DNA from: Sulfurimonas sp. HSL1-2
Lineage (GTDB): Bacteria; Campylobacterota; Campylobacteria; Campylobacterales; Sulfurimonadaceae
NCBI RefSeq assembly: GCF_039645565.1
Contig: NZ_CP147914.1
Location: forward strand, 1,981,573-2,045,572
Length of the DNA: 64,000 nucleotides
Direction: 5' to 3'
Part shown: positions 1 through 64,000 of the stretch, one piece after another
Layout: each line of letters begins with the position of its first letter
How positions within the stretch are numbered: the stretch's first letter is position 1
Translations under genes and position numbers: made by a program
The notes under the pieces: generated by a model
What the model saw: only the letters and a program-made list of their open reading frames with translations
The model's database searches: none
Told to the model about the DNA's origin: nothing

Positions 1-864
1 GTAGGAGGAGCCGACGAAGTCGCTGGAGACGCGTTTGTCGTGATCGATCTCGACACGGCCCGCGTATTCGCCCGCCGCAGCGGCTTCAAAGGCGGCAATG
101 ACCTCCTCTTTGGTCGTCGCTTTTTTCAGGTTGACCGTCAGGTCGACGACGGAGACGTCTGTCGTCGGAACACGCATGGCGTAGCCGTTGAGCTTGCCCT
201 GGAGGTGCGGCATAACGAGGCCGATCGCCTTGGCGGCACCTGTTGTCGTCGGGATCATATTCACCGCCGCCGCGCGGGCACGGCGCATATCCTTGCTGTG
301 CTTGACGTCGAGCAGGTTCTGGTCGTTCGTATAGGAGTGGATCGTCGTCATCAGACCGTTTTCGATCCCGAAGGTGTCATCGAGGATCTTCGTTACCGGC
401 GCCAGCGCGTTGGTCGTACAGCTGGCGTTGGAGATGACCGCTTCGCCCTTGTAGCTGTCGGTGTTGATGCCGATGACATAGGTCGGGGTGTCATCCTTGG
501 CCGGCGCGGACATGACGACCTTTCTGACGCTTCCTTTGAGGTGTTTTTTCGCCGTTTCCGTCGTCAGGAAGACGCCCGTACACTCGACGACGACTTCGGC
601 GCCGGCTTTGCTGAAGTCCAAAGATTCGGGATCACGCTCACTGAACATCATGACCGGCTTGCCGCCGACTTCGATCGTATTTTCGTCGATGACCTTCGTA
701 TCGATGCCGGCGTGCACAGAATCATATTTGAGCAGGTACTCCAGCATATCGGGTTTGGCGGTCGTATTGATCGCCACCAGTTCCATGTCATCACGCTGTG
801 CCGCGATCTTGATCGCGATAAGCCCGATGCGTCCCGTTCCGTTAACCGCCACTTTGATTGCCAT
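1..864 (-). CDS. gap: Glyceraldehyde-3-phosphate dehydrogenase, type I (3' end cut by window edge)
   Basis: Interconverts glyceraldehyde-3-phosphate and 1,3-bisphosphoglycerate with NAD(P) in cytosolic glycolysis/gluconeogenesis. Reading leftward, 288 codons are present of about 330 expected. The N-terminus MAIKVAVNGTGRIG is the Rossmann dinucleotide-binding start; the catalytic Cys lies in SNASCTTN; the C-terminal part seen includes the usual TTIHSYTNDQ and MRVPTTDVSVVDLT segments. The ATG at 864 is preferred over an in-frame ATG at 870 because a GAGG sequence then sits about 8 nt upstream. The last 40 or so residues lie outside the window. Confidence 0.96.
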   Translation of the reverse strand, partial: MAIKVAVNGTGRIGLIAIKIAAQRDDMELVAINTTAKPDMLEYLLKYDSVHAGIDTKVIDENTIEVGGKPVMMFSERDPESLDFSKAGAEVVVECTGVFLTTETAKKHLKGSVRKVVMSAPAKDDTPTYVIGINTDSYKGEAVISNASCTTNALAPVTKILDDTFGIENGLMTTIHSYTNDQNLLDVKHSKDMRRARAAAVNMIPTTTGAAKAIGLVMPHLQGKLNGYAMRVPTTDVSVVDLTVNLKKATTKEEVIAAFEAAAAGEYAGRVEIDHDKRVSSDFVGSSY

Positions 865-896
865 AGTCATTTCCTCGCAAAATGTTTAATATCGCC

Positions 897-902
897 ATTA
901 TA
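897..902 (-). promoter_or_regulatory. -10 box of the gap promoter
   Basis: Reading leftward, TATAAT preceded by a T-rich tract, about 33 nt before the gap start codon. No good -35 box is visible, as for other promoters here. Confidence 0.5.
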
Positions 903-948
903 GTAAAAATGGTTTATAGAAAAGGTTACAGCGCTGCACAAAATCCGC

Positions 949-2703
949 TCACGGCGCGGTGACGTCTTTCATGACGGGAGTGCCGTCACCGACTTCAAAA
1001 CGCTTGATCGTCGTAACGGATGCCGACGTTTCACGGATCGTCGCAACGGCCCGGAAGGAGACCGTCACCCGCTCCGTACTGACTTCGGCAACCGCATAAC
1101 CGTGCTGGTGGGAGTTGAAATAGCCGATATGCGGATTGGGAATACGCATCGCCTCCTCTACCCCTTCCGGCTCCATCTGTTCGACCAGCGGCTGCAGCAG
1201 TGCGCTGAGCGTACTGTCACCCGATACGCTGCTGGCAAGCCCCAGTCCCAGCTCATAAAGGTTCGACGAGGTGACGGAGGTCCCGACAAATTCCGGTGCG
1301 ACGATTTCTGCCAACGGATTGTTGAAGTCTTTGGTCAGATGCCCGGTAATATAACTGTGAATATCCCCCGTCAGTGCAACAAAATTCTGCAGCGTCCCTT
1401 CGGCCTTGTAGGTGGCGACGGCATCGATAATCTCCTGCCGCTCCGCCTGGAATCCGTCCCACTGGTCCAGGTTGAAATAGCTCTCAAGCAGCCCGGCTAT
1501 GCCGGTGAGTTTCATCTGCATCAACGTCACCTCGTTCCCCCAGAAAACCCAGCGTCTCCCCGAACGGCGTACCGTATCGAGGAACCAGCGCTTCTGTTCG
1601 CTGCCGAGCATCGTCCGTCCCGGGTCGGTAATGCCATCGCACCCCGGGGTCACATAGCGTTCGCCGTACTCCCCTTCCCCGCAGGGGTGGGCTGAGCGGT
1701 AAAGCCGCTGGTCCGTCAGTACAAGTTCCATCAATTCTCCGAAACGAAACGTGCGGTAGATACGGATGTTGAACGGTGTGGGGCTCTGCGCATCGTACCA
1801 GACGTCGACGGGCTGGTTGGCAAACCAGGCGAGGTTTGCCGCAAGTCGAAGGTTGAACAGCCCTTCGGCGTTCCCGTCGGCCGTATAGTTGTGGTCGGGA
1901 GCATGGTCACCGTCGTAGCAATCGTTGGCGAATTCGTGGTCATCCCAGATCGTGATAAACGTAAAACGTTCGTGGACCCGCTGCAGTTTCTCGTCGCTGC
2001 GGTAGGTATTGTAAAGGTGGTAATAGTCCGCCAGATCCTGGGCATAAAGTGCGCCGCTGGGCAGCGTTATCGTCCGCACGAGGTTATTTTGGTAGGAGGG
2101 ATCGCCGACGGCTTCGTAGATGTAATCCCCCAGCCAGAGGACACAGTCGATCTCCTCCTGCACGAGATGGTCGTAGGCCGTATAGTAGCCGTTTGTATAG
2201 TCCTGGCAACTCAAAAAGGCAAAGCGTACCGATGCCATTCCCGTTTCCGGCAGGGTCTTGAAGCATCCCGTCCTGGACGCCGTCTGAGCGTATACAAAAC
2301 GGTAATAATACGTCGTTGCGGGGAGCAGAAGGTCGGAAGTCACTTTCAGCTTTACCGTATGGTTGAGCTCCGCTGGGTTGACAACGGCACTGCCCTGCAG
2401 AAGCACGTTTTCAAAAGCTTCATCCGATGCGATCTCGTAGCCGACCGGCAGTGTGCTGTCCGTGATCGCGTCAGGAGAGACGCGTGTCCACAGGATAACA
2501 CCGTTTGACGCCGGATCGCCGGATGCGATGCTTTGGGGAAAGACCGCCGCACTTGCATTGTCCGGGTCGAAATCGAGCAATGCACTGTCTGTCTCTGTTG
2601 CGTTCCCTTCCGTCACGCTGCTGCCGCATCCTGCCATCGTCGTTGCGGCCGCTCCGGCAGCTGCCAGCGCCGAAAAATGCTTCAGAAAGCCCCGTCTGTC
2701 CAT
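949..2703 (-). CDS. PhoD-like alkaline phosphatase/phosphodiesterase, Tat-exported
   Basis: 584 residues. The N-terminus MDRRGFLKHFSALAAAG is a twin-arginine signal, and MAGC shortly after could be a lipobox, so the protein may be a Tat-exported lipoprotein. PhoD-family landmarks in order: an N-terminal beta domain (SGDPASNGVILWTRVSP), then the metallophosphatase core with FLSCQDY, WLGDYIYE, IWDDHEFANDCYDG, FWGNEV and ALTGDIHSY. Known members hydrolyse phosphomono- or diesters with Fe/Ca cofactors outside the cytoplasm. The ATG at 2703 is chosen because GGAGG lies 6-7 nt upstream and the Tat motif follows at once; an upstream in-frame ATG at 2766 would bury the signal. Phosphate-starvation control is plausible but no Pho box was identified. 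Confidence 0.88.
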   Translation of the reverse strand: MDRRGFLKHFSALAAAGAAATTMAGCGSSVTEGNATETDSALLDFDPDNASAAVFPQSIASGDPASNGVILWTRVSPDAITDSTLPVGYEIASDEAFENVLLQGSAVVNPAELNHTVKLKVTSDLLLPATTYYYRFVYAQTASRTGCFKTLPETGMASVRFAFLSCQDYTNGYYTAYDHLVQEEIDCVLWLGDYIYEAVGDPSYQNNLVRTITLPSGALYAQDLADYYHLYNTYRSDEKLQRVHERFTFITIWDDHEFANDCYDGDHAPDHNYTADGNAEGLFNLRLAANLAWFANQPVDVWYDAQSPTPFNIRIYRTFRFGELMELVLTDQRLYRSAHPCGEGEYGERYVTPGCDGITDPGRTMLGSEQKRWFLDTVRRSGRRWVFWGNEVTLMQMKLTGIAGLLESYFNLDQWDGFQAERQEIIDAVATYKAEGTLQNFVALTGDIHSYITGHLTKDFNNPLAEIVAPEFVGTSVTSSNLYELGLGLASSVSGDSTLSALLQPLVEQMEPEGVEEAMRIPNPHIGYFNSHQHGYAVAEVSTERVTVSFRAVATIRETSASVTTIKRFEVGDGTPVMKDVTAP

Positions 2704-2864
2704 GTCGTACCTCCAGGCAAAAATCGCCGGATGGTACCTCCCGGCGGTTACGGCGGCATTACGCAACGGCCATCATCTGGTTTCATCAATCGCATCTTCT
2801 GCTACAATAGTTCCGTAACGATCTCCGGCCCTTAGAAACCCACCTGCGCATGCAAAGGGGAACC

Positions 2865-3482
2865 ATGAACCTTTTCGAATCACTCCACGCACAGCCCTGC
2901 AGCATTGAAGGGCTGCGCGAAAGCCTCCGGCAGCGTCACATCCAGACCCATGAGCACTGTGAACGGGTCGTCCTGCTCGCCGACGCTTTCGGACGCGCCT
3001 GCGGGCTTCCCCACGACGAGCAGATCCAGCTGCTCTACAGCGCCATGTTCCACGACATCGGCAAAATCGGCGTTCCCGACAGTATTCTCCTGCATCCGGA
3101 CGCCCTTGCGCCCGAACAGCGCGAAACGATGCAGCTGCACTCCACCATGGGTGAAGCCATCGTCCGTCTGATGCAGCTCCCCAAGGGCGACAGGATTGCC
3201 ACCTATGTGCGCCACCATCACGAGCACTTTGACAGCAGCGGCTACCCCGACGGGCTTGAGGGCGAAGCCATCCCGCGCATCGCCCGGATGCTCTCCATTC
3301 TCGACAGCTACGACGCCCTGCGCGAAACGCGCCCCTACCGTGGGGCCCTGCAGCATCATGAAGCCGTTGAGATCATGCTAAGCGAAAGCGGCACCAAGCA
3401 TGACCCGGATCTATTGACAATTTTTTTGCAGCTGGAAAATATGGATGAGTTTGAAAAAAAGTATTGTGATAGACAGGGTTGA
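2865..3482 (+). CDS. HD-GYP domain phosphohydrolase (putative cyclic-di-GMP phosphodiesterase)
   Basis: 205 residues, essentially a stand-alone HD-GYP domain. Metal-binding HD appears in MFHDIGKIGVPDSIL, and the HD-GYP signature in HHEHFDSSGYPDGLEGE, followed by ARMLSILDSYDALRETRPYR. Family members linearise cyclic di-GMP. No receiver or sensor domain is attached, so the input is unknown. The ATG at 2865 has AAAGGGG 5 nt upstream; the in-frame ATG at 2850 would place that ribosome site inside the gene. The gene ends 11 bp before the 3' end of the oppositely oriented tmRNA gene. Confidence 0.88.
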   Translation: MNLFESLHAQPCSIEGLRESLRQRHIQTHEHCERVVLLADAFGRACGLPHDEQIQLLYSAMFHDIGKIGVPDSILLHPDALAPEQRETMQLHSTMGEAIVRLMQLPKGDRIATYVRHHHEHFDSSGYPDGLEGEAIPRIARMLSILDSYDALRETRPYRGALQHHEAVEIMLSESGTKHDPDLLTIFLQLENMDEFEKKYCDRQG

Positions 3483-3493
3483 TTGAAAAGAGT

Positions 3494-3860
3494 TGGTGGA
3501 GCTGTGGAGAATCGAACTCCAGTCCGAAAACAAGCTACCTGCGGCGTCTACATGCTTAGAGGGGTTGTTTGGTTTAACCGGGCTTCACACAACCTGCAAA
3601 GCTAGACCAGGCGAGTCTCGAAGTTCTTCTGCAGATGAGACAATCTGCAGATATATCTGGAGAAGGGTGATACTTCAAAATCCTTCCTATCCAGAGTCGG
3701 AAGGCGAAGCAGTCCTAAATTAAGTTAAAACTTACGCTACAGCGTAAGCAGGACGATAATTTGTATTGTTTGCAGTTATGCAATCTGAGCCGTATAACGG
3801 GATGCTCAGCCCGGCATGCAACCGTAGGCGACCTGATCCCGTCGAAACCTGGTCAGCCCC
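3494..3860 (-). ncRNA. ssrA: Transfer-messenger RNA (tmRNA)
   Basis: Single-piece tmRNA of 367 nt that rescues stalled ribosomes with SmpB. The 5' end GGGGCTG pairs with CAGCTCC just before A-CCA at the 3' end, giving the 7-bp acceptor stem; a T-arm (GGAGTTCGATTCTCC) precedes it, and the D-loop-like 5' segment reads GACCAGGTTTCGACGGGATC. The CCA is encoded (3494-3496). The internal reading frame is given separately. Short reading frames in this interval are therefore not protein genes. Confidence 0.97.
3732..3773 (-). other. tmRNA proteolysis-tag reading frame
   Basis: Reading leftward from the resume codon GCA at 3773: A-N-N-T-N-Y-R-P-A-Y-A-V-A then TAA. The ANN... start and ...YAVA end match the tag type known from epsilonproteobacteria. 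Tagged proteins are targets for ClpXP-type proteases. Confidence 0.92.
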
Positions 3861-3879
3861 GTGTCTAAGTAAACATTCA

Positions 3880-3885
3880 ATTATA
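3880..3885 (-). promoter_or_regulatory. -10 box of the ssrA promoter (extended, TGGTATAAT)
   Basis: TATAAT with an upstream TGG, 20 nt before the mature tmRNA 5' end. Transcription would begin near 3873, leaving a leader of about 13 nt to be removed by RNase P. The box lies only some 60 bp beyond the ompA-like stop codon. Confidence 0.6.
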
Positions 3886-3907
3886 CCATAATTCCGGAGA
3901 CGACAAT

Positions 3908-3939
3908 AAAAAACCGCATCTCCGGCAGGTATGAAGCGG
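3908..3939 (-). terminator. Possible rho-independent terminator of the OmpA-like gene
   Basis: Leftward strand: CCGC ... GCGG arms, with mismatches further in, followed directly by TTTTTT. The stem is short and imperfect, so this is a weak call. It sits between the OmpA-like stop codon and the ssrA promoter. Confidence 0.4.
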
Positions 3940-3943
3940 CGCC

Positions 3944-5218
3944 TTATTTCAGCAGCCAGACTTCGATACGGCGGTTTGCTGCACGGCCTTCTGCCGTACC
4001 GTTATCGGCGATCGGCTGGGACTCGCCCTTGCCTTCGACAATGATACGGTCTTCCGCGATACCGTTGGCGATCAGGAGTGTTCTGACGCTGTTCGCACGC
4101 GCTTCGGAAAGCCCCTGGTTGTATTTATCCGAACCGCGGCTGTCCGTATGGCCGAGGATCTTCACGTTGTACGCCGGGCTCTCTTTGAGGAAGTCGGCGA
4201 ATTCAACGACTTTGCTTTCGGAATCTTTTTCGATGACCGCCGAGGCCGTTTCATAACGGATCTTCAGCGTCTTGACGACCGGGCATCCGACCATATCCAC
4301 TTTGAAGCCTTCCGGGGTATTCGGGCAGTTGTCTTTCAGGTCGCTGACGCCGTCACCGTCGGAGTCAACCGCACAGCCCAGTTCGTCCACGCTGGCACCC
4401 TTCGGCGTATTCGGGCACTTGTCGGCAGCGTCAACGACACCGTCTTTGTCACCGTCAAGCTGGCACCCCATCGCATCGACCGTCGCACCGGCCGGTGTAT
4501 TCGGGCATTTGTCCGACGCATCGGCCACGCCGTCTTTGTCGCTGTCGAGCGGGCAGCCGCTTGCATCGACGGTCACACCGGCAGCGGTACCCGGGCATTT
4601 GTCCGCATCATCGGCGACACCGTCGTTATCGCTGTCGGCCGGAGCCGCAGCGGCTGCTGGTGCCGGTTCCGCTTCGGGAGCAGCTTTAGGCTCGGAAGAT
4701 CCAAAAGCAATGCTGATACCGGCCAGACCTGCCAGATTATTATCCCAGCGGTCGTCGTTGTATTTGAGCATATAGAGTGCTTCGAGTTTCAGTGCAACGT
4801 CTTCGGCGATCGGGAATTTGAACCCGAGACCAGCATCGGCCATCACGCTGTCGGTGTTATCAAACTGGTCATTGGTCATGTTTTCATAGCCCAGACCAGC
4901 TTTCATATACGGAATCGCCGTGCCGAGCGGACCGTATTCGTGCACGCCGTTAAGCATGACACGGGTAATGGTCGTGTCACCTGCCGGTTTTTTGTGTGTT
5001 ACATCGGGTGAAACGAGAACTTCGAGCTCGGGTTTGATGCTCTCAAAAATCGCGTTGAACTGGACCGCTGCACCAATGGTCCCTTGTTTGTTCAGCTCCA
5101 GATTACCTTCCGGGACGACCCCGCCGACTATCGCGGTCACTTCATAATCTCCTGCCGAAGCGGTCGATGCCAGGACTGCAGCGGTGACTGCAGACATGAA
5201 AAAGCCAATTTTGCGCAT
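3944..5218 (-). CDS. OmpA/OprF-like outer-membrane protein with four TSP3 calcium-binding repeats
   Basis: 424 residues. A Sec signal (MRKIGFFMSAVTAAVLASTASA) precedes an N-terminal beta-barrel-like domain to about residue 175, an Ala/Pro/Glu linker, four thrombospondin type-3 repeats of the form DxDxDGVxDxxDxCPxTPxG...GC (about residues 195-315), and a C-terminal OmpA peptidoglycan-binding domain with ILGHTDSRGSDKYNQGLSEARA. The protein probably anchors the outer membrane to the wall. The repeats are visible as near-repeats in the DNA between about 4300 and 4640. AAAGGAG lies 6 nt before the ATG. It is probably monocistronic and strongly expressed, with its own extended -10 promoter. Confidence 0.92.
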   Translation of the reverse strand: MRKIGFFMSAVTAAVLASTASAGDYEVTAIVGGVVPEGNLELNKQGTIGAAVQFNAIFESIKPELEVLVSPDVTHKKPAGDTTITRVMLNGVHEYGPLGTAIPYMKAGLGYENMTNDQFDNTDSVMADAGLGFKFPIAEDVALKLEALYMLKYNDDRWDNNLAGLAGISIAFGSSEPKAAPEAEPAPAAAAAPADSDNDGVADDADKCPGTAAGVTVDASGCPLDSDKDGVADASDKCPNTPAGATVDAMGCQLDGDKDGVVDAADKCPNTPKGASVDELGCAVDSDGDGVSDLKDNCPNTPEGFKVDMVGCPVVKTLKIRYETASAVIEKDSESKVVEFADFLKESPAYNVKILGHTDSRGSDKYNQGLSEARANSVRTLLIANGIAEDRIIVEGKGESQPIADNGTAEGRAANRRIEVWLLK

Positions 5219-5282
5219 TATTTCTCCTTTGTTTATAACGGAATTTCCCCTCGGTTCATGGAAAACTCGTCATCTTGGCTGC

Positions 5283-5288
5283 ATTATA
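5283..5288 (-). promoter_or_regulatory. -10 box of the OmpA-like gene promoter (TGCTATAAT)
   Basis: Leftward TATAAT with an extended TGC, about 65 nt before the start codon. No clear -35 hexamer at the usual spacing; the upstream DNA is AT-rich. Confidence 0.5.
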
Positions 5289-5412
5289 GCACGACAAATT
5301 CTCAACATTAATGACAAAAACGGAAAATTTGATAGATATTTGATACAAAGCGGATACAAAAAGGAGAATGGAGAGGGTACTGCTGCGGAAGGCCCGGCCT
5401 GGCGGCCGATTC

Positions 5413-6963
5413 CTATTCCCACTCGATCGTTGCAGGCGGCTTGGAGCTGATGTCGTAGACGACGCGGTTGATCCCGTCGACTTCGTTGATGATGCGGCGG
5501 CTGATGCGCTCGAGCAGGTCATGCGGCAGGTGTGCAAAGGTCGCCGTCATCCCGTCGACCGCCTCGACGACACGGACACAGACGGTATTGTCGTAAGTAC
5601 GGTTGTCCCCCATGACGCCGACGCTCTTGACGTTGAGCAGGACGGCAAACGCCTGCCACGTACGGGTATAGTATCCGCTCGCCTTAAGCTCGTCGAGCAG
5701 GATGACGTCCGCCTCGCGCAGGAGGTTGAGATCCGGTTTGTTGACGTCGCCCATGATACGGATCGCCAGGCCCGGCCCCGGGAACGGATGGCGGTTGATC
5801 ATCGATTCCGGAAGGCCCAGTTCGCGGCCGAGCTTGCGGACTTCATCCTTGAAGAGTTCGCGCAGCGGCTCGATCAGCTCGAAGTCCATCCAGTCGGGCA
5901 GACCGCCGACGTTGTGGTGGGACTTGATCGTCTCGGAAGGCCCTTTGACGGAGACGGACTCAATGACGTCGGGATAAAGGGTTCCCTGCGCCAGGAACTT
6001 GATGCCGGAGTGCTTCTTCGCCTCGGCTTCAAAGACCTCGATAAAAGTGTGTCCGATCGTTTTGCGTTTTGTCTCCGGATCGGTGACGCCCGCCAGACGT
6101 TCCAGGAAGAGTTCGGAAGCATCGGCAACGACGAGGGGGACTTTGAGGTTGACCTTGAAGACCTCCTCGACCTGTTCGCGCTCGCCCTTGCGCAGCAGCC
6201 CGTTGTCAACAAAGACCGGGATCAGCTGGTCGCCGATCGCTTCGTACAGCAGCGCGGCGACAACAGAGGAGTCTACCCCGCCGGAGAGTCCGCAGAGGAC
6301 CTTGCCCCCGCCGACCTGTTCTTTGATCTTCGCGATCTGCTCCTTGAGAAAGTGGCCCATGTCCCACTTCTCGGTCACGCCGCAGATCTTGCGCGCGAAG
6401 TTGCGCAGCATGAGGTAACCCTCTTCACTGTGCTGTACTTCCGGGTGATACTGCATGGCGTAGACGCGTTTCTCCTCATTCGCGATCGCCGCGTAGGGAG
6501 AGTTGTCAGAGTAGGCGATCGGTGCAAAGCCTTCCGGCAGGACATCAACACGGTCGCTATGGCTCATCCAGACGACACGGCTGTTCTCGCACGATTCGAA
6601 CAGCGGGGAAACATTGCCGTGCTCCTCGTTGATATAGAGTTCCGCCTTGCCGTATTCGTGGTGATCGGAACGGATAACCGAGCCGCCGAAATCGACGGCG
6701 ATGCGCTGCATCCCATAGCAGATCCCCATCACGGGGAGACCGAGGTCATAGATCGCCTTGTCCACTTCGTAGGCGTCTTTGTCGTAAACCGATGCCGGAC
6801 CGCCGCTCAGGATAATCCCCTTGGGGTTTTTCGCGGTAATCTCATCGACTTTGGTGAAGTAGGGAACAATTTCACAGTAGATGCGTTCCTCGCGCAGGCG
6901 GCGCGCAATAAGCTGCGTGTACTGTGATCCGAAATCCAGTACGATAATGCTGACGTCTTTCAC
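5413..6963 (-). CDS. guaA: GMP synthase (glutamine-hydrolysing)
   Basis: 516 residues, full length. Converts XMP, ATP and glutamine to GMP. An N-terminal class I glutamine amidotransferase carries the nucleophile in [10 protein letters not shown] and the catalytic His in MQYHPEV; next comes the ATP pyrophosphatase domain with P-loop LSGGVDSSV; the C-terminal dimerisation domain ends [16 protein letters not shown]. The start is GTG at 6963, with AAAGGT 7 nt upstream. It stands apart from its neighbours, with 124 bp to nhaD upstream. Confidence 0.98.
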
Positions 6964-7087
6964 GGTAAGACCTTTATGAATGGTGATTGGTTATGGAAGG
7001 ATAGCTTAAAAGGGGTTAGAATTGGGTTAGTGTCAGGCAGTACGCCGGAGGGGTGATCCGCCCCGGGAGGCAGTGCCGAAAAGCGGC

Positions 7088-8395
7088 TCAGTACAGCCCG
7101 AGGATCTCGAACTGGACGTACCAAAGCGCCAGAGAGAGGAGATACCCGGCCAGAATCGTCCAAGCGTATTTCATGTGCGAGCCGAAGGTATAAATCCCGC
7201 GCAAACGCCCCATAACGCCGACACCGGCGGCGGAACCGAAGCTGATCAGGCTCCCGCCGATTCCCGCCGTCATCGTCACGAGCATCCACTGGTCCAGCCC
7301 CATCTCCGGGCTCGCTTTGAGGATCGCACTCATCACCGGCACGTTGTCGACGATCGCCGAGAGGAACCCTACACCGATATTCGACGCCGTCGCACCGATC
7401 ACGCCGTAGAGGTCGTGAATGTAGTTGAGGAACCCGACATAGTGCAGCGCACCGACGGCGGAGAGGATCCCGAAGAAGAAGAGCAGCGTATCGTTCTCGA
7501 TCTTCTCCATGTTGACGAAGATGTCAAACGAATCCCGCTTCTGCTTGGTAAGGCGGAAAGAGTAGAGCTTCAGGAGCGCCAGACCGAAGACCATACCCCA
7601 CATCGCCGGGAAGTGGAAAAACTGGTGCCCGAGAACCGCGATGACGATCGTGGCAGCGCCGAGGTAGACGACGGTCATCCCGCCGTCGCGCATCTGCGGT
7701 GCCGCTTCCGTACTGGCATCAAACGCCGGTGCACCCGCAGGCACGAAACGGGCGAGCAGCCACGCCGTCAGAACCCAGCCCCCGATGGAGGGGACGAAGA
7801 GGAAGAGGAAGTCCACAAACTCGCCCTTCTGCGCCGTCCACGCCATGAGCGTCGTAATATCGCCGAAGGGGCTCCAGGCACCGCCGGCGTTGGCCGCCAC
7901 GACAATGTTGATCGCTCCCGGCACCAGGAACTTGTGGTTGTCGCGGTCGATCGTAAAGAGGACCGTCGAGAGGATCAGCGCCGTCGTCAGGTTGTCGGCC
8001 ACCGGGGAGATGAAGAACGCCAGCAGGCCCGTCAGCCAGAACAGTTTCTTGTAGCTGTAGCCCTTGGAGACCAGCTTGTATTTCAGCACGTCGAAGACCC
8101 CGCGTTCGATCAGGGTCTCAATGAAGGTCATCGCTACGAACAGGAAGAAGAAGATCTCCGCGATCTCCTCGATCAGGGTGCGCATCTCGTCATGCAGCGG
8201 ATCCGGGGAGAGCCCGTTGAGCGCATAGTAGATCCCGATCAGCATAAACGAGAACGTCCCGATGAACAGCGCCGGCTTGGCCTTGTTCAACTCATATTTT
8301 TCTTCCGTTGCAATAAAATAATAGCCAATGACAAAGACGGCCAGTACAGCGATCCCGACCCATGTCGAGGTCAGATCAAGCATGGTATCATGCAT
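7088..8395 (-). CDS. nhaD: Na+/H+ antiporter, NhaD family
   Basis: 435 residues and roughly a dozen hydrophobic segments: an inner-membrane sodium/proton exchanger of the ion-transporter superfamily. Typical NhaD stretches are SPVADNLTTALILSTVLF, NIVVAANAGGAWSPFGDITT and IVDNVPVMSAIL, which carry the polar residues of the transport path. The sequence ends in a hydrophobic helix. The ATG at 8395 is used, with GGGAG about 10 nt upstream; an ATG four codons later is possible. A role in pH and salt homeostasis is inferred from the family. Confidence 0.93.
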   Translation of the reverse strand: MHDTMLDLTSTWVGIAVLAVFVIGYYFIATEEKYELNKAKPALFIGTFSFMLIGIYYALNGLSPDPLHDEMRTLIEEIAEIFFFLFVAMTFIETLIERGVFDVLKYKLVSKGYSYKKLFWLTGLLAFFISPVADNLTTALILSTVLFTIDRDNHKFLVPGAINIVVAANAGGAWSPFGDITTLMAWTAQKGEFVDFLFLFVPSIGGWVLTAWLLARFVPAGAPAFDASTEAAPQMRDGGMTVVYLGAATIVIAVLGHQFFHFPAMWGMVFGLALLKLYSFRLTKQKRDSFDIFVNMEKIENDTLLFFFGILSAVGALHYVGFLNYIHDLYGVIGATASNIGVGFLSAIVDNVPVMSAILKASPEMGLDQWMLVTMTAGIGGSLISFGSAAGVGVMGRLRGIYTFGSHMKYAWTILAGYLLSLALWYVQFEILGLY

Positions 8396-8445
8396 ATAAA
8401 ACTCCCAATTGAAATATATCCTACACCTCCGACGGTGTCATAAAC

Positions 8446-9885
8446 TCAGTTTTCGCGGTAATGGACCCCGACCGATTCTTCCCTGGCCAGTGCCGCGCGG
8501 ACGATCTCGTGCGCCGTCATCAGGCGCAACCGAAGCATCCGGCCGATCGGGGAAGCGAGCATGGCATCGATTTCGGCCAGTGCTTCCTGGAGCCCTTCTG
8601 TTGTCCGGACAATGGAAACGTGTTTCCACATTATACGGCGCAGCTGCTCCTTTTTCTCTTTGTCCCCCTCGACGAACAGGGGGTCGTCCCCCGTTTCAAA
8701 GTGCGTAGAGCAGCGGGTGCCGGGCTCATTCAGCAGCGCCGCGGTCGCACGTTTGGCGAAGACCAGTCCCTCCAGCAGCGAATTGCTCGCCAGCCGGTTG
8801 GCGCCGTGCACGCCCGTCGATGCCGCCTCGCCGATGGCGTAGAGACCTTTGACGCCCTCGACATGGCCGTCGAGGTCCGTCTTGATCCCGCCGATGGCGT
8901 AGTGAAACGCCGGGGAGATCGGCACCCGGTCTTTGGGGATGTCGAAACCCATATCCCGCAGGTTTGCGCTGATATTCGGGAAGCGCTTGTGGAAATAGGC
9001 CGGATCGAACTCCCGGAAGGAGAGGTATATCTGCTTTTTCGTTTTGCGGCGGTAGTCGAACAGCGCCCGGCTGACGATGTCCCGTGGTGCGAGTTCGCCC
9101 CGAGGGTCGTAGTCGAAGAGGAAACGGTACCCGTCTTCGTCCTCGACCTGCGCACCTTCACCCCGCAGGGCCTCGCTGAGCAGCTGTTTCTGCACCGATT
9201 GGTTGCCGAGGTAGACCGTCGGGTGGAACTGCATCATCTCCATGTTTTCGAGCGCGATCCCCTTTTCGGCGCAGATCCCCTGGATATCGCCGCTGATGCT
9301 GTAGGCGTTCGTATGAAAGCGGTAGAGCGATCCCACCCCGCCGCTGGCGAGGATCACCTGGTGCGCGAGGATCACCTTGCGTTCGCCCTTGTAGACGACT
9401 TCGACCCCGCAGATCTTCCCCTCTTCGATCAGGAAATCGATGACGGTGGCGTTGGCCAGCATGGGGTGAGGATTGTTCATCAGCAGGAAGTGGTGCAGGT
9501 GCCGCCCCGTCGCATCACCGCCCGCGTGCAGAATGCGGTCGGCGGAGTGCGCAGCCTCCTTGGTGTAGAGCAGACGGCCGTCCTCGGCGGTATCGAATTT
9601 GAAGCCGCGCGCCATCAGATCCCTGACGACTTCCTGCGACGTTTCGCTCAGTACGCGGACGGCTTCAACGTTACACATCCCCGCCCCGGCTTCGAGGGTG
9701 TCGTTGATGTGAATCGGGATATCGGCATCGTTGCGTGCCGTCGTTACCCCGCCCTGGGCGTAATAGGTATTGCATTCCCAGGGGCGGGTCTTGTTGATGA
9801 GGAGTACTTTTTTATCGGTGGGAATGTTCAGCGCGGCATAGAGTCCGGCGACCCCGGCACCGATGATCAGAATGTCATACTGCAT
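8446..9885 (-). CDS. nadB: L-aspartate oxidase
   Basis: 479 residues. Oxidises L-aspartate to iminoaspartate with FAD, the first step of de novo NAD synthesis. The N-terminal FAD site is ILIIGAGVAGLYAAL; further family marks are NTYYAQGGVTTA, HAGGDATGRHLHHFL, MEMMQFHPTVYLG and AIGEAASTGVHGANRLASNS. The ATG at 9885 is chosen because the FAD fold starts there and AAAGGTG is 6 nt upstream; a longer frame to 10029 exists but has no signal. The start overlaps the stop of the small lipoprotein gene (TGATG), so translation may be coupled. Confidence 0.96.
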   Translation of the reverse strand: MQYDILIIGAGVAGLYAALNIPTDKKVLLINKTRPWECNTYYAQGGVTTARNDADIPIHINDTLEAGAGMCNVEAVRVLSETSQEVVRDLMARGFKFDTAEDGRLLYTKEAAHSADRILHAGGDATGRHLHHFLLMNNPHPMLANATVIDFLIEEGKICGVEVVYKGERKVILAHQVILASGGVGSLYRFHTNAYSISGDIQGICAEKGIALENMEMMQFHPTVYLGNQSVQKQLLSEALRGEGAQVEDEDGYRFLFDYDPRGELAPRDIVSRALFDYRRKTKKQIYLSFREFDPAYFHKRFPNISANLRDMGFDIPKDRVPISPAFHYAIGGIKTDLDGHVEGVKGLYAIGEAASTGVHGANRLASNSLLEGLVFAKRATAALLNEPGTRCSTHFETGDDPLFVEGDKEKKEQLRRIMWKHVSIVRTTEGLQEALAEIDAMLASPIGRMLRLRLMTAHEIVRAALAREESVGVHYREN

Positions 9886-9992
9886 CAGCGCACCTTTTGC
9901 GGGGCTTCGTAGTAGGGGTCGCCCTTGTAGCCGCATCCAGTAAGGCTTAACAGGCAAACCGCTATAATCATCATATGAAAAATGCTTCGCAT
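9885..9992 (-). CDS. Very small lipoprotein (35 residues), LptM/YifL-like
   Basis: Reading leftward from ATG at 9992 the product starts MRSIFHMMIIAVCLLSLTGC and continues GYKGDPYYEAPQKVR. LTGC is a lipobox, and the mature CGYKGDPYYEAP matches the short 'CGxKGxLYxP' lipoprotein type to which E. coli LptM (YifL), a partner of the LptDE translocon, belongs. The alternative starts at 9974 and 9971 would leave no positive charge before the hydrophobic stretch. The stop overlaps the nadB start by one base (TGATG), so the two form an operon. The 5' end overlaps the divergent DUF721 gene by 18 bp. LptM-like function is inference; lptD is at 44-46 kb. Confidence 0.72.
   Translation of the reverse strand: MRSIFHMMIIAVCLLSLTGCGYKGDPYYEAPQKVR
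9963..9968 (+). promoter_or_regulatory. -10 box directly before the DUF721 gene
   Basis: TATAAT followed by only six bases (CATCAT) and then the ATG at 9975, so transcription would start at or next to the start codon. No Shine-Dalgarno sequence is present. The box lies inside the oppositely oriented small lipoprotein gene. Confidence 0.5.
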
Positions 9993-10439
9993 ATTCTCGC
10001 TTCGCTGCGGCAAAAGCCGTCGTTTTCAAAATTGGCGCGCTTTGAGTGCATCCGCCGCATCCAGGGGCTTTTTCCCCCGCATCTGCAGCGGCTGGTACGG
10101 TACGGCTATTTTCACAACAATATACTCTATTTTGTGCTCAGCCATCCGGGCGCCAAACAGGAGTTCGATAATATCATTGCCTCGATTAAAGCCCCTTTAA
10201 AACAGTACACCCCGCCGGAGTGCCGGGAGTGCCCCCCGGAGGACATCCGGGCCTTCGTCACCCACCGTATCCAGCCCGCAGGCGCTGAGGATACAGGGCT
10301 CCTGCGCCAGAGCGAGGCCCACTATACCGAACGCTCCGAGGGGGCATTCGCAAACGATACGCACCATCCCGAACTGCACCGCCTTATCGAACGGATCAGA
10401 GAACACGTCCATGCTCGAACAGATTCAGAACCTGCCTGA
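9975..10439 (+). CDS. DUF721 (DciA-like) protein
   Basis: 154 residues. The N-terminal 75 or so residues (KLARFECIRRIQGLFPPHLQ ... YFVLSHPGAKQEFDNII) fit the DUF721 domain; in other bacteria DUF721 is DciA, a loader of the replicative helicase. The C-terminal half is charged and poorly conserved. The start at ATG 9975 agrees with the usual N-terminal pattern of the family but has no ribosome-binding site, only a -10 box six bases upstream. It overlaps the following uvrC gene by 29 bp. The helicase-loader role is inference from the family. Confidence 0.75.
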   Translation: MKNASHILASLRQKPSFSKLARFECIRRIQGLFPPHLQRLVRYGYFHNNILYFVLSHPGAKQEFDNIIASIKAPLKQYTPPECRECPPEDIRAFVTHRIQPAGAEDTGLLRQSEAHYTERSEGAFANDTHHPELHRLIERIREHVHARTDSEPA

Positions 10440-12207
10440 CCGCCCCGGCGTCTACCACTACTACGACGCCGGCGGCCATCTGCTCTATGTCGGCAAGGCC
10501 AAGAGCCTGAAGAAACGGGTCAAAAGCTATTTCCGCTTCACCCCCATGCTCGCGCCCAACCCGACCCTCTCCCCCCGCATCCGGAAGATGCTCGGCGAAA
10601 CGGTCTCGCTGAACTATATCGTCGTCGAAAGCGAACACGACGCGCTGATCCTGGAAAACTCCCTGATCAAGCAACTCAAACCCAAATACAACATCCTGCT
10701 GCGTGACGACAAAACCTACCCCTACATCTACATCAACCGTGCGCTCCCCTTCCCCCGTTTCGAGATCACGCGCAAAGTCGTCACCGGCAGCCGGATCGAA
10801 TATTTCGGCCCCTACTCCGTCGGGGCGCGGGACATCCTCGACTCCCTCTACGACCTCGTACCGCTGGTCCAGAAGCAGAGCTGCCTCGCCGGGGGAAAGA
10901 CCTGCCTCTTCTACCAGATGAAGCAGTGTCTCGGCCCCTGCGAGGGGCTGGTGACGCCCGAAGCCTATGCCGAACTCATCGACGAGGCCAAAAGCCTTAT
11001 CGACTCGAAACGGAAACTGCTCACCCGCCTCGAGGCACGGATGGCCTTTTACGCCGAAGCGCTGCGCTTCGAAGAGGCGGCCAAACTGCGTGACCGCATC
11101 GACCGTATCGAACGCAGCGAACAGCTCTCCAAGATCGACCTGGCCAACGCGGCGGACTACGACATCTTCGCGGTGGCCCACAACGACCGATACGCCGCCA
11201 TCGTCCGGCTTTTCATGCGCCGCGGCAAGATCGTTTCCTCCGCCTTCGATACGATCCGTACGGGCGCCCTCTTTGACCCCGGCGAGCTGTATGAGCGTAC
11301 CCTGCTGGAGTTCTACGTCCACGACCAGCCTCCCATCGTCGCCCCCATTCTCGTCGCGGACGATTTCGAAACCCGCGACTGGGTCGCGTCGGCGCTCTCG
11401 AAACACCTCGGGCGGAAGGTGGAGATCCACGCCCCCCAGCGCGGCGAAAAGCGCAAGGTCATCGATACGGCACGGCTGAACGCCGAAGAGCTGCTTAAGA
11501 AGCAGCGGCATACGGGGGCCGAAGCGACGGCCGAAGCCGTGCAGGCGCTTTACGGACTCACCAGTTTCCCCGAACGCGTCGAGGTCTTTGACAACTCCCA
11601 CCTCGCCGGCGTCGCCCCCGTCGGTGCGATGATCGTGGCCGAAAAGGGAACGTTCCTCAAAAAAGCCTACCGCCACTACAACCTCAATGCCCGGGACGAG
11701 TACGCCCAGATGCGCGAAATGCTGACACGTCGCATCGAGAGTTTCGGGTCAAACCCGCCGCCGGACCTCTGGATCATCGACGGGGGCAGGACCCTCCTGC
11801 TGCTGGCAACGGACCTCCTCGCCTCGGCCGGGGTCAACCTCGACGTCATTGCCGTCAGCAAGGAAAAAATCGACGCCAAGGCACACCGTGCAAAGGGCAA
11901 GGCAGCCGACCTCGTTCATACCTCAGAAGAGACGCTGAGGCTGCCAACCTCCGACCCCCGTCTGCACTGGGTGCAGCGGCTGCGGGACGAGGCCCACCGC
12001 TTTGCTATCACCTTTCACAAAAAGCAACGGGAAAAAGAAGCAAAAAGCTCCAATCTGCTGCAGCTCAAGGGGATTTCAGAAGCCAAAATCAAAAAACTTC
12101 TCAACCACTACGGCACCTTTGAAGCCGTTTATGCTGCACCGGAGGAGGAACTCGCCGCACTCCTCAACATTGCCGATGCAAAAATAATCAAAAATAGTTA
12201 TCGATAA
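10411..12207 (+). CDS. uvrC: Excinuclease ABC subunit C
   Basis: 598 residues. With UvrA/UvrB it makes the two incisions of nucleotide excision repair. The GIY-YIG nuclease starts at once (PGVYHYYDAGGHLLYVGKAK); a UVR motif that binds UvrB lies near residue 205 (AEALRFEEAAKLRDRIDRIE); the RNase H-like nuclease shows VEVFDNSHLAGVAPVGAMIV and LWIIDGGRTLLL; a C-terminal helix-hairpin-helix contains LKGISEAKIKKLLNHYGTFE. The gene begins inside the end of the DUF721 gene, so both are probably on one transcript. Confidence 0.97.
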   Translation: MLEQIQNLPDRPGVYHYYDAGGHLLYVGKAKSLKKRVKSYFRFTPMLAPNPTLSPRIRKMLGETVSLNYIVVESEHDALILENSLIKQLKPKYNILLRDDKTYPYIYINRALPFPRFEITRKVVTGSRIEYFGPYSVGARDILDSLYDLVPLVQKQSCLAGGKTCLFYQMKQCLGPCEGLVTPEAYAELIDEAKSLIDSKRKLLTRLEARMAFYAEALRFEEAAKLRDRIDRIERSEQLSKIDLANAADYDIFAVAHNDRYAAIVRLFMRRGKIVSSAFDTIRTGALFDPGELYERTLLEFYVHDQPPIVAPILVADDFETRDWVASALSKHLGRKVEIHAPQRGEKRKVIDTARLNAEELLKKQRHTGAEATAEAVQALYGLTSFPERVEVFDNSHLAGVAPVGAMIVAEKGTFLKKAYRHYNLNARDEYAQMREMLTRRIESFGSNPPPDLWIIDGGRTLLLLATDLLASAGVNLDVIAVSKEKIDAKAHRAKGKAADLVHTSEETLRLPTSDPRLHWVQRLRDEAHRFAITFHKKQREKEAKSSNLLQLKGISEAKIKKLLNHYGTFEAVYAAPEEELAALLNIADAKIIKNSYR

Positions 12208-12267
12208 GTTGCATTTTGCGGTTAATATGCTATATTTATCCAGACACAAATTAAAACAAGGCCGACT

Positions 12268-12687
12268 ATGCAGGTAGTAGAACCGATAGATGAAGAGTTT
12301 AAATTCGAAGGCCGTGCGATCGTCAGTGAAACCGATCTGAATGGGATCATTACCTTTGCGAACCGGAAGTTCTGTGAAATTTCCGGTTACACCAAAGAGG
12401 AGCTGATCGGACAGCCGCACAATATCATCCGTCACCCGGATATGCCGAAAAAAGCATTTGAAACCATGTGGAATACGATCAAACAGGGGAATGTTTGGAG
12501 CGGTCTCGTCAAAAACCTGCGCAAAGACGGACGCTACTACTGGGTCGAAACGACCATCACCCCGATCCAGGACGAGACCGGGGCGATCACCAAATATGCC
12601 GCAGCGCGCAAAGGGGCCAGCGAAACGGCCATCGAAGAGGCCGAGGCGCTGTACGAGCGCCTGCGCAGCGAAGAAGCAGAATCATAA
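12268..12687 (+). CDS. PAS domain protein of the Aer/CetB type
   Basis: 139 residues consisting of one PAS domain: VSETDLNGIITFANRKFCEI, GQPHNIIRHPDMPKKAFETM, then the W-rich NVWSGLVKNLRKDGRYYWVE. This pattern is that of redox-sensing PAS domains in Aer and Campylobacter CetB, which bind FAD and steer energy taxis. There is no kinase, methyl-accepting or membrane part, so it must signal through a partner, and the next three genes are the obvious candidates. AAGG lies 7 nt upstream of the ATG, and an AT-rich stretch with TATATT near 12231 could hold the promoter. Flavin binding is inference. Confidence 0.85.
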   Translation: MQVVEPIDEEFKFEGRAIVSETDLNGIITFANRKFCEISGYTKEELIGQPHNIIRHPDMPKKAFETMWNTIKQGNVWSGLVKNLRKDGRYYWVETTITPIQDETGAITKYAAARKGASETAIEEAEALYERLRSEEAES

Positions 12688-12702
12688 CGTGAAGGAGGCA
12701 TT

Positions 12703-14457
12703 GTGCTAATCTACAACCACAACAAAAAACTGGTGGGCATCGACGACGAAACGCTGCATCATCTTGGATACAAAACCCTGTCCGAATTCCTGGCGGAACA
12801 TAACGACGTCGCCGAAATGTTCGTCAAAAAACCGGGGTATATCCACAACTTCCAGAACTTCCCCTGGATCGATTTCGTCCTCCATGCCGATGCCGAAGAC
12901 ACCCGTGCCATCATCCAGAACGACAAAGTCCAGTTCTCCTGTTCGCTGAGCCTTTCGCCGATTTTCATGACGGATGCCCCCGACAACGAGGGGTACGTCG
13001 TACAGCTCAAGCAGATCAAGACCCTCAGCGGAACGATCGAACCGTTTGAACGTCCGGCAAGCACCGCGCCTTCCGCACTGCCGGACATCCCGTTCGAGAC
13101 TCCGAAAGCGGAAACACCGGCCGCACCTGGCGCACCCGCCGAGGAGGAGTTCGAGTTCAAAGAGCTGCCGGCCATCGACCTGCCCGACCTCAACCTTGAC
13201 GGTTCATTGAGCGGCCTCGAAGATATCGAACCCGAAAGCTTCGGGCCGGATATCGAACCGGAACCGTTCACCTTCGAAGAGGATTTCGAGCTGCCCGAAA
13301 GTTTTGAACCGGAAACCGCCCCGGCAAAAACCGAACGCCCGATGCTCGGCGACTATATCAACCAGGAAGAGCAGGCCTACCTGGACAACCTTCAGACGGA
13401 CAGTGATTATCTTTTCGATCCTCATGTAGCGGCTGACGAACTCGGTCTGCCCGTCGAACTGATCGAAGAGTTCATCGGCGACTTCATCCAGCAGGCGCAT
13501 GAGTTCAAAGCGGGCCTTTTCAATGCCAACCATGAAGAGGATTTCGACGAAGTCCACCTTCTCTCGCACAAACTCAAAGGGGTCGCCGCCAACCTCCGTA
13601 TCGAAGACGCCTTCGAAGTCCTGAGCATCGTCAACACGTCGCGCGACCAGGTCGAGATCGAGGCCAACCTGAAGCAGTTCTACCTGATCATTGCCAAGAT
13701 GGAGGGCAAACCGCTTCCGGAAATGATGGCCGCCACCCCGCCGGAAAGCGAACCGGTCGAACCGGAAGCCGCCGCACCTGCGCTCTCCCTGCCGGCGGAA
13801 GAGGAGGAAGACGACCTCTATGACTTCGGCGACCTGCTGGGCACATCCGCACCCGAGGAGCTCCCTGCTGCGAAGGAAGAACCTGCAGCGCCGACCGTCG
13901 AAGAGGAACCAGCTTCGCTGGAACTGGGCAGCCTGATGGACGACGAGATCGAACTGCCGCCGATCAAGGACGAAAACGCCCCGGCGATTGAAGAGGAGCC
14001 CCGCGAACCCGTCGAGGATGTCGAGCCCTTCACTCTCGATGTCATCCCCGAAACGGAACAGCACCTGATCGACGATGCAGAAGAGCATGAACACTATAAG
14101 CAGGTCAGCGGTGACAGCGCAAAAGACACTGCACTGATGTCCGGCTCCGAAGAGAGCGAGCTCCATTACGACCTCCCGCGGGCTGCCGCCGAGATCGGGC
14201 TTAGCGAATCGTTCGTCAAGAGCCTTGTGGAAGATTTCATCGATGACGCCAAAAAGAAAAAAGGCGAGATCCTGCAGGCCATCGATGACGGCGATCTGAA
14301 AAAAGTGCGCGCCGCGGCCTTTGAATTCAAAGGTCTTTCGGATAACCTTCGTATCGAAGACGTCTCCCGAAGCCTGACCAAGCTGCTGCGTCACGAGCAG
14401 CTTCCGGCACTGAAGCGGGAAGCGGAACACTTTTATTCACTTTTGAATCAACTCTAA
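12703..14457 (+). CDS. Histidine phosphotransfer protein with one intact and one degenerate Hpt domain
   Basis: 584 residues. The first 110 or so form a PAS-like fold without recognised cofactor residues; acidic Pro/Glu-rich linkers follow. The first Hpt domain (about 240-345) contains LSHKLKGVAANLRIED with the phospho-accepting His at residue 289. A second, clearly related domain at the C-terminus (about 485-584) has AAFEFKGLSDNLRIED, so the His is replaced by Phe540 and it cannot be phosphorylated there. The start is GTG at 12703 with AAGGAGG 5 nt upstream. It lies 15 bp after the PAS gene and 12 bp before the kinase gene, hence it is probably the relay between the hybrid kinase and the receiver. 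Confidence 0.82.
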   Translation: MLIYNHNKKLVGIDDETLHHLGYKTLSEFLAEHNDVAEMFVKKPGYIHNFQNFPWIDFVLHADAEDTRAIIQNDKVQFSCSLSLSPIFMTDAPDNEGYVVQLKQIKTLSGTIEPFERPASTAPSALPDIPFETPKAETPAAPGAPAEEEFEFKELPAIDLPDLNLDGSLSGLEDIEPESFGPDIEPEPFTFEEDFELPESFEPETAPAKTERPMLGDYINQEEQAYLDNLQTDSDYLFDPHVAADELGLPVELIEEFIGDFIQQAHEFKAGLFNANHEEDFDEVHLLSHKLKGVAANLRIEDAFEVLSIVNTSRDQVEIEANLKQFYLIIAKMEGKPLPEMMAATPPESEPVEPEAAAPALSLPAEEEEDDLYDFGDLLGTSAPEELPAAKEEPAAPTVEEEPASLELGSLMDDEIELPPIKDENAPAIEEEPREPVEDVEPFTLDVIPETEQHLIDDAEEHEHYKQVSGDSAKDTALMSGSEESELHYDLPRAAAEIGLSESFVKSLVEDFIDDAKKKKGEILQAIDDGDLKKVRAAAFEFKGLSDNLRIEDVSRSLTKLLRHEQLPALKREAEHFYSLLNQL

Positions 14458-14469
14458 AAAGGAAGCTAT

Positions 14470-17400
14470 ATGAATTTGGGACTTAAAAGCCAGCTGCGTC
14501 TGATCAGCCTTTTGCCGATCCTCCTCCTGCTGAGCCTGGCCAGTTTCTACGTTTATACCTCGTTCAAGGACTACCAGTCTGCGGAAGTCCTGCAGACGAA
14601 GTTGGCCGAGAATAAATACCTCAACGGATTGTTCACCAACATTTCCCGCGAACGCGGGATGACGGTTATGTACATGGGTAACCACTCCGAAGCGACCAAA
14701 AAATCGCTGCTCTCCCAGCGCGACATCGTCGACCAGTCGCTGGCGCAGCTTAGCAGCACTCTGAACGCCCAGGACGCTACAACGCTCAAAAACACGGCCA
14801 ACACCATCGAAGAGGTCCGCAACGCCGTCGATACCGGCAGTGCGGAATTTGAAGCCGTCTATGCTGAGGCGTACGGGGTACTGCTGAATAACATCCTCGA
14901 GATTCTCGGTCACATTACCCAGATCTCCGATGACAAGGCGCTCTCTTCCAGTGCTTCCGCCTACTTCAACCTCCTCCAGGCCGAGTTCTATACCGCTTCC
15001 GAACGCGACTTCATCTCTTTCATTCTCGCCCGCTCCACAGCGCTGGAGACCGAAGAGGTCAACCGCTGGCTCTCGCTGATCGGCCGGGCTGACGCCATCA
15101 GCTACGATACCGCCCTCGATGCCGATCTCAAGGCCGCTATGGATGCCCTGTTCAAAGGGGAAGACAATACCGAGCTGTTCGAGGACATTACCGCCGAACG
15201 CGCCGAAATCATCCAGGCGATCAACGACGGGCTCTACTCCACGCAGTCCGGTGTCTGGTTTGCGATGCTCTCGGAAAAGACCAACCTGCTCTCCGAAGCC
15301 GAAAACGTCCTGATCACAGCCATGGACAAACGGGCGGCCATCGTCCAGACCCAGGCGCTCGAAATCCTTACGGCCGCCGTCGTCATCTGGGCGATCGCGA
15401 TCATCATTGCACTGCTGGGCTACTTCCTCGCCAACGATATCGCCCGCAACATCAAGGACCTCGAATCGGTCCTCAAACGGGCGGCAGAAGGTATCGAGAC
15501 CGAAAGCTCCGATATCAACCTTGAAACGGCAAAGGGTACGGCACAGGCCTACGCCCTGCTTGAAAGCGTCATCGAACAGACCCGTATGGATAAGGTCTCC
15601 GCACAGGAGGCTAGCGAAGCGAAATCAATGTTCCTGGCGAATATGTCGCATGAGATCCGTACGCCGCTCAACGGGATCGTCGGCTTTACCGAGCTCCTCA
15701 AAGATACCGACCTTCAGGAAGAACAGCGCGAATTCATCGACATTATCGAGAAGAGTTCCGAGAACCTGCTGGAAATTATCAACAACATCCTCGACCTCTC
15801 CAAGATCGAAAGCAACAAGCTCGAGATCGAAGAGATCGCCTTCAACCCGCTCGAAGAGTTCGAAAGCGCCGTCGAAGTCTATGCCGTCCGCGCTTCCGAA
15901 AAACACATCGACCTCGGCTGTTTCATCGACCCGAGCCTGGAACGCCCGCTCAAAGGGGACCCGACCAAGATCAAAGAGGTTCTTATCAACCTTCTCTCCA
16001 ACGCCGTCAAGTTCACCAACAGCGGCGGGGCGATCAACGTCAACGTCCGCCGCGAAGCGTGCGATACGCCGAACCGTGCCCGTGTCCGCTTTGAAGTCAA
16101 AGACAGCGGAATCGGCGTTACCGCCGAGCAGAAAGCCCGCATCTTCGAAGCCTTCGGCCAGGCGGACACCTCCATTACGCGTAAATACGGCGGTACCGGC
16201 CTTGGTCTGACAATCTCCAGCAGCTTTATCGAACTGATGGGCGGCAAGCTCGACCTCGAGAGCGAACCGGGACACGGCACGACCTTCTTCTTCGTCCTCG
16301 AACTCGAAGAGATCGAAACCCTCAACGAGTCGCTCCGTCACAGCTTCACCAACATCAACGCGCTCATCATGAACGATGAGACGCGCCAGAAAGCACAGAC
16401 GGAATACCTGCTCGAGTACCTCAGCTACTACGGGGTCAAGCATACCACCTTCAACGACCTGCGCGAACTGCAAGCGCTCCAGGAAAAGGGGAGCTACGAC
16501 ATCCTGATCGCCGATTTCGACTACTGCGACGAAGAGGTTCTGCAAAAAGTCAGCGCAACGCCGGAAGCAACGGTCCTCGTGACGAAGTCCTACTACATGA
16601 AGAAGATCGAGAGCATGGAGCTCGACCTCTTCAAGGTCCTGTACGAACCGCTCAACGCCACCAAGCTGCAGAACGTGCTCGAGTCCTTCGATGCCGAAGA
16701 TTACGTCGTCAAAAAAGCGCAGAAGAAGCGTAAAAAAGTCAGCGCCGACAGCCGCTTCAACGCCAAAGTCCTTGTCGCGGAAGACAATATCATCAACCAG
16801 AAACTGATCCGCCGTACCCTCGAGGAGCTCGGTCTGGAGATCACCATCGCGAACAACGGCCTCGAGGCCTTTGAAAAACGCAAAAACGGCGACTTCGACC
16901 TGATCTTCATGGACATCCAGATGCCGGTACTCGACGGAATGGAAGCGACCATGGAGATCCTCGACTACGAAGAGGATGAGAACCAGCCGCACGTACCGAT
17001 CATCGCCCTGACGGCCAATGCGCTCAAAGGGGACCGCGAACGCTTTATGGATGTCGGTATGGACGAATATACGACCAAACCGCTGGTGCGTACCGAGATT
17101 CTCAACCTTCTCAGCCAGTTCATCGGTGACAAGATCGTCGATGCACGGAGCGCGGCGTCAGCCGAAGCAGAGACTGTGGAAGAAACAGCAACTGTCGAAA
17201 CGGCAGTCGTAGAGGAATCGGCGACTGAAGCTGTACCGGAGATCACCTATAACGCCGACATCCTGCTGGTGAAAAAAGGGGTGCTGGAGAACAAACTCTT
17301 CGGTCAGCTTCTCTCCGATCTCGGCTTCAGCTATGACAGTGTCAGCGGCAGCCGCAACATGATCGAGGCCCTCGAGGACAAAGCCTACAAACTCGTGCTG

Positions 17401-17598
17401 TTCGACCAGGAGATCGAAGGACTGGATCTGGAAATGCTGCAGACCACCCTGGGGAACAAAGCGCACAAAACCGCGACCGTCATGATGGTCGATCCGGGTG
17501 TCGAACCCGACGAGGCGACCCGCAAGCACGTCAACGACGTCATCAAAAATGTCATCAACAAAGACCTGCTGCGTCTGATCTTTGAAAAATACGTATAA
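14470..17598 (+). CDS. Hybrid sensor histidine kinase with NIT sensor and three receiver-like domains
   Basis: 1042 residues. A membrane helix (about 10-30) is followed by a periplasmic NIT-type sensor with the family mark [15 protein letters not shown], a second helix (about 295-320) and the kinase: HisKA with [11 protein letters not shown] (His394), then the ATP-binding domain with [21 protein letters not shown] and [11 protein letters not shown]. After it come a degenerate receiver (about 625-735), an intact receiver (about 765-885; [17 protein letters not shown] with Asp815, ALTAN), and a C-terminal receiver-like domain (about 928-1042) in which the acidic pocket reads ILLVKKG although FDQEI keeps an Asp. 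NIT domains in other proteins sense nitrate or nitrite; the ligand here is unknown. Confidence 0.9.
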
Positions 17599-17615
17599 AC
17601 TCTAAAGGAAACTGA

Positions 17616-17993
17616 ATGCCGAACAAACAACTGAAAGTACTTGCCGTAGACGACGACCTCATCAACCTGAAACTGCTGAAGTCCATGCTGATGAAAACGG
17701 GTTATGTCGCTGAAGTCATCGAAGCCAAAAACGGTGCCGATGCCATCGGTGAGCTTAAAAATACGCCGGACATCGACGTCGTACTGCTTGACATCATCAT
17801 GCCGGTCATGGGCGGCCTGGACATGCTCCGCGTCCTGCGCGCCGACGAGAACCTCAGACAGCCCCCGGTCATCGTCCTGACAACGGATGAAACGAAAAAA
17901 GCCGAGGCCCTTGAAGCCGGTGCGAACGGTTTCCTCATGAAACCGGTGCGTGAAAAAGAACTGAGCGCAAAGATCTCCCAGCTGATCCTCTGA
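17616..17993 (+). CDS. Single-domain response regulator
   Basis: 125 residues, a receiver domain alone: acidic pocket in LAVDDDLINLKLL, phospho-accepting Asp in VLLDIIMPVMGGLDML, the switch Thr in IVLTTDET and the conserved Lys in FLMKPVREKE. With no DNA-binding or enzymatic output it should act by protein contact or as a phosphate sink. It lies 17 bp after the hybrid kinase, with AAAGGAA upstream of its ATG, and is the last gene of the signalling operon. The next gene is convergent, 27 bp away, and no hairpin terminator was recognised between them. Confidence 0.9.
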   Translation: MPNKQLKVLAVDDDLINLKLLKSMLMKTGYVAEVIEAKNGADAIGELKNTPDIDVVLLDIIMPVMGGLDMLRVLRADENLRQPPVIVLTTDETKKAEALEAGANGFLMKPVREKELSAKISQLIL

Positions 17994-18020
17994 TCGGCCG
18001 GGCCTCCCCGCAATTCCCCC

Positions 18021-18770
18021 TTACACTCCCGACAATACCCTGTTGATCGAATAACGCATATCGTCGTCGAGACTCTCCATCTTCTCCACCATCCACTGCA
18101 GGTAGCCGCGATCATCCGCCGCAATTTCAAAGAGCGTTTTGCCCTTGTACTTGCCGAATCGCATCGGTCCCTTGTAAAAGACGGGTTCCAGGGTCAGGGA
18201 AACCATCTTTTCCACAGGGTTCTCTCCGGGGAAACGCTCCTGGACACGTGCGCGCAGGCGGCTTAAAAAGAGTTTGAGCGTCAGGACGTCGCCGATGGCG
18301 TCATGCGCCTTGATCTCGACGCCGAGCTTCTGTGCCTCCGCCGCCTCCTCTTTGTAGAGTCCCATCTTGTAACGGAAATACTGCAGCCGGTGTGCCTCCT
18401 CATCTTCGAAAACATGCCGCGCGCAGCGCAGGGTGTCGATGAGCTTCATCCCGTTGACAAACCCTTCCTTCTCCAACATCCCCAGGTCAAAGGGTGCATT
18501 GTGGATCACCAGGTAATTCCCATCATTGTTGAGGGCCATAAGTGCCCGGTAGGCCTCAGTCTCGGTGCAGAGCGGTTTGCCTTCGATCATCTCCGGGGTA
18601 ATGTTGTGCACCTCCATCGCGCCATACGCGATCGGCACATCCGTGGAGCAGAAGTCATTATAGACCTCCGTCTGCTGCCCCGCTTCCAGGACTATGAAGC
18701 CCAGCTGGATAATGCGGTCCGTTTCTCCCGCCCCCGTCGTTTCCGTGTCCAGCAATACGAATTTTGCCAT
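18021..18770 (-). CDS. DEDDh 3'-5' exonuclease with C-terminal DUF3820-like segment
   Basis: 249 residues. DnaQ-type fold: Exo I VLLDTETTGAG (DxE), Exo II HNAPFDLGMLEKEGF, Exo III HDAIGDVLTLK with the His-Asp pair. After residue 200 a separate motif, MRFGKYKGKTLFEIAADDRG-YLQW, matches DUF3820, which is sometimes fused to or adjacent to such nucleases. It may proofread or trim nucleic acid ends; the substrate cannot be told from sequence. The upstream small membrane-protein gene ends 2 bp before its ATG, and GGAGGAA within that gene is the probable ribosome site, so the two genes form an operon. Confidence 0.85.
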   Translation of the reverse strand: MAKFVLLDTETTGAGETDRIIQLGFIVLEAGQQTEVYNDFCSTDVPIAYGAMEVHNITPEMIEGKPLCTETEAYRALMALNNDGNYLVIHNAPFDLGMLEKEGFVNGMKLIDTLRCARHVFEDEEAHRLQYFRYKMGLYKEEAAEAQKLGVEIKAHDAIGDVLTLKLFLSRLRARVQERFPGENPVEKMVSLTLEPVFYKGPMRFGKYKGKTLFEIAADDRGYLQWMVEKMESLDDDMRYSINRVLSGV

Positions 18771-18772
18771 GC

Positions 18773-19081
18773 CTAACGTTCCTCCCCGTCAAAAAGTTCT
18801 TGAAACAGCCGTTCCATGTCAAAGACCGCCCTGGGCGCCTTCCAAAGAAGATGCGGCAACAGCTCCAGAAAAAAATAGCCCGTATAGATGATCGGGTAGA
18901 AGATTTTGACTTCGTAATAGAGCTGCTTGTAGGTATGGTGTGCCCGGATCCATTTTTGGGCGATCTTCGATCCGCCCATGGCCAGGTTGACTTCGAACGA
19001 TACGATAAAGCCCCAGACAAGGTAGGTGAGAATCGTCCCGAAAAAGAGGTACCAAAAAGAGAACTGGAGCGAATAAAACAT
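18773..19081 (-). CDS. Small membrane protein of unknown function
   Basis: 102 residues starting MFYSLQFSFWYLFFGTILTY. Two hydrophobic segments (about residues 5-28 and 58-78) flank a short basic-aromatic region (KWIRAHHTYKQLYYEVK), so it is probably a two-helix inner-membrane protein. The ATG at 19081 has only a poorly placed AGG before it; longer in-frame extensions to 19315 run antisense into the DUF819 gene and look non-coding. It is co-oriented with the exonuclease gene 2 bp downstream. No family recognised. Confidence 0.6.
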   Translation of the reverse strand: MFYSLQFSFWYLFFGTILTYLVWGFIVSFEVNLAMGGSKIAQKWIRAHHTYKQLYYEVKIFYPIIYTGYFFLELLPHLLWKAPRAVFDMERLFQELFDGEER

Positions 19082-19126
19082 CCTGTCATTGTGCCATAGC
19101 AAACCCGTAACTAACCAAAAAGTGTC

Positions 19127-19132
19127 TACAAT
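19127..19132 (+). promoter_or_regulatory. -10 box directly before the DUF819 gene
   Basis: TACAAT, six bases (ATCTCC), then the ATG at 19139. No Shine-Dalgarno sequence is present, so a leaderless message is possible. Confidence 0.45.
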
Positions 19133-19138
19133 ATCTCC

Positions 19139-20266
19139 ATGATTACAAGCGTCTTCGGATACCTCGGCATTGTCATCGCACTCGGCGGCGGCCTCTGGTG
19201 GATCGAAATGCGTACTCCCCTCAAACTCTTTACCTGGCTGCCCGCCATTGTCCTGATCTACCTGCTCGGCATCACACTGTCTCAAAGCGGCCTCTTTGCG
19301 CAGAATACCGCGCAAACTGCGGCGTACGTGCAGGTGAAATCCTGGCTCCTGCCGATGATGCTCTTCACCATGCTGCTGCAGCTCGACCTGCGGGCGTTCT
19401 CGACGCTCGGCAAACCCCTTCTGCTTGCCTATGGCGGTGCCGTCCTCTCCATTACCGGAGCCTTCTTTGCCGTCTTTGCGCTTTTTGGTTTCGGACCGGA
19501 GGCTGCCGGCGTCTTCGGGGCACTCGGCGGCAGCTGGACCGGCGGAACGGCCAATATGCTCGCCGTCGCTGCGGCCCTGGAGATCTCCGAAAGCCAGCTC
19601 GGCCCCGCTCTCGTCATCGACTCGCTGCTCTATACCCTCTGGGTCAGCGCCCTGCTGCTGGCCGTCCCTTTCGCCCGCCGTTTCGACCGATGGAGCCGCG
19701 CGGAGAACATCGGGATCGCCTTGGCCGGCCCGTCGGAGCCCCGGGGAAGCCTGCGTATGTTTTTGCTGCTTCTGGCCGCTTCACTCCTTATCGCTTCCGC
19801 GGTCAGAACGGCAGCGCCGATGCTGCCCATCCTGCCCGAAAGCACCTGGAGCGTTCTGCTCGCCACCCTTGCCGGTGTTGCCGGCAGCTTTACCCCGATG
19901 CGGCGTCTGGGAGGCAGCAGTACGCTGGCCTCCTTTCTCCTCTACGTCCTAATCGCCCTGATCGGCTCCCATGCCAAGCTGCATGGCTTTGCCGATGTCC
20001 CCTTGTACCTTGCCGCAGGCGCAACCATTCTGCTCCTGCATGCCCTCATCATGCTCCTGCTCGCCCGGATCTTCAGGCTCTCGCTGTTCAGTATCGGGGT
20101 GGCTTCGCTGGCCAATATCGGCGGAGTCGCCTCTGCCCCCATTCTTGCTGCCGCCTATAACCGGATGCTCATCGGTCCCGCTGTCATCATGGCCATCATG
20201 GGGTACCTCATCGGCACCCTCGTCGGCCTCACCATCGCGACGGGCCTGCGGAGTGTAGCGGCATGA
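19139..20266 (+). CDS. DUF819 family integral membrane protein
   Basis: 375 residues with about ten hydrophobic helices. The Gly-rich motif GVFGALGGSWTGGTANMLAV and a matching late segment (SLANIGGVASAPILAAAYNR) are typical of DUF819 proteins, which look like secondary carriers. The next gene, a dipeptide epimerase, overlaps its stop by 4 bp (ATGA), suggesting that the carrier handles a dipeptide, perhaps from cell-wall recycling; this is inference. No ribosome site precedes the ATG; a -10-like TACAAT ends seven bases before it. Confidence 0.82.
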   Translation: MITSVFGYLGIVIALGGGLWWIEMRTPLKLFTWLPAIVLIYLLGITLSQSGLFAQNTAQTAAYVQVKSWLLPMMLFTMLLQLDLRAFSTLGKPLLLAYGGAVLSITGAFFAVFALFGFGPEAAGVFGALGGSWTGGTANMLAVAAALEISESQLGPALVIDSLLYTLWVSALLLAVPFARRFDRWSRAENIGIALAGPSEPRGSLRMFLLLLAASLLIASAVRTAAPMLPILPESTWSVLLATLAGVAGSFTPMRRLGGSSTLASFLLYVLIALIGSHAKLHGFADVPLYLAAGATILLLHALIMLLLARIFRLSLFSIGVASLANIGGVASAPILAAAYNRMLIGPAVIMAIMGYLIGTLVGLTIATGLRSVAA

Positions 20267-21294
20267 CCATTACCGGCGCCCGGGTTTACCGGGAATCGCT
20301 CCCCCTGGCCACCCCCTTTGTCACGGCCCTGCGGCGCGTCGATGACGTCTCCTTCGTCGTCCTTGCGCTGCAGACAGACAGCGGCCATACCGCCTACGGC
20401 AGCGCCCCCGCGACCAAGGCGATCACCGGCGAAACGCTTGAGAGTATCGAAGCAGCCCTGCAGCACCATATCCTGCCCTTTCTGCTCGGCCGTCCCTTTG
20501 AATTCGAAACGCTGCTTCATGCTGTCGCAGCTTCCCTGCCGGGCAACAGCAGTGCCAAAGCCGCGGCGGACATGGCACTCTACTCCCTGGCTGCGCAGAA
20601 GAAAAGCCTGCCGCTCTACCGCTACCTCGGTGCGCGAAAGGCCGCTCCCGTCACCACGGCCGTGACCGTCAGCCTTGGGGCACCAGACGTCATGCGGACC
20701 AAAGCCGCCGAACTCTTCCGCAACGGGTACGACATTCTCAAGGTCAAGGTCGGCGGCGGGGACGGCTTGGACGCACTACGTATCAGGGAGATTTCCGAGG
20801 CCCTCCCCGACGCACAGCTACTCGTCGACGCCAACCAGGCCTGGAGCCTGGAAGAGAGCCTCGCCTTCATCGATGCCTGCGCCGATCTGCCCCTCGCCCT
20901 GATCGAGCAGCCCGTACCCGCGGCCGATCTCGACGCGCTCCGCCAGATCACGGAGCACTCCCCTTTCCCGATCCTGGCCGACGAAGCGGTCTTCGATGCC
21001 GAAGACGCCCGGTGCGTGCTCGACAAGGGTGCGGCAAACCTCATCAATATCAAGCTGATGAAGTGCGGCGGGCTCTCCGGCGCACTTGGCATCCTTGACG
21101 TCTGCCGGAGTTACGGTATACAGTGCATGCTCGGCTCCATGCTCGAAGGGCCCGTTTCCATCACCGCCGCCCTTCACCTCGCCGCCGCCTACCCCGACCG
21201 TTTCGCCTGGATCGATCTCGACAGCCCCCTGCTCTACCGCACCCTCCCTGCTAACCTCCCTTTTACCGTCGATGGAAACCGCTATGTGCTATAG
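20263..21294 (+). CDS. Dipeptide epimerase (L-Ala-D/L-Glu type), enolase superfamily
   Basis: 343 residues. Muconate-lactonising subgroup of the enolase superfamily: the catalytic Lys pair in LKVKVGGG, metal ligands in LVDANQAW, IEQPV and ILADEAV, and the second Lys in INIKLMKCGGLSGAL; the late motif MLGSMLEGPVS is usual for dipeptide epimerases. Known relatives interconvert L-Ala-D-Glu and L-Ala-L-Glu from peptidoglycan turnover. Overlaps the DUF819 gene by 4 bp and the GIY-YIG gene by 11 bp, so the three genes are one transcription unit. Exact dipeptide specificity is not determinable from sequence. Confidence 0.87.
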   Translation: MTITGARVYRESLPLATPFVTALRRVDDVSFVVLALQTDSGHTAYGSAPATKAITGETLESIEAALQHHILPFLLGRPFEFETLLHAVAASLPGNSSAKAAADMALYSLAAQKKSLPLYRYLGARKAAPVTTAVTVSLGAPDVMRTKAAELFRNGYDILKVKVGGGDGLDALRIREISEALPDAQLLVDANQAWSLEESLAFIDACADLPLALIEQPVPAADLDALRQITEHSPFPILADEAVFDAEDARCVLDKGAANLINIKLMKCGGLSGALGILDVCRSYGIQCMLGSMLEGPVSITAALHLAAAYPDRFAWIDLDSPLLYRTLPANLPFTVDGNRYVL

Positions 21295-21532
21295 TGTCTA
21301 CATCGTCCGCTGCAGTGACGGCACCTACTATACGGGAATCGCCGTCGATACGGAAAAGCGCCTCCATGAGCACAACCACTCCTCAAAAGGTGCCCGTTAT
21401 ACCCGTGCCCGGCGCCCGGTCGTCCTCGTCTACTCTGAAATGCATCCCGACCGCAGCAGCGCCCAAAAACGCGAATATGCCATCAAACAGATGACGCGGG
21501 CCACCAAAGAGGCCCTGATCGGATGCGACTAG
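21284..21532 (+). CDS. GIY-YIG nuclease superfamily protein (YhbQ/UPF0213-like)
   Basis: 82 residues. The first motif is VYIVRCSDGTYYTGIA (equivalent of GIY...YIG), followed by the conserved Arg in KRLHEHN, GARYTRARRPVVLVY and a Glu in KREYAIKQ. Small stand-alone proteins of this type are presumed DNA endonucleases with repair roles. Start at ATG 21284, inside the end of the epimerase gene; an in-frame ATG at 21272 is an alternative. Confidence 0.88.
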   Translation: MCYSVYIVRCSDGTYYTGIAVDTEKRLHEHNHSSKGARYTRARRPVVLVYSEMHPDRSSAQKREYAIKQMTRATKEALIGCD

Positions 21533-21584
21533 GCTTCAAGCCGCCCTATGTTATAGTTTTACAAACATCATGCAAAGGGCTCTT

Positions 21585-21848
21585 ATGACCGAAGCCGAAG
21601 ACCTTATCGACCTGTTGGAAAACGACGTGATCCCCGAGATCGAATCCTTCATCGACGACCTCTATGAGAAGATCGCCGAAACGAAAAATGCGACGGAAGA
21701 CGACAAAACGCAGCTCGCCGAACTGCAGGAGCTGAAAAAAGAGTTCGCCCTGCTGCTCGACGAAGTGAAAAACGGTGAGCTCGACGAGGAAGAGTGCCGC
21801 GCCATCATCGACGAGATCGATATGATGCGCGAAGAAGAAGAGGAGTAG
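21585..21848 (+). CDS. Small acidic coiled-coil protein of unknown function
   Basis: 87 residues starting MTEAEDLIDLLENDVIPEIE, almost entirely helical heptads with many Glu/Asp and ending in EEEEE. No signal peptide or catalytic motif. The ATG at 21585 has AAAGGG 5 nt upstream; an ATG at 21570 would lie before that site. It is 5 bp upstream of proC, so the two are co-transcribed. No family recognised. Confidence 0.7.
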   Translation: MTEAEDLIDLLENDVIPEIESFIDDLYEKIAETKNATEDDKTQLAELQELKKEFALLLDEVKNGELDEEECRAIIDEIDMMREEEEE

Positions 21849-21853
21849 AAGGT

Positions 21854-22615
21854 ATGAAAAAGACCATCACCTTTATCGGCAACGGCAATATGGCCACCTC
21901 TATGGCGAAGACCCTCAAGAACAGCTACCTCATCGAGGTTGTCGGGCGGAACCTGGAGAAGCTCGATATCTTCGAAGCTGCCGTCGGCACCGACGTCACC
22001 AAGCATCTGCTCAACGACTTCGACATCACCGGCAAGACCATTCTGCTGTGCGTCAAACCGGCCAATATCGCCGAAGTCGGCACGAAACTGCAGGGAAAGG
22101 CGGAAGCCCTTTACTCCGTCCTTGCCGGGACGAAAGTCGAAACCCTCAAAAGCCATATCGCCGCTGCAGGTACCGTCCGTGCGATGCCCAACCTTGCCGC
22201 AACGGTCGGCCGTTCCATGACGACGCTCACCGGAGACCGCCACCTCGAAGCCGAGGCGATCTCCCTTTTTAACGCCATCGGTACAACGCTCTGGCTCGGC
22301 AGCGAAAAAGAGCTCGATATCGCCACGGCGCTCGCGGGCAGCGGCCCCGCTTACCTCGCCCTCATTGCCGAAGCCCTCGCCGATGGTGCCGTAAAACAGG
22401 GGCTCAGACGTGACGATGCCATGACCGTGATGCGTGGCCTCTTCGGCGGTTTCGGCGAACTGATTCAAAACGAACACCCTGCCCTGCTCAAAGACGGCGT
22501 CATGAGTCCCGGCGGTACAACGGCAGCGGGGTACAGTGCCCTGGAAGCGGCCGGGGTACGTCACGGGTGCATCGATGCTATCGAAAAAGCTTATAAAATA
22601 ACCCAAAAAAGTTAG
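21854..22615 (+). CDS. proC: Pyrroline-5-carboxylate reductase
   Basis: 253 residues. Last step of proline synthesis: reduces pyrroline-5-carboxylate with NAD(P)H. N-terminal dinucleotide site ITFIGNGNMATSMAKTL, then VKPANIAEVG, VRAMPNLAATVGRSMTTL, and the C-terminal family signature LAGSGPAYLALIAEALADGA plus VMSPGGTTAAGY. Start at ATG 21854 with AGAAGG just upstream; an upstream in-frame ATG at 21794 lies inside the preceding gene and adds basic non-homologous residues. Confidence 0.97.
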   Translation: MKKTITFIGNGNMATSMAKTLKNSYLIEVVGRNLEKLDIFEAAVGTDVTKHLLNDFDITGKTILLCVKPANIAEVGTKLQGKAEALYSVLAGTKVETLKSHIAAAGTVRAMPNLAATVGRSMTTLTGDRHLEAEAISLFNAIGTTLWLGSEKELDIATALAGSGPAYLALIAEALADGAVKQGLRRDDAMTVMRGLFGGFGELIQNEHPALLKDGVMSPGGTTAAGYSALEAAGVRHGCIDAIEKAYKITQKS

Positions 22616-22764
22616 TGTCTCGTTATTAATTAACAGCAATCAATAGCTATTAAATATTGTGGTTTTTATTTAAGACTACATTTAGTCGAGCGGCAGTAAT
22701 ATAGATATTATGCATCAATACTGTCTACCGAAATCCCCGATATTGTGAAGGAGAGGAGTAGTTT
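22616..22764 (+). promoter_or_regulatory. AT-rich intergenic region, probable promoter of the pseudopilin operon
   Basis: 149 bp clearly richer in A/T than the surroundings. TATTAT at 22706-22711 is the best -10 candidate; AAGGAGAGGAG precedes the ATG at 22765. A small GACT/AGTC inverted repeat lies near 22674-22687. No strong terminator for proC is visible. Confidence 0.35.
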
Positions 22765-25700
22765 ATGAAACGGTTTTTATCCATCATCTTTCTGCAGAGC
22801 TTTTTGGTGGGAGGGGTTTTCCTCTCCCACTCCGAAGCAGCCATTTACAGCAATGCGAATGATCTCTGTACAAGGCCCGCAAGCTGTAACGGGTTGCTCT
22901 GTCTGAACCTGCTGGGCCTCATCGATTTAGGCCTGGTCAACGAAATCGAAATCCCTGTTCTGAACCAAAGTATTTCCGAGCTTCAGAATGTCGTCCTTAC
23001 CTATGACACATCGGCATGGCTCGGCGCTTCCGTACTCTCCGACTGCGGTATCAACGGCGTTTCCGGTTCCGCCCTCTCGCTCGGGACGGCCGGGAGCTGC
23101 GGACAGCAGAGCAACATCGATATCGATTTGAACTCCACGGACCTCGTCAATATCGGTCTGTTTGCATACGGCTATCAGTTCTATCCCGCCACACCGGTCA
23201 ATTCGCTTGAAGAGAACAGCATCTACATGCGGGGAACAGTGACGGCGAGCCTGCTCACCTCCAATTACCTCTACGGAAGCTACGTCAAGGGAGCGGACAC
23301 CTATTACGGCCAGATCCAGCCCTGTACCACTTCCACGCCGGTCCTCCCCGATCCGCTCCCGCAGGAGGACCTCTGTTACTCCGACGTGCAGAGTGACGGC
23401 AACAAATGCGATATGGCCGGCGGCTTCTATTACGATATCGGTCCGAACACTAACCACAACTGTCTGACTTCGCAGGTCATCCGCAACAAGGACATGAACA
23501 CGACCATTGATACCGTCGCGGTCTACAAAATGTACAGCCCGTCGATCACCGACGGCACCTGCGGCGGCGACGTCAGTTGTTCAGGTCCCTCCGCCCTTTC
23601 GATACTCTCGGGATACGGCGCAGGCTATAGCTACGCCATCGGTACGCTCGCCCCGGACAGCAACGTCACGATCAGTGACCAGGACACCTACTACAGCGAT
23701 GGGACAGTCAATGACATCGTTCTTTACGGCCGCTACGTCAAAAACGGCGAGCTCTATGAGGGGGAACTCCCGGCCTGCCCTGCCGGCGGCGGCACAATCG
23801 ATATCAACGATTTCGCCTCCCAGGTAGACATTGTCGATGCCGTCGTCAGTGCGACAGATCCCTATAAAGGTGTCATCCATACCAAGGTCTCCAATAAACC
23901 GAACTACCAGATGACATCGGTCTTCCTCGGAGACAGCAATGAAACGATGAACGCGAACAACACCTACGGCGGTTATATTACTGCGAATAAAACCATCGAC
24001 ATGTATGTTGTCTACTATCTCAGCGACGCGACCTGTACCGACACCGTTCGGCTGATGACGGTCCCGGGCGGTAATGAGCCCGTCGTCTCCATCTTTCATG
24101 CAGGCGATTCCACGGCGACAAGCAGCGCGTTTACCATGGCCTATACGGACAGTTTACGCGCGAAAAGAGCGGCCCGCTTCAAATACAAAGCGCTTGACCT
24201 CAGCAAGCTGATCATTGATGCAGATATTGACTGCCCGAACTCCAGCACCTCCGGGAGTGCTTCGGGTACCGTCACCGGGATCCCGGCCTGTTTGACATCC
24301 ACCTCTGCTGAGAGTACCCCGGCGGAGCGCTATAAGGAAATCTTTGGTGACGTGGCGTTTGAGCGCTGCTGGGAAGCGATCGCCAACGGACAGCCGTGTA
24401 ACAGTAGTGCCATCGCCGCCAATGTCCCCGAACCCTACAACACGCAGTACGGCTGTCTTGAGTGCAGTCTTGGCGGCATCCCCTACACCTGCTCCTCCGA
24501 CGCCTTTGCCATCCGCCCGGACCACTATGCCATCAGTACCGTCGATCCCCACTACCCGGATCTGCTCCGTTCCGGCAGTGACCACAACATGACCGTCTAT
24601 GCGCTCAACTACGACAGTGCTGTAGCGACGCTCGATTACAACCAGAGTGGGGGCAATGGTGGAAATATCGAGCTCCAACAGAGCATGTATCTCAATACCG
24701 GCGTGCTTGATACTGCCGGTCTTCTCCACGGTACGCTGCAATGGAGCACCTGGGAATTTGATATGCAGGATGGCTTGTCGATCTACCCCGCCACCGGTGC
24801 CACTGAAGTAGCCGGTGTCACTTTCGACGATGTCGGCAGGGTTGTCATCGGCGTACAGGACCATGAATGGGCCTCAGTCGATATCCTTAACCTCGACGAC
24901 AACACCTCCGAAGACTGCAGCCCTGACGGTGCCTATATCTGCGGCGACCAGAACGTCACCTATATTCCCCACCACTTCGACTTCAACGAGACCAACGTCA
25001 CGAACAACAACGGCCTCCCGGGAAGCTTCACCTACCTCGCCAACCTCAACGAGGCCAATATATCCACCTATGTCATGGCGGCGCGTGTCGATACGCTGGT
25101 CGCTGCCAAGAATGCCGTGGGCGGTGTCACCCAGAACTTCCGTGACGGTGCCGAATACTACGAAAACAAAGTCTGGCTTGTCCAGGCTGCCCACGATACG
25201 CTGCACGGGGATGCAAACGTCACAAAAATCGGTGACCCTGCAGCAGACGGCGTCCTGCTCGGCTTCGGGAAAGACGGGGATGAAAACGGTACCAAGAGCA
25301 TTACATGGGATGAAACGAACCTCTCCCAGGTGCTGCGTTTCAACTTCCCGCGCCAGAAGAATGCCCCGGTCAACCCGTTTATCATCGACGGGCCGGACTA
25401 TAACGTCAGTATCGTTTCACACTATACGCAGACAGCTCCGCCGGTACCGCCTGCCGTCGCGGGTGTAACCTATGATACCAATGCATACCCGCGCGGGGAT
25501 CGCAATGCGACTGCGGACGGGCGTGTCCTCTTTATTTATGGACGTGCCCACTCGCCGCGCTTCCGCGTCCCCTGCGACGTTGCCGGGACTGCACCATGTT
25601 CAACGGAGGCAACGAAACCGGTCAAAGTCTATTACGAGTTCTACTACTACGTGCCGGGCTCCTATTCCATCGATGCCAACAATTCACTTCCGATCAGTAC

Positions 25701-26103
25701 CTACTTGTCGGCTTTGACGAACGACAACCAGCGCAGTAGCGATGCCATCAAGTGGTATATCAATACCTTGCACACGGCGACCGACGGCAACATTACGACA
25801 ACGGCACCAGCCGTCGGCACGCTGGTCGACGACGGTACCTATACAAATGTCAACGGGATGACGCTGATCCCCTATACTTATAACGGGAACGAGGGCTATC
25901 CTTACAAGGCAACGATCCGAGTCAACCCGTACAATGGAAGCAGCAGCTGGCTTATCTATAACAAATACAATGCCAATGCGACCCGCAACGAGTTCGAACT
26001 CGAATTCAACAATAAAAGCGGCGCCAAAACCGGTACCGATGCAGCAGGTGCCTCTGTCGATTCAGATGCGAATACAAATACCAATAGGAGAATCCAATGG
26101 TAG
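22765..26103 (+). CDS. Large exported protein of a pseudopilin operon, MshQ-like
   Basis: 1112 residues. A Sec signal (MKRFLSIIFLQSFLVGGVFL, cleavage likely after SEA) leads a long extracellular-looking sequence rich in Asn, Thr, Tyr, Asp and paired Cys. Near residue 580, DAFAIRPDHYAIS opens a second half of beta-rich character with ALNYD and SVDILNLDD, and around residue 925 VLFIYGRAHSPRFRVPC recalls the C-terminal region of MshQ/DUF6701 proteins. In MSHA loci MshQ follows the minor pseudopilins mshD, mshO and mshP; here the same kinds of genes follow it. Its stop overlaps the next start by 7 bp. A role as pilus tip adhesin is inference; it could equally be a surface protein exported by a pseudopilus. 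Confidence 0.62.
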   Translation: MKRFLSIIFLQSFLVGGVFLSHSEAAIYSNANDLCTRPASCNGLLCLNLLGLIDLGLVNEIEIPVLNQSISELQNVVLTYDTSAWLGASVLSDCGINGVSGSALSLGTAGSCGQQSNIDIDLNSTDLVNIGLFAYGYQFYPATPVNSLEENSIYMRGTVTASLLTSNYLYGSYVKGADTYYGQIQPCTTSTPVLPDPLPQEDLCYSDVQSDGNKCDMAGGFYYDIGPNTNHNCLTSQVIRNKDMNTTIDTVAVYKMYSPSITDGTCGGDVSCSGPSALSILSGYGAGYSYAIGTLAPDSNVTISDQDTYYSDGTVNDIVLYGRYVKNGELYEGELPACPAGGGTIDINDFASQVDIVDAVVSATDPYKGVIHTKVSNKPNYQMTSVFLGDSNETMNANNTYGGYITANKTIDMYVVYYLSDATCTDTVRLMTVPGGNEPVVSIFHAGDSTATSSAFTMAYTDSLRAKRAARFKYKALDLSKLIIDADIDCPNSSTSGSASGTVTGIPACLTSTSAESTPAERYKEIFGDVAFERCWEAIANGQPCNSSAIAANVPEPYNTQYGCLECSLGGIPYTCSSDAFAIRPDHYAISTVDPHYPDLLRSGSDHNMTVYALNYDSAVATLDYNQSGGNGGNIELQQSMYLNTGVLDTAGLLHGTLQWSTWEFDMQDGLSIYPATGATEVAGVTFDDVGRVVIGVQDHEWASVDILNLDDNTSEDCSPDGAYICGDQNVTYIPHHFDFNETNVTNNNGLPGSFTYLANLNEANISTYVMAARVDTLVAAKNAVGGVTQNFRDGAEYYENKVWLVQAAHDTLHGDANVTKIGDPAADGVLLGFGKDGDENGTKSITWDETNLSQVLRFNFPRQKNAPVNPFIIDGPDYNVSIVSHYTQTAPPVPPAVAGVTYDTNAYPRGDRNATADGRVLFIYGRAHSPRFRVPCDVAGTAPCSTEATKPVKVYYEFYYYVPGSYSIDANNSLPISTYLSALTNDNQRSSDAIKWYINTLHTATDGNITTTAPAVGTLVDDGTYTNVNGMTLIPYTYNGNEGYPYKATIRVNPYNGSSSWLIYNKYNANATRNEFELEFNNKSGAKTGTDAAGASVDSDANTNTNRRIQW

Positions 26104-26789
26104 TACGTCGCGCCATGACCATGATCGAACTCATCTTCGCAATCGTTCTGATCGGAATTGCGATTGCCGGTGTGCCCAGGATGATTGAACGTAATACCAA
26201 ATCACTCGAAGGCAACATCGTCGACGAAGCGGTTTTTGCCGTTTCTGCCAAAGCGGCACAACTGCTTTCATTCCGATGGGATCCGAACTCACAAAACGCA
26301 GGTGACCTGCTTTCACATTCCAAAATACTGGACGTTGCCGGCAGCGGAAATCTGAGCAGAACGAACAGCATCTTCCGGATCGGGGGCATCGCAGAAAATG
26401 CGCACCGCCGTTTCCACTCTGCTGCGACCTCCCCAGCCTCAACCGTACTGAATGACATGACGACGGGGAGTGCACTCACTTTTCTTACGGGAGGAGACCC
26501 TACAAGCTCCTCCGCTTACAAAAAGGACTACAGGCTCAATGTCGCCATCAGTTTTGTCGGAGACGGGAATACAGCATATAACACCGGTACGACCGCCTCA
26601 GCAACATACAATTTCCCCAACTTTCCTTCACCGGTCTCCGCGACAGCTACCAACATGAAGATGGCTAGAATCGAACTGCAGCAAAACGATTCGATGACAG
26701 CCACACCATCATGGGGCAATGTCGCAACGCTTTATGTCTACGCTGCCAATATCGGTGAAATCGACTACTTCAAAAGGACGATGCAATGA
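26097..26789 (+). CDS. Type IV pilin-like (pseudopilin) protein, MshD/GspH-like position
   Basis: 230 residues. The N-terminus MVVRRAMTMIELIFAIVLIG is a class III prepilin leader: short basic leader, cleavage after Ala6, mature MTMIEL with Glu5, then a hydrophobic helix. The remainder is a globular domain without recognised motifs. AGGAG lies 7 nt upstream of the ATG, which is inside the last codons of the preceding large gene. The last bases overlap the next gene as ATGA. Probably processed by a prepilin peptidase encoded elsewhere. Confidence 0.78.
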   Translation: MVVRRAMTMIELIFAIVLIGIAIAGVPRMIERNTKSLEGNIVDEAVFAVSAKAAQLLSFRWDPNSQNAGDLLSHSKILDVAGSGNLSRTNSIFRIGGIAENAHRRFHSAATSPASTVLNDMTTGSALTFLTGGDPTSSSAYKKDYRLNVAISFVGDGNTAYNTGTTASATYNFPNFPSPVSATATNMKMARIELQQNDSMTATPSWGNVATLYVYAANIGEIDYFKRTMQ

Positions 26790-27616
26790 TGCAAAAACGC
26801 GCTTTTACAATGCTGGAGCTTATCTTTGTCATCGTTATCATGGGCATCCTCGCCAAATTCGGGGTTGATATTATGCAGCAGATTTACAACAACTTTGTCT
26901 ACAGCAAACGGACCAATATCCTGCAGGCACAAAGTGAGGCCGCCGTCAACCAGATCGCCAACCGGCTCCAAAACCGTATCAAGGACTCCGTCATTGCCAG
27001 TACGCTCAACCACGGTTCCTACCAGCCACTCGGAAGCAATACGGCTGCCGGTTCAACCGTTTTGGAGTGGGTCGGTATCGACTATGACGGTTGGCAATCG
27101 CTTCCACCGCTTTGGAGTGGGACCATCGACCTGACAGATTCAAATGGGACCTACCTGAAATCACCGCGGACATCGTCACGTTCCGCTTTCTACAACGGTG
27201 GAACAGCAGCCGTCTATTTCCTCGGATCAAATGTTGATGTGCTCTCAGGATTCGGGTGGCAGGCCGCCGCTTTTGCGGACCAGTCCCATACGATGCATCC
27301 TGTCAATGTCGGGGCAGCACAACTCACCCCTGCCGTCGGATCGTTCGTCGGCCGTGACGTCTATGAGTTCTACCAGCTGGCGAACAGCGCTTTCGCGGTC
27401 GAACTGAATAACCGTGTCTTGACGCTCTATACGGATTATCAACCCTGGGACGGGGAAATTTATACAGCCGGTACCGCGTCAACACTGATGGAAAACGTTA
27501 CGACGTTTACTTTCACGAAAGTGGGCGACATCATCAAGTTGCAGGTCTGCGTCGGTGACGACAACTTTAGTGGGGAAGGAGAGTATTCGTTATGCAAAGA
27601 ACGAACCGTCTTTTAA
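26786..27616 (+). CDS. Type IV pilin-like (pseudopilin) protein, MshO/GspJ-like position
   Basis: 276 residues. Prepilin leader MMQKRA then FTMLELIFVIVIMGILAKFG, with Glu5 of the mature form and a 20-residue hydrophobic helix. The length and the long globular part fit the larger minor pseudopilins (MshO/GspJ). Near the C-terminus IIKLQVCVGDD and SLCKER supply a Cys pair. The ATG overlaps the preceding stop (ATGA) with AAGGA 7 nt upstream; the 3' end overlaps the following gene by 25 bp. Confidence 0.78.
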   Translation: MMQKRAFTMLELIFVIVIMGILAKFGVDIMQQIYNNFVYSKRTNILQAQSEAAVNQIANRLQNRIKDSVIASTLNHGSYQPLGSNTAAGSTVLEWVGIDYDGWQSLPPLWSGTIDLTDSNGTYLKSPRTSSRSAFYNGGTAAVYFLGSNVDVLSGFGWQAAAFADQSHTMHPVNVGAAQLTPAVGSFVGRDVYEFYQLANSAFAVELNNRVLTLYTDYQPWDGEIYTAGTASTLMENVTTFTFTKVGDIIKLQVCVGDDNFSGEGEYSLCKERTVF

Positions 27617-28110
27617 AAAAACGAAAAGGATTCGTCCTCATCGTCGCTGTCTTCATGATGCTGGCCATCAGCTTTCTGCTGCTTCGCATGATCGGGGAAA
27701 CCGCTGAAGGGACGCAACGCAGTATCAACAACTATATCCATCAGCAGGCCATCCTCCTGACCTATGCGGCCACTGAAGAGGCGGTGCTGGCCGTCTCCGG
27801 CAGGGATCGTGAAACCAATGGCTGTATCAGAACCATCACCGGACAGTTCCCTGCCAATAACCCGACGCTGACATACACGACGCAGATCAGCTACATCTGG
27901 TCTAATGATCAGACTGCCGCGCTGAACGTATCGGCGAGTGGCGGTGCGAACTGCTTCGGCTATATCGATGGCAACCAGGCAACAGCGAATCAGCTGAATA
28001 CGAATGAAACCGGCGGTTCAATGCTGGTAGATGTCTATGTCAGCGATCACGTGGGAATTGGTCTTGATGAGCCCATCCAATACCATCGGCGGACCCTGCA
28101 AAAACTGTAA
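27592..28110 (+). CDS. MshP/PilX/GspK-like pseudopilin without Glu5
   Basis: 172 residues. A basic leader (RTNRLLKKRKG) precedes FVLIVAVFMMLAISFLLLRM; the mature position 5 is Val rather than Glu, as in the MshP/GspK kind that caps a pseudopilus. Downstream, IHQQAILLTYAATEEAVLAV matches the pattern that follows the helix in MshP/PilX proteins. Two Cys lie further on (NGCIRT, ANCFGY). Last gene of the operon; 45 bp further on is the convergent hpf gene with a shared hairpin between. Confidence 0.75.
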   Translation: MQRTNRLLKKRKGFVLIVAVFMMLAISFLLLRMIGETAEGTQRSINNYIHQQAILLTYAATEEAVLAVSGRDRETNGCIRTITGQFPANNPTLTYTTQISYIWSNDQTAALNVSASGGANCFGYIDGNQATANQLNTNETGGSMLVDVYVSDHVGIGLDEPIQYHRRTLQKL

Positions 28111-28124
28111 ATCGGGAAAGTCTT

Positions 28125-28152
28125 AAAAAAGAGACGGCTTCCTGCCGTCTGT
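28125..28152 (-). terminator. Rho-independent terminator of hpf
   Basis: Leftward strand: AGACGGC, loop AGGAA, GCCGTCT (perfect 7-bp stem), then C-TTTTTT. Begins 4 bp after the hpf stop. The same hairpin read rightward is followed by GTTTATT and may also help stop the pseudopilin operon. Confidence 0.85.
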
Positions 28153-28155
28153 TTA

Positions 28156-28689
28156 TTAGTAGAGGCCGTAGCGGCCGTCGTTTCGTTTGTAGAGGACCCG
28201 CGTCTTCCCGTCGTTGTCCAGGAAGATCTCGAACTGCTTTTCTGTCGCTTTCAACTCCTCGAGGACATCAGCCACCTCTCTCGGTTTGTAGCTGTCAAGT
28301 TCGACAGGGATGACTTCGTCTTCAAAGGCTTCGGCAGCGGCTTTGACGTCCGCCGATTCGCTTTTGGCGCTGTTCATCCCCTCATGGTGATGGTCATTGA
28401 TCTTGTCATGCATACGGCGCAACGCCTTCTGGGCCCGTTCGATCGCGATGTCGATTGCAGCATACATGTCATCGTCGCTCTGCTTGATGACGACGGTGTT
28501 CTTGCCGGCCAGGTTGATCGTGAATTCTACCGAAACCCCCTGCTTTTTCCCGATGCTGCGTTTGGCGCAGACTGCCTGCGCCGAAATGATGTCCAGGTTG
28601 AACTTCGAAAGTGATCCAATCGCGTTTTGCAAATACTCTTTGATGGGATCGGTCAGTTCGATCGCTCTTCCGGTCAGTGAGATATTCAT
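28156..28689 (-). CDS. hpf: Ribosome hibernation promoting factor, long form
   Basis: 177 residues. The N-terminal ribosome-binding domain (MNISLTGRAIELTDPIKEYL ... DDMYAAIDIAIERAQKALRR) is followed by an acidic linker and the C-terminal dimerisation domain (PREVADVLEELKATEKQFEI ... LYKRNDGRYGLY), so this is the long HPF that makes 100S ribosome dimers in slow growth. Start at ATG 28689, with AAAGG 7 nt upstream; the ATG directly before it (28692) is the alternative. Monocistronic, with its own -10 box and hairpin terminator. Confidence 0.95.
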   Translation of the reverse strand: MNISLTGRAIELTDPIKEYLQNAIGSLSKFNLDIISAQAVCAKRSIGKKQGVSVEFTINLAGKNTVVIKQSDDDMYAAIDIAIERAQKALRRMHDKINDHHHEGMNSAKSESADVKAAAEAFEDEVIPVELDSYKPREVADVLEELKATEKQFEIFLDNDGKTRVLYKRNDGRYGLY

Positions 28690-28738
28690 CATGCAACCTT
28701 TCCGGGCAAGGCCCTCTGTGTAATTTGTCGTGGCAACG

Positions 28739-28744
28739 ATTATA
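28739..28744 (-). promoter_or_regulatory. -10 box of the hpf promoter
   Basis: Leftward TATAAT about 50 nt before the hpf start; TTGAAT 19 nt further upstream may be a poorly spaced -35. Confidence 0.5.
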
Positions 28745-28790
28745 ACACAGCAAACATGTCATTATTCAAGCCCGATAGGCACAAACGCGC

Positions 28791-28796
28791 TAAAAT
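28791..28796 (+). promoter_or_regulatory. -10 box directly before recG
   Basis: TAAAAT, five bases (ACCCC), then the recG ATG at 28802. No Shine-Dalgarno sequence precedes the ATG. Confidence 0.4.
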
Positions 28797-28801
28797 ACCC
28801 C

Positions 28802-30592
28802 ATGCATATTGAACAGGCCGATATCGAAAAATTCAAAAAACTCGGAGTCTATTCGGCCGCAGAGCTGGCCATTCTCGCCCCGGTCCGGTTTGAAGACCGC
28901 CGGCTCTCTCCCAGGCTTACCGAAGGAATCGAGCAGGCCATCGACGCCACAGTCGAGTCCATCCAACGCACCCCCCGCACCGTCACGATCACCCTGTTTG
29001 TCCACAATTTCGGTCACCGCATCGAGGGGGTCCTTTTCAATCCGAAACCCTATATGCTTCGTTTTTTCGTCGAAGGGGAACGGGCCCTGTACTACGGCCG
29101 TATCGACTGCAGACAGGGGCGCTGCCAGATGAGCCATCCCCAGCGCATCCCCGAAGCGGGCTCGCTGACGCCGAAGTACAAAACGGCGCTGCGGACTGAC
29201 GTGATGGCCCGTCTTGCAGCGCGCTACATCACCCGGGAAAACCTGTTGGAAGAAGGGCTTCCGCCCCGTGTCGCCGATGCACTGATGGGGCTCCATTTCC
29301 CCCAGACTGCGCCCCAGAAGGAGCCGACACCCGCAGAGCTCTATGCCCTCAAATATGCCGAACTCTACAGCTATATGCGTTCGCTCCGTGGGAAACGGCG
29401 TTACTTCGATGTCCTGCAGAAACTCGACAACGATTGGCGCCGCTGGGCCATGCAGCTGCCGTTTCTGCTGACCGATGAACAGACGAGGGCCATCGAGGCG
29501 ATCGAAGCGGATTTTAAAAAGCCCCATGCCGCCAAGCGGATGGTCGTCGGCGATGTCGGTGCCGGCAAAACCATGGTGATCCTTGCCGCCATGCAAATGG
29601 CCACGCCGTACCGCAGCGTCCTCATGGCCCCGACAACGATCCTTGCCAACCAGCTTTACGAGGAGGCACGGAAATTCCTCCCGGAAAAGAAAATTCTGCT
29701 CGTCACCAATGCCACGCCGAAAAAACTGCCGCTGGAGGAGGCCGATGTGCTGATCGGAACGCATGCCCTGCTCTACCGCGACCTGCCCGAAGCGGCCCTC
29801 ATCATGGTGGATGAGCAGCACCGTTTCGGCACAGCGCAGCGCCACCGGCTCGAGAAGCTGATCTCCGACGGCGCCCGTCATCCCCACTACCTGCAGTTCT
29901 CCGCCACGCCCATCCCCCGTACCCAGGCCATGATCGATTCCGCCCATATCGATGTCAGCCTCATCACCAAGACCCCCTTTAAAAAAGACATTACGACCAC
30001 GGTCATCCACAAACCCGATTTCCCATCTTTGCTGTCACACATCCGTGGGGAAATCGCGCAATCGCACCAGGTGCTCATTGTCTACCCGCTGGTCGAAGAG
30101 AGCGAGAACTTCGGCTACCAGAGCATTGAAGAGGCACGGGGGTACTGGGAGAAGCATTTTGCAAACGTCTACGTCACCCACGGCAAGGACAGGGAAAAAG
30201 AGGTCATACTTGAAACCTTCAGGGAGCAAGGGGACATCCTGCTCGCTACGACCGTCATCGAGGTCGGGATCTCCCTTCCGCGTCTGACGACGGTCGTCAT
30301 CGTCGGCGCCGAACGGCTGGGACTGGCAACCCTGCACCAGCTGCGCGGACGCGTCAGCCGTACCGGCCTCAAGGGATGGTGTTTTCTCTATACAAACCTG
30401 AACGAAAGCGAGCGCCTCGACGCCTTCCGCCAAACGGACAACGGCTTCGACATCGCCGCGCTGGACCTCAAATACCGTAAAAGCGGCGATCTTCTCAAAG
30501 GGAGTATCCAGAGCGGGAAGAAGTTCCTCTGGGCCGATCTGGCCGAGGATGAGGGAATTGTTCGGGAAGTCAAAGCGGCGCTATCGCCCTGA
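28802..30592 (+). CDS. recG: ATP-dependent DNA helicase RecG
   Basis: 596 residues, shorter than the approximately 690 of E. coli RecG because the N-terminal wedge region is reduced. Remodels stalled forks and Holliday junctions. Helicase motifs: Walker A VVGDVGAGKTMV, motif Ia LMAPTTILANQ, DEQH box MVDEQHRFGTAQRHRL, motif III LQFSATPIPRTQA, motif V LLATTVIEVGISLPRLTTVV and motif VI HQLRGRVSRTGLKGWCFLY. Start at ATG 28802, where the protein-like sequence begins; a longer frame to 28730 runs antisense through the hpf promoter. No ribosome site; a -10-like box is five bases upstream. Confidence 0.93.
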   Translation: MHIEQADIEKFKKLGVYSAAELAILAPVRFEDRRLSPRLTEGIEQAIDATVESIQRTPRTVTITLFVHNFGHRIEGVLFNPKPYMLRFFVEGERALYYGRIDCRQGRCQMSHPQRIPEAGSLTPKYKTALRTDVMARLAARYITRENLLEEGLPPRVADALMGLHFPQTAPQKEPTPAELYALKYAELYSYMRSLRGKRRYFDVLQKLDNDWRRWAMQLPFLLTDEQTRAIEAIEADFKKPHAAKRMVVGDVGAGKTMVILAAMQMATPYRSVLMAPTTILANQLYEEARKFLPEKKILLVTNATPKKLPLEEADVLIGTHALLYRDLPEAALIMVDEQHRFGTAQRHRLEKLISDGARHPHYLQFSATPIPRTQAMIDSAHIDVSLITKTPFKKDITTTVIHKPDFPSLLSHIRGEIAQSHQVLIVYPLVEESENFGYQSIEEARGYWEKHFANVYVTHGKDREKEVILETFREQGDILLATTVIEVGISLPRLTTVVIVGAERLGLATLHQLRGRVSRTGLKGWCFLYTNLNESERLDAFRQTDNGFDIAALDLKYRKSGDLLKGSIQSGKKFLWADLAEDEGIVREVKAALSP

Positions 30593-30609
30593 TGTGTGAT
30601 GAGACAGCT

Positions 30610-30771
30610 TGACAATATCCGCTTCTACTGTCAAAGCCGAAACGGTCGTTAGCGTGTCAGCCGGATCACCGGGGCATGGAGTGCCCCGAAAGCGGCAGCT
30701 TGTCATCCTTTTTTCTTCCCGGTTCGGCTTCTTTTTTGGATAAGCAAAAAAGAAGGGGAACAAAAAAATTG
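30610..30771. repeat. Dispersed intergenic element, copy A
   Basis: About 160 bp between the convergent recG and M16-like genes, ending 2 bp from the M16 stop. From 30631 it aligns without gaps to 52141 onward (offset 21510), with identical blocks such as GTGTCAGCCGGATCACC and CCCGGTTCGGCTT. It starts with TTGACA ... TGTCAA arms, has a GGGGCA/TGCCCC hairpin (30671-30687), and ends with a perfect 11-bp hairpin at 30728-30755 (arms CTTCTTTTTTG/CAAAAAAGAAG, loop GATAAG). Read either way the hairpin arms give T- or A-runs, so it may serve as a two-way terminator. A leftward frame is open in both copies but lacks a consistent start codon. Confidence 0.85.
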
Positions 30772-30772
30772 C

Positions 30773-32068
30773 TTACTCTTCCGTAACGATCGCGAAGGTA
30801 AGCTTCTCGATCTCCCCATGCTTTTTGATAAAGGCATTGAGCGTGGCAAGGTCGAGCGTTTCGATCTGCGCGAGTTCGCGGGTGGAAGCACCGATCCCTT
30901 CACCCTTGTAGTACTCCAGGAAGGTGCGCGAAAGGCGCTGGGAGAGTGTCTCGACACGCAGCGGTTCGGAACCGAGCAGGAAGCGTTTTGCCTGGTCGAG
31001 CTCCTCCTGGGTCACCCCCTTCTCGATAAACGTTTCGATCACTTCCCGAACCGTTTCGACCGCCTCTTTCTGCGAAGCGATCTTCGTCTGGAGGTAACCG
31101 AAGAAGTAGCTGTTCGAACGCGCGATATTGGCACGGCAGTATGCAGAGTAGGCCAGCCCACGCTTGACACGGATCTCCTCCATCATCCGGCTTCCGAAGC
31201 CTCCGCTGCCGAGGATGAACATCGCCACGCGGCTGATGTAGTGCTCGGGATCGCCGACTTTCATCTCAAAAGGGGCCCCGAAATAGACATAGGCCTGTTC
31301 CGTTTTGCGCTTAAGCAGCTCCGTCTTCGCCGCAGCGCTGGCCGGGTAGAACCCGAGGCTCTCCAGCGAACCCTTCGGCAGGTGGCCCAGCAGTCGGCGG
31401 GCGGCATCGGCGGCGTCCGCCTTGGAAATATCCCCGCCGATCACCACGATGGCACGCGATGTCTGGAGATGATCTTTGACAAACGATTTGATCTGTTTGA
31501 GCTCCATCGCCTTGACGCTCTCAACCGTCCCGGAGGCCGGGGCAGCCAGCGGTGTTCCGGCAAAAAGTGCCGCTTTGAGTTCGCGGTTGGCGACATAATC
31601 GAAGTCGCTCTCTTTGCGGCTGAGCGCACCGACGGAAGTCGTCTTCACCTTCTGCAGGGCTTCCTTGCTGAGGTTGGGCGTCGTAAGCAGCTCTTCGAGC
31701 AGACCGACCGCTTCGCCGAACTCCTCTTTGAGCGAGCCCATTTCAAAGACCATCGTCTCTGTCCCGGCATGCACGCTGAGATGGATGGCCCGTGCGTCGA
31801 GCGCCTCTGCGAAACCGACGGCGCCGCGCTTCTGCGTCCCTTCGTTGAGCATCGAAGCCGTCACCTTCGCCAGGCCCGCATCGGCGCCGTCCTCGATGGA
31901 ACCGCTCTGGCGGAAGACCAACTGCATGGAGACGATCGGAAGCCGAGGGTCCTTCTCAAATATCATCGGCACCTCGATGCCGTTTACTTCTACCTGTTCC
32001 ACCGTCGTTTCAGCCATTACAATCTGTCCTGTCAAAAAAATGAATATTAATAGCGCTTTGAAGCTCAC
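30773..32068 (-). CDS. M16-family peptidase-like protein without the HxxEH motif
   Basis: 431 residues with a Sec signal (MSFKALLIFIFLTGQIVMA). It has the two repeated M16 halves: the first around residues 35-200 and a second with FGAPFEMKVGDPEHY and LGSGGFGSRMMEEIRVKRGL, AYSAYC. Where active M16 enzymes have the zinc motif HxxEH, this protein reads GLAKVTASMLNEGTQ, with no His, so it is probably not catalytic by itself; family members of this kind pair with an active subunit. The stop lies 2 bp from repeat copy A. The first codon overlaps the mqnC stop by 4 bp (ATGA). Confidence 0.85.
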   Translation of the reverse strand: MSFKALLIFIFLTGQIVMAETTVEQVEVNGIEVPMIFEKDPRLPIVSMQLVFRQSGSIEDGADAGLAKVTASMLNEGTQKRGAVGFAEALDARAIHLSVHAGTETMVFEMGSLKEEFGEAVGLLEELLTTPNLSKEALQKVKTTSVGALSRKESDFDYVANRELKAALFAGTPLAAPASGTVESVKAMELKQIKSFVKDHLQTSRAIVVIGGDISKADAADAARRLLGHLPKGSLESLGFYPASAAAKTELLKRKTEQAYVYFGAPFEMKVGDPEHYISRVAMFILGSGGFGSRMMEEIRVKRGLAYSAYCRANIARSNSYFFGYLQTKIASQKEAVETVREVIETFIEKGVTQEELDQAKRFLLGSEPLRVETLSQRLSRTFLEYYKGEGIGASTRELAQIETLDLATLNAFIKKHGEIEKLTFAIVTEE

Positions 32069-33114
32069 GCAAAAAGCTCCAGGGTTTCATACGCCGTGTT
32101 CCGGATCGCCGGGGTCTCGCCGATGTCGCGGATCAGACGGACCATCTCCTCTTTGGCCATGCGGAAGCCCGCCCCCGCACTGCGGACGACGTTCTCTTCC
32201 ATCATCGTCGATCCCAGGTCGTTCGCGCCGAACTGCAGCGCCATCTGCCCGATATAAGGTCCCTGGGTCACCCAGGAACTCTGCAGGTTCGGGACATTGT
32301 CCAGAAAGAGGCGCGATACCGCCAGCAGGCGGAGGTATCGGTTCGCCGAATGCTTTTTCATGTCGGGGAACTCCGCGAGCAGCTTCGTATTTTCTCCCTG
32401 GAACGACCACATGATAAAGGCGCGGAAACCGCCCGTCTCATCCTGAAGGCGGCGGACCATATCCCAATGTTCGACGATCTCTTCGTCCGTCTCCATCGTC
32501 CCGTACATCATCGTCGCCGTGGACTTGATGCCGAGTTTATGCGCCTTGCGGTGGATATCGATCCAGACGTCGGCATCGATCTTGCGCGGCGCGATGATAT
32601 CGCGCACACGGTCGTTGAGGATCTCCGCCCCTGCGCCGGGAATGGAAGAGAGCCCTTTTGCCTTGAGACGGGTCAGCACCTCCTCGACGCTGATACGAGA
32701 CACCTTGGCGATAAACTCGATCTCGATGGCCGAAAAGCCGTGAATGGTGATCTGCGGGTATTTCGTATGGATATGCTCGACGAGATCCTCATACCATTCG
32801 ATCTTCAGCTTCGGGTGGACGCCGCCCTGGAAAAGGATCTGCGTCCCGCCGATTTCCAGCAGCTCTTCGATCTTGGCATCGATCTCGTCGTAGGTGAGGA
32901 CATAGGCGTCTTCGTCCTTCTCATGACGGTAGAAGGCACAGAATTTGCAGTCGACCCAGCAGATATTCGTATAGTTGATATTGCGGTCGACGACAAAGGT
33001 CGTCACCCCTTTGGGATGCAGCTCTTTTTTGCGGGCAGTTGCGAGTTTTCCGAGGGTCTTGAGATCGGCATTGCGGATCAGATCAACCGCTTCTTCTTTT
33101 GTGAGTCTGCTCAT
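32065..33114 (-). CDS. mqnC: Cyclic dehypoxanthinyl futalosine synthase (radical SAM)
   Basis: 349 residues. Radical SAM enzyme of the futalosine route to menaquinone; closes the ring of dehypoxanthine futalosine. The iron-sulfur motif is YTNICWVDCKFCAFYR (CxxxCxxC); other family stretches are ILFQGGVHPKLKIEWYEDL, IHGFSAIEIEFIAK, GLSSIPGAGAEILNDRVR and FIMWSFQGENTKL. Menaquinone made this way is the usual respiratory quinone of Campylobacterota. Its last bases overlap the start of the M16-like gene. GCCGGTTATACT upstream near 33155 may hold a -10 box. Confidence 0.95.
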   Translation of the reverse strand: MSRLTKEEAVDLIRNADLKTLGKLATARKKELHPKGVTTFVVDRNINYTNICWVDCKFCAFYRHEKDEDAYVLTYDEIDAKIEELLEIGGTQILFQGGVHPKLKIEWYEDLVEHIHTKYPQITIHGFSAIEIEFIAKVSRISVEEVLTRLKAKGLSSIPGAGAEILNDRVRDIIAPRKIDADVWIDIHRKAHKLGIKSTATMMYGTMETDEEIVEHWDMVRRLQDETGGFRAFIMWSFQGENTKLLAEFPDMKKHSANRYLRLLAVSRLFLDNVPNLQSSWVTQGPYIGQMALQFGANDLGSTMMEENVVRSAGAGFRMAKEEMVRLIRDIGETPAIRNTAYETLELFA

Positions 33115-33236
33115 GATGGTTCCATTCTCTCGTACGTTTTTTCCTGGAACGCAGTATAACCGGCCCAGGATTCAGTTCCGCCCCCGGCTAAAGAAGCGGG
33201 AAACTTTAAAAAGATTGTTTTAAGCGCGGGCGGGAC

Positions 33237-33644
33237 TTAGGAAGCGGCTTTTTCTCTGGCGATCGCATCGAGAACGCCGTTGATGAACTTGGGAGACTGC
33301 TCCGTACCGAACGCTTTGGCGACTTCGATCGCCTCGTTGATCACGACGGCGGAGTCCAGATCGCTGTAGAGCGCCTCATAGGCACCCAGGCGCAGCGTCG
33401 CCCGCTCGATGGAGCCGAGGCGGTCGAAGTCCCACTCTTTGAGGTGTTTGACAATCGCCGTGTCCACCTCTTCGAGATGGGCCATCACCCCGTCAAAAAG
33501 CGTCAGGGCGAAATCCTTCTGCTTATTGCGGATCTTTTTCTCTTCGAGGATCTCATCGGTATGATCGGCAATTGCACCGTTCCCAAGGTCATAGGCATAC
33601 AGCAGACTGACGACCGCCATACGGGCGTGGTGACGTGTCGCCAT
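33237..33644 (-). CDS. nusB: Transcription antitermination factor NusB
   Basis: 135 residues. All-helical RNA-binding protein that with NusE/S10 supports rRNA antitermination. Landmarks: [20 protein letters not shown] (Arg-rich start), WDFDRLGSIERATLRLGAYE and AVVINEAIEVAKAFGTEQSP-KFINGVLD. The ATG overlaps the ribH stop by one base (TAATG), so it is translated with ribH; the ribH-nusB pairing is common in bacteria. Confidence 0.97.
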   Translation of the reverse strand: MATRHHARMAVVSLLYAYDLGNGAIADHTDEILEEKKIRNKQKDFALTLFDGVMAHLEEVDTAIVKHLKEWDFDRLGSIERATLRLGAYEALYSDLDSAVVINEAIEVAKAFGTEQSPKFINGVLDAIAREKAAS

Positions 33645-34114
33645 TACGCTTCGATCTCCGCATAAAGGTTCAGCATTTCGATGACCGTCGTCATGGCCTC
33701 GAACCCTTTGTTCCCCGCCTTCGTACCGGCACGCTCGATCGCCTGCTCGATGGTATCGGTCGTCAGCAGACCGAAGGCAACCGGTTTGGCGTATTTCAGT
33801 GACACAGTCGCAATCCCCTTCGTTGCTTCCGCCGAGACGTAATCAAAGTGCGGAGTAGCGCCGCGGATGACGGCACCGAGTGCACAGACGGCGTCATATT
33901 TGCCCGTGGCGAGCAGGCGTTCCGTTGCCATCGGCAGTTCAAACGCGCCCGGAACCAGGACCAGGTCCAGCTCCGCTTCCTCACCGCCGTGGCGTGCATA
34001 GGCATCTTTGGCCCCTTCGACCAGGCGGTCGGTGATGAGATGGTTGAAACGTGCCGCGATAATGGCGACTTTCTTGCCCGGACGTACCTGCAGCTTTCCT
34101 TCGATGATTTTCAT
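33644..34114 (-). CDS. ribH: 6,7-dimethyl-8-ribityllumazine synthase
   Basis: 156 residues. Penultimate step of riboflavin synthesis, forming the lumazine from ribitylamino-uracil and dihydroxybutanone phosphate in an icosahedral shell. Motifs: [55 protein letters not shown] (catalytic His region) and [28 protein letters not shown] upstream of the ATG; 36 bp after kdsA and fused by overlap to nusB. Confidence 0.97.
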
Positions 34115-34150
34115 CTTTCTTTCTCCTTCTTTGTAGATATCCTGTCAGGC

Positions 34151-34948
34151 CTAACGGCTGCAGGCTTCGATCGCCAGCAGGGTCTCTGTCAGCTGCTTCA
34201 AGCCGTCGAGCGTAATCATGTTGGGACCGTCGCTCAGGGCACAAGCGGGATCGAAATGGGTCTCGAAAAAGAACCCGTCGACACCGACGGCCGCGGCCGC
34301 TTTGGCCAGGTACGGCACCATCGAACTGTCGCCGCCGGTCTTGCCGCCGCCGCTGCCGGGCATCTGTACCGAGTGCGTTGCGTCAAAGACGACCGGCGCG
34401 AATTCGCGCATGATGACCGGGGAACGCATATCGACGACAAGGTTGCCGTATCCGAAACTCGAACCGCGTTCGGTGAGAAGGACCTTGTGCTTTTGTGCGT
34501 TCTCGTAACTCACCTCATCGCAGCCGCGGGTTTTGAGGACTTTGAGCACCGAATAACGCATGTCGGCGGGGTTCATGAACTGCCCCTTTTTGATGTTGAC
34601 GATCCGGTCCGTTTCGGCCGCGGCCACCAGCAGGTCGGTCTGGCGGCAAAGGAAAGCGGGGATCTGGATAATATCGGCAACTTCCGCCGTCGGTGCCACC
34701 TGGTAGGATTCGTGTACGTCGGTAACGATCTTGTACCCGAAGGTCTCTTTCACCTTCTGCAGCAGACGAAGTCCCTCCTCAAGCCCCGGCCCGCGGTAGC
34801 TTTCAAGCGAGGTACGGTTCGCCTTGTCAAAGCTCGCCTTGAAGTAGAAGTCGAAGCGTGCATCCTCATGATAGGGCTGCAGCGCTTCGGCAATGCGGAA
34901 CAGCGAAGCCTCGCTTTCAATAACGCAGGGGCCTGACATCAGAATCAT
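34151..34948 (-). CDS. kdsA: 3-deoxy-8-phosphooctulonate (KDO-8-P) synthase
   Basis: 265 residues. Condenses PEP with arabinose-5-phosphate to KDO-8-P for the lipopolysaccharide core. [13 protein letters not shown] opens the barrel; the Cys of GPCVIE marks the metal-dependent class, as in Aquifex, rather than the Asn of the E. coli class. Further: [50 protein letters not shown] and [12 protein letters not shown]. Its start overlaps the upstream small membrane-protein gene by 4 bp. Confidence 0.97.
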
Positions 34949-35232
34949 TTACTGCTCCCGTTACCGTCAAGCATCTCTCTCGCTTCGACAGGCCGCATCG
35001 CCGGGGAGACGACCCGCTCTTTGTATTTGCTGTTACCGACCGCTTTGTCAAAGTCCTCAACAGCCTGTTCACGGAACTCCGTCAACGAATGCCCCGTTTC
35101 ATGCGAATAGATGATATAGCCCAAAACAACGAGGATCAGGATCATCGTTTTCTTGGCGTTGATCTGCCACTGCATGTACGCCAGAATCAACAGGACGACG
35201 ATCGTCGCCGGATAAAGCCATGATTCATCCAT
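34945..35232 (-). CDS. Small membrane protein, two predicted helices
   Basis: 95 residues: [20 protein letters not shown] forms the first helix, [16 protein letters not shown] the second, then a hydrophilic cytoplasmic tail. No family recognised. First gene of a leftward operon with kdsA, ribH and nusB; AAAGGAGAAATC precedes its ATG and an extended -10 box lies about 50 nt upstream. Confidence 0.75.
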
Positions 35233-35279
35233 GATTTCTCCTTTCGCGTGTCACGGCCGAGCCGCCGAAAATAATTAGG

Positions 35280-35285
35280 ATTATA
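35280..35285 (-). promoter_or_regulatory. -10 box (TGGTATAAT) of the kdsA-ribH-nusB operon
   Basis: Leftward TATAAT with extended TGG, 48 nt before the start codon of the first gene. Confidence 0.5.
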
Positions 35286-35336
35286 CCAGAGGTTGTTAAC
35301 AAACCCGGTATGGTGTTCCCGCAATAGACCCCATCT

Positions 35337-36083
35337 CTAGCGGGAGGCCTTGATCGTTTCATAGGCAGCATTGATCTGCTGCATCTTCTGCGTTGCTTCA
35401 GCCATATACGCCTCGTCCGCGCCTTTGGCTTTCATGAGATCGGGGTGGTACTGTTTCACCAGCGCACGGTACTTTTTCTTGATGCTCTCCATCGATTCAC
35501 CCTCTGCTGCGCCCAGCAGGGCATAGGCCTCTTTCAGTCCGGTACGGGTCGGGCCCGTTTTGTAGATCTGCGCGAACTGCGCCATGATCGTCTCGACCTG
35601 CTCCGGCGCAATCTGCAAAAAGGCCGCAATCTTTATCAGCAGGTTCTCTTCGCTGTGGCTGAGCTCGCCGTCGACAAAGGCAAGATTGACGAGGAAAGAG
35701 AACATCCCGAGCCGCTGCTGCGGATGGTGCACCGTGGCATAGGCGAGACGCTGTGCGATCGCATCGGCATTGAAGCGCTGCTCCTTTTCACGGTTGAAGA
35801 TCGCTTTGAGCTCCTCACGCACCGCTTCGTGATTGGGGAAAGTGTTGGCGATGTCCGTAAAGGTGTTGCCTATCAGTTCCGCTTCAAGGGTATCAACCCG
35901 GCCGTCGACCTTGGCCACCTTTGCCATCAGCGCGACAAAAAGCCCCAGTTCGGAGTTGCGCAGCGCCTCGGAATGCAGGGGAGCACGCCCCGCCGCGTTC
36001 GTGCGGTACTGATAACGGCCGTAGCTTCGGAAAACCCACATCAAAAAGAGGCCGACGCCCAGGTAAAAGATCAGTGATCCCAA
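35337..36083 (-). CDS. DjlA-like membrane protein with TerB and DnaJ domains
   Basis: 248 residues. An N-terminal membrane helix (SLIFYLGVGLFLMWVF), a central TerB-like helical domain (about 45-170; AKVAKVDGRVDTLEAELI and NLAFVDGELSHSEENLL), and a C-terminal J domain with the HPD tripeptide in ALVKQYHPDLMKAKG. This is the order in DjlA, a membrane-bound co-chaperone of DnaK. The start codon is TTG at 36083, supported by GGGGGAGG 7 nt upstream; it overlaps the end of the preceding gene by 13 bp. Confidence 0.88.
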   Translation of the reverse strand: MGSLIFYLGVGLFLMWVFRSYGRYQYRTNAAGRAPLHSEALRNSELGLFVALMAKVAKVDGRVDTLEAELIGNTFTDIANTFPNHEAVREELKAIFNREKEQRFNADAIAQRLAYATVHHPQQRLGMFSFLVNLAFVDGELSHSEENLLIKIAAFLQIAPEQVETIMAQFAQIYKTGPTRTGLKEAYALLGAAEGESMESIKKKYRALVKQYHPDLMKAKGADEAYMAEATQKMQQINAAYETIKASR

Positions 36084-36565
36084 CGCTGTTCCTCCCCCGT
36101 ATCGATTTCAATGGAAACGACCCGCTCACACGGCACGATGAGCGTTTTTTCTGGTGCAGTGACCACAAAAAACCATCGGTTCCCCGCCATCAGCTCCGCA
36201 TCGTATTCACCGGTCCGTTTGACATCGTCCGGGTCCAGCCGGCGCAGGACCACCCCGGTGCTGAACCCCTGCCGGTAATCATCGTCCGCCGTGTCCATAT
36301 CCGCGAACTCCACCCGGTCGGCCGTGCGGATCAGACGGTAGCGGTTTCGGCGGGCCCAGCCGCGTACGGCGAACCAGAGAAGCCCCATGCCAACAAGGGC
36401 CGAGATCCCTACCGCCGTGGAAAGTACAAAGCAGAGGAGCGTGACAAATGCCGTCAACGCCCCCCAGATGACCAGGGCCGCATCATCCGTCTTTTCAAAC
36501 GCAATCACGCGAAATGCCAGCGAGAGCGTACGCAGATACTGCAGCCACGCCAGACCCCTACTCAC
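36071..36565 (-). CDS. Membrane protein of unknown function (about 164 residues)
   Basis: Two adjacent hydrophobic segments (ALVIWGALTAFVTLLCFVLS and GISALVGMGLLWFAV) followed by a soluble basic/acidic domain ending EEQRWDH. No ATG fits; GTG at 36565, overlapping the stop of the phosphoribosyltransferase gene, is the best start, with a GTG at codon VIAFEK as alternative. The frame stays open further upstream but only as the shadow of the neighbouring gene. No family recognised. Confidence 0.6.
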   Translation of the reverse strand: MSRGLAWLQYLRTLSLAFRVIAFEKTDDAALVIWGALTAFVTLLCFVLSTAVGISALVGMGLLWFAVRGWARRNRYRLIRTADRVEFADMDTADDDYRQGFSTGVVLRRLDPDDVKRTGEYDAELMAGNRWFFVVTAPEKTLIVPCERVVSIEIDTGEEQRWDH

Positions 36566-36998
36566 TGAAGCGGTCCCAGAAAAACTCGATCCACTCCGTC
36601 GCTTCCCGGCAGGTGAAGTCGGGCTGCTCGCAGGCAGCAGGTTTGTACCACGGTGCAGCACATTTGATCGTACTGACCGGGAAGCGTTCCTGCAGATACG
36701 CTTTGACCTGCTGCAACGTTTTGCCCGAGTCGACGATATCGTCAACGATCAGGATACGCTGTACCGGCCCCTCGGGGCAATCCCCCTCGATGGTGACCCC
36801 CTCACGCTGGGCATCATCATCGTATGAAGCCACCCGCAGCAGGGCGATGTTGCGAACATCCAGACCGTATCCGAGCAGTTGCGCCCCCATCATGCCGCCG
36901 CGGGCAAGCGCCACGATCAGATCCGGTGCATACGCGCGGCACTCCGGCAGCAGGGAACGCATATCCGCTTCAAAAGCCTCATAGCTGTAAAAATACAT
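36558..36998 (-). CDS. Phosphoribosyltransferase family protein (purine salvage type)
   Basis: 146 residues. PRTase fold with the PRPP-binding loop in RILIVDDIVDSGKTL and an early LIVALARGGMMGAQLLGYGL. Size and motifs resemble xanthine/guanine phosphoribosyltransferases; substrate is not certain. No Shine-Dalgarno site: a TATAAT box (leftward) ends six bases before the ATG at 36998. Confidence 0.82.
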   Translation of the reverse strand: MYFYSYEAFEADMRSLLPECRAYAPDLIVALARGGMMGAQLLGYGLDVRNIALLRVASYDDDAQREGVTIEGDCPEGPVQRILIVDDIVDSGKTLQQVKAYLQERFPVSTIKCAAPWYKPAACEQPDFTCREATEWIEFFWDRFSE

Positions 36999-37004
36999 GG
37001 CCGC

Positions 37005-37010
37005 ATTATA
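37005..37010 (-). promoter_or_regulatory. -10 box (TGGTATAAT) directly before the phosphoribosyltransferase gene
   Basis: Leftward TATAAT, six bases (GCGGCC), then the ATG at 36998. A start site 6-7 nt after the box falls on the start codon. Confidence 0.5.
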
Positions 37011-37065
37011 CCACTAAAGCCCCCCTTTACCCTTCCGTTGATACCATGACACGAAAGGGAGTTTC

Positions 37066-38013
37066 ATGCGTTTCAACTTACTGATCCTGCTGTTTTTCAC
37101 CATCATCTTTTCGGGATGCCTCACACCACAGACCCCCGAAGTCCCTTCCTGGGTCGAGCATCCGCCGGCACCGACGGCGACGGAACTGTACGGTGTCTCG
37201 GTCGCCAAAAGCAAAGAGGAGGCGTTTCTTTCCGCCATCGGCAATATTGCGGCGACGATGCTCAAGGGAGCCCAGCTTCCTCTCGGTCAGCACATCCGGG
37301 ACGTCAACGAGCGTCAAGCGATTGCAAAGGCCATGGAGCGGGTCCTGCAGGAGATCGACTATCCCGATGTCACCCTCAAGCAGGAGGCGGAAATGGGCGA
37401 GGATCACGCGGTCCTGATTACCATGCCGCGGGCCGTTTTCGCGTCACAGATCGATGCCCGGCTGAAAGCGCACCGCGAAACGCTCGAACAGCAGGCCAAG
37501 ACCGATGAAAACGCCCCCCTCTTCCAAAAGCTGGGGAAACTGGGGGCTGCCCACGAGGAGAACCCGATGCTGCTCGCAGAGGTATTCCTCCTTGAAACGG
37601 CCGACCCCGGCAGCGATACGAAACCCTATCATGCTTTTGTCGAGCAGATAGATTCAGCGTACAACACCCTCAAATTCGGTGTCGCCGTCAACGTGATCAG
37701 CGATGCGGAAGGCATCGTCTACGTCGATACGATGGAGAAGGCGCTCCGTGCCGAAGGGATGCTGCCGACAGGCAACCGCATCGGCCTGCTCCTGATGCAT
37801 GCCGACAGCCAGCAGGAGCGGCGAAACGGGCTTTTCCAGGTCACGATGCGACTGCGGCTGGAGTCTGTTGCCAAAGGGGAGAAGCTCGCCCGGAACGAAT
37901 TATTCCTTGAAGCGGCATCATCCCACAGCTTCACCGACGCCAGACGCCAGACGGCAGAGGGGTTGAAGAAGCGTATCCGGGATGAAGGGATTTTCCATAC
38001 GCTCGGCTTCTGA
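37066..38013 (+). CDS. Lipoprotein, LPP20-like N-terminal pattern
   Basis: 315 residues. Lipoprotein signal MRFNLLILLFFTIIFSGC; the mature N-terminus contains PEVPSWVEHPP followed by ELYGVSVAKSKEEAFLSAIG, a pattern seen in LPP20/FlgO-like envelope proteins where a short Trp-Pro motif precedes a 'gxGxaxxxxeAxxxA' helix. A helical middle (RLKAHRETLEQQAKT) and an alpha/beta C-terminal domain follow. AAAGGGAG upstream of the ATG. The next gene is convergent, 20 bp away. Function unknown. Confidence 0.72.
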   Translation: MRFNLLILLFFTIIFSGCLTPQTPEVPSWVEHPPAPTATELYGVSVAKSKEEAFLSAIGNIAATMLKGAQLPLGQHIRDVNERQAIAKAMERVLQEIDYPDVTLKQEAEMGEDHAVLITMPRAVFASQIDARLKAHRETLEQQAKTDENAPLFQKLGKLGAAHEENPMLLAEVFLLETADPGSDTKPYHAFVEQIDSAYNTLKFGVAVNVISDAEGIVYVDTMEKALRAEGMLPTGNRIGLLLMHADSQQERRNGLFQVTMRLRLESVAKGEKLARNELFLEAASSHSFTDARRQTAEGLKKRIRDEGIFHTLGF

Positions 38014-38033
38014 TACTTCGCCCGACGAACACC

Positions 38034-38438
38034 CTATTCCTGCACCAACCTGTTTTCACGAACGGGTTCCAGCGCTTCTATACGCTTCAGCGCCTCCGCG
38101 TCGCCGCTGCTCCTGGCCGCATTCAGTGCCCTGCGCCATTCTCGTCGGGCCTCGATATAGGCGACCCGTGCCCGTTGACGTTCGATGCGCCGCTCGGTAG
38201 CGACAAGACGGTTATAGGCTTTCTCCTCGTCAGAAAGTGCAGGAACATCGGAGGGCAACGCTGTCATCACCGCCCCCTCCGAGGCTTCCTTTGACCCCGG
38301 AACGGGTTTCACCGCCATTTCCAGCATGGTCGGCACACTCAGTTTCCCGTCAACCGGTCTGTTCGGATGCCTGTCCATCCTTCCCGCGGCCAAAAAGGCG
38401 AGTGCCATTATCCCTGTCGACAAAACGATCCAGCGCAT
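38034..38438 (-). CDS. Small membrane-anchored protein with coiled coil
   Basis: 134 residues: one N-terminal hydrophobic segment (MRWIVLSTGIMALAFLAAG), a Pro/Ser-rich linker, then a charged helical region (RLVATERRIERQRARVAYIE and on) to the C-terminus. It could be periplasmic. GGAGGAG upstream of the ATG, 12 bp after the stop of the metal-binding lipoprotein gene, so both genes are in one operon. No family recognised. Confidence 0.65.
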   Translation of the reverse strand: MRWIVLSTGIMALAFLAAGRMDRHPNRPVDGKLSVPTMLEMAVKPVPGSKEASEGAVMTALPSDVPALSDEEKAYNRLVATERRIERQRARVAYIEARREWRRALNAARSSGDAEALKRIEALEPVRENRLVQE

Positions 38439-38450
38439 AATTGCTCCTCC

Positions 38451-39638
38451 CTATGATGTCGGGTCTCCGTCGCAGTCCCAGTCTTTCGGGTCCAGCGGAC
38501 GTTCCGTCGCCCCCGGGAAGATCTGATCGTTCGTGTCGTCGCAGTCGGGAGACCAGTCTTTCGTGTAGAACCCGTCACCGTCACTGTCCGTCCCGATAGG
38601 GATCATTGCCGGGGCATACCAGGTCGTCGACGTCCCGTCTCCGGAGACGACTTCGAGATAGTAGGTCTGGGCGGCTGCAATCGCTCCGGCATCGGGCGTA
38701 CTCATCTCGATGTAACCGCCGGCTCCTTTCACTCCGGTAATCCCGAGCGGTGCACCGCCGTCATCAAGCAGCGCCATCGCAATCCCGGCGGGTCCCTGTG
38801 AGTCATCCACGATATAGGCGGCGCCATACGGCGGAAGTGTCACTTTGTAATAATCGGTGTCACTGCCGGGATCGATCGTATGGGCCAGGGAATAGAGCGT
38901 ATGGTGATAGATGATTTCGCCGACCGCACCTTCCGTGTTGTAGATCGTTGTCGCGCCCCCAAGCGTGCCGTCAGGCTCAAAACCGTCACTCCCCGAGGGG
39001 GCATCCGCCCCCGAACAATCCTCATCAATCCCGTTACCGGCGATCTCGGTTGCATAGGGATAGACGGCATTGTTGCTGTCGTTGCAATCATACGTCGCGG
39101 AGTAGCCATCATTGTCACCGTCGACAAACACCCGGACCCCGAGTTGGTAGCTGGCCGTATCGTACGGATAGTAGGAGTAGATACGGATCAGGTAATTGCC
39201 CGCTTGTGTAATCGGCACCTGTTCGATATTGCTGTCAAAGTCAAGAAAATTGTCATTCGAAGCCACCAATGTCGTCCCGTCAGATTTATAGAGTTCGATA
39301 ACGGTATCGGCCGTATAGTTCAGGTTGGTGGCAAAAATTTCGTAGGTCTTCCCCGCTTCCAGGGCCACCTGTACCCAGTCCTCATCCCCCTGCGGATAGA
39401 TGGTACGCGTTTGAAGCCCCTGATCGACCAGCGTACTGCTGGGATGGTTCGGGGCATTATCCCCTGAGCTGCCTTCAAAGCCGTCGACGGCCGTCGGGAA
39501 GGCCGCGATAACAACGCTGCCGCCCCCGCCGCCGCCCCCGCCTGTGCTGGCATCCGTTTCGCTCGCGACCTTGCAGCCCCCGGCCATCAGGGCCATCACG
39601 GCAAGTAGAACAATTCCTCTCTCTTTCATTGTTTTCAT
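38451..39638 (-). CDS. Lipoprotein with pre-peptidase C-terminal domain and MopE-like metal-binding motifs
   Basis: About 395 residues. Lipoprotein signal ending LMAGGC, then a run of glycines, a beta-rich domain like bacterial pre-peptidase C-terminal domains (EDWVQVALEAGKTYEIFATN), and a MopE-type segment DGDNDGYSATYDCNDSNNAV followed by YPYATEIAGNGIDEDCSG. A second pre-peptidase-like unit and a closing DSDGDGFYTKDWSPDCDDTN motif follow. MopE motifs bind metal (copper or calcium) in other surface proteins. AGGAGG precedes a double ATG (39641/39638). Calcium or copper binding is inference. Confidence 0.8.
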   Translation of the reverse strand: MKTMKERGIVLLAVMALMAGGCKVASETDASTGGGGGGGGSVVIAAFPTAVDGFEGSSGDNAPNHPSSTLVDQGLQTRTIYPQGDEDWVQVALEAGKTYEIFATNLNYTADTVIELYKSDGTTLVASNDNFLDFDSNIEQVPITQAGNYLIRIYSYYPYDTASYQLGVRVFVDGDNDGYSATYDCNDSNNAVYPYATEIAGNGIDEDCSGADAPSGSDGFEPDGTLGGATTIYNTEGAVGEIIYHHTLYSLAHTIDPGSDTDYYKVTLPPYGAAYIVDDSQGPAGIAMALLDDGGAPLGITGVKGAGGYIEMSTPDAGAIAAAQTYYLEVVSGDGTSTTWYAPAMIPIGTDSDGDGFYTKDWSPDCDDTNDQIFPGATERPLDPKDWDCDGDPTS

Positions 39639-39752
39639 CATTCCCTCCTTCTCATACTAATAACAGGGAAAAACGTGAATTAAAACCATCTTACAATGCA
39701 CTGCCTTTTGCTTAACGGCGCAGAAAACAACTAGCTGTTAAAATTCAATTGC

Positions 39753-39758
39753 ATTATA
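39753..39758 (-). promoter_or_regulatory. -10 box of the metal-binding lipoprotein gene
   Basis: Leftward TATAAT in a 150-bp AT-rich intergenic region, about 110 nt before the start codon, implying an untranslated leader of about 100 nt. Confidence 0.45.
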
Positions 39759-39788
39759 TAATTAAAAATAATAGTTTATTTTGAAAAA

Positions 39789-41045
39789 TCAGGCAGTTAC
39801 GAAAGCCAGTGCTTTGGGGTGGACAAAGGCGAGGTTTGCCCAATTGACACGGGGCTGTTTCAGTATGAGTGTATAGGGGGAGACGGCGCGCGAAAGGGCG
39901 ACATAGAACTGCGATGGGGCGAAGATCTCCGTGGTATCGATGACAAGATCTGGAATACTCATCCCCTGTGATTTGTGGATGGTGATGGCAAAAGCCAGCA
40001 CGATAGGGAACTGGTAGAGGGTGATGAGGGGCACTTCGACCATCTGCTTATCCTGCTCCACGGTGCGCTCTTCCCATCGGCTCTTCTGCGTGCCCACGCG
40101 TTCGAGCTTCACCACGGTGCCGTCACTTTTACGGACAGAAACCGCATCCTGCTCGAGTTTGACGACACTCCCCCGTTCGCCATTCACGTAGTTCCAGCTG
40201 TTGCGCGTAAAGAGGACCGGCGCCCCGATTTTCAGTTCCAGTATTTCAGGGATACGGGCATCTTCCATAAAACGCTGCACCTCCCGCGGCTGGGCCTTGG
40301 TATCATGGCAGACGCTCTGGGTTTCAAAAGCATAAAGGTCCCCATCCACCGCATCAAGCTGCTCGCGGTTATGTTCGAAGGCGGAACGGTTCGTACCGTA
40401 GAGGAAGGTATAGTTTGACAGATCATCGCCCGTCGGCTTGATCAGCTCATGCAGGTAACGATGTTCCTCCTCGCCGACACAGGCATGCCGCACGGCGTTC
40501 AGGATGCTGTTGAATTCGGCATCCTCACTGCGCCAGTTGTGCGTCAGCGTCACGGTCTCGAATGCAAACGCGCTCCAGCTGGGGGCCTCGAACGCAAAAC
40601 GGATCGTGCCCCTGGTCACCGGCGGCAGCTGCAGGAAATCCCCCACCGCCAGGAGCACGCCGTCAAAACCGCACTGCAGCAGCCGCAGCCGGACCATGTC
40701 GAGTACCTCGGCACTCACCATCGAAATCTCGTCGATGACAATGAGGTCCATCGCGCGCACCAGCTTGACGATCTTCTTCTTGGGGATCAGCTTCCCCCGG
40801 CGTTCAAGGTCCGTTTCACTGTCCGCGATGCCCAGGTCGAAAAAACTGTGCAGGGTCTGACCGCCGATCAGGGCTGCCGCCATCCCCGTCGAGGCGAGCT
40901 TGGCAACCTTTTTGCCTTCGGCGCCGTACGCGGCGATGATCTGGCGTGTCAGGGTCGTTTTTCCGGTCCCGGCCCCGCCGGTGAGAAAAAGGTTCTGTCC
41001 GGATTGCAGCGTGGAGAGCAGTGCAGAGAGTGACGTGGTTTCCAT
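39789..41045 (-). CDS. Pif1/RecD-like DNA helicase
   Basis: 418 residues. Superfamily 1B: Walker A LTGGAGTGKTTLTRQ, motif Ia ASTGMAAALIGGQTLHSFFD, Walker B LIVIDEISMVSAEVLDMV, motif III LLAVGDFLQLPPV, motif V/VI region FAITIHKSQGMSIPDLVIDT and FYVALSRAVS. Pif1-like 5'-3' helicases unwind forks, G-quadruplexes or RNA-DNA hybrids. 29 bp downstream of pnp on the same strand, probably in the same operon. Confidence 0.88.
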   Translation of the reverse strand: METTSLSALLSTLQSGQNLFLTGGAGTGKTTLTRQIIAAYGAEGKKVAKLASTGMAAALIGGQTLHSFFDLGIADSETDLERRGKLIPKKKIVKLVRAMDLIVIDEISMVSAEVLDMVRLRLLQCGFDGVLLAVGDFLQLPPVTRGTIRFAFEAPSWSAFAFETVTLTHNWRSEDAEFNSILNAVRHACVGEEEHRYLHELIKPTGDDLSNYTFLYGTNRSAFEHNREQLDAVDGDLYAFETQSVCHDTKAQPREVQRFMEDARIPEILELKIGAPVLFTRNSWNYVNGERGSVVKLEQDAVSVRKSDGTVVKLERVGTQKSRWEERTVEQDKQMVEVPLITLYQFPIVLAFAITIHKSQGMSIPDLVIDTTEIFAPSQFYVALSRAVSPYTLILKQPRVNWANLAFVHPKALAFVTA

Positions 41046-41074
41046 ACGTTCGGGCCGCGCAGCCCTGAGGGTGT

Positions 41075-43252
41075 TTAGAGGGCCGGTGCCCGGCCGAGGC
41101 TGATCTTGCTGCCCTTGAACTCGAGGATCTCGACGTCGATGTCGTCCCCTTCGCTCAGGACATCGGAGACGTTGCGGACATGCGAATCGGAGATCTTGGA
41201 GATGTGCAGCAGGCCGTCGACACCGCCGGGCAGTTCGATGAAGGCACCGAAATCGACGATCTTCTTGACACGCCCCTTGACGATATCGCCGACATGGTAT
41301 TCGGGCTTTTCCAGTTTCGGCACGGAGACGATCTGCTCAATATGCTCGCGCGCCCCCTTGACCCCTTCGCGGTTCTTTCCGGTGACCTTTACGTTGCCGG
41401 CTTTCTTGTCGATGTCGATCGCGACCTCGAACTTCTCGATGATCTCGCGGATCGTCTTGCCCGCCTGGCCGATGACGTCGGCGACACGTTCGGGATCAAT
41501 GCTAAAGAAGTCGCTGCCTGGCAGCTCGTCGCTCAGTTCGATCTTGTGCTCCGCGTCGGCCATGATGTCGATGATATGGGCCCGCCCCGCCTTTGCCTGG
41601 TAGAGCGCGGTTTTGAGCAGCTCCAGGGAGATGCCGCCGAGCTTGATGTCCATCTGCAGCGCCGTGATCCCCTCTTTGGAACCCGCGACCTTGAAGTCCA
41701 TATCGCCGTCATGGTCTTCAAGGCCGGTAATGTCGGTCAGGACCATGTGCAGGTCACCTTCGCTGACCAGCCCCATCGCCACGCCCGCGATCGGGTCGGT
41801 CGTCTCCAGGTCCGCCGCTTTGAGCGCCATATAGCCGCCGCAGACAGTCGCCATGGAGGAGGAACCGTTGGATTCCAGGATCTCGGAAACGAGGCGCACC
41901 GTCTGCCCCGGGGCTTCCAGTACCGGTTCGAGGGCGCGTTTGGCGAGGTTGCCGTGTCCCAGCTCGCGGCGGCGCGGCGGCTGGACCGGAGAAGCTTCCC
42001 CGACGCTGAAGCCCGGGAAGTTGTAATGCACCATGAAACTTTCATACTGCGCAGCGCTGTCGGTGAGGTCCTCGTACATCTGGGCGTCTTTGTTGCCGCC
42101 GATGGTCAGTGTCACGAGGGCCTGGGTCTGGCCCCGTGTAAAGAGACAGGAGGAGTGGACGGAGGGCAGGACGTTGGTCAGAATGCTGATCGGACGCACC
42201 TCGTCGAGCTTCCGGCCGTCGGCACGGCTCTGCGTCTGCAGGATCTGCGCGCGGACCGTCTCACGTTTGACCGCTTCGATCGCTTTTTTGAGGGCGTGCT
42301 CGTCATACTCCGGCTCGGCATCGAGGATCTTTTTGCGCAGGTTGCGCAGGGCCGTTGAACGCTCCGTGCGCGCCATTTGAGCGATCGCCGCGGCGATGTC
42401 GCCGCTGTGCTGCTCCCTGACATACGCCATCAGATGCTCGTCGGGCTCCGCGGCGATGCAGGTCAGTTTGAAGGTCTCTTTTTTGAACGGGGCAAAGGCT
42501 TTCGCGTAGGAGACGTTCGCCGTCGCCAGCAGCTGCTGCGCTTCGGAGAGCAGGACGATGAAATCATCTTCACCCATCGCGTTGCTGCGGTAGCGGGCAA
42601 TCGTCTCGGCGGCGAGAGCCGGATCGACAAGGGGGTCGACCATCATCGTATCGAGCAGTTCCGTCTCTACCGAACCCTGGACACGCATCTCGATCATCAG
42701 CAGGTCCGATTGCGTTCCCGCGAGAAAGAGGTCAAGGGTGCTGTTTTTGAGCTGCGGCAGGGTCGGGTTGAAGATGACTTCTCCGTCAACCTTCGCAACA
42801 CGCACGGCGCTGACCGGGATGTCGATATCGATGTCGGAGACATACAGGGCCGCCGAGGCGGCGTTGAGACCGAGCACCTGGAGGTCGGCATCTTCATCCG
42901 CGCTGAGGACCATCACGGTAATCTGGACGGGGTTGGCGAACCCTTTGGGAAAGAGTGGACGCAGGGAGCGGTCGATAATACGCGAGGTCAGCGTTTCGAA
43001 ATCGCTCGGTTTGCTCTCGCGTTTGATGAATCCGCCCGGAATCTTCCCCGCGGCATACGACTTCTCGATGTACTGTACCGTCAGCGGCAGGAAGCCCTCT
43101 TCGACGAATTCGGTCTCGTCGATGACGACAGTGGCCAGGACGACCGTGTTGCCGGCCTTGAGCCATGCGCTTCCGTTTGCCTGACGGGCCACGCTTGTAA
43201 GCGCATACTCTTCCGTCCTGTTCTCGACGGCTACCAGTACATCATAATCCAT
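41075..43252 (-). CDS. pnp: Polyribonucleotide nucleotidyltransferase (PNPase)
   Basis: 725 residues. Phosphorolytic 3'-5' RNA degradation. Two RNase PH cores: SYAAGKIPGGFIKRESKPSD in the first, VHSSCLFTRGQTQALVTLTI and ARRELGHGNLAKRALEPVL-type sequence in the second, with catalytic Asp region LTDITGLEDHDGDMDFKVAG. A KH domain (DPERVADVIGQAGKTIREII) and an S1 domain (VGDIVKGRVKKIVDFGAFIE) close the protein. The start is ATG at 43252, immediately after the stop of the upstream phosphoribosyltransferase-like gene. Confidence 0.97.
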   Translation of the reverse strand: MDYDVLVAVENRTEEYALTSVARQANGSAWLKAGNTVVLATVVIDETEFVEEGFLPLTVQYIEKSYAAGKIPGGFIKRESKPSDFETLTSRIIDRSLRPLFPKGFANPVQITVMVLSADEDADLQVLGLNAASAALYVSDIDIDIPVSAVRVAKVDGEVIFNPTLPQLKNSTLDLFLAGTQSDLLMIEMRVQGSVETELLDTMMVDPLVDPALAAETIARYRSNAMGEDDFIVLLSEAQQLLATANVSYAKAFAPFKKETFKLTCIAAEPDEHLMAYVREQHSGDIAAAIAQMARTERSTALRNLRKKILDAEPEYDEHALKKAIEAVKRETVRAQILQTQSRADGRKLDEVRPISILTNVLPSVHSSCLFTRGQTQALVTLTIGGNKDAQMYEDLTDSAAQYESFMVHYNFPGFSVGEASPVQPPRRRELGHGNLAKRALEPVLEAPGQTVRLVSEILESNGSSSMATVCGGYMALKAADLETTDPIAGVAMGLVSEGDLHMVLTDITGLEDHDGDMDFKVAGSKEGITALQMDIKLGGISLELLKTALYQAKAGRAHIIDIMADAEHKIELSDELPGSDFFSIDPERVADVIGQAGKTIREIIEKFEVAIDIDKKAGNVKVTGKNREGVKGAREHIEQIVSVPKLEKPEYHVGDIVKGRVKKIVDFGAFIELPGGVDGLLHISKISDSHVRNVSDVLSEGDDIDVEILEFKGSKISLGRAPAL

Positions 43253-43894
43253 TTAGTCCCCTAGTATCTTGATAATCATTTCATCCGAAACATCTTCTAA
43301 TTGTGAATAATAACATGATGTTTCTATATAATCCTCCAGCACGTGCGGGCAGAAGAGCGCGTCGCAGAGCGGTTCGATGGAAGCATAGACCTCTTTGGGC
43401 AGTACCGGCGCGCAGGCAAAGAGGGCGTCGGGCGAACGCGAAAGCACCGTTTTGATCGCACAGATCAGTTTCAGCCCGCTCTCCGATCCCTGGTCGACCA
43501 GCAGGACGTTTTTGCCCCGAAGACTCGTGAGGGGGCGCCCTTTGCGGTAGTGGTAGATCTTCGAGAGGATCTTCTCCTCATGCTTGCGGCGCGCCTCGCC
43601 GTAGACGTAGTCGTACTGCACGCCGAACGCTTTGACGAGGTCGTCGTTGATGACGATCTCCTCCATCTCGCTCACCCGCCCCAGTTCGCACTCTGGGTTG
43701 TGGGGCGCCATGATTGATTCGCCCATCAGCCAGTCAATCTTCAGTTTCATCCGGCCGTTGAGCTCCTGGCAGAGCGCGACGCCGCCTTCGGATACGGCAA
43801 TGAGTATCCACGACTCGCGCTGCATCTGTGCCAGCGGCAACAGCTCCTTGAGCGCCGAAGCGGCCGCCTTTCTATCTTCAAACAGTATCATCAT
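43253..43894 (-). CDS. Phosphoribosyltransferase-fold protein upstream of pnp
   Basis: 213 residues. PRTase-type core: ILIAVSEGGVALCQELNGRM early, then GKNVLLVDQGSESGLKL in the place of the PRPP loop (VDQGSESG rather than the canonical DDxxxTG), so PRPP binding is uncertain. Its ATG overlaps the lptD stop by 4 bp and its stop abuts the pnp start. The location inside an lptD-pnp operon suggests a conserved but undescribed task. Confidence 0.72.
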   Translation of the reverse strand: MMILFEDRKAAASALKELLPLAQMQRESWILIAVSEGGVALCQELNGRMKLKIDWLMGESIMAPHNPECELGRVSEMEEIVINDDLVKAFGVQYDYVYGEARRKHEEKILSKIYHYRKGRPLTSLRGKNVLLVDQGSESGLKLICAIKTVLSRSPDALFACAPVLPKEVYASIEPLCDALFCPHVLEDYIETSCYYSQLEDVSDEMIIKILGD

Positions 43895-46050
43895 GAACCA
43901 TCCAGTACATCGCTGAGTTTATAGTTCACCTCCGTGCCGCCGATCGGACGGAGCTCAACGGTAAAATAGACATACTTCTCGAGCACCGAATCGGTCTGGG
44001 CATTGGTCAGGATCGGCCGGTTGTTCTCGACGTAGCGCATCCCGAACTTCCAGCAGCGCTTCGTATAGTCAAAGCCGATCTCGGAGAGCTTCTTCGTATT
44101 CGTCTCCAGATCATAAGCATAGCGCCCGAAATAGCGGTAGTGGTCATTATAGCGGTAGACGGCATCAAACGTCAGGTAATTGACCCGGCTGGTGCCGTTA
44201 GCATCGGGCTGGTCTTCATAGAGGTCCGTCACACCGACGTTGAACGCATCATCGCTGTAGCGGATGCCGTTGAGCGTCTTGGAGACGCGGTGGTAATCAT
44301 AGTTGTAAAAAACATCGGAGTAGAGCGAGAGTTCCGGCGTCAGCTGCCAGTCCAGCTCGTTCTCCAGCTCACTGAGCTGATCCTGGTAACGGTCAAAGGA
44401 GAAGCGCTGCGAGATGCGGTGGTAGAGAACCTGCTCCCCCTCGTCATTGACGAAGAACTGGCTGAATTTGAGGTCCAGCGCCTCTTCGATCTCGTTGACG
44501 GCGTAGAAATCGCACTCGGGGTAGAGCGCTGCATCACTCCCGGTGCAGAGCGACTGCTGGGTCTCATAATAGCCCGCCGCGTCATCGACGCCGGCCTTGG
44601 TATAGGCAAGGTCCAGCCCCGCGGTGTGGCTGAATCCGTCGAACGCCTTCGTCACCTGCGTGCCCGCATCGAAGACGTGGTAGATCCGGCCGAAGAGCCC
44701 CGTTTCGTACATCCCGCCCGTCGTGATCGCCGATACGCTCGTCGGTTCGTTCCCGAAGGTGATGTATTTCCCGTTGAGACGGGCACTGTAGGAGAGCAGC
44801 AGGTAATCCTCCAGCGCGGAGGTCTGCAGCGTGACCGGAAGGTCCACTTCCCCCTCGACCGCACGCATCCCCGTTTCGCGGAAAATATTGTTCCCGCGGA
44901 GATTGAAGGTGTAGTAAACGTGTTCGTCCAGGAAGGTGTCGATATAGCGGTGGTAGCGCAGGATCGGCAGGTTCTGCGGCGTGTCGGCGTTGCTCTTTTT
45001 GTTCAGGTCGAGGTAGTAGCGCAGGTTCATACCGTAGTAGGCATTCTCCTCGTTGTAGAAGAGGTTAACCCGGGAAAGCACCTGGTTTGACGTCGCGTAG
45101 TTGACGGTATCGTTGGATGAGAGGTTGATATAGTCGATATCGTTCATCCACTTGATATCGGCATAGAGCCCCGACTGTCCGTGAAGGTCCAGGCCGAGCC
45201 AGCGCTGCAGCACCGCCGTGTTGGTATAGAAAAAGTCGAAACCGTAATGGTTCGAGTTGGCCAGGTCGTAGGTATCGACATAGGAGGATTTCTCCTGGAA
45301 GTAGCCCGCGTTTAACGACCCCTTGGAGACGTTCGAATCGACAAAACGGAACTTCCCGTAAAGCCCCTCGCCCCGCTCCGTGCGGATCTGCGGCCGCAGT
45401 TCCACGTCCCAGGAGGGGTCGATGGCGATGTAGACGGGCTGTTCGACGAAGAAACCTTCCGTACTGGAGACCCCGAAAGACGGGACCAACAGACCGCTGC
45501 GCCGACGGTTGTCCAGCGAGTAGCCGAAATAGGGAAAGTAGAAGACGGGGATGCCGTAGATCTTCAGGTAGGCGTTATAGACGTTCATCCAGCGCGATTC
45601 GCTGTCGAAATCGGCGCTGGAGAAGTAAAGCACCCAGAACGGGTCGTTGGGGTCGCACCCCGACACCATCCCCTTCTCTACCGTGAAGTCCTTGTCTTCC
45701 GCGCCCGAACGCGAGGAGCTCATCCAGACATTCGTATGGCGGTCGAGCATAAAAAACGGGGAGAACTCCCGGCTCTTCGTGGCGACATCGAGCTTGGCGT
45801 AGTCCCCCATCGCGAAATAGTCCGACCCCTGCATCGCAACGATATTGCCGAAGAGTTCCAGCGTGCTGCTGTTGCGGTCGAAGTAGGCCTCGTTGGCACT
45901 GAGGTAGTAGCTTTTGTAGAGGACAAGCACATCCCCGCTGGCATGGACGACGCTCTGGTTCGAATCGAGCCGGGTTGCAAAAAATTCAATCTGGTTTTCC
46001 GCCCGCAGCGCGGTCAACACAAGCGTAAGAAGGAGAAAGAGCCTAAGCAT
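43891..46050 (-). CDS. lptD: LPS-assembly outer-membrane protein LptD
   Basis: 719 residues. Signal MLRLFLLLTLVLTALRA, an N-terminal OstA/LptA-like jellyroll domain (IEFFATRLDSNQSVVHASGD and YYLSANEAYFDRNSS), then a long beta-barrel with alternating aromatic strands (FPYFGYSLDNRRRSGLLVPS is the usual LptD junction). Inserts LPS in the outer leaflet with LptE. Start at ATG 46050 where the signal begins; an in-frame extension to 46143 is the shadow of the RDD gene, which it overlaps by 8 bp. Confidence 0.93.
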   Translation of the reverse strand: MLRLFLLLTLVLTALRAENQIEFFATRLDSNQSVVHASGDVLVLYKSYYLSANEAYFDRNSSTLELFGNIVAMQGSDYFAMGDYAKLDVATKSREFSPFFMLDRHTNVWMSSSRSGAEDKDFTVEKGMVSGCDPNDPFWVLYFSSADFDSESRWMNVYNAYLKIYGIPVFYFPYFGYSLDNRRRSGLLVPSFGVSSTEGFFVEQPVYIAIDPSWDVELRPQIRTERGEGLYGKFRFVDSNVSKGSLNAGYFQEKSSYVDTYDLANSNHYGFDFFYTNTAVLQRWLGLDLHGQSGLYADIKWMNDIDYINLSSNDTVNYATSNQVLSRVNLFYNEENAYYGMNLRYYLDLNKKSNADTPQNLPILRYHRYIDTFLDEHVYYTFNLRGNNIFRETGMRAVEGEVDLPVTLQTSALEDYLLLSYSARLNGKYITFGNEPTSVSAITTGGMYETGLFGRIYHVFDAGTQVTKAFDGFSHTAGLDLAYTKAGVDDAAGYYETQQSLCTGSDAALYPECDFYAVNEIEEALDLKFSQFFVNDEGEQVLYHRISQRFSFDRYQDQLSELENELDWQLTPELSLYSDVFYNYDYHRVSKTLNGIRYSDDAFNVGVTDLYEDQPDANGTSRVNYLTFDAVYRYNDHYRYFGRYAYDLETNTKKLSEIGFDYTKRCWKFGMRYVENNRPILTNAQTDSVLEKYVYFTVELRPIGGTEVNYKLSDVLDGS

Positions 46051-46492
46051 CGACAACGACGGTGCGGGCGGTGCGATCATGCCACGCCTGGTTGTTGGGG
46101 TCGAACATCGCCCAGATAAAGCCGAGGTAGAAGATGATTTCACTCAGGATGCGGAAGACGGCGCGGTTGAATGCCGGCAGCCAGCCCGGGACCCCGCCGT
46201 CCTCCACGGCCACGACACGGATGCGCATCGCCATCTTCCCCAGCGTCGCCCCGTAAAGGGCGACGAAGAGCGTCTGGTAGAAGACCTTCATCCCCAGGTA
46301 CTCCAGGGCGTAGGCGTTGGTGACAAACAGGAACGTCTCCATATCTTCCGCCTTGGAGATCGGACCCCAGAGCATGATCGTGAACAGCAGGCTCAGCAGG
46401 AGCTCGTCGATCAGAAACGCCACGGCACGCTTCGGGATGGAAGCCAGGTGCAGTTCGTACCGGTGCAGCAGCGTTTCGATCGTCTCGTTCAC
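46043..46492 (-). CDS. RDD family membrane protein
   Basis: 149 residues with three hydrophobic segments. RDD-family marks: KRAVAFLIDELLLSLLFTIM (Arg and Asp in the first helix), GATLGKMAMRIRVVAVEDGG and NRAVFRILSEIIF, ending with NNQAWHDRTARTVVV. Function of the family is not settled; transport has been proposed. It lies 3 bp after purD and overlaps lptD. Confidence 0.9.
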   Translation of the reverse strand: MNETIETLLHRYELHLASIPKRAVAFLIDELLLSLLFTIMLWGPISKAEDMETFLFVTNAYALEYLGMKVFYQTLFVALYGATLGKMAMRIRVVAVEDGGVPGWLPAFNRAVFRILSEIIFYLGFIWAMFDPNNQAWHDRTARTVVVDA

Positions 46493-46495
46493 GGG

Positions 46496-47761
46496 TCAGA
46501 GGGCCTGGTATGCGATATCGGTGCGCAGTTTTTTGCCGGCGAAGTGGACCTGGCCGCAGAGCAGGTAGGCGCGGTCGCGGGCCTCGCGGATGCTTGCCCC
46601 CGTCCCGACACAGACGAGGACGCGCCCGCCTGTCGCAAAGAGCTTGCCGTCCTCTTCGCTGACACCGGCATAGGCGATGTGCGAATGCTCTGCCAGCTCC
46701 GTATGCACGATCTCGTCGACGACGATCTCCGCCGGCTCGCTGCTGCTGTAGGGGTAGTCGCGGCTCGCCATGACGACGCCGACGGCGTATTCGTTCTTGA
46801 ACTTCACATCCAGGGTATCGAGCTGCTTCGTCGCGGCTTTGTAGAAGAGTTCGCTTGCCGGGGAGCTCAGCAGCGGCATCAGGATCTCGCACTCCGGGTC
46901 GCCGAAACGGACGTTGAACTCCAGGGTGATCGGTTCGCCGTTCACGATCATCAGGCCGATGAAGAGGACCCCCTCGAAGGGCGCCCCCTCCGCTTGCATC
47001 CCGTCGAGCGTCGGGCGGACGATGCGTTCCTTGACCTTCTCGTAGATTTCGTCGTTGACGAGCGGAGTCGGCGCGTAGGCACCCATCCCGCCCGTGTTCG
47101 GCCCCTGGTCGCCGTCAAGGAGACGCTTGTGGTCCTGCGCCGCCTGCAGGAGGATGAAGTCCTCCCCGTCACAGATGGCAAACATGGAGAGTTCGTAGCC
47201 GTCGAGGAACTCCTCGATAACGACCTTCTTCCCCGCGTCGCCGAAGGCCTTTCCGCTGAGCATCTCCGAGGCCGCTTTTTTCGCCTCGTCGTGGGTCGCT
47301 GCGATGATGACGCCCTTGCCCGCGCAGAGGCCGTCGGCTTTGACGACGACCGGCGTCGGCAGGGTCTCGATGAACTTGAAAGCCGTCTCGATATGGCCCG
47401 TTTCGATGTAGCGTGCCGTCGGGATGCCGTACTTGGCAAGGAAGTTCTTCATATAGACCTTGGAGCCCTCGAGCTGCGCCGCCGCCTTGGAGGGGCCGAA
47501 GATCGTCAGCCCCTTCGCCTTGAAGATGTCGACGACGCCTTCGGTGAGCGGCGCTTCCGGCCCGACGATGGTCAGCTCGATACTGTTCGCAATCGCAAAA
47601 TCCGCCAGCGCGTCGTAATCCTTGATCGCGACGTTCTCGCCCAGCATCGGCGTCGCCCCGTTGCCCGGTGCGAAATAGAGTTTCTCAACCGCTTCGTCCT
47701 GCGCCAGGACACGCCCGATCGCAAATTCGCGTCCGCCGCTGCCGATTACCATTACATTCAT
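46496..47761 (-). CDS. purD: Phosphoribosylamine-glycine ligase
   Basis: 421 residues. Second step of purine synthesis, joining glycine to phosphoribosylamine with ATP. N-terminal [20 protein letters not shown], then [18 protein letters not shown]-grasp [49 protein letters not shown]. Start at ATG 47761. Upstream is a 324-bp non-coding stretch with strong hairpins; downstream the RDD and lptD genes follow on the same strand. Confidence 0.97.
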
Positions 47762-48085
47762 ATTCTGCCGATCCTTATCTGTCTGTTTTCATTCAAAAAG
47801 ACGGCATCTTCTTGAATGAGAACGGAGAGAGAAACCCGAGTGGCCGTTCCGCAAGATAGCTTTGGTTCTCAAAGCCAAAAAAATACGGATTGAGCGCTTC
47901 ATCAGGCGGCGGTCTCTCGGGCTTGCGCCCTCCAGCGAGATCACCGGCACACAAAAGCGACTACCCCATCCATAGTATAGATATGTAGAACCCCCTGAAA
48001 TGCGAGAGCTCGCACCACCCAGGCTGCTAGTCAAATTATAGCCGATACGCCATAAAGAGGGGCTAAAAAACGGGAGGTGATTTCC
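47762..48085 (-). other. 324-bp non-coding region between trpA and purD with several hairpins
   Basis: No convincing gene. Leftward towards purD it holds a TGCGAG/CTCGCA inverted repeat (48001-48014), a GGGC/GCCC hairpin (47919-47930), a GCTTTG/CAAAGC hairpin with loop AGAAC (47859-47875), and, 28 nt before the purD start, a 12-bp hairpin at 47790-47818 (arms CATTCAAGAAGA/TCTTTTTGAATG with one G-T pair, loop TGCCG). An 81-codon leftward frame covers most of it but is rich in Arg/Ser and has no ribosome site. It could be a long purD leader, a small RNA or a decayed repeat. Confidence 0.5.
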
Positions 48086-48086
48086 C
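48065..48086 (-). terminator. Probable short terminator of trpA
   Basis: Leftward GGGA ... TCCC (4 bp, loop AATCACC), one G, then TTTTTT, beginning at the trpA stop codon. The stem is short. Confidence 0.45.
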
Positions 48087-48829
48087 TATTCGTTGATGCG
48101 GGTTTTGATCGTTTTCGCGATCGCACAGCAGTGGTTGATCTTTTCGGAAAAAGAGAGGTCCTCGCGCAGCAGCACGTTGATAAACGCAGAACCGACGATG
48201 ACGCCGTCGACGCCCTCCGCCTTCGCCTTTGCCGTCTGCTCGTTGACACCGAAACCGACGTAGACGGGGGTCTGCGTGTGGCGGCGGATCGAAGCGACGA
48301 CCCCGCCGAGATCTTCGCTCTTGCCCGCCCCAGTAATCCCGGCGTAGGCGACAAGGTAGATGAACTTCTGTGCCGAACCGACGACCGTTTTGATCCGTTC
48401 GTCCGTATCCGTCGGCGCGACGAAGGCGATGTTGCTGATGCGGTGTTTGGCGAAGGCGTCGGCATAGAGGACAGCCTCTTCATGCGGCAGGTCCGGGACG
48501 ATCAGGCCGGTGACGCCCAGATCGTTCGCCTCGCGCAGGACGTTCTCCATCCCGAACTGGTAGAAGGGGTTGAAATAGCCCATCCAGAGGGTATCGACAC
48601 GGGGTGCCACGGCCCGGGAAACGTCCAGGACGTCTTTGAAACGGAAACCGTTCTCCAGCGCGACGTAGTTCGCCGCCTCGATCACCGGTCCGTCGGCGAC
48701 GGGATCAGAAAAGGGGATACCCAGTTCGAGCGAATCGACACCGTTCTCTCCCAGGGAGAGTGCAAGGTCGATCGTAAAATCTTTATCGGGATAGCCCGTC
48801 GTAATGTAGCCCACCAGTTGTTTTTCCAC
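48086..48829 (-). CDS. trpA: Tryptophan synthase alpha chain
   Basis: 247 residues. Cleaves indole-3-glycerol phosphate; the indole passes to TrpB. Catalytic Glu in SLELGIPFSDPVADGPVIE and catalytic Asp in GLIVPDLPHEEA; phosphate loop in VGFGVNEQTAKAKAEG-VDGVIVGSAF. GTG start at 48829 with AAAAGGG 7 nt upstream. No trpB or other trp gene is adjacent, so the pathway genes are scattered in this genome. Confidence 0.96.
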   Translation of the reverse strand: MEKQLVGYITTGYPDKDFTIDLALSLGENGVDSLELGIPFSDPVADGPVIEAANYVALENGFRFKDVLDVSRAVAPRVDTLWMGYFNPFYQFGMENVLREANDLGVTGLIVPDLPHEEAVLYADAFAKHRISNIAFVAPTDTDERIKTVVGSAQKFIYLVAYAGITGAGKSEDLGGVVASIRRHTQTPVYVGFGVNEQTAKAKAEGVDGVIVGSAFINVLLREDLSFSEKINHCCAIAKTIKTRINE

Positions 48830-49003
48830 CGATTACCCTTTTGCCGTATCGCCCGTACCCGGGCGCTTGCGCCCCCTGCAACGGGGCGGCGGCCTGCCAT
48901 ATTTATCCGCAATTGTAGCATTTTTGGATAAAATCGCTCTCAATTGACTAGGGCACCGGAGAGGGGAATCCCCCCTATTCCGGCATGCCCGCAGGAGCAA
49001 TCA

Positions 49004-49795
49004 ATGGCCAAAAAGCTGAGCGTCGGTGCCATCCGGAATGCCAAAGGCGGTACCCCGCTGATGATGATCACCGCGTATGACGCCCTCTTCGCACGCCTCT
49101 TCGACCCCATCGCCGACATTCTGCTGGTGGGGGATTCGCTCAACATGAGTTTCGCCGGGAAACCGGATACACTGAGCGCCACGCTCGAACAGATGATTTA
49201 CCACACCCAAGCCGTCTGCAGCGGGGCGCCGGGCACCTTCGTCATCTGCGATATGCCGTTTGGCACCTATACGACGGCCGAAAAGGCCCTGGAGAACGCC
49301 ATCGCCGTCTACCAGCAGAGCGGTGCCGACGCGGTCAAGATTGAAGGGGGCCGGGACAAAGCCGGTATCATCGCCCACCTCACGGCCAACGGCATCGCCG
49401 TCTGCGGCCACATCGGCCTGCTGCCGCAGGCGGTCCGCGGCGAGGGGGGCTACAAGGTCAAGGGCAAAGACGAGGCAAATGCCCTCTCCCTGATCGAGGA
49501 CGCCAAAGCCGTCGAAGCGGCCGGGGCGTTCTGTATGGTCGTCGAAGGGGTCAAAGCCGAGGTCGCGACGCGGATCGCGGAAGCCGTATCGGTCCCGGTC
49601 ATCGGTATCGGTGCGGGCAGCGGCGTCGACGGGCAGGTGCTCGTCTTCTCCGATATGCTCGGCCTCTATGAGCCCTTCGTACCGAAATTCGTCAAGCAGT
49701 ACATGCAGGGTGCCGATGCGGTCAAAGCGGCGGTCACGCAGTACAAGGAAGAGGTCGCGGCGCGCACCTTCCCGGCAGAGGAGCATACGTATTGA
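49004..49795 (+). CDS. panB: 3-methyl-2-oxobutanoate hydroxymethyltransferase
   Basis: 263 residues. First committed step of pantothenate/coenzyme A synthesis, moving a hydroxymethyl group from methylene-tetrahydrofolate. Motifs: MITAYDALFARLFD, ILLVGDSLNMSFAG, FVICDMPFGTY, VKIEGG (metal and substrate ligands), VCGHIGLLPQAV and VIGIGAGSGVDGQVLVFSDM. ATG at 49004 with AGGAG 8 nt upstream; the in-frame extension to 48944 is not protein-like. Its stop overlaps the next start (TTGA). Confidence 0.97.
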   Translation: MAKKLSVGAIRNAKGGTPLMMITAYDALFARLFDPIADILLVGDSLNMSFAGKPDTLSATLEQMIYHTQAVCSGAPGTFVICDMPFGTYTTAEKALENAIAVYQQSGADAVKIEGGRDKAGIIAHLTANGIAVCGHIGLLPQAVRGEGGYKVKGKDEANALSLIEDAKAVEAAGAFCMVVEGVKAEVATRIAEAVSVPVIGIGAGSGVDGQVLVFSDMLGLYEPFVPKFVKQYMQGADAVKAAVTQYKEEVAARTFPAEEHTY

Positions 49796-49998
49796 TCCCT
49801 CAAACTGTGTCTGTACTCATCTTGGGGGTACTGGCCTCCGGCTGCTCCAATGAAATGCGCTACGACATGGCGCATGACATCGCCAAACAGAACTGCCGCA
49901 ATATCACCAGCCCCGATGAGCGGCGCGCTTGCGAGGCGCAGCACGACCAGCCCTATCAAGAGTACAAAGCTGCGGAACAATATCCGGAGGGACAGTAA
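49792..49998 (+). CDS. Small lipoprotein between panB and ruvB
   Basis: 68 residues. Lipoprotein signal [16 protein letters not shown], then a Cys-bearing polar tail ([18 protein letters not shown] and [11 protein letters not shown]). The start is TTG at 49792, overlapping the panB stop, with GAGGAG 8 nt upstream; no ATG would keep the signal. Ends 2 bp before ruvB, so panB, this gene and ruvB are one unit. Function unknown. Confidence 0.72.
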
Positions 49999-50000
49999 CG

Positions 50001-51011
50001 ATGGAACGTATCGTAGAGATCGAAAAATTCAGCGCCGAGGAGACGGTGGAGACTTCCCTGCGCCCCGAGGGGTGGAAGGATTACATCGGCCAGGAACAGA
50101 TCAAAAAGAATCTCGGCGTCTTCATCGAAGCGAGCAAAAAACGGGGCGAAGCCCTGGACCACACCCTTTTCTTCGGCCCTCCCGGGCTGGGGAAAACCAC
50201 CCTGGCGCTGATCATCGCCAACGAGATGGGCAGCAGCATCAAGGTCACCGCCGCCCCGATGATCGAAAAGAGCGGCGACCTGGCCGCCATCCTCACCAAC
50301 CTCGAGGAGGGGGACATCCTCTTTATCGACGAGATCCACCGCCTCTCCCCCGCCGTCGAGGAGATCCTCTACCCCAGTATGGAAGATTTCCGCCTCGACA
50401 TCATCATCGGCAGCGGCCCGGCGGCCCAGACGGTCAAGATCGACCTGCCCCGCTTCACCCTGATCGGGGCGACGACGCGGGCCGGGATGCTCTCGAACCC
50501 CCTGCGCGACCGCTTCGGCATGAACTTCCGTATGAACTTCTACCACCCCGAAGAGCTCGCACGCATCATCATGCAGGCGGCGGAAAAGCTGGGCAAGCCG
50601 ATCAAGCACGACGCCGCGCTGGAGATCGCCCGCCGCTCCCGGGGAACGCCGCGGATCGCCCTGCGGCTGCTGCGCCGGGTCCGGGACTTTGCCGACGTCG
50701 CCGATGAGACCACCATCACACATGAGCGCACCGCCTACGCCCTGAACGAGCTGGGCATCAACGCCCACGGCTTCGACGAGATGGACCTGCGGCTGCTGGA
50801 GCTGCTGGTCCAGGCCAAAGGACGGGCCATGGGGCTCAGTACCATCGCCGCGGCGCTCAGCGAGGATGAAGGGACCATAGAGGATGTCCTGGAGCCCTAC
50901 CTGCTCGCCAACGGCTACCTGGAGCGTACGGCCCGGGGGCGCGTCGCCACGCCCAAGTGCTACGATGTGCTCCGGCTCACCCCGCCCGCCGAACAGAGCG
51001 GGCTCTTCTAG
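50001..51011 (+). CDS. ruvB: Holliday junction branch migration ATPase RuvB
   Basis: 336 residues, full length. Hexameric motor that drives RuvA-bound Holliday junctions. [20 protein letters not shown], Walker [14 protein letters not shown], Walker [17 protein letters not shown], sensor [21 protein letters not shown], and the C-terminal winged helix with [23 protein letters not shown] at 50001 with GGAGGGA upstream; the extension to 49929 overlaps the lipoprotein gene in another frame. Confidence 0.98.
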
Positions 51012-51020
51012 GATCGCGCC

Positions 51021-52073
51021 GTGAAGCCGCAGACGATCTTCGCCATCCTGCTCGCGGCATCGCTCTACTGGATGTACCTGCTCTACAGCCCCTACCTGAT
51101 GAGCATCCTTATCGCCTCCCTGCTCGCCGTTTCGACCTTCTCGTTCAAACGGCGGCTGCGGGAGTGGTCCGGATCGGTTCTCGCGGCGGCGGCCCTCTCG
51201 ACACTCGTGATGGCCCTGCTCTTCTTCGCACCGCTGGGCTACTTTCTCGCCAAGATCACCATCTACCTGCAGCACTTCGACCCTGCGAGCCTCGAATCGG
51301 TCATGGACTACCTGCAGGAGCTTGTAGAGCGTGCGCCGGGATTCTCCGGGCGCTCCAGGACCCACGTCTCGGACTTTATCACCTCGTACGACCCCGCCGA
51401 TCTGACGAAGAAAGCGCTCGCCTACGCCGGCACCATCGGCAGTATCAGCGCCTCTTTTGTCAAGAACGCGTTCATGATTATCGTCTTCTACTTCTTCGCG
51501 CACCTCTACGGCCAGCGGCTCGCAGCCTATTTCAAACATGTCATCAACCTCCCGCCCGATGATGCGGCCCTGCTGGGCTCGGAGGTCTCTTCGGTGATGA
51601 GTATCGTCTTCTACTCCATTCTGCTGACCGCGGCCCTGGAGGGGGCGCTGTTCGGGATCGCCGTCAGTTTTATGGGCTACAACGGTCTGCTTTTCGGCAT
51701 TCTGTTCGGATTCGCCTCGCTCATTCCCGTCGTCGGCGGCGCCCTGATGTGGGTCCCCTTCTCCCTCTACGAACTCTCCGTCGGCCATACGGGCAGCGCC
51801 GTTTTCATCGCACTCTATACGATCATCGTCATCTCCGTGATCGCGGACACCTTCATCAAACCGGTGATCATCAAGAGCATCGACAGCAAACTCTCCACGA
51901 CCGAGACCAAGCGCAACGAGCTCATCATCTTCTTTGCCATCATCGCCGGACTGACGAGCTTTGGGTTCTGGGGCATGATCCTCGGTCCCGCCATCACCGC
52001 CTTCTTCATGGCGCTGCTGACGCTGGTGGAACGCAAAAACGCGATCAGCGAACGGGCGACGGATATCAGTTGA
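51021..52073 (+). CDS. AI-2E family transporter (PerM-like permease)
   Basis: 350 residues with about eight hydrophobic helices and an amphipathic middle segment. Family pattern: SLIPVVGGALMWVPFSLYEL, then DTFIKPVIIKSI and FGFWGMILGPAITAFFMALL near the end. Members have been linked to autoinducer-2 or ion efflux; substrate unknown here. GTG start at 51021, 9 bp after ruvB. A TTAAGCG tandem repeat and a dispersed repeat follow its stop. Confidence 0.9.
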   Translation: MKPQTIFAILLAASLYWMYLLYSPYLMSILIASLLAVSTFSFKRRLREWSGSVLAAAALSTLVMALLFFAPLGYFLAKITIYLQHFDPASLESVMDYLQELVERAPGFSGRSRTHVSDFITSYDPADLTKKALAYAGTIGSISASFVKNAFMIIVFYFFAHLYGQRLAAYFKHVINLPPDDAALLGSEVSSVMSIVFYSILLTAALEGALFGIAVSFMGYNGLLFGILFGFASLIPVVGGALMWVPFSLYELSVGHTGSAVFIALYTIIVISVIADTFIKPVIIKSIDSKLSTTETKRNELIIFFAIIAGLTSFGFWGMILGPAITAFFMALLTLVERKNAISERATDIS

Positions 52074-52086
52074 ATAGCAGTCAGAG

Positions 52087-52114
52087 TTAAGCGTTAAGCG
52101 TTAAGCGTTAAGCG
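52087..52114. repeat. Tandem repeat, four copies of TTAAGCG
   Basis: Four exact 7-bp units in a row, 13 bp after the permease stop codon and just before dispersed element copy B. The copy number could vary by slippage. Confidence 0.95.
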
Positions 52115-52120
52115 CAGCCT

Positions 52121-52281
52121 GTGACAATCCGTCCATTCTGTCAAGGCCGAAACGATCATTTGCGTGTCAGCCGGATCACCGAGGAATAGAGTATCCCGAA
52201 AGCGGCAGCTTGTTGCCCTTTCTTTTTCCCGGTTCGGCTTTTTCTTTGTGCATGCAAAGAAAAAGGGGAACAAACAATTGC
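52121..52281. repeat. Dispersed intergenic element, copy B
   Basis: Second copy of the element at 30610-30771, again between convergent genes (permease and dUTPase) and ending 3 bp from the dUTPase stop. Begins TGACA ... TGTCA, keeps GTGTCAGCCGGATCACC and CCCGGTTCGGCTT, and ends with a perfect 11-bp hairpin at 52238-52265 (arms CTTTTTCTTTG/CAAAGAAAAAG, loop TGCATG). Relative to copy A, two base pairs in the stem differ and both changes are compensated on the other arm. The GGGGCA/TGCCCC hairpin of copy A is not preserved. Confidence 0.85.
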
Positions 52282-52284
52282 AAA

Positions 52285-52965
52285 TTACGCTGCCGGATAG
52301 GCACTTTCCAAAGAAGCATAAAGTTCCTCAGGCGTCATATCGCCTTTCTCTTCCCAAAGCCGCTTCATCACGACATTGTCCTCTTCCCCGTTCCAGACCT
52401 TGACGTAATGCCCCTCTTTGTAGCCGTGGTCCTGGCGGAACTGGTTGAGAATGTTCTTGCCGACGTAGAGGCGGTAGAGCGACGTGAGGTCGAGGTTGCT
52501 CATGCGGACCAGTTCGAAAAAGTCTGCGAGCAGTTTGGTCAGGTCGGGCTTGCTGTCGAGGGCGTCTTTCATCACCGACTCCACCTGGGCCATCACGAGC
52601 TTCTCGACGGCGAACCCTTCCGCTTCATCGTTGAGCATCTCGTAAAAAGGCATGATCGCGATCGCCTTCGCCGCGTCATCGAGGCTGCCGAGATCGCGCT
52701 GCTTGTACTCCTGCAGCACCAGGCTCATCACGAAGTGCCAGACGTCCACGACCTCGATCTGCAGGTTGGCCCAGTCCGGCTCGGCGGCGATGTTCTTCCA
52801 GTGCTTCCATGCGAACGAGTCGATCATCTCGGCGCACTCCATGTAGATACAGCGCTTCCAGTTGATCGCCTTGCCGTTCTTGGTCGTACCCGCTTCCCAG
52901 TCTGCTCCGTTCGTGGCATCGTTGAGCTGCTGTTGCAGCTGCAGCATCTGTAAAGCTCTGTTCAT
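52285..52965 (-). CDS. dut: Dimeric all-alpha dUTP diphosphatase
   Basis: 226 residues. MazG-related dimeric dUTPase like that of Campylobacter, which removes dUTP and supplies dUMP. Metal-binding acidic motifs: YMECAEMIDSFAWKHWKN and LQIEVVDVWHFVMSLVLQEY; later VGKNILNQFRQDHGYKEGHY matches the family. ATG at 52965 with GGAGCG 7 nt upstream; an ATG nine codons earlier is possible. Its 3' end abuts repeat copy B. Confidence 0.92.
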   Translation of the reverse strand: MNRALQMLQLQQQLNDATNGADWEAGTTKNGKAINWKRCIYMECAEMIDSFAWKHWKNIAAEPDWANLQIEVVDVWHFVMSLVLQEYKQRDLGSLDDAAKAIAIMPFYEMLNDEAEGFAVEKLVMAQVESVMKDALDSKPDLTKLLADFFELVRMSNLDLTSLYRLYVGKNILNQFRQDHGYKEGHYVKVWNGEEDNVVMKRLWEEKGDMTPEELYASLESAYPAA

Positions 52966-53062
52966 GGGTACGCTCCGTTTTTTTGTCGACATTTTACCGG
53001 GAATTGTATTCAGCCCCCCTTCCGTCCGGGGCCGTGAGGAAAAGACGAGTGTGCCGGTACGG

Positions 53063-53491
53063 CTACTTTACCGGCGCTGCGGCTTCCCAGAGCAGTTTCT
53101 TGCCGAAACCGAACCGGTTGTCGGTGAGTTTCATCCAGGAGGGCTCCAGCCGCCACAGTGTAGGAAGCATCGCGCGGGCATAGGGGAAACGGGCGTAGTA
53201 GCAGCGCGCGTCCGCTGCATCGGAAACGACGATCCGGCCGCGGCACTGCAGCCCCTGGATTTTACCAACCGTATCCGTTTCCAGGGCGATGCCCGCCGCC
53301 ACGAAGGGGTTGGCCTTCATCTGGGCCGTGTGCTCCGTATCCTCCGCCGAGGCGAATACGAAGCAGTTGCGCACATCGTCATACGCGTAAAACAGGGGTG
53401 TCGCATAGGGGGAGCCGTCCCGGCTCGTTGCAAGGGTCAATACATGATGTTCCCGCACGAATGCGGCGATGGCGTCAAGTGCAGCGCGCAT
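53063..53491 (-). CDS. Pyridoxamine 5'-phosphate oxidase-like flavin-binding protein
   Basis: 142 residues. Split-barrel fold: HHVLTLATSRDGSPYATPLF, then NCFVFASAEDTEHTAQMKAN and GIALETDTVGKIQGLQCRGR. Small proteins of this type bind FMN, F420 or heme; the C-terminal PNP-oxidase signature is absent, so a vitamin B6 role is unlikely. Its start codon lies about 37 nt after a TATAAT box. Confidence 0.82.
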   Translation of the reverse strand: MRAALDAIAAFVREHHVLTLATSRDGSPYATPLFYAYDDVRNCFVFASAEDTEHTAQMKANPFVAAGIALETDTVGKIQGLQCRGRIVVSDAADARCYYARFPYARAMLPTLWRLEPSWMKLTDNRFGFGKKLLWEAAAPVK

Positions 53492-53527
53492 CGTGACGGC
53501 CGTGGAAGGTAGGAAATAGCATAAGGG

Positions 53528-53533
53528 ATTATA
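53528..53533 (-). promoter_or_regulatory. -10 box of the PNPOx-like gene
   Basis: Leftward CGCTATAAT; the start codon is 37 nt further on. No clear ribosome site in the short leader. Confidence 0.45.
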
Positions 53534-53555
53534 GCGCGAAACGGCGCCGCATCCC

Positions 53556-53780
53556 TCAGGCGCAGCGTATCAGGTTGACATACCAGTCATCGCGCATGTA
53601 GCCGCGGTCAGGGATGAGGGAGAGCTGCATCGTTCCCTCACCGCAATGCACCTCGTTGATAAGCTCTTCGGGGACCTCGAGCTCTTCACACAGGTACTCC
53701 ACCGCGACGTCGTCGCTGTCGATATCGGGCCAGCCCCAACCGTTTTCCAGATGACGGATCACAAAGGTCGTCTCTTTCAT
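53556..53780 (-). CDS. Small hypothetical protein
   Basis: 74 residues starting MKETTFVIRHLENGWGWPDI, acidic, with several Trp and two Cys (EYLCEELEVPEEL, HCGEGT). It begins with AGTGAGCAATG-like context lacking a strong ribosome site. No signal peptide, membrane segment or recognised family. Confidence 0.65.
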   Translation of the reverse strand: MKETTFVIRHLENGWGWPDIDSDDVAVEYLCEELEVPEELINEVHCGEGTMQLSLIPDRGYMRDDWYVNLIRCA

Positions 53781-53867
53781 TGCTCACTCCGGATGCAAGA
53801 TGGCGCTATGATAATGGCGTTTCATCTCCTCCCCATTACGGCAACGTCTCATTTCCATTTCAGAACG

Positions 53868-54599
53868 CTACGCATTATCATGCATAAAACGTTCTACTAT
53901 CTCCGTCAGCGGTGCGGCGGCCGCCACGGCGCCCATCTGGAGAAAGTCGGTAAAGAACGCATCGATGGTCTGCTCGAAGGAACCGAACATCGTCACGTAC
54001 TCCTCCCGCTTCGGGTTGACCAGGACGGAGTGTGCGAACTCCCGGGCGATGGGGACGATATCGATCACCTGGCCGCTGGTGCCGATGGCAATGAAGAGCT
54101 CCGCATCGTTCACCGCTTCGTAAATTTTGCGGTACATCGGTGCGCTTTCGCCGAACATGACGACGTTGTGGCGGACATCGGCACTCTCGCAGCGCGGGCA
54201 GCAGTCCGCTTCCGTCTGCTCATCATACCCGATGTCCCAGACGTGCCCGCAGCTTTCGCAGCGCAGGTCCCGAAGCGTCCCGTGCAGGTGCAGCACCTCA
54301 TCGCATCCCGCCCGTTCCAGCAGGTCATCGACGTTCTGCGTCAGATTCCAGATCTGCCCGGGGTAGCGCCGCTGCAATTCGGCGATGGCCCGGTGCATCG
54401 CGTTGGGCTGCTTGTCCTCGAGATCGTGGCGGCGGGCATTGTAAAAACGGGTCACCAGGCCGCGGTCCGCTTCCCATCCGCGGGTCGAGCAGACCTGCAT
54501 GACGTCATACTCCTCCCACATCCCGTCATGGTCGCGGAAGGTCCGCAGACCGCTCTCGGCACTGAGACCGGCGCCGCTCAGGATCATCACTTTTTTCAT
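53868..54599 (-). CDS. Sir2-family NAD-dependent protein deacylase
   Basis: 243 residues. NAD site VMILSGAGLSAESGLRTFRD, catalytic His region LTQNVDDLLERAG and LHLHGTL, zinc Cys pairs RCESCG and CCPRCE, then FGESAPMYRK and AIGTSGQVIDI. RFYNARRHD carries the Tyr-x-x-Arg pair that in class III sirtuins such as CobB/SIRT5 favours succinyl- and malonyl-lysine. ATG at 54599 with AAGGAGCG 6 nt upstream. Confidence 0.93.
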   Translation of the reverse strand: MKKVMILSGAGLSAESGLRTFRDHDGMWEEYDVMQVCSTRGWEADRGLVTRFYNARRHDLEDKQPNAMHRAIAELQRRYPGQIWNLTQNVDDLLERAGCDEVLHLHGTLRDLRCESCGHVWDIGYDEQTEADCCPRCESADVRHNVVMFGESAPMYRKIYEAVNDAELFIAIGTSGQVIDIVPIAREFAHSVLVNPKREEYVTMFGSFEQTIDAFFTDFLQMGAVAAAAPLTEIVERFMHDNA

Positions 54600-54699
54600 G
54601 GCCGCTCCTTCGAAAGCATTCCCAGGAAGCACCCCGGTACATTTCCGTCAGGATATCATGTAAGCTGTAAACAAAATGGAGCGGAAGCGCAGCGCCGGG

Positions 54700-55410
54700 T
54701 CAGTGCCGCTCGGCCAGGCGGGGGGCCATCATCTCGAACTGCATCTTGATCTTGTAGGTCAGCGGTTTCAGACGGCCTACATCGGCATAGCCGACCGCGC
54801 GGTAGGCAGTGTTCATTTCATCAAAACAGGCTTTGTACGCATCCAGGTACTCAAAAAGGGGCTGTTCCATCTCCTCGTCGAGGTAGAGTTCCGAAATCGT
54901 CACGGTGACCCGGGTCCATGCCCCCTCGAAGGCTTTGGCAAGCCGCGCGTCCGGCTGTTTGACGAAGCGCCCTTTGATACGGCTGAGTTCCCGCCAGCTG
55001 TGGAGAAGCTCCCGCAGACCGATACTGCCGAGGCGGCTGTTGAACGCCCCAAGGCCGTCGAGGAGCTGGCGGTAGTGCCGATGAAGGTCCGGCGCGCTTT
55101 TTTGCAGCTGTGCGCCGACGTCCGTGACGGTCGTTTTGTACGTATCCAGATCGTGCAGCAGCGCTTCGCGCTCCGCATCCGGCAGCCCCAGCGTCAGCAC
55201 TTCCGAACGGATACGGGCAATGCCCTGCGCCTGTCCATCTATCAGCGTATATTCGCCGCGCTTCGTAATCGCGCTGGCATCGCTTGCATTCGCTTTGAAC
55301 TGCTTCAGAAGCCCCATCTGGCGCGACGCCTTCTCATGGACATCCCCGTCGAAAAGCGCCGCCTGCAAACCTACAAACGTACAAACCGCCAGTACAACCA
55401 ATCTCATCAT
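54700..55410 (-). CDS. Exported helical protein of unknown function
   Basis: 236 residues. Signal MMRLVVLAVCTFVGLQA, then an almost wholly helical sequence (ASRQMGLLKQFKANASD, EREALLHDLDTYKTTVTD, LLHSWRELSRIKGRFVKQPD), suggesting a periplasmic helical bundle. Start chosen at the double ATG 55410/55407 with GAGAGG upstream; a GTG at 55419 is an alternative. No family recognised. Confidence 0.7.
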   Translation of the reverse strand: MMRLVVLAVCTFVGLQAALFDGDVHEKASRQMGLLKQFKANASDASAITKRGEYTLIDGQAQGIARIRSEVLTLGLPDAEREALLHDLDTYKTTVTDVGAQLQKSAPDLHRHYRQLLDGLGAFNSRLGSIGLRELLHSWRELSRIKGRFVKQPDARLAKAFEGAWTRVTVTISELYLDEEMEQPLFEYLDAYKACFDEMNTAYRAVGYADVGRLKPLTYKIKMQFEMMAPRLAERH

Positions 55411-55505
55411 GCCTCTCACACCCCCCGGAGCGCGCGAAAGCGCCCCCGATTTTTTCGCGAAGTGTAGGCAAAATAGATTACGTTTCCATTACAGTAAAGG
55501 GGCTT

Positions 55506-56678
55506 CTAAAGCCGTTGCAGTGCACCTTCCAGACGATACAGCGCCTCGTCCATCGTCGGCGTCGGGACGGCGAAATTGAGCCGCATAAAACCGCTCCCTT
55601 CCCTGCCGAATGAGATCCCCGGGCTGAGGCCGAGACGTGCTTCCCTGATAAAAAACTCCCGCAGGGCCTTATCGGACTCAAAACCCATCCGCCGGCAGTC
55701 CAGCCAGGCGAGGTAGGTCCCCTCGGGCGGCCGGAAAGCGATCGTCTCAAAGCGCGCAGTGAGATCGGCGAGCCTGTCGATATTGCCTTGAAGGTGCCCC
55801 AGCAGCGCTTCCAGCCATGCCGCTCCCTCCCGGTAAGCGGCTTCGAAGCCGGCATGACCGAACACCGTTCCCTGGGCAAAATGGATCGTGTCGTAGACCG
55901 CTTTGAACCTCTCCCGCAGCGCCGTGTCCGTTATCGCCACGGTCGACACGGCCAGGCCTGCGACGTTGAAGGTCTTGCCCGGGCCGATTGCCGTCACCGT
56001 GATCCTCCTGACTGCCTCTCCCAGCGAGACAAAGGGCGTATGCTTATGCCCGGCAAAGACCAGGTCCGAATGGATCTCGTCGGCAAAGACCGTGATGCCG
56101 TGGCGCAGACAGATCTCGGCAAGCGCTTCGAGTTCCGTACACTCCCAGACCCGGCCTACGGGGTTATGGGGCGAACAGAGCAGCAGCAGCTTCGTCTTCG
56201 GCGTGATCTGTTGCTCAAGCCCCTCCAGGTCAAAACGGTAGATCCCCTCTTCATCCTGCCGCAGCGGGTTAGAAAGCACCCTTCGGCCTCTGTGCCGTAC
56301 CGTACTGACGAAGGGAGGGTAGATCGGGGGCTGCACGACAACCTCGTCCCCGGGGTCGGTAAACGCGGCGATGGCGGCGGAGATGGACGCGACGACGGAG
56401 TGCGAAAAGAAAAGCTCCTCCGGCGCCATGGTCACGCCGTGGCGGGTTGCCATCCATGTACACTGGGCTTCAAAGGCGCTGCGGGGCATCTCTTCATACC
56501 CGTAGACGGGGTGCTCCGCCCGCTTCATCACGGCAGTACGTACGCACAGGGGGGTCTCGATATCCATATCGGCCACCCACATCGGCAGGACGTCTTCCGT
56601 CCCGAAAAGCTTTTGGCGCAGCGCGTACTTCTCGGCGTTGCCGCCGCTGCGCACCGTGACGCGGTCAAAGATCGACAT
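55506..56678 (-). CDS. patB: MalY/PatB-type PLP-dependent cystathionine/C-S beta-lyase
   Basis: 390 residues. Fold-type I PLP enzyme of the MalY/PatB subgroup: LPMWVADMDIETP at the start, VYGYEEMP, FFSHSVVASISAAIAAFTDP, LLLCSPHNPVGRVW, VFADEIHSDLVF and the PLP Lys in AIGPGKTFNVAGLAVS. Typically cleaves cystathionine or related sulfur amino acids. ATG at 56678, overlapping the auxiliary lipoprotein gene by 14 bp; last gene of the greA-mla run. Substrate is inferred. Confidence 0.88.
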   Translation of the reverse strand: MSIFDRVTVRSGGNAEKYALRQKLFGTEDVLPMWVADMDIETPLCVRTAVMKRAEHPVYGYEEMPRSAFEAQCTWMATRHGVTMAPEELFFSHSVVASISAAIAAFTDPGDEVVVQPPIYPPFVSTVRHRGRRVLSNPLRQDEEGIYRFDLEGLEQQITPKTKLLLLCSPHNPVGRVWECTELEALAEICLRHGITVFADEIHSDLVFAGHKHTPFVSLGEAVRRITVTAIGPGKTFNVAGLAVSTVAITDTALRERFKAVYDTIHFAQGTVFGHAGFEAAYREGAAWLEALLGHLQGNIDRLADLTARFETIAFRPPEGTYLAWLDCRRMGFESDKALREFFIREARLGLSPGISFGREGSGFMRLNFAVPTPTMDEALYRLEGALQRL

Positions 56679-57300
56679 CGCTGCGGTCAATCCTTGCCTG
56701 TGTCTCGCACTGCGCTGCCAGCCACGCAATCAGCGCCGATTTGAAAGCAGTGACACCCTCGCTCCATCCGCGTACCGCACTCTGTGCACCGGCGTCGGCG
56801 TCCTGCTGCCGGTAGCTGAACGTCTTTTGCGCGAGGATCCGACGGCTGTACTGGTCCACCAGGACCGCGTAAAGCATCAGGTCTGTTTCACCTGCCCCCT
56901 TACTGTCGATCGTCTGCAGCATCTGTTCGATACGGACTTCAAGCAGCCAGTCGTTCTTGGCCAGGGATTTGTACGGAACCACCCCCTGGAACAGGCCGCT
57001 TTCGATGACGCTCTTTTCGATCAGCTGCTGGATCTGCTGCACCGGGGACTGCTCCCAGCGCGAGAGGGTATAGCGGTAGAAACGGTGGTCCGTCCCGGCG
57101 TAATGGATCGCCGTGCCTTCCAGCCACTGCGGGGCTTCGATGAGGGCGATGCGGATGACACGCTCCCTGCATCCCTCCGCACGCTCCGCGCTGATCGTCT
57201 CCCCGCCGTCAAGCCGGTAGCTCTGCACCGGCGGCGCTTCCCGCGTCAGGCTGCAGCCGCCGATCAATACCGCGACGACTATCGCTGTTATCCATTTCAT
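56665..57300 (-). CDS. ABC-transport auxiliary lipoprotein of the Mla system
   Basis: 211 residues. Lipoprotein signal MKWITAIVVAVLIGGC, mature protein with QSYRLDGGETISAERA and VIRIALIEAPQWLEGTAIHY, the pattern of PqiC/ABC_trans_aux lipoproteins that work beside MCE transporters. The ATG overlaps the mlaD stop by 4 bp. Probably bridges the permease complex to the outer membrane. Confidence 0.82.
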   Translation of the reverse strand: MKWITAIVVAVLIGGCSLTREAPPVQSYRLDGGETISAERAEGCRERVIRIALIEAPQWLEGTAIHYAGTDHRFYRYTLSRWEQSPVQQIQQLIEKSVIESGLFQGVVPYKSLAKNDWLLEVRIEQMLQTIDSKGAGETDLMLYAVLVDQYSRRILAQKTFSYRQQDADAGAQSAVRGWSEGVTAFKSALIAWLAAQCETQARIDRSDVDL

Positions 57301-58262
57301 TTCGCTTCTCCCGGTCCCACCTGCGGCGGTTGATGTTCAAAGAGCATATCCGAGGGGTTCTCACCGTAGCGCAGCAGCATCTGGTTAAGCAGCACGAGGC
57401 TCTGCTCCATCTGCCGCATCGTCACTTCAAACTGTGCCATGCCCGGTCCCATCGTCTCTTTGATACTGTAATCGCCGTTCTTGTTGCGGGCGTTGATCAC
57501 CCGCAGCGTTTCGGCCATGGAGGCAAAACTCTCCTGCAGGGAGGCAAGCGAGACCTTGGCCTGCCCCATCGCGGCATCGCCGCTCTGCAGCAGCTGCGGG
57601 AGTCCCTTCGTCCGGGCATCGAGATCCGCCGCCAGCCGGCCCAGCTTCCGGACCGTATCGTCCAGATGGGCGAACCGTTCCGTGGTGAGCCCCGCATCAA
57701 GCTTCTCCGCGACATTGGCGCTGTGATAGAGCAGGCGGGAGACCTCGGCCTGGTTCTGCTCGCCGATCAGCTCTTTGAGGCGCAGCAGAAGCTCGGAAAT
57801 GTTGTCAGAGGCCGATCCGAACGTACGCTCGAGCGTGACGAAGAACGAGGGTTCAAAAGGGATTGTCGGAACGCTCTCTTTGCCTTTGGGCTGCAGCAGC
57901 GGGGCCGCCTCGCTCCCGCGGCTCAGGTCGACGTAGCTCAGCCCCGTGATCCCCTGCGATTTGAGCATGGCAATCGTATCCGTTTTCACCGGGGTCGTTT
58001 TCCATACGTCGATCAGGACCTCGATCTTCTCGATATTGTTGGGACTGATGCGGATGGCGCGTACTTTTCCCACCGTGACGCCGCGGAACTTGACGGGCGA
58101 ATCGACGTTAAGCCCTGAGACCGATTCGCCGAACTCGATGCGGTAGCTCTGCAGCTCATCCTTCTTGGCCGGCTGCAGCATCCAGATGACAAAAAAGGCC
58201 ATCAGCGCCAAGGAGAGCAGGACAAAGATACCGACGATCGTCTCGTTCGTTTTGGCGTTCAC
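57297..58262 (-). CDS. mlaD: MlaD-type MCE-domain substrate-binding protein
   Basis: 321 residues. One N-terminal membrane helix (VGIFVLLSLALMAFFVIWML), then the MCE domain (YRIEFGESVSGLNVDSPVKF, RGVTVGKVRAIRISPNNI, and LLQPKGKESVPTIPFEPS), followed by a long helical tail to about residue 290. MCE proteins shuttle phospholipids between membranes. Four-base overlaps on both sides. Confidence 0.9.
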   Translation of the reverse strand: MNAKTNETIVGIFVLLSLALMAFFVIWMLQPAKKDELQSYRIEFGESVSGLNVDSPVKFRGVTVGKVRAIRISPNNIEKIEVLIDVWKTTPVKTDTIAMLKSQGITGLSYVDLSRGSEAAPLLQPKGKESVPTIPFEPSFFVTLERTFGSASDNISELLLRLKELIGEQNQAEVSRLLYHSANVAEKLDAGLTTERFAHLDDTVRKLGRLAADLDARTKGLPQLLQSGDAAMGQAKVSLASLQESFASMAETLRVINARNKNGDYSIKETMGPGMAQFEVTMRQMEQSLVLLNQMLLRYGENPSDMLFEHQPPQVGPGEAK

Positions 58263-58999
58263 GATACGTCACCTCCAAAAAAAGTACGGATGAACGGGCT
58301 CGCGACCCGCTTGACCTCCGAAAGGGTCCCCTCGGCGGCGATACGCCGCTCGTCGATGATCGCCATCCGGTCGAGCACCGTTTCGATCGAGGCGAGGTCG
58401 TGGGTCACCATTACTACGGTTAATTGTAGCATGTCCCGGAGCTTGAGAATCAGCGCATCGAACTCCCGGGCCGAAACGGGGTCGAGGCCCGAGGTCGGTT
58501 CATCCAGGAAGAGCAGCGGCGGATCGAGGGCCAGGGCCCGTGCCAGGGCCACCTTCTTTTTCATGCCGCCGCTGAGCTGGGAGGGGTAGAGCTTCCCCTC
58601 TTTGGGCGTCAGCCCCACGATATCCAGTTTGAAGGCGACGATCTCGTCGATCACCCCCGCCGGCAGCGCCGTATACTCTCTGAGCATGACGGAGATGTTT
58701 TCGGCAACGTTGAGCGAGGTAAAGAGGGCGTTGGACTGGAAGAGCACCCCCCATTTGCGCCGCAGGGCCTGTGCCGCCTCGAAAGAGAGCGTGTTCAGCG
58801 GTTCGCCGAAAAGACGGATGGTCCCGCTCTGGAGCGGTTCAAGCAGAATGATCTCGCGCATCAGCGTCGATTTTCCGCAGCCGCTGGGACCGAGAAAGCC
58901 GTAGATCTCGCCCGCGTTGATATGCAGAGACACTTCGTCGTGCACCAGCCGCTCCCCGAAACGCGTGACAACCTTTTCAACCTCGATCACCGGCCGCAT
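58259..58999 (-). CDS. mlaF: Mla-type ABC transporter ATP-binding protein
   Basis: 246 residues. Walker A FLGPSGCGKSTLMREI, signature LSGGMKKKVALARALA, Walker B LLFLDEPTSGLDP, switch His in MVTHDLASI. ATG at 58999 (MRPVIEVEKVVTRFGERLVH); 1 bp after the permease gene's stop; the extension to 59041 is a shadow of that gene. Powers the MlaE permease. Confidence 0.93.
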   Translation of the reverse strand: MRPVIEVEKVVTRFGERLVHDEVSLHINAGEIYGFLGPSGCGKSTLMREIILLEPLQSGTIRLFGEPLNTLSFEAAQALRRKWGVLFQSNALFTSLNVAENISVMLREYTALPAGVIDEIVAFKLDIVGLTPKEGKLYPSQLSGGMKKKVALARALALDPPLLFLDEPTSGLDPVSAREFDALILKLRDMLQLTVVMVTHDLASIETVLDRMAIIDERRIAAEGTLSEVKRVASPFIRTFFGGDVS

Positions 59000-59000
59000 C

Positions 59001-60116
59001 TCAGAACCCCAGCTTTGTGAAGACGATGGAGAAGAGCGCATCGCAGATGATCACGGCGAAGATCGCCTCGACGACGCTTTTGGTCGTGTTGATCCCGATA
59101 CTCTCCGTGTCATTTTTGACCTGCATCCCGCGGTAGATCCCGATCGAGGCGATGAGGACCGCGAAGAAAGGCCCCTTGACCAGTCCGACCCAGAAGTGCT
59201 TGAGGGCCACGGCTTCGGTAAAGCGGTCGGTAAAGAGGGTGACGGAGAGGCCCAGCTCCGTATGGGCGATCAGCATGCCTCCTAGCATACCGAAGGCATC
59301 GGCGAAGAAGATGAGGATGGGCATCATGATGATCAGGGCGAAAAGCCGCGGCAGGACCAGGAAGGCAAAGGGGTCGAAGCCCATCGTCCGCATCGCGTCG
59401 ATCTCCTCGGTCATCTTCATGACCCCGATCTGCGCGGCATAGGAGGAACCGCTTCGGCCGGCGACGACGATGGCCGTCAGCATCGGGGCGAGTTCGCGCA
59501 GGATCGAGATCCCCAGCGCATCGACGATGAAGATGTTCGCCCCGTAGGTTTTGAGCTGGACGGCCGACTGGTAGGCGACGACGACCCCCACCAGGAACAT
59601 CGTCAGCGCAATAATGCCCAGGGCCTTGATGGCGCTCTCCATCATCTGGTAGCCGGTCTCTTTGTAACGGAATCCCACCCGCAGGAAGAGCAGGTTCACA
59701 AGTGCCTTGAACGTCCGCCCGACGAAGGCGGTGATGCCCATGCCGTTGGCAAGGACTTCGGCCGTCTGCCTCCCGGTCTGCGCCAGGAAGCCCGGGGAGG
59801 CTACCGCGAAATCCGTCCCGGGATGGCTGTACTGGCGCACCATCTCCAGCATCCGGGCACTGTCGTCATCGGCCCCCTGTATCTTGACCAGGTTACCCCC
59901 GGCTTCCAGTCGGCGCTGCGTATGCTGCAGCAGCAACGCCCCCGCCGAATCGATCCGTTCGACTCCCGAAAGCTCAAAAGTGATTTCGTAACTCCGCAGC
60001 GGGGCAAGCGACTCCCGGACGGTTCCGGCGACCTCATCGAGCGCCGTGGCCTGCCACAGGCCGCTGCAGTATACCGTCATCCCGCGTCCGGTCTCTTCGA
60101 TCCGCAGCTGCGCCAT
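59001..60116 (-). CDS. mlaE: MlaE-family permease with fused N-terminal STAS domain
   Basis: 371 residues. Residues 1-95 or so form a STAS domain like MlaB (RSYEITFELSGVERIDSAGA and LVKIQGADDDSARML); the remainder is the MlaE permease with TFKALVNLLFLRVGFRYKET, APMLTAIVVAGRSGSSYAAQ, IGVMKMTEEIDAMRTMGFDP and FAFLVLPRLFALIIMMPILI. In E. coli MlaB and MlaE are separate. ATG at 60116 follows the lpxH stop by 5 bp; a GTG at 60137 is possible. Confidence 0.92.
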   Translation of the reverse strand: MAQLRIEETGRGMTVYCSGLWQATALDEVAGTVRESLAPLRSYEITFELSGVERIDSAGALLLQHTQRRLEAGGNLVKIQGADDDSARMLEMVRQYSHPGTDFAVASPGFLAQTGRQTAEVLANGMGITAFVGRTFKALVNLLFLRVGFRYKETGYQMMESAIKALGIIALTMFLVGVVVAYQSAVQLKTYGANIFIVDALGISILRELAPMLTAIVVAGRSGSSYAAQIGVMKMTEEIDAMRTMGFDPFAFLVLPRLFALIIMMPILIFFADAFGMLGGMLIAHTELGLSVTLFTDRFTEAVALKHFWVGLVKGPFFAVLIASIGIYRGMQVKNDTESIGINTTKSVVEAIFAVIICDALFSIVFTKLGF

Positions 60117-60121
60117 TGCCC

Positions 60122-60865
60122 TTAACCGTCCTTCCACTCCCGCGTCTGCAGGGTAAACCCGTTTTGGTCGTTTCTAACGATAGCATAGCGAAGATTACAG
60201 GCAAATGCGTCAGGATTGAAATAGCGCAGACCTTCAAAGTCGTAGGCCATCCCCTGGTGGTAGTGCCCCTCGATAAAGACATCGGTACCCGCAAGTGCCA
60301 GCGGGGCGAGATGGCGCCGTACGAACCCTTCATAGTCCGTCATGGCGTGGCAGTGGTTTTTCCTGTTCAGGTGCGCCTCGAGTTTCGCGATGATGCCGTT
60401 CCCGGTCAGGCGGTTGATCCAGCCCAGCAGGTGCAGAATGACGCCGTTGCGGATCAGTGCCGTATAGAGGTTGTACTGCCACGGCTGGTTGAAATCCCCG
60501 TGCGCCAGCAGCAGTGTGCGTTCTCCGCATCGGCACGCAAAGGGCTGACGCGACAGCGGTACGACGGTGGCATCCGGAAAAAGTCCGGCGAGGTTGTAGT
60601 CGTGATTGCCTTCGAGGTAGAGGACGGGGATGCGGCGGCTGATACGCTGCAGCGTAGCAACGGCTTCGGCATTCATGACATGGGTCACTGCGATCTGCCC
60701 GAAAAGCAGGTCGAAAATATCTCCCATCAGCAGGAGCTGCGGTGCGTCAAGCTTCCCCGTGTCGATCGCCTGCAGCAAGGAGAGCAGCTGCGGGCGCGTT
60801 TCGGCGTAGTGGGCGTCGCTGATCAGCAGCGCACCGGGCAGCACCTCGTAGGGGTTACGGGACAT
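60122..60865 (-). CDS. lpxH: UDP-2,3-diacylglucosamine diphosphatase LpxH-like
   Basis: 247 residues. Metallophosphoesterase with ALLISDAHY, LLMGDIFDLLFG, YLEGNHDYNL, LLLAHGDFN and FIEGHYHQGMAY, the metal-binding set of LpxH, which makes lipid X for lipid A. Overlaps argC by 11 bp, followed within 5 bp by the permease gene, so lipid A and phospholipid transport genes are co-transcribed. Confidence 0.88.
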   Translation of the reverse strand: MSRNPYEVLPGALLISDAHYAETRPQLLSLLQAIDTGKLDAPQLLLMGDIFDLLFGQIAVTHVMNAEAVATLQRISRRIPVLYLEGNHDYNLAGLFPDATVVPLSRQPFACRCGERTLLLAHGDFNQPWQYNLYTALIRNGVILHLLGWINRLTGNGIIAKLEAHLNRKNHCHAMTDYEGFVRRHLAPLALAGTDVFIEGHYHQGMAYDFEGLRYFNPDAFACNLRYAIVRNDQNGFTLQTREWKDG

Positions 60866-61853
60866 AGGCGATGGTCGGGATCCCCGTGTTTTCGTCCAGC
60901 CCCATCATCAGGTTGGCGTTGACGACGGCCTGCGAACTCGCCCCCCGGAGCAGGTTGTCGATGGCCGAGGTGATAAAGAGCGTATCGCCGCTGCGCTTGG
61001 CGAAGACGTCGCAGAAGTTGGTCCCGGCAACCTGTTTCATCGAGACCGGTTCAGTCCGCACACGCACGTTCGGTTCGTCCGCATAGTAGGCCTGAAGTAC
61101 TTCCAGCGGCTCGAAACTCCCCGTGACCTGCATGTAGACGGAGCTGAGCATCCCCCGGGTCACCCCGAGCAGATGGGGCACGAAATGGACCTGTCCCTCC
61201 TCGAGGGCAAGCTTCTCGGCGATCTCCGGCCCGTGGCGGTGCCCCAGCGGATTGTAGGCGAAGGCGTTGTCGTTGATCGTCACGAAGTGGGTACTCTCCG
61301 TACACTTCTTGCCGGCGCCGCTGACCCCGCTCTTGGCATCCACGATCAGCGGCGAACCCGGCTGCATGTAACGCATAAAGGGGAGCGCCCCGAGGATCGT
61401 CGCGGTCGGGTAGCAGCCCGGGTTTGCCACGAGGTCGGCCTTTTTGATCGCGCTGCGGAAAAGTTCCGGCAGTCCGTACACGGCATGCTCAAGGTTCTCC
61501 GGATCGATATGGGGAACATAGTGCGCCTCATAGGTCTCGCGCTTGAGGCGGTAATCGGCGGAGAGGTCGACGACTTTGACGCCGCGCTCCCGCAGCGCTT
61601 TCACGAAACCCATCGCCGTTTTGTGCGGGAGGGCCAGGAAGGCCAGCTCCGCCGCTCCGGCAACGGCGTCGGCATCGGCCTTGAGGACATCGCACTCGTA
61701 GACGCCCGCCAGCGAGGGGTGCAGTTCGGTCAGGCTGACGCCGCCTTCGCTCGTGGCGACATAGGCCAGCTCGAACCGCGGGTGCGTGATGAGCATTTTG
61801 ATCAGTTCGATCCCGGTATAGCCGCTGGCCCCGATGACCGCGACTTTAATCAT
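60855..61853 (-). CDS. argC: N-acetyl-gamma-glutamyl-phosphate reductase
   Basis: 332 residues. Third step of arginine synthesis. VAVIGASGYTGIELIKML (NADP site), LALPHKTAMGFV, catalytic Cys in LVANPGCYPTATILGAL, GVSGAGKKCTEST, YNPLGHRHGPEI with the His, FVPHLLGVTRGMLSSVYMQV. ATG at 61853 overlaps the greA stop by 8 bp; the extension to 61868 lies within greA. Confidence 0.96.
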   Translation of the reverse strand: MIKVAVIGASGYTGIELIKMLITHPRFELAYVATSEGGVSLTELHPSLAGVYECDVLKADADAVAGAAELAFLALPHKTAMGFVKALRERGVKVVDLSADYRLKRETYEAHYVPHIDPENLEHAVYGLPELFRSAIKKADLVANPGCYPTATILGALPFMRYMQPGSPLIVDAKSGVSGAGKKCTESTHFVTINDNAFAYNPLGHRHGPEIAEKLALEEGQVHFVPHLLGVTRGMLSSVYMQVTGSFEPLEVLQAYYADEPNVRVRTEPVSMKQVAGTNFCDVFAKRSGDTLFITSAIDNLLRGASSQAVVNANLMMGLDENTGIPTIAYVP

Positions 61854-62346
61854 GGCACTCAAAAACAATCTCCTGGTATTTTACTTCGATGACTTCGAAC
61901 GCTTTCATGCCGCCGGGCAGCTTGGCCTTGAGCTCGTCGCCCTCCTCTTTGCCCAGCAGCTGCTTGGCCAGCGGCGACGCGAACGAGATCAGCCCCAGCT
62001 GCGGATTGCTTTCGCAGCCGCCGACGATGGTATAGGTCACCTCTTCATCCGTATCCATGTCGCACAGTACGACCGTCGAGCCGAAACTGACGCGGCTGTG
62101 TTCCAGGGTGGAAGGGTCAACGATCTGCGCATTGCCCAGCAGCGCTGACAGTTCGTTCAGGCGGTCGTCGATCTGTCCCTGGCGCTCCTTGGCGGCATGG
62201 TACTCCGCATTCTCCTTCAGGTCCCCCAGCGCCACGGCCTCTTCAATCGCCTTGACGATGGCCGGGCGTTCGACCGTTTTGAGATGATTGACCTCCGCTT
62301 GCAGTTTTTCGTATCCGAAACGGGTCATCGGTTGTGCCTGGCTCAA
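61846..62346 (-). CDS. greA: Transcription elongation factor GreA
   Basis: 166 residues. Rescues backtracked RNA polymerase. Coiled coil PMTRFGYEKLQAEVNHLKTV, LGDLKENAEYHAAKERQGQI (tip acidic pair), then the globular domain with VSFGSTVVLCDMDTDEEVTY and ISFASPLAKQLLGKEEGDEL. Best start is TTG at 62346, with GAGGA 7 nt upstream and a product MSQAQPMT that fits the family; ATG at 62352 (MILSQAQP) and 62328 are alternatives. First gene of the long leftward run. Confidence 0.94.
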   Translation of the reverse strand: MSQAQPMTRFGYEKLQAEVNHLKTVERPAIVKAIEEAVALGDLKENAEYHAAKERQGQIDDRLNELSALLGNAQIVDPSTLEHSRVSFGSTVVLCDMDTDEEVTYTIVGGCESNPQLGLISFASPLAKQLLGKEEGDELKAKLPGGMKAFEVIEVKYQEIVFECHD

Positions 62347-62369
62347 AATCATTCCTCGTTTTTAGATGA

Positions 62370-62375
62370 ATTATA
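62370..62375 (-). promoter_or_regulatory. -10 box of the greA operon
   Basis: Leftward GCGCTATAAT; the greA start lies about 20 nt further on, so the leader is short. Confidence 0.5.
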
Positions 62376-62521
62376 GCGCACAATCAGCATCCGCCGCCAG
62401 GAATACCGCCAAAGGCGAAACGGCGGGTTAACCGATTTTATCCTACTATGCTGCTTTCAAGCGTATCCAAAACGTCCAACAAGCGGTCAGCACCCGACCC
62501 TACTATACCGGAGCCATCGTC

Positions 62522-63874
62522 ATGAAATTTTCCCGCAGAGACGCCCTGAAATTCGGCGGAGCCCTTGCCGCCGCCGTCGCATCCGCCGGAGTCGCCGAAG
62601 CCGCCGAAACCGTCCCGAAAAGCCAGCCGGCCGACGGACCGGCCACGCTGCCGAAGCCCAAAGGGACGCGTGTCGTCGTCGTCGGCGGTGGCTGGTCCGG
62701 GCTCAGCCTGGCCAAGTACACCAAGCTCTTCGCCCCCGCGGCCGACGTCGTCCTCGTCGAACAGCGCGACGTCTTCATCTCCTGCCCCGTCAGCAACATG
62801 TGGCTGGTGGACAAGGTCGACCTGGAGTTTATCACCCATGATTACTACCAGGCAGCACAACAGCACGGCTACACCTACTTCCATGCCGCCGCGACGGGCG
62901 TGGATAAAGCCCGCAACACCCTGCACACCACCATGGGCGACATCGCCTACGACTACCTCGTACTCGCACCCGGCATCGACTACGACTACTCCTTCTGGAC
63001 CAATGACCCACAGTTGGAGAACCGCCTGCGCCAGGAGTACCCGGCCGCCTTCCGTCCCGGCTCGGAGCATATGACCCTCAAACGCAAGATCCATGCCTTC
63101 GAGGGAGGGACCTTCCTCATGACCGTCCCCGGCGGTAACTACCGCTGCCTGCCCGCGCCCTACGAACGCGCCTGCCTCATTGCGGACTACTTCAAGCACA
63201 ACGGGATCAAGGGCAAAGTCCTTCTGCTCGACGAGAACAACGACATCACGATCAAGGCCCACGGTTTCCACACGGCGTTCGAAGAGCTCTACAAGGAGTA
63301 CATCGTCTACGAACCCAACGCCGTCATCGAGGCGATCGATCTCGACAAGAAGCAGGTCAAAACCGAGTTCGACACCTTCACATTCGACGACGCCTCCTTC
63401 TATCCCCATGTGCGGGGAGGGAAACTCCTGGAGGTGTGCGGGGTCGCCAAAGACACCGTCTACAACCGTCTCGAGGGGGACATCGATCCGATGACCTATG
63501 AGGTCCGCGGCCATCCCAACATCTACGTCACCGGCGACGCACGCCCCACCGGCTTCTCAAAGTCGGGGAACACCTCGCTCAGCGAAGGGCAGAACGTCGC
63601 GAAGATGCTCGCCGCGAAGATCAACAAACAGGTCCCCCTGAAGTGGATGTCGCCGGTCACGCTCTGCATCTCCGCCGTTTCCGCCTATCCCGAGCACGGC
63701 ATCTTCATCCACTCCGAATACGCCTACAACCCGAAACGCAAACAGTTCGAGTTTGCCACCCCGGTCACCGATGAACATTGGAAAGGCGAAGAGGGGCTGG
63801 AGAACGCCCGGAACATCTACGGATGGGCCGAGGCCTGCTACATCGATATGTTCGGGGCCGCCAAAAGTTCATGA
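62522..63874 (+). CDS. Flavocytochrome c sulfide dehydrogenase-like flavoprotein (SoxF type), Tat-exported
   Basis: 450 residues. Twin-arginine signal FSRRDALKFGGALAAAVASA, then FAD-binding VVVVGGGWSGLSLAKYTKLF, the redox Cys in FISCPVSNMW, YDYLVLAPGIDYDY, YRCLPAPYERACLIADYF with a second Cys pair, and NIYVTGDARPTGFSKSGNTS (FAD). The C-terminal region matches the FCSD flavin domain (ISAVSAYPEHGIFIHSEYA). Presumably oxidises sulfide or polysulfide in the periplasm with a cytochrome partner (none encoded here). AAAGGG-like RBS not obvious; ATG at 62522 precedes the Tat motif. Confidence 0.87.
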   Translation: MKFSRRDALKFGGALAAAVASAGVAEAAETVPKSQPADGPATLPKPKGTRVVVVGGGWSGLSLAKYTKLFAPAADVVLVEQRDVFISCPVSNMWLVDKVDLEFITHDYYQAAQQHGYTYFHAAATGVDKARNTLHTTMGDIAYDYLVLAPGIDYDYSFWTNDPQLENRLRQEYPAAFRPGSEHMTLKRKIHAFEGGTFLMTVPGGNYRCLPAPYERACLIADYFKHNGIKGKVLLLDENNDITIKAHGFHTAFEELYKEYIVYEPNAVIEAIDLDKKQVKTEFDTFTFDDASFYPHVRGGKLLEVCGVAKDTVYNRLEGDIDPMTYEVRGHPNIYVTGDARPTGFSKSGNTSLSEGQNVAKMLAAKINKQVPLKWMSPVTLCISAVSAYPEHGIFIHSEYAYNPKRKQFEFATPVTDEHWKGEEGLENARNIYGWAEACYIDMFGAAKSS

Positions 63875-63895
63875 TCAGCCGATAAACGGTGCCGT

Positions 63896-64000
63896 CTATG
63901 CCAGCAGGCGCATCATAACCGTCACCGTCACCATACTGCCGAGCAGGGTGGCAAATACCAGCTTTGACGCGAGCGGCACGTCACAGCCGTAGCGTTTGGC
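63896..64000 (-). CDS. C-terminal end of an AEC-family transporter (cut by window edge)
   Basis: Only the last 34 codons are inside the window: YGCDVPLASKLVFATLLGSM followed by VTVTVMMRLLA and TAG. The charged start and final hydrophobic helix are typical of the C-terminus of auxin-efflux-carrier-like transporters. Convergent with the flavoprotein gene, 21 bp apart. Confidence 0.6.
   Translation of the reverse strand, partial: AKRYGCDVPLASKLVFATLLGSMVTVTVMMRLLA

Follow-up and report, generated by a model that had tools for sequence, protein, structure and literature searches.

The window, i.e., the whole 64,000-nt stretch of DNA that was analysed, covers positions 1,981,573-2,045,572 of the 2,521,190-bp, single-contig genome of Sulfurimonas sp. 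HSL1-2. It carries two copies, A and B, of a dispersed intergenic element, which align gap-free between 30631-30765 and 52141-52275 at an offset of 21510, reproducing the alignment given in a preliminary description of this DNA. Gene calls, made with a simple codon-usage caller, likewise bear out the earlier placement of both copies between convergent genes. The features of the two loci are listed below in window coordinates, with structural parts named after the predicted fold.

28730-30592, plus strand: helicase-like gene, head-on (lagging-strand), upstream of copy A (copy oriented in sense within the 3' flank of this gene)
30605-30763, plus strand: copy A, whole element; 5' edge placed where heptamer arrays stop in other copies
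30694-30763, plus strand: copy A, 70-nt 3' module (model R1)
30703-30708, plus strand: copy A, pseudoknot stem 5' strand TCATCC (partner 30738-30743, one mismatch)
30709-30720, plus strand: copy A, third strand TTTTTTCTTCCC, parallel-complementary to 30746-30757
30722-30725, plus strand: copy A, lower stem 5' strand GTTC (partner GAAC, 30758-30761)
30728-30737, plus strand: copy A, hairpin stem 5' strand CTTCTTTTTT
30738-30743, plus strand: copy A, hairpin loop, also pseudoknot stem 3' strand, GGATAA
30746-30755, plus strand: copy A, hairpin stem 3' strand, purine arm AAAAAAGAAG
30758-30761, plus strand: copy A, lower stem 3' strand GAAC
30773-32068, minus strand: zinc-protease-like gene, co-directional (leading-strand), convergent on copy A
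51021-52073, plus strand: membrane-protein gene, head-on, upstream of copy B and downstream of a RuvB-like gene
52086-52114, plus strand: heptamer tandem array (GTTAAGC)4.1, adjoining the 5' edge of copy B
52115-52273, plus strand: copy B, whole element
52204-52273, plus strand: copy B, 70-nt 3' module
52213-52218 and 52248-52253, plus strand: copy B, pseudoknot strands (two mismatches)
52219-52230, plus strand: copy B, third strand
52238-52265, plus strand: copy B, hairpin
52285-52992, minus strand: co-directional gene convergent on copy B

The distance of 2-3 bp to the leftward stop codon claimed earlier needs correction, as the paired stem, counted with the lower stem, lies ~11-13 bp away and the alignable block 7-9 bp away. 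Rfam matches in the window were to tmRNA and the purD RNA motif, at 3494-3860 and 47834-47964 (minus strand). Assignment of the element itself to a known Rfam family was rejected, with no match at gathering score; among its relatives, RF02421 overlaps the Caballeronia one only.

The host genome holds 17 copies of the element rather than the two first seen, and the matches are not due to chance, full-length copies elsewhere in the genome being found with BLAST E-values of ~1e-20 to 1e-85. The element is ~135-160 bp long, plus a heptamer array in some copies. Aligned copies consist of a variable 5' part (...TGTCAAG..CGAAACGGTCATTAGCGTGTCAGCCGG..CCCGAAAGCGGCAGC) and a highly conserved 3' module; a few copies comprise the module alone, and in some others the loop is ~47 nt longer. 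A long-loop variant with an extra hairpin around GCGCTAAAGCGC is seen within the genus at L016, L027 and L043, and also in the second copy of the Caballeronia locus L245. The heptamer arrays (TGCTAAG, AGTTAAG and GTTAAGC) stop exactly 89 nt before the module in three copies, and other heptamers are arrayed on the same side in relatives; the element was therefore considered to begin, on its 5' side, at this boundary. The heptamer unit differs by locus and mostly contains TAA or TAG, in several genera (L083, L085, L026, L141, L142, L058). A reverse-transcriptase partner, an idea prompted by a likeness to telomerase RNA and by these arrays, was discarded, since no RVT_1/PF00078 domain is found in the host genome.

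Other genomes of the genus carry orthologous copies, with presence or absence varying at some syntenic sites. Neither clean empty sites nor target duplications were found among the syntenic element-less sites, which are replaced rather than cleanly empty, so that insertion ends cannot be read from them. In genome G004 (L107, 5880-7240) the gap corresponding to that of copy B contains an apparent OmpA-type gene and lacks the element. At orthologous loci the module type may switch with the 5' part retained (L001 versus L034/L040), the switched L034/L040 module resembling L014, a copy from elsewhere. Such exchanges make gene conversion between copies likely; because of it, counts of covarying sequences overstate the number of independent events, and comparisons across families provide the stronger evidence. 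As regards other vehicles of spread, the element occurred in no plasmid record, and the genus pattern was unmatched in any viral contig.

The plus strand of the copy A module reads TCATCC-TTTTTTCTTCCC-G-GTTC-GG-CTTCTTTTTT-GGATAA-GC-AAAAAAGAAG-GG-GAAC. The perfect 11-bp hairpins noticed earlier (CTTCTTTTTTG/CAAAAAAGAAG and CTTTTTCTTTG/CAAAGAAAAAG), with both differences compensated on the opposite arm, were confirmed; in copy A the hairpin is CTTCTTTTTT/AAAAAAGAAG, to which a lower stem GTTC/GAAC is added across a GG/GG loop. The preliminary description had not noticed the pseudoknot, the third strand, the 15 further copies or the orientation lock described below. The bases 5' of the pyrimidine tract are complementary to the hairpin loop, typically as TTATCC:GGATAA, with TTGCCC:GGGCAA, TCGCAC:GTGCGA, TTGTGC:GCACAA and TTGTAC:GTACAA in other copies; in the window this pseudoknot stem is imperfect, with one mismatch in A and two in B. 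Across 17 distinct modules, 4 of the 6 pseudoknot pairs and 4 of the 14 hairpin pairs (8 altogether) show two-sided changes, 96.8% of cells are paired compared with 57-68% after sliding by 1-3 columns, and the covariation score is 0.307 against 0.138 for shuffled data. Among 340 pair cells there are no G-U intermediates.

The upstream pyrimidine tract, in turn, is complementary to the purine arm when both are read in the same direction, as in TTTTTTCTTCCC//AAAAAAGAAGGG, TTTCTTTTTCCC//AAAGAAAAAGGG, TTTCTTCTTCCC//AAAGAAGAAGGG and CTTTTTCTTCCC//GAAAAAGAAGGG. Parallel complementarity over 7-15 triplets is found in 19 distinct types, each a different tract pair among the modules located, which represent several families and phyla, and in asymmetric types the antiparallel reading is mismatched. 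Exceptions are a single third-strand mismatch in individual copies (L051, L169) and one extra T in the main Ilyobacter type. Under a general definition of intrastrand triplexes (three R/Y tracts with at least 8 compatible triplets), modules of the genus have 11-12 consecutive triplets and those of other families 9-15. In 179 kb of host genome (the 64-kb window plus 115 kb), A and B are the only sites that combine a hairpin with a parallel third strand, and the same architecture has no occurrence in a further 181 kb beyond the window, 115 kb of them host genome.

As a predicted fold, the third-strand match corresponds to a pyrimidine triple helix with T.A-T and C+.G-C triplets. The order of parts in the 3' module (5' loop strand, pyrimidine third strand, pyrimidine arm, loop, purine arm) would allow one strand to fold into an H-type pseudoknot with a long pyrimidine triplex, loop 1 of which is predicted to run along stem 2 in its major groove. 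In pseudoknots of this type, stem 2 accommodates loop 1 in its deep groove, and stem 1 accommodates loop 3 in its shallow groove. Both sets of covariation are explained by the plus strand of the element alone, since a major-groove third strand can coexist with the pseudoknot on that strand only. Simple RNA folding of a 79-nt module, a method blind to pseudoknots and triplexes, gave z-scores of -1.1 for the plus strand and -2.3 for the other.

These data bear on the functions proposed at first. The earlier expectation of a dispersed intergenic element under structural selection is upheld; its own reservations, that just two copies might exist and that covariation might end at the two pairs then known, are answered by the 17 copies and by the joint covariation of pseudoknot, hairpin and third strand. 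A two-way intrinsic terminator would suit the convergent junctions and the position of the stem near stop codons, and one element-less syntenic site has a different stem-loop directly after the stop codon. Neither strand, however, has a T-run after the stem, a terminator scan was negative there, and symmetric use would not yield a single orientation, which leaves this function improbable. A short leftward peptide, whose frame is open in both window copies with synonymous changes in the hairpin arms, is rejected: of 28 sequences, 6 have TCG in place of its TTG start, several contain in-frame stops or frameshifts, changes in the third strand are non-synonymous (E/K), and the reverse frames of the second family encode no similar peptide. 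Membership of the REP/REPIN repeats mobilised by RAYT transposases has equally little to recommend it. REPs are likewise dispersed intergenic hairpins with a possible link to lagging-strand ssDNA, and RAYT genes or remnants are present in several element-carrying genomes, but aligned copies of the element have no GTAG foot, the host genome lacks Y1/RAYT genes, and the RAYTs of relatives are flanked by REPs of their own (CTCGTTCCCAC..GTGGGAATGCAT). The preliminary interpretation thus survives as a dispersed, structure-selected intergenic element, but not as a two-way terminator, a REP or a peptide gene. RAYT-type transposases with their own CTCGTTCCCAC..GTGGGAATGCAT ends are decaying in several genomes (G004:2318328-2318858, i.e., L186; G336; G213; G096).

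The architecture extends well beyond the genus. Model R1, built from the genus, found weaker copies in two further families that differ in sequence and keep the three-part rule (TTTCTTCTTTCTTT//AAAGAAGAAAGAAA, TTTCTTTTTTTCTTT//AAAGAAAAAAAGAAA), and model R2, for which only sequences of the second family were used, recovered the family of the window, so that two independent models each found the other's family. In further families the lengths of the third strand and the purine arm change together, the pseudoknot is CGCC:GGCG, TTCGCA:TGCGAA or TTGCG:CGCAA, and the lower stem CTTC:GAAG, GTCA:TGAC or GTTAC:GTAAC; the pseudoknot stem is weak or unrecognisable in a few distant copies (L155, L157, G218). 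The distribution is patchy, as strong matches are confined to 3 of the 68 genera of the phylum. A broader probe, representing a repeat which we take to be common in bacteria, retrieved the same architecture from Pasteurella, Caballeronia and Ilyobacter, for example as TGTA-TTTTCTTT-CCTAC-TTTCTTTT-TACA-AAAAGAAA-GTAGG, and gave no match in E. coli genomes. For several relatives the genome assembly is incomplete. Two database matches outside the Campylobacterota, in Akkermansiaceae and Gastranaerophilales, were set aside, as neither shows the complete architecture and both resemble chance matches. The nearest public matches that carry a name are a Sulfuricurvum MAG and a Campylobacterales MAG.

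Some relatives are arranged in larger units. In Caballeronia, one replicon carries ~500-bp palindromic units at 7 places, within which modules form inverted pairs ~460 bp apart. Modules flank imperfect palindromes of ~400-600 bp in Caballeronia and Pasteurella (L250, L253, L252, L246). A box in the 5' part of the genus element, CGGTCATTAGCG, resembles GGTCTATTAGCG outside the Caballeronia module (L245, L247), with the module reversed relative to the box. The palindromic units, together with the 17 similar host copies and the module types traded between loci, would be in keeping with a selfish or relic miniature mobile repeat without a host role, its structure kept only through gene-conversion homogenisation or because past movement required it. 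Against this rather unlikely origin stand the deep conservation of the three-part structure across families despite fully changed sequence, the positions common to several species, and the strict orientation.

This orientation follows replication. With dnaA at position 78 of the host genome, the 10 copies at 0.13-0.91 Mb are without exception on the minus strand and the 7 at 1.95-2.31 Mb on the plus strand, so that 17 of 17 are consistent with the direction of replication (p ~1.5e-5). Four complete genomes of the genus give 68 of 68 (17, 18 and 16 copies in the other three), a count in which many copies are orthologous and hence not independent. Outside the genus, agreement is 8/8 in G096, from another family, 5/6 in G213, and 5/7 on the Ilyobacter megaplasmid, for which the origin was taken from GC skew. 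The region from 0.95 to 1.95 Mb is free of copies in the genus (p ~2e-4). As for gene context, 13 of the 17 copies lie in convergent gaps, compared with 16% of gaps of at least 20 bp in the sampled sequence (p ~7e-8), three in tandem head-on gaps and one in a tandem co-directional gap; 16 have their plus strand in sense downstream of a head-on gene. Because genes approach a convergent gap from both sides alike, their arrangement by itself cannot set the orientation, whereas replication direction does.

Action as single-stranded DNA at the fork is a possible, still tentative explanation. The opposite strand (Y-R-R, a class II purine-motif intrastrand triplex) would fold on the lagging-strand template, either as the substrate of a strand-specific mobile or DNA-processing enzyme or as a polar fork-pausing site. 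That strand is on the lagging template in 17 of 17 host copies and in 68 of 68 across the four genomes, and the lock follows directly if insertion or function requires lagging-strand ssDNA, as for IS608 (PMC6006769). The lack of G-U pairs, the presence/absence differences at syntenic sites, the multiple copies and the patchy distribution agree with it. On the other hand, the third strand would probably cross the minor groove once the pseudoknot formed, leaving its joint covariation with the loop unexplained; the genome has neither a Y1 transposase nor a reverse transcriptase, and no clean empty site or target duplication was found. Orientation tied to replication is shared with IS200/IS605-type ssDNA elements, from which the repeat differs in the absence of a Y1 transposase gene from the host genome and of any defined ends or target found.

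The closest known counterparts are the bacterial intrastrand triplex repeats BoxC, PIT and TM-ECO, linked to genome instability (Holder et al. 2015, PMC4666352), and the element is broadly of that kind. Both are dispersed intergenic repeats, in some cases arranged as inverted pairs, whose three consecutive purine/pyrimidine tracts on a strand can form a triplex (class IV for one strand, class II for the other). The element departs from them in sequence, in the lengths of tracts and loops, in the pseudoknot and in orientation. The window has no match to the TM-ECO consensus CCCTCNCCC-N3-6-GGGNGAGGG-N3-GGGNGAGGG, and the element is A/T-richer and mostly longer, with 10-15 triplets versus 9. Its first loop is 8 nt and its spacer 9-18 nt, while the search of Holder et al. 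covered loops of 1-6 nt. It has a covarying pseudoknot and a lower stem; BoxC, PIT and TM-ECO lack the pseudoknot. Its orientation is strict, whereas 8 of 13 unpaired TM-ECO copies are in the corresponding orientation, no significant lock by a rough hand count from the published table relative to the oriC and dif positions of E. coli, and the authors state 'no bias' of strand (PMC4666352). By our reading of Table 1 of that source, none of the 23 TM-ECO copies of E. coli MG1655 lies near the terminus, at 1.35-3.05 Mb, an absence that recalls the present element and on which the authors are not known to comment.

Among RNAs, the guanidine-III and SAM-V riboswitches (PMC5696562, PMC6061858) have the same strand order with a pyrimidine loop 1 along stem 2. 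The element differs in its much longer triplex, the lack of a known ligand-binding core, and its occurrence as a repeat scattered close to the 3' ends of genes, not in a 5' leader or at a single gene. Rfam RF02421 (Bp1_684), a Burkholderia sRNA, overlaps the Caballeronia relative in the latter's purine arm and 3' flank; the Rfam model includes neither third strand nor pseudoknot and does not match the host-genome element. RF02421 has been detected by RT-PCR in Burkholderia pseudomallei RNA, and its flanking genes vary between genomes (PMC3521395). A literature search covering few subscription journals found no description of the element.

The preferred reading, to which a probability of about 0.38 is assigned, is a non-coding repeat with a triple-helix pseudoknot module, acting most likely as RNA in head-on 3' tails and present as amplified, gene-converted copies. 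It is favoured because the plus strand fits both covariations, lies in sense behind head-on genes, and has a relative overlapping an RNA that has been detected, and because RNA allows intrastrand triplexes of the pyrimidine type but not of the purine type (PMC4666352). The acting strand would be the one transcribed against the fork, its position being observed and its use suggested by the pseudoknot geometry. Upon transcription of the head-on gene its 3' tail would fold, and the fold may block 3' exonucleases and/or pause or stop the polymerase ahead of the converging leading-strand gene. Past amplification would have spread the copies, with 3' modules now apparently swapped by gene conversion, as the module switches partly demonstrate. 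Counting against an RNA role are the absence of G-U pairs, unusual for RNA, which the triplex or gene conversion could account for, and the lack of terminator activity of BoxC/PIT elements in E. coli (PMC4666352). Nor does an RNA role alone explain the orientation lock, because leading-strand genes need 3' ends too; as the lock fits lagging-strand ssDNA more directly and G-U pairs are absent, the ssDNA explanation is kept close in probability. That the elements across Campylobacterota, Beta- and Gammaproteobacteria and Fusobacteriota are all RNA triplex pseudoknots at head-on 3' ends, fixed by replication and working at head-on junctions, is an extension that is doubtful at present.

The replication lock offers a clean, testable handle on the role of bacterial triplex repeats, since action as RNA where head-on genes end and action as ssDNA at forks are predicted to involve opposite strands. 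Because relatives occur in Burkholderiales and Pasteurellaceae, such a strand test would be feasible in tractable organisms. If the fold is real, the element gives bacteria a naturally occurring pyrimidine triple helix of considerable length, which a covarying pseudoknot secures and which recurs in many copies per genome.
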